Assembly: GCA_030671985.1 (NCBI GenBank) | Contig: DAOVHI010000092.1 | Location: forward strand, 1-5,947 | Reading direction: 5' to 3' | From: JAHJDO01 sp030671985 [NCBI: bacterium] | GTDB lineage: Bacteria > JAHJDO01 | DNA: 5,947 nucleotides | Shown: piece after piece, positions 1-5,947 of the stretch | How the letters are laid out: every line of letters begins with the position of its first letter | How positions within the stretch are numbered: position 1 is the first letter of the stretch | The notes under the pieces: model-generated | Databases searched by the model: none | Told to the model about the DNA's origin: nothing | The model's input: the letters and a program-made list of their open reading frames with translations, nothing else | Program-made: the position numbers and the translations under genes

Positions 1-1
1 A

Positions 2-343
2 GCAATAGAGGAAATTGAAGCTGGTATCTCATTCAGAGATTTGATTATAGAAATAGTCACTCAGGAGGAGGAAGATTTAATCTCGGAAATAGTTAGCAAC
101 TCTCAAGATGTAGTTTCTGCAAAGGTTTCGAAAATATTAGAAGCAGAACCAACAATATATACTGAAGACGGGGAAGTAGACGCAGAAGCATTAACAGTTC
201 GGGTAAAACTTGAAGATTTAGATGATATCATAAGATTGCTTGGGGATTTAGTTGTTTCTGGACAATTTATTAGAGAAATAAGAGAGCAAAGCGCAGATAC
301 AAGAACTTTCAAGGAAAATTTTGAGAAATCCTATGAAAGTTGA
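2..343 (+). CDS. CheA-like chemotaxis histidine kinase fragment (both ends missing)
   Basis: The frame is open from the window edge, so the 5' end is missing; a TTG at 41 is only an internal codon that could be mistaken for a start. Counting from base 2, residues 65-85 (LTVRVKLEDLD, then LLGDLVV) resemble the start of the CheA P3 dimerisation domain, where family members read roughly VRV-x-x-E-x-LD followed by L-x-GELV. The acidic stretch before it would be the inter-domain linker. CheA autophosphorylates and signals to CheY in chemotaxis. Only the linker and the beginning of P3 are present, with no ATPase or CheW-like domain. The last 15-20 residues before the stop at 341-343 are an out-of-frame reading of the helicase gene that follows, so real homology probably stops near base 290. 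This is a remnant, not a working kinase. The CheA assignment rests on one short motif and is moderate. Confidence 0.5.
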   Translation, partial: AIEEIEAGISFRDLIIEIVTQEEEDLISEIVSNSQDVVSAKVSKILEAEPTIYTEDGEVDAEALTVRVKLEDLDDIIRLLGDLVVSGQFIREIREQSADTRTFKENFEKSYES

Positions 344-989
344 CGTAAGTCCCATTTCCTCTACTGCGGAAACTATAAAGCAATATCTGTATTATACCAA
401 TAGATCAAGTAAAAAAGATTTGTTGTGCCACATACTTCAGGATAAAAAGATTGATCAGGTATTATTATTTTCCAGAACAAAACATGGTGCTGACAAAATA
501 GATCGTAACCTAAAAAAACATAAGATTAAGTCTGCAGCTATACATGGTGATAAAGCCCAAAATCAAAGACAAAAAGTCCTGGCGCAATTTAAAGCCGGAG
601 AAGTTAGAGTGTTGGTGGCAACGGATATTGCCGCAAGAGGTATTGATATTGACAAACTAAAATATGTCATAAATTATGATATACCGAATATAGCCGAAAC
701 ATATGTCCACAGGATAGGCAGGTCTGGTAGAGCAGGGGAGGAAGGTAATGCTATATCCCTTTGCGAACCTGAAGAAAATGCTTATATAAAAGACATCGAA
801 AAATTAATAGACCAGAAAATAGAACTTGTCAAAGAAAACCCTTATCCTCAAACAGAAAAACCAATGACAGTAAAAGAAAAAAAGGAATGGGACAAAGAGA
901 AACAACAAAGAAGACAAGAATATTTTGCCGCGAAGAATAAAAAACAAAATAGAACAAACTCATCAAGGTTTTCCAGACAATCCAGATGA
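321..989 (+). CDS. RhlE-like DEAD-box RNA helicase, C-terminal RecA2 half only (truncated)
   Basis: DEAD-box helicases unwind RNA duplexes with ATP, using two RecA-like domains. Only the second is here. Counted from the TTG at 321, motif IV is at residues 47-54 (VLLFSRTK), motif V at 96-110 (VLVATDIAARGIDI) and motif VI at 128-139 (YVHRIGRSGRAG). A lysine- and arginine-rich tail (183-222) is typical of RhlE-type proteins. The wording around HGADKI and AAIHGDK also fits RhlE. The first domain, with the Walker A and DEAD motifs, is absent; full-length members are about 370-450 residues. Homology starts before any start codon: in the same frame, bases 291-320 read AQIQELSRKI, which suits the end of the first domain, and a stop at 279-281 closes the frame. 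No good ribosome binding site precedes the TTG at 321 or the ATG at 333. It is best read as a 5'-truncated remnant. Family assignment is strong; expression is doubtful. Confidence 0.85.
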   Translation: MRNPMKVDVSPISSTAETIKQYLYYTNRSSKKDLLCHILQDKKIDQVLLFSRTKHGADKIDRNLKKHKIKSAAIHGDKAQNQRQKVLAQFKAGEVRVLVATDIAARGIDIDKLKYVINYDIPNIAETYVHRIGRSGRAGEEGNAISLCEPEENAYIKDIEKLIDQKIELVKENPYPQTEKPMTVKEKKEWDKEKQQRRQEYFAAKNKKQNRTNSSRFSRQSR

Positions 990-992
990 TGC

Positions 993-1031
993 TAACACAC
1001 CGCGCCTGATCGGCAGTGTTAACTTATTTTT
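993..1031 (+). terminator. Possible Rho-independent terminator after the helicase remnant
   Basis: Just after the helicase stop codon, TAACAC (993-998) can pair with GTGTTA (1016-1021). A short inner GCC/GGC stem (1004-1006 with 1012-1014) sits inside, and a T-rich run (1024-1031) follows. The outer stem is AT-rich and the fold has an asymmetric interior loop, so this is moderate evidence only. The rest of the gap up to 1120 shows nothing I can assign. Confidence 0.4.
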
Positions 1032-1135
1032 GCACATTTTTCTTGATATCTTGGTTAAATAATGGGATGCTGTGTTGAAATAACGTCAAGCATTCAGTAA
1101 TTAATGTTCGATAAATAAAAAAGGAGAGAAACTAA

Positions 1136-1396
1136 ATGATTAAATTTGCAAACCATTCATCCCTTGGCAGAGGAGACCATATCTTGGTCAAGAAGTTGAT
1201 TAAAATTGGTCCTAGTCATTCTAAGTATAAAGAGGGTGCGGACAATAAATATTTTGTTACTAAAGGTAGGATTGAGAAGTCACCTTTAGGTTATTACCAC
1301 TTTTTTGAACCTGAAACTAACGAGCTCAATCCATCATTCAAAAATGATGATTTAGAGAAATTGAAAGAAGTTGTTCGAAAACATTTAGATAAATAA
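1136..1396 (+). CDS. Small hypothetical protein (86 aa)
   Basis: I do not recognise this protein. It is lysine-rich, with no signal peptide and no membrane segment, so it is likely cytoplasmic. Residues 1-60 mix short hydrophobic strands with glycine and tyrosine (LVKKLIKIG, YFVTKGRIE, GYYHFF), suggesting a small beta-rich fold. The end (72-86) is a charged amphipathic helix (DDLEKLKEVVRKHLDK). The start is well supported: AAGGAGA at 1121-1127 lies 8 bases before the ATG, the best ribosome binding site in the left half of the window. A second small gene follows 31 bases after the stop and could be co-transcribed. The strong start signal and uninterrupted frame argue for a real gene; no function can be given. 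Confidence 0.6.
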   Translation: MIKFANHSSLGRGDHILVKKLIKIGPSHSKYKEGADNKYFVTKGRIEKSPLGYYHFFEPETNELNPSFKNDDLEKLKEVVRKHLDK

Positions 1397-1427
1397 AAAA
1401 TAGATACTAAACGAAGAGAGCTCATTT

Positions 1428-1622
1428 ATGCATTGGATTATAATACATATTATATCAACTTTTATTTTGGTATTTGTAAATTTTATTTTTAAGACACGAT
1501 TATGGAAAATTGGAATAACATATCAAGACGGCGATCTTATGGGTGTTATCGGACATTTTTTATACCTTTGGGTTATTTTTACAGTTCTACTTTTACCTAT
1601 TGGTTATTTTTTCTTTAGGTGA
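1428..1622 (+). CDS. Small two-helix membrane protein (64 aa, hypothetical)
   Basis: I do not recognise a family. The protein is nearly all hydrophobic apart from a central loop. Residues 2-21 form one likely membrane helix and residues 38-63 a second, joined by a short polar loop (FKTRLWKIGITYQDGD). The positive residues K22, R24 and K27 in that loop suggest it faces the cytoplasm, with both ends outside; this is an inference from the positive-inside rule. A weak purine-rich ribosome binding site (GAAGAGAG, 1413-1420) precedes the ATG by 7 bases. It lies 31 bases downstream of the 86-aa gene and in the same direction, so the two may share a transcript. Short AT-rich hydrophobic frames can arise by chance, so confidence is moderate. 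Confidence 0.5.
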   Translation: MHWIIIHIISTFILVFVNFIFKTRLWKIGITYQDGDLMGVIGHFLYLWVIFTVLLLPIGYFFFR

Positions 1623-1690
1623 TTACAAATACGGGATATACATTGAGAAATGTTGATGAATTTATAGATTAATTATAAAAACACTCAATA

Positions 1691-1715
1691 CCTGTAGGTT
1701 GTCCTGAACGAAATC
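1691..1715 (+). repeat. Possible degenerate REP-like half-element upstream of the transposase
   Basis: Shortly before the transposase start lies CCTGTAGG followed by TTGTCCTGAACGAAATC. The TGTAGG core is shared with the two REP-like palindromes inside the gene, and the GTCCTGAACGAA run resembles one arm of repeats I recall near RAYT genes in other bacteria. No complementary arm is present here. This is suggestive only. Confidence 0.2.
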
Positions 1716-1728
1716 TTAAAAAATAAAA

Positions 1729-2268
1729 ATGAATAAATTCCCCACGAGAAAACCAATCAGATTGAAAGAATATGATTATTCTACGGCAGGGTATTATTAT
1801 GTAACGATTTGTACGAGAAACAGAGAAAATACATTTGGAAAATATGAAAATGTTGTAGGGGCGCTGCTTGCCTGCGCCCGCATAGAATTATCGATAATTG
1901 GGAAAATTATCGATAAACAATGGAACGATATAAAAAATCAATATGACAATGTCGAATTAGATCAATATATTATTATGCCAAACCATATTCATGGTATTCT
2001 AATTATAAACAAGCGGGAGGGGGCAAGCCCCTCCCCTACAATTTCTCAAATTATCCGTTCGTTCAAATCAAAATCCGCCCTTGAATATGTCAAATACATT
2101 AACGATAATAATTTGAATATTTCTGGCAAAATATGGCAAAGATCGTTTTATGATCATGTGATTCGAAACAAACAATCGCTAAACGCAATACGTGAATACA
2201 TTTCAAATAATCCATTGAAATGGGATGATGACGAAAATAATATCAAAAATAACAGATTAACGGGCTGA
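1729..2268 (+). CDS. REP-associated tyrosine transposase (RAYT, Y1/IS200-like HUH family)
   Basis: RAYTs are single-copy, domesticated relatives of IS200/IS605 transposases. They nick single-stranded DNA at REP palindromes through a 5'-phosphotyrosine. The N-terminus carries the usual RAYT opening (RKPIRLKEYDYSTAGYYYVT, residues 7-26). The HUH metal-binding motif is H86-I-H88 within MPNHIHGI. The C-terminal signature WQRSFYDHVIR (136-146) precedes REYISNNPLKW (155-165), where Y157 is the likely catalytic tyrosine. At 179 residues the length is normal and the frame intact. Residues 42-51 and 95-104 are encoded by REP-like palindromes lying inside the gene. No Shine-Dalgarno sequence precedes the ATG at 1729; upstream is an A-rich run. 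There are no obvious IS ends or target duplications, which fits a RAYT rather than a mobile IS. Its unlinked neighbours suggest it is a lone gene. Confidence 0.93.
   Translation: MNKFPTRKPIRLKEYDYSTAGYYYVTICTRNRENTFGKYENVVGALLACARIELSIIGKIIDKQWNDIKNQYDNVELDQYIIMPNHIHGILIINKREGASPSPTISQIIRSFKSKSALEYVKYINDNNLNISGKIWQRSFYDHVIRNKQSLNAIREYISNNPLKWDDDENNIKNNRLTG
1854..1881 (+). repeat. REP-like palindrome, copy 1 (inside the RAYT gene)
   Basis: This 28-bp element reads TGTAGGGG, CGCT, GCTTGCC, TGCG, CCCGC. GGGCGC (1859-1864) pairs exactly with GCGCCC (1874-1879) around a 9-base loop. It is GC-rich in an AT-rich gene and shares its ordered blocks with the copy at 2013-2040 on the other strand. Confidence 0.7.
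2013..2040 (-). repeat. REP-like palindrome, copy 2 (inverted, inside the RAYT gene)
   Basis: On the minus strand this 28-bp element reads TGTAGGGG, AGGG, GCTTGCC, CCCT, CCCGC. It is colinear without gaps with copy 1 and identical to it in the 8-, 7- and 5-base constant blocks. The plus-strand arms GGGAGGGG (2015-2022) and CCCCTCCC (2028-2035) form a perfect 8-bp stem around GCAAG. The variable blocks differ from copy 1 but stay complementary to each other. Confidence 0.7.
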
Positions 2269-2286
2269 CCACTACTAATTTAAATA

Positions 2287-3573
2287 ATGTTACAAAATCA
2301 ATACGACATTGTCATTATCGGCGCGGGTCCGGCAGGTTTAATTGCGGCTATTGAGAGCTATAAATCTTCCAGAAAGATATTAATTCTTGAAAAGATGCAT
2401 AAACCTGCGCTGAAACTGAAAATTTCAGGAAAGGGACGATGCAACATTACCAACGATGCCGAATTAGGGGATTTTATTTCGCATTTTGGCAAGAACGGAA
2501 GGTTCCTGAAATTCGCTTTCGCGAATTTTTTCAATACAGATCTTATCAAATACTTTGGAAAGCTGGGCGTTCGGTTTAAGCTTGAACGAGGAGGGCGTTA
2601 CTTCCCGCAGAACGATGATGCAGGAGAGATTGCAAAAGTTTTGCTTGATAAAGTACAATCGCTGAATATTCCAATTTCTACTAATTCAGAAGTAATTAGT
2701 ATTACAAAGTTACCAGATAATAATTTTGTTATTGCAGTTAATAAGAAAGGGCTTGCAGGTAATAGAAATACTCAACGCATTCAAATAAAAGCGGACAAGG
2801 TTGTGCTTGCAGCCGGAGGCAAATCATATCCCAGAACCGGTTCAAACGGAGCAGGATTTAAACTGGCATCTCAGCTTGGGCATGCAATTACACCTGTTTC
2901 TCCGTCTCTTGTACCCATTGAAACTAAGGGCAATACTGCAAAAAATCTTCATGGATTGAGCTTGAAAAATGTAAAAGCGCAGGTGTGGCGCGGAAACAAA
3001 AAGGTTGATGAACGATTTGGTGAAATGGTGTTTACTGATTTTGGGCTCTCGGGTCCGATAATTCTTTCTCTGAGTAAAACTGTTGTAAAACTTGTTAATA
3101 ATAAAGAGAAGGTGTTTATTTCCATAGATTTAAAACCTGCTCTTGATCACAAAATGCTTGAGCGAAGAATAATAAGGGAAATAGATGAGCACAGCAAACA
3201 AGGGTTTAAAAATTTGTTAAAAAAACTGCTTCCGGAAAAACTGGTTTCTGTGTTTGTTAAGAAATTAGAGATTCCGGAAGAAAAACAGCTGAGCCGAATT
3301 AATTCTGAAGAACGTAAAAAGTTAAGGATACTACTAAAAGAGTTTCAATTTGAAGTAATAGGTTACAGGTCATTTAATCATGCCATTGTAACATCCGGCG
3401 GAATTTGCATAAAAGAGATCAATTCCCAAACAATGGAATCAAAACTTGTTAAAGGCCTATATTTTGCAGGCGAGATCATTGACATTGATGCCGATACAGG
3501 GGGATTTAACCTGCAGGCCGCTTTTTCAACAGGATGGATTGCAGGGAAAAACGCGGTTCACGCTCTTGGATGA
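2287..3573 (+). CDS. HI0933/YhiN/BaiN-family FAD-dependent oxidoreductase
   Basis: This is a complete flavoprotein of 428 residues, a normal length for the family. The N-terminal dinucleotide-binding motif is GAGPAG (12-17), after a hydrophobic strand and before an E at the end of the second strand (ILILEK, 31-36). The family signature SGKGRCN is at 47-53. A second nucleotide-binding segment, LAAGGKSYPRTGSNG, is at 174-188, with FTDFGLSGP at 249-257 and TSGGI at 369-373. The C-terminal FAD contact region, GLYFAGEIIDIDADTGG and onward, spans 390-420. Members are annotated as NAD(P)/FAD-dependent oxidoreductases. BaiN of Clostridium scindens was linked to bile-acid dehydroxylation, but the physiological substrate of most homologues is unknown, so that role should not be transferred here. 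There is no clear ribosome binding site before the ATG at 2287. The 3' end overlaps the convergent recombinase gene by 16 bp. Confidence 0.93.
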   Translation: MLQNQYDIVIIGAGPAGLIAAIESYKSSRKILILEKMHKPALKLKISGKGRCNITNDAELGDFISHFGKNGRFLKFAFANFFNTDLIKYFGKLGVRFKLERGGRYFPQNDDAGEIAKVLLDKVQSLNIPISTNSEVISITKLPDNNFVIAVNKKGLAGNRNTQRIQIKADKVVLAAGGKSYPRTGSNGAGFKLASQLGHAITPVSPSLVPIETKGNTAKNLHGLSLKNVKAQVWRGNKKVDERFGEMVFTDFGLSGPIILSLSKTVVKLVNNKEKVFISIDLKPALDHKMLERRIIREIDEHSKQGFKNLLKKLLPEKLVSVFVKKLEIPEEKQLSRINSEERKKLRILLKEFQFEVIGYRSFNHAIVTSGGICIKEINSQTMESKLVKGLYFAGEIIDIDADTGGFNLQAAFSTGWIAGKNAVHALG

Positions 3574-4472
3574 GCTTTTTTATACGTTCTCTTTAGTTTT
3601 TCAGGTGTAAGATGAGTGTATATTTGTGTTGTTGATAAACTTACATGTCCAAGCAGTTCCTGTACAGATCTGAGATCAGCGCCGGCATCCAAAAGATGCG
3701 TTGCGAAACTATGTCTAAAAGTATGCGGAGTGATCCCTAATGTTTTCGGAATTCCAATAATATGTTTACGCACAATTCTCTCAACACTTCTTGCAGTAAG
3801 TCTGCCTCCCCATTTATCAAGAAACAATGCTTGTCTATCCTTAGTTATGTCAGGCTTTTTATTATTAAGCAATGTGTCTCTAATATCGGAATATCTGTTT
3901 ATTACATCCAGAGCCATGTCCCCAATGGGAACAATGCGCTGCTTGTTTCCTTTTCCCTTAACTTTTATGGTTCCGCCGCCAAAATCTATGTCGCGGATAT
4001 TAAGATATGTAAGTTCTCCAACTCTTATGCCGGTTGAATAGAGTGTTTCAAATATAGCCCTGTCTCTTATCCCTAATATATCGTTTTTATCTGGTTTTTC
4101 TATTAATTTAATCATATTTTCTACAGTAAGAAATTCCGGCAATTTTTTATCGGCTTTCGGAGTAGAAACAGCCAGTGTTGGATTTGTTTTTTGATATCCT
4201 TCTCTTACAAGGAACTTAAAAAAAGACCTGATCACAGCAAGCTTTCTTCCGATGGATTTATTTGAGCAGCCTTTGTTTTGCAGATGCGCTAGAAATTTTC
4301 TTATAGTTCTGTGCGTAATGTTTTCCAATTCTTCTTTATCTATTTCTAAGAATTTCAGGAATTGCCCGATGTCAGATGAGTAAGCTTTTATAGTATATTC
4401 AGATACATTGCGCTCAATTTCCAGGTATGTAATAAATTTTTGAACATTCGAATTTCCAATTTTAATTGGCAT
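3558..4472 (-). CDS. xerC: XerC/XerD-type site-specific tyrosine recombinase
   Basis: This is a complete 304-residue tyrosine recombinase, the usual Xer length. Residues 8-93 form the SAM-like core-binding domain (FITYLEIERNVSEYTIKAY near the start), and the catalytic domain starts near 110. The catalytic residues are all visible: R150 (STGIRVGEL), K174 (KGKGNKQR), H250 and R253 (HTFRH), H276 (LLGH) and nucleophile Y285 (TQIYTHLT). Xer recombinases resolve chromosome dimers at dif next to FtsK; some relatives serve integrons or phages. The length, the core motifs and the absence of phage or integron neighbours favour the housekeeping type. XerC versus XerD cannot be settled from sequence alone, so the symbol is provisional. 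The start overlaps the end of the upstream exported-protein gene by 11 bp, with AGGA only 3 bases before the ATG, so translation is probably coupled. No dif-like site was recognised in the window. Confidence 0.92.
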   Translation of the reverse strand: MPIKIGNSNVQKFITYLEIERNVSEYTIKAYSSDIGQFLKFLEIDKEELENITHRTIRKFLAHLQNKGCSNKSIGRKLAVIRSFFKFLVREGYQKTNPTLAVSTPKADKKLPEFLTVENMIKLIEKPDKNDILGIRDRAIFETLYSTGIRVGELTYLNIRDIDFGGGTIKVKGKGNKQRIVPIGDMALDVINRYSDIRDTLLNNKKPDITKDRQALFLDKWGGRLTARSVERIVRKHIIGIPKTLGITPHTFRHSFATHLLDAGADLRSVQELLGHVSLSTTQIYTHLTPEKLKRTYKKAHPRA

Positions 4473-4935
4473 ATGTCCTGATTTTTATTTTATTGGAATT
4501 CTCGACATAAAACACATCTGCTATCAGTGCCTTGGATTTCTTATATCCGATCCACTTTATCCTTATAAAAAATGAATCAGTCTGCATATTTTTAGAAGCT
4601 GACCACCACCACCTCTCCATTTCCGCAATAGCTTTTGGAGAATGGTTTTTAACCAGATCTCTAAATTTTGAATCAACAAAAATTTCTATGAAACCAATCT
4701 TCTTATTAACGCGTATTTCAATGATATATTCACTACTATCATATAATGCGCGCGCAGTTTTTTTATCATTCTTCGTAATCCCGCGCCATCTTGGCATGCG
4801 TGGAGTTACTATACTTGCATCCTTGCTTGTCCGCTCATGCAAACCGACCGATATCTGTTCTTTTTCTTTGCAAAAAGCCGGATGTGCCGCGAACAGGATT
4901 AGCAGAAACAGAACTATGGTGTTCAGTGTTCTCAT
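4462..4935 (-). CDS. Exported protein of unknown function (157 aa) with Sec-type signal peptide
   Basis: I do not recognise a family. With the start chosen here, residues 1-22 form a signal peptide: a short positive N-terminus (MRT), a hydrophobic core (IVLFLLILFAA) and a likely cleavage site near AHPAFC-K. The cysteine lacks a proper lipobox (F precedes it), so it is probably periplasmic or secreted rather than a lipoprotein. The mature part is basic and may be mostly beta strand (YIIEIRVNKKIGFIEIFVDS, 70-89; SFFIRIKWIGYKK, 121-133). It has an odd Trp triplet at 109-111 (ERWWWS). A GTG at 4959 would give eight more residues, but the ATG at 4935 is preferred because GGGGAG lies 7 bases upstream and the signal peptide then starts normally. 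It is first in a two-gene leftward operon with the Xer recombinase, overlapping it by 11 bp. A role shared with the recombinase is not evident. Confidence 0.75.
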   Translation of the reverse strand: MRTLNTIVLFLLILFAAHPAFCKEKEQISVGLHERTSKDASIVTPRMPRWRGITKNDKKTARALYDSSEYIIEIRVNKKIGFIEIFVDSKFRDLVKNHSPKAIAEMERWWWSASKNMQTDSFFIRIKWIGYKKSKALIADVFYVENSNKIKIRTYAN

Positions 4936-4942
4936 ATGATTT

Positions 4943-4948
4943 CTCCCC
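4943..4948 (-). promoter_or_regulatory. Ribosome binding site that decides the start at 4935
   Basis: The minus strand reads GGGGAG, then 7 bases, then ATG at 4935-4933. The alternative GTG at 4959 has only a poorly spaced purine run (GGTAGAGA) directly against it. Confidence 0.65.
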
Positions 4949-4968
4949 GAGATATTCACTCTCTACCC

Positions 4969-4997
4969 ATTATATATCAGCAGCATAATGGAAACAA
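4969..4997 (-). promoter_or_regulatory. Sigma-70-type promoter of the exported protein / Xer recombinase operon
   Basis: On the minus strand a perfect -10 box TATAAT (4974-4969) follows a 17-bp spacer after a TTGTTT -35 box (4997-4992, three of six consensus bases). Transcription would start near 4962, giving a leader of about 27 bases. It diverges from the regulator promoter to its right. Confidence 0.55.
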
Positions 4998-5013
4998 ATT
5001 AAAAAATTAATTC

Positions 5014-5042
5014 TTGACATCCGAAACCTCTTGTCGTATTCT
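5014..5042 (+). promoter_or_regulatory. Sigma-70-type promoter of the GbsR-like regulator operon
   Basis: A consensus -35 box TTGACA (5014-5019) is followed by exactly 17 bp and a -10 box TATTCT (5037-5042, four of six). The expected start of transcription is near 5049, about 40 bases before the ATG at 5089. The -10 box lies inside the left arm of the palindrome at 5036-5071, so a protein bound there should block RNA polymerase. Confidence 0.7.
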
Positions 5043-5071
5043 ACGTTTAGAATGTTCTGAACGTAGAATAC
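5036..5071. promoter_or_regulatory. 36-bp nested palindromic operator over the regulator promoter
   Basis: The arms GTATTCTACGTT (5036-5047) and AACGTAGAATAC (5060-5071) are perfect 12-base inverted repeats. Between them AGAA (5049-5052) and TTCT (5055-5058) add four more pairs, with one T/G mismatch in between. The element also splits into two abutting 16-bp sites, ATTCTACGTTTAGAAT (5038-5053) and GTTCTGAACGTAGAAT (5054-5069). Each is itself an ATTCT-N6-AGAAT-like dyad, with centres 16 bp apart. It covers the -10 box and the predicted start of transcription and ends just before the ribosome binding site. The left arm lies mostly upstream of the transcription start, so a DNA operator is more likely than an RNA hairpin. 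The natural candidate ligand is the regulator encoded just downstream; that is inference. Confidence 0.75.
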
Positions 5072-5073
5072 AT

Positions 5074-5079
5074 AGGAAG
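5074..5079 (+). promoter_or_regulatory. Ribosome binding site that decides the regulator start at 5089
   Basis: AGGAAG lies 9 bases before the ATG at 5089. The longer in-frame reading from the TTG at 5014 would start inside the -35 box and run through the operator, so it is not used. Confidence 0.65.
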
Positions 5080-5088
5080 CGCTTGGTT

Positions 5089-5583
5089 ATGAATTCAGAG
5101 ATAGAGAAAGTACGCGACTATTTTATTGAAACTGCCGGAAGTATGGCAGGAAATCTCGGCTTAAATGCAATTGCGGGACAGATGTATGCTCTGCTCTATA
5201 TCTCCAATGAGCCTGTTTCGCTTGATGACATCACGGATATTCTGAAAGTAAGCAAAGGAAATGTAAGCGTAAATATTCGTGTGCTTGAGAGATGGGGCGC
5301 GGTAAAAAAAGTATGGGTAAAGGGAAGCAGGCGTAATTTTTATACAGCGAACGAAGATATTCTCAAAATAGTTACAAGCCGCATTAAAGAGGGATTAGCA
5401 AAGAGAACAAAAGAAATAGACGGCGAATTATCCAGAGCAGAAGAAATGCTTGAAAGCGCGGGAAAACAGCTTAACAAAGAAGATAAAAAAACCACACATG
5501 TATATAAACAAAAAATCACAGACATCAAAAAATTATCTGCGAAAGTAGAAGGATTATTGAGGTTTTTACCATATGCTGAATAA
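5089..5583 (+). CDS. GbsR/MarR-family transcriptional regulator
   Basis: This 164-residue winged-helix DNA-binding protein matches the GbsR branch of the MarR superfamily. The helix-turn-helix lies at about residues 43-70 ([28 protein letters not shown]), and the wing at 71-86 ([17 protein letters not shown]). GbsR-type proteins share the KGNVS-x-N-x-R-x-LE-x-WG pattern and the VKG-x-R turn. An N-terminal helix (1-40, with [14 protein letters not shown]) and a long charged C-terminal helical region (92-158) probably make the dimer. Bacillus GbsR represses glycine-betaine genes in response to choline, but relatives occur in many contexts and no ligand is inferred here. The gene sits behind a strong promoter covered by a nested palindrome, consistent with negative autoregulation. 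Its 3' end overlaps the GDP-fucose synthase-like gene by 11 bp, so both are likely on one mRNA and under one control. Confidence 0.88.
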
Positions 5584-5947
5584 TAAGGTCGTTCTCATCA
5601 CAGGAGGAGCAGGATTTCTCGGCTCATTTGTAGTAGAGAAGTTAAAAAAAATGGGATGTAAAGATATTTTTGTCACAAGAAGCAAAGATTATGACCTTGT
5701 CCAAATGGAGGCGGTGAAAAAACTTTATCATGATTCAAAGCCGGATATTGTAATACACCTTGCGGCAAAGGTTGGCGGAATAGGAGCAAATCGCGAAAAT
5801 CCCGGTAAATTCTTTTATGATAATTTGATGATGGGCGTTCAGATGATAGAGCAAGGCAAAAGGTTTGGAATAGAAAAGTTTGTCGCGCTCGGGACTATAT
5901 GTTGTTATCCCAAATTCACTCCCGTCCCATTTAATGAGAAAGATTTA
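5573..5947 (+). CDS. GDP-L-fucose synthase-like NAD(P)-dependent epimerase/reductase (3' end beyond window)
   Basis: The first 125 codons of a short-chain dehydrogenase of the extended sugar-nucleotide type are present. The cofactor motif is GGAGFLG at residues 11-17, after strand [22 protein letters not shown] (67-82) is the family hallmark that distinguishes GDP-fucose synthases (GER family) from most other epimerases. LGTICCYPK then aligns with LGSSCIYPK of the E. coli enzyme, placing Thr where that enzyme has its catalytic Ser. The Tyr-x-x-x-Lys pair lies beyond the window. GDP-L-fucose synthase converts GDP-4-keto-6-deoxymannose to GDP-L-fucose with NADPH, for O-antigen or exopolysaccharide. 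The start overlaps the regulator's last codons, with GAGG at 5559-5562 ten bases upstream of the ATG, indicating translational coupling. A GDP-mannose dehydratase gene or other polysaccharide genes would be expected nearby; none is visible here. A related sugar-nucleotide reductase remains possible. Confidence 0.85.

Follow-up and report, generated by a model that had tools for sequence, protein, structure and literature searches.

In-frame REP palindromes on both sides of the HuH motif of a subclass 2.4 RAYT gene, and a catalytic core that they may set loose

The insertion of a REP within the tnpAREP gene itself is described as a unique feature of subclass 2.4, where it is in frame, generally between HuH and Y, and in a peripheral region of the protein (Quentin et al. 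2018, PMC6006769). This subclass corresponds to group 4 of Bertels, by Table 1 of the same work, and has an insertion of 8 aminoacids at the end of alphaB. For the large majority of its members, but not all, REPs are found at most 1 kb from the gene. According to the same text, a double-foot REP could derive from a central deletion between inverted REPs.

GTAG REPs within genes are reported to be in frame in ORFs, at times with two per ORF, and their feet often provide TAG stops (Di Nocera et al. 2013, PMC3733652). That text also relates that REPs have often been proposed as RNA elements, and names the Rickettsia palindromic elements (RPE), palindromes found as in-frame peptide inserts. In terms of mobility, excision of REPIN doublets was seen in reads of P. 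fluorescens SBW25 (Bertels and Rainey 2011, PMC3116915), and the TnpAREP of E. coli is described as cleaving at CT near GTAG hairpins (PMC8266576). As for a RAYT core bracketed by REPs, no literature was found by title or abstract opening, in a search that covered few subscription papers or preprints and no supplements.

Here, we analysed a stretch of 5,947 nucleotides (the window) from the bacterium JAHJDO01 sp030671985, whose genome of 1.25 Mb is termed G000. The window carries an intact RAYT gene with two palindromes of this type (Table 1).

Table 1. Positions of the RAYT gene, its two REPs and its motifs in the window.
Feature	Position	Strand	Description
RAYT/TnpAREP gene	1729..2268	+	intact ORF of 179 aa; HuH motif PNHIHG, WQ, Y motif YISNNP; subclass 2.4 type
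Site-1 REP (copy 1)	1854..1881	+	GTAG foot at 1855-1858, palindrome up to 1879; VVGALLACAR (aa 42-51); predicted beta-hairpin loop before HuH
Core segment between both REPs	1882..2012	+	holds the HuH codons, with PNHIHG at 1978-1995
Site-2 REP (copy 2), inverted	2013..2040	-	foot read as CTAC at 2036-2039 on the + strand; KREGASPSPT (aa 95-104)
Conserved W-Q codons (W136, Q137)	2134..2139	+	invariant and nearly invariant across 43 aligned RAYTs
Tyrosine codon (Y157) of YISNNP	2197..2199	+	invariant across 43 aligned RAYTs; presumably the catalytic tyrosine, by family knowledge

The encoded protein matches Y1_Tnp of Pfam (E 4.5e-9) and REP_Tyr_transpos of NCBIfam (E 1.6e-19). The latter match, at 70.3 bits, does not reach the curated cut-off of 80 bits, and the window RAYT stays outside this family by score. 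PDB sequences give weak matches only (2ec2, E 0.001; 4er8, E 0.048). An AlphaFold2 model, built from 43 aligned RAYTs out of 49 prepared references, has a mean pLDDT of 86.0. Foldseek searches with this model return IS200/IS605-type transposases as best matches, and place 4er8, a complex of RAYT and REP, at rank 15 (E 1.2e-6).

In terms of class, the HuH motif reads NHIH (aa 85-88), within the NH[IFV]H of subclass 2.4, and the WQ and YIxNNP of this subclass are present as W136-Q137 and YISNNP. Furthermore, the site-2 REP lies in the model between beta3 and alphaC, the place of the in-frame REP in subclass 2.4. Because the NHIH, WQ and YISNNP motifs fit Table 1 of Quentin et al. (PMC6006769), the assignment of the window RAYT as a TnpAREP of subclass 2.4 is well supported. 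On the window's contig, nothing outside the RAYT gene matches the GTAGGGG or GTAGGGAC palindrome patterns, the only two sought. The gene is therefore unlike a typical REPtron, REPs at most 1 kb away being an accompanying feature of subclass 2.4 and no strict criterion. A high-copy IS200/IS605 insertion sequence was also considered and set aside, as the other RAYT matches in the genome are at most 57% identical. The plasmid collection searched gave 9 RAYT matches, all of them distant.

The original prediction placed two REP-like palindromes in this gene, with coordinates, strands and lengths that are right. Both copies have the same anatomy, composed of a T, the GTAG foot, an 8-bp stem, a CTTGC loop, the stem again and GC, and they are identical at 22 of 28 positions. 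All 8 stem positions pair in copy 2 (GGGAGGGG/CCCCTCCC) and 7 of 8 in copy 1, which has one T-T mismatch (GGGCGCTG/CTGCGCCC), so that the earlier description of the variable blocks as largely complementary was fair. Each copy has 75% G+C, in a gene of 34% G+C. Their orientation is that of an inverted pair with feet outward, as in a REPIN, and no inverted-repeat pair of the window exceeds theirs in length, at 29 nt with 79% complementarity and 131 nt separating the arms. Site 2 agrees with the GI palindrome seed reported for P. fluorescens SBW25 (PMC3116915) at 17 of 18 bases, with none of 2000 shuffles as good.

When the codons of the whole gene are shuffled synonymously, the hairpin score of copy 1 is matched in 24 of 1000 shuffles and that of copy 2 in 15 of 1000, which is a harsh test, because the REP-derived peptides are retained. 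A third hairpin, A/T-rich (TTATCGATAA...), is found at 1888-1916 in the core beside site 1, with a score between those of both copies. It was rejected as part of the design, since the corresponding stretch of L013 is unpaired (by eye). The model puts site 1 between strands 37-40 and 51-54, with residues 45-47 having a pLDDT below 50, and site 2 between strand 86-93 and helix 105-126. Both inserts would sit in predicted loops, one on each side of the HuH motif.

Elsewhere in the window, another inverted repeat at 5036-5071 has arms of 17 nt that are 94% complementary and 2 nt apart. An ORF for a MarR-type regulator (Pfam MarR_2) has its likely ATG just 3' of this repeat, which is probably the operator of that gene.

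A search of G000 with the motif pattern of the original prediction, allowing at most 3 mismatches, gave 5 matches, namely the two copies and 3 others, with none in the reversed control. The identification as REPs held in this search, the motif being also present elsewhere in the genome. The pattern GTAGGGG-N8..24-CCC gave 30 raw matches against 27 in the reversed control. These raw counts were discarded as evidence, the control being about equally frequent, and palindromic matches were counted instead. At least 5 consecutive pairs from the foot are found at 20 distinct places, with nested matches and the second strand of a place counted once, a low copy number for a REP family. Six of these 20 palindromes lie in three RAYT ORFs, that of the window, one of contig C47 (L007) and a truncated one of C64 (L008), which make up 0.12% of the genome. 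Among the remaining 14, 7 are clear of any frame of at least 60 aminoacids, 5 overlap only frames of 65-129 aminoacids, and 2 overlap longer frames (200 and 576 aminoacids). A separate search for GTAGGGAC palindromes gave two further places in the genome, one of them (C66) in a frame of 534 aminoacids. The palindromes of the RAYT gene are of a type with the features of GTAG REPs, in which a palindrome bears a GT[AG]G foot and is present in the genome in several copies, mostly intergenic.

The core with its REP pair is not repeated in G000, where the core matches only RAYT genes (one of them the truncated gene of C64) and one fragment (C150). A composite repeat, with a REP followed by a ATGGATTCCTGCTAAAAATCTGCAGGAAT-like sequence, is present in the same genome at C16:10463, C111:100, C139:1436 and C70:9982, and in C150 (L012), where its neighbour is a RAYT HuH fragment with a REP at its end.

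For the comparison with related RAYTs, 74 ORFs were picked by likeness to that of the window, and 54 had all anchor motifs (the other 20 were dropped). A footed hairpin between HuH and Y is present in 42 of the 54, against 4.55 expected from synonymous shuffles, before HuH in 9 (0.35 expected) and at both sites in 8 (0.10 expected), rates that are not family-wide, because the sample was chosen by likeness to the window RAYT and the sequences are related. The nine with a hairpin before HuH are the window RAYT, L013, L014, L077, L087, L088 (an unlike RAYT of G004), and Flavobacterium L032, L036 and L054. L087 is counted only with the wider anchor, the narrower one giving eight RAYTs. REP sequences differ among groups of these nine, which suggests that REPs may have arrived separately at the same turn. 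The peptides at the same loop also vary widely among relatives, by REP family and frame.

Among the loci scanned, 61 of 81 RAYT ORFs have a footed hairpin, against 57 of 483 other ORFs of at least 150 aminoacids, a comparison that omits L128-L224 and counts among the 57 some RAYTs that escaped the motif or frames opposite a RAYT. In one Flavobacteriaceae RAYT (L039), the post-HuH loop contains a REP-derived peptide (ETRLIASNNIESIDNK) repeated roughly twelve times in tandem.

Covariation of the stem was assessed over 15 distinct REP 25-mers, taken from window-type RAYTs, their fragments and the genome. In this set, 95.8% of stem cells are paired, against a shuffled mean of 76.1, the cells changed on both sides are 19 against 4.9, and the covariation score is 0.526 against 0.162, with 0 of 500 shuffles as high for each of these values. 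A double change is present in 6 of 8 pairs (mean 3.1; 4 of 500 shuffles), and further pair types are 10 (against 7.2; 11 of 500 shuffles). Shifting the pairing structure by 1-3 columns lowers the covariation score to at most 0.216. This points to a pairing kept by the REP family, and does not extend to selection for pairing within the window gene, because the 25-mers are related to each other and some of the change comes from whole REPs being replaced.

Across nine two-REP segments, the two copies of one gene are closer than copies of different genes, with 189 of 225 positions identical where permutation gives a mean of 169.8 (15 of 5000 permutations as high), and this likeness is weaker without L088 (120 of 5000). 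In L078, two pairs are gone from the site-1 stem, at the place where the left arm agrees with site 2 of the gene itself, and the gene is still open. The left arm of this site is that of its own site 2 and the right arm that of site 1 of L077, which resembles a short conversion tract between both REPs. Site 2 of L077 and L078 still encodes RDEASPSPT, and its one imperfect pair is a G-T wobble, read on the REP strand. Homologues with the same peptides and without palindromes, which the original prediction took as a sign of plain coding sequence, are therefore seen in weak form, as this wobble and the two pairs lost in L078. Such imperfect stems mean that the hairpins are not perfectly maintained at every copy.

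The REP-like nature of the window palindromes is well supported, by the GTAG foot, the covarying stem and the further copies in the genome. Genome copies, recurrence, covariation and model support the earlier reading of REP palindromes, of the kind on which a RAYT acts, in a BIME- or REPIN-like orientation and carried as in-frame inserts in two loops.

In our view, two surface loops of this subclass 2.4 TnpAREP very probably each hold an in-frame REP of the RAYT's own type, with the following origin and fate. The REPs would have arrived through the REP-spreading activity of the RAYT itself, by single-strand cleavage and strand transfer at GTAG-hairpins, and would persist as the loop peptides are tolerated. 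The enzyme or slippage could still act on them, with possible loss, inversion or relocation of the intervening DNA. Points against this explanation are the sample picked by likeness, the within-gene likeness that weakens without L088, the stem decay in L078 and the absence of any other REP of the patterns sought on the contig. It is plausible that the window RAYT carries its own putative substrate in its gene, with indirect support from REP-bounded rearrangements in related genomes.

An added claim, compatible with this explanation, concerns what the REP pair does. The inverted pair would make the HuH-coding segment a unit, a REPIN-like cassette whose excision leaves an ORF that is in frame and lacks HuH, with one double-foot REP, and which is insertable elsewhere. 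We put this forward tentatively, as the cases are few. The first is L028 (G119:C80, 2004-2188), a 185-bp piece from GTAG to CTAC, with the same length as 1855-2039 of the window and 150 of 185 bases identical. Its flanks (120 bases) have 31 identities with those of the window, against 35.6 when shuffled, so the likeness stops at the REP feet. This core lies alone, foot to foot, between an isopropylmalate/isocitrate-dehydrogenase-type gene and a convergent ORF. It sits at the stop codon of the dehydrogenase-type gene, where the foot gives the G of TAG, as described for GTAG REPs (PMC3733652), an arrangement that argues for insertion of a unit.

Two other observations argue against it. There is no close donor gene for the piece in G119, where the next match is 49% identical. 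Imperfect direct repeats flank the pieces, with 9 of 12 positions at L028 and 26 of 28 at the same place in G383, which is unexpected for single-strand transposition of the IS200 type. The piece at this locus in G383 (L056) has the right REP and lacks the left half. No clean empty site for the insert was found in the family of G119 (3 genomes), where only G383 has the locus, with its shortened copy.

Loss of the core is seen in L103 (G004:C88, 1603-1630), an open RAYT frame of 123 aminoacids where one double-foot REP replaces everything between the sites and no HuH is left. The frame contains the N-terminal part to site 1, the double-foot REP and the part after site 2 (Y1_Tnp, E 8.7e-5). In L225 (G263:C19), a REP at 482-512, the core and a REP at 630-657 are followed by a core-less RAYT frame of 126 aminoacids, with a double-foot REP at 828-855. 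This frame matches Y1_Tnp at E 7.9e-4 and 20 bits, below the cut-off of 23, and the core piece has a stop directly after a HuH-like PDHVH. L112, in G259, is an intact relative whose site-2 REP is identical and whose site-1 REP is worn (81-85% over 26-27 nt). Lastly, L181 runs forward as far as the REP and continues with the reverse complement of the core (by eye). All these loci speak for a unit bounded by REPs. The region 3-1694 of L225, with the core-less RAYT and the relocated core, lies between Cas7- and Cas4-type genes, apparently within a CRISPR operon.

In terms of frequency, core-less RAYTs with a REP at the join are found in 2 genomes (G004 and G263) among the matches listed, with 385 genomes searched and 117 having a match. 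Of the 74 genomes in the phylum of G263, 20 have a match. Outside G263 itself (73 genomes), no short frame spanning both ends was found, three short frames aside. We chose 20 short-frame RAYT regions, of which 8 were read by eye (L225, L226, L230, L234, L235, L239, L240 and L242) and the other 12 were judged from tblastn spans, several of them ending at a contig edge. A REP is at the break in 3 of the 8 read by eye (L225, L226 and L235), and none is at the break in 4. L235 is a C-terminal fragment starting at a double-foot REP, L226 has a deletion starting at a REP, L240 starts at a REP with the preceding bases masked, and L242 starts away from its REP. A REP end on the right side only is seen in L012, of the window's own genome, and in L056. 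Ordinary decay is present too and counts against the added claim, with a core without REPs in L053, deletions away from REPs in L239 and L173, and fragments without REPs in L230 and L234.

Furthermore, a deletion between palindromes by replication slippage would leave the same scar as excision, and the core-less frames of L103 and L225 fit both. L028 and the core piece of L225 require insertion of the core, which slippage does not give, but for L225 duplication and subsequent deletion could. Part of the REP-bounded cases could be due to slippage or ordinary rearrangement. A RAYT-driven route for the movement of the core is possible, because the TnpAREP of E. coli is reported to cleave at CT (PMC8266576) and REPIN excision was seen in reads of P. 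fluorescens (PMC3116915). The rearrangements suggest, at the level of sequence, that the hairpins may be able to cut the catalytic part of the RAYT loose. We are slightly more hesitant about the general form of this proposal, a branch of subclass 2.4 where cognate REPs flanking HuH form a cassette, the enzyme or replication would cut the core out in frame, and the core would be carried to new sites. If true, this would be a transposase with a built-in, sequence-precise off switch and a means to spread its own pieces.

The REPs could also act in the mRNA as a built-in brake on the RAYT, each forming its own fold or both pairing together, with slower translation or faster decay as the effect. 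REPs as RNA elements are a frequent proposal (PMC3733652), and the strand at 1853-2041 folds at -65.8 kcal/mol with both REPs pairing. We find this reading improbable, given the many relatives with the site-2 REP only (42 against 9 of the 54), by which the long pairing is not conserved. Even less credible is a selection of the loop peptides for protein function with the palindromes as by-products: the frame of L078 is open despite the two pairs lost at site 1, but the peptide of a given loop varies greatly with REP family and frame from one relative to another, and the stems covary. Chance palindromes in plain coding sequence are next to impossible, being contradicted by the copies elsewhere in G000, the same two sites in relatives and the covariation, even if the single-site synonymous shuffles are only moderately extreme.

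RAYT genes whose catalytic core is bracketed by cognate REPs would give a direct test of REP movement by RAYTs. Loss of the core leaves a fixed scar, detectable by PCR, and the core is a countable product. If true, a mobile-element enzyme could be switched off in frame by its own substrate.

In comparison with known systems, the window RAYT has in common with subclass 2.4 the HuH, W and Y motifs, long GTAG and double-foot REPs, and an insertion in the post-HuH loop (beta3:alphaC) (PMC6006769). The main text of that paper, as far as it was available, has no pre-HuH site, no bracketing pair and no core that is missing or relocated. With intragenic GTAG REPs, the window gene shares in-frame palindromes, sometimes two in one ORF. 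The named targets of these REPs belong to various categories, many of them in DNA synthesis and repair, with RAYTs unnamed in the available part of that text (PMC3733652). As for RPE, the common point is that palindromes are tolerated as in-frame peptide inserts. RPE are longer elements of one lineage, and we know of no link between them and a RAYT. The inverted REP pair around a spacer is shared with the REPIN (PMC3116915). Unlike in a REPIN, the spacer of the window pair is RAYT coding sequence, there is no multi-copy family, and the pair is inside the RAYT gene. Since in-gene REPs are published (PMC6006769, PMC3733652), the window feature is of a known kind, in-frame REPs of subclass 2.4, here in a variant layout, and the excisable catalytic core is the novel reading.
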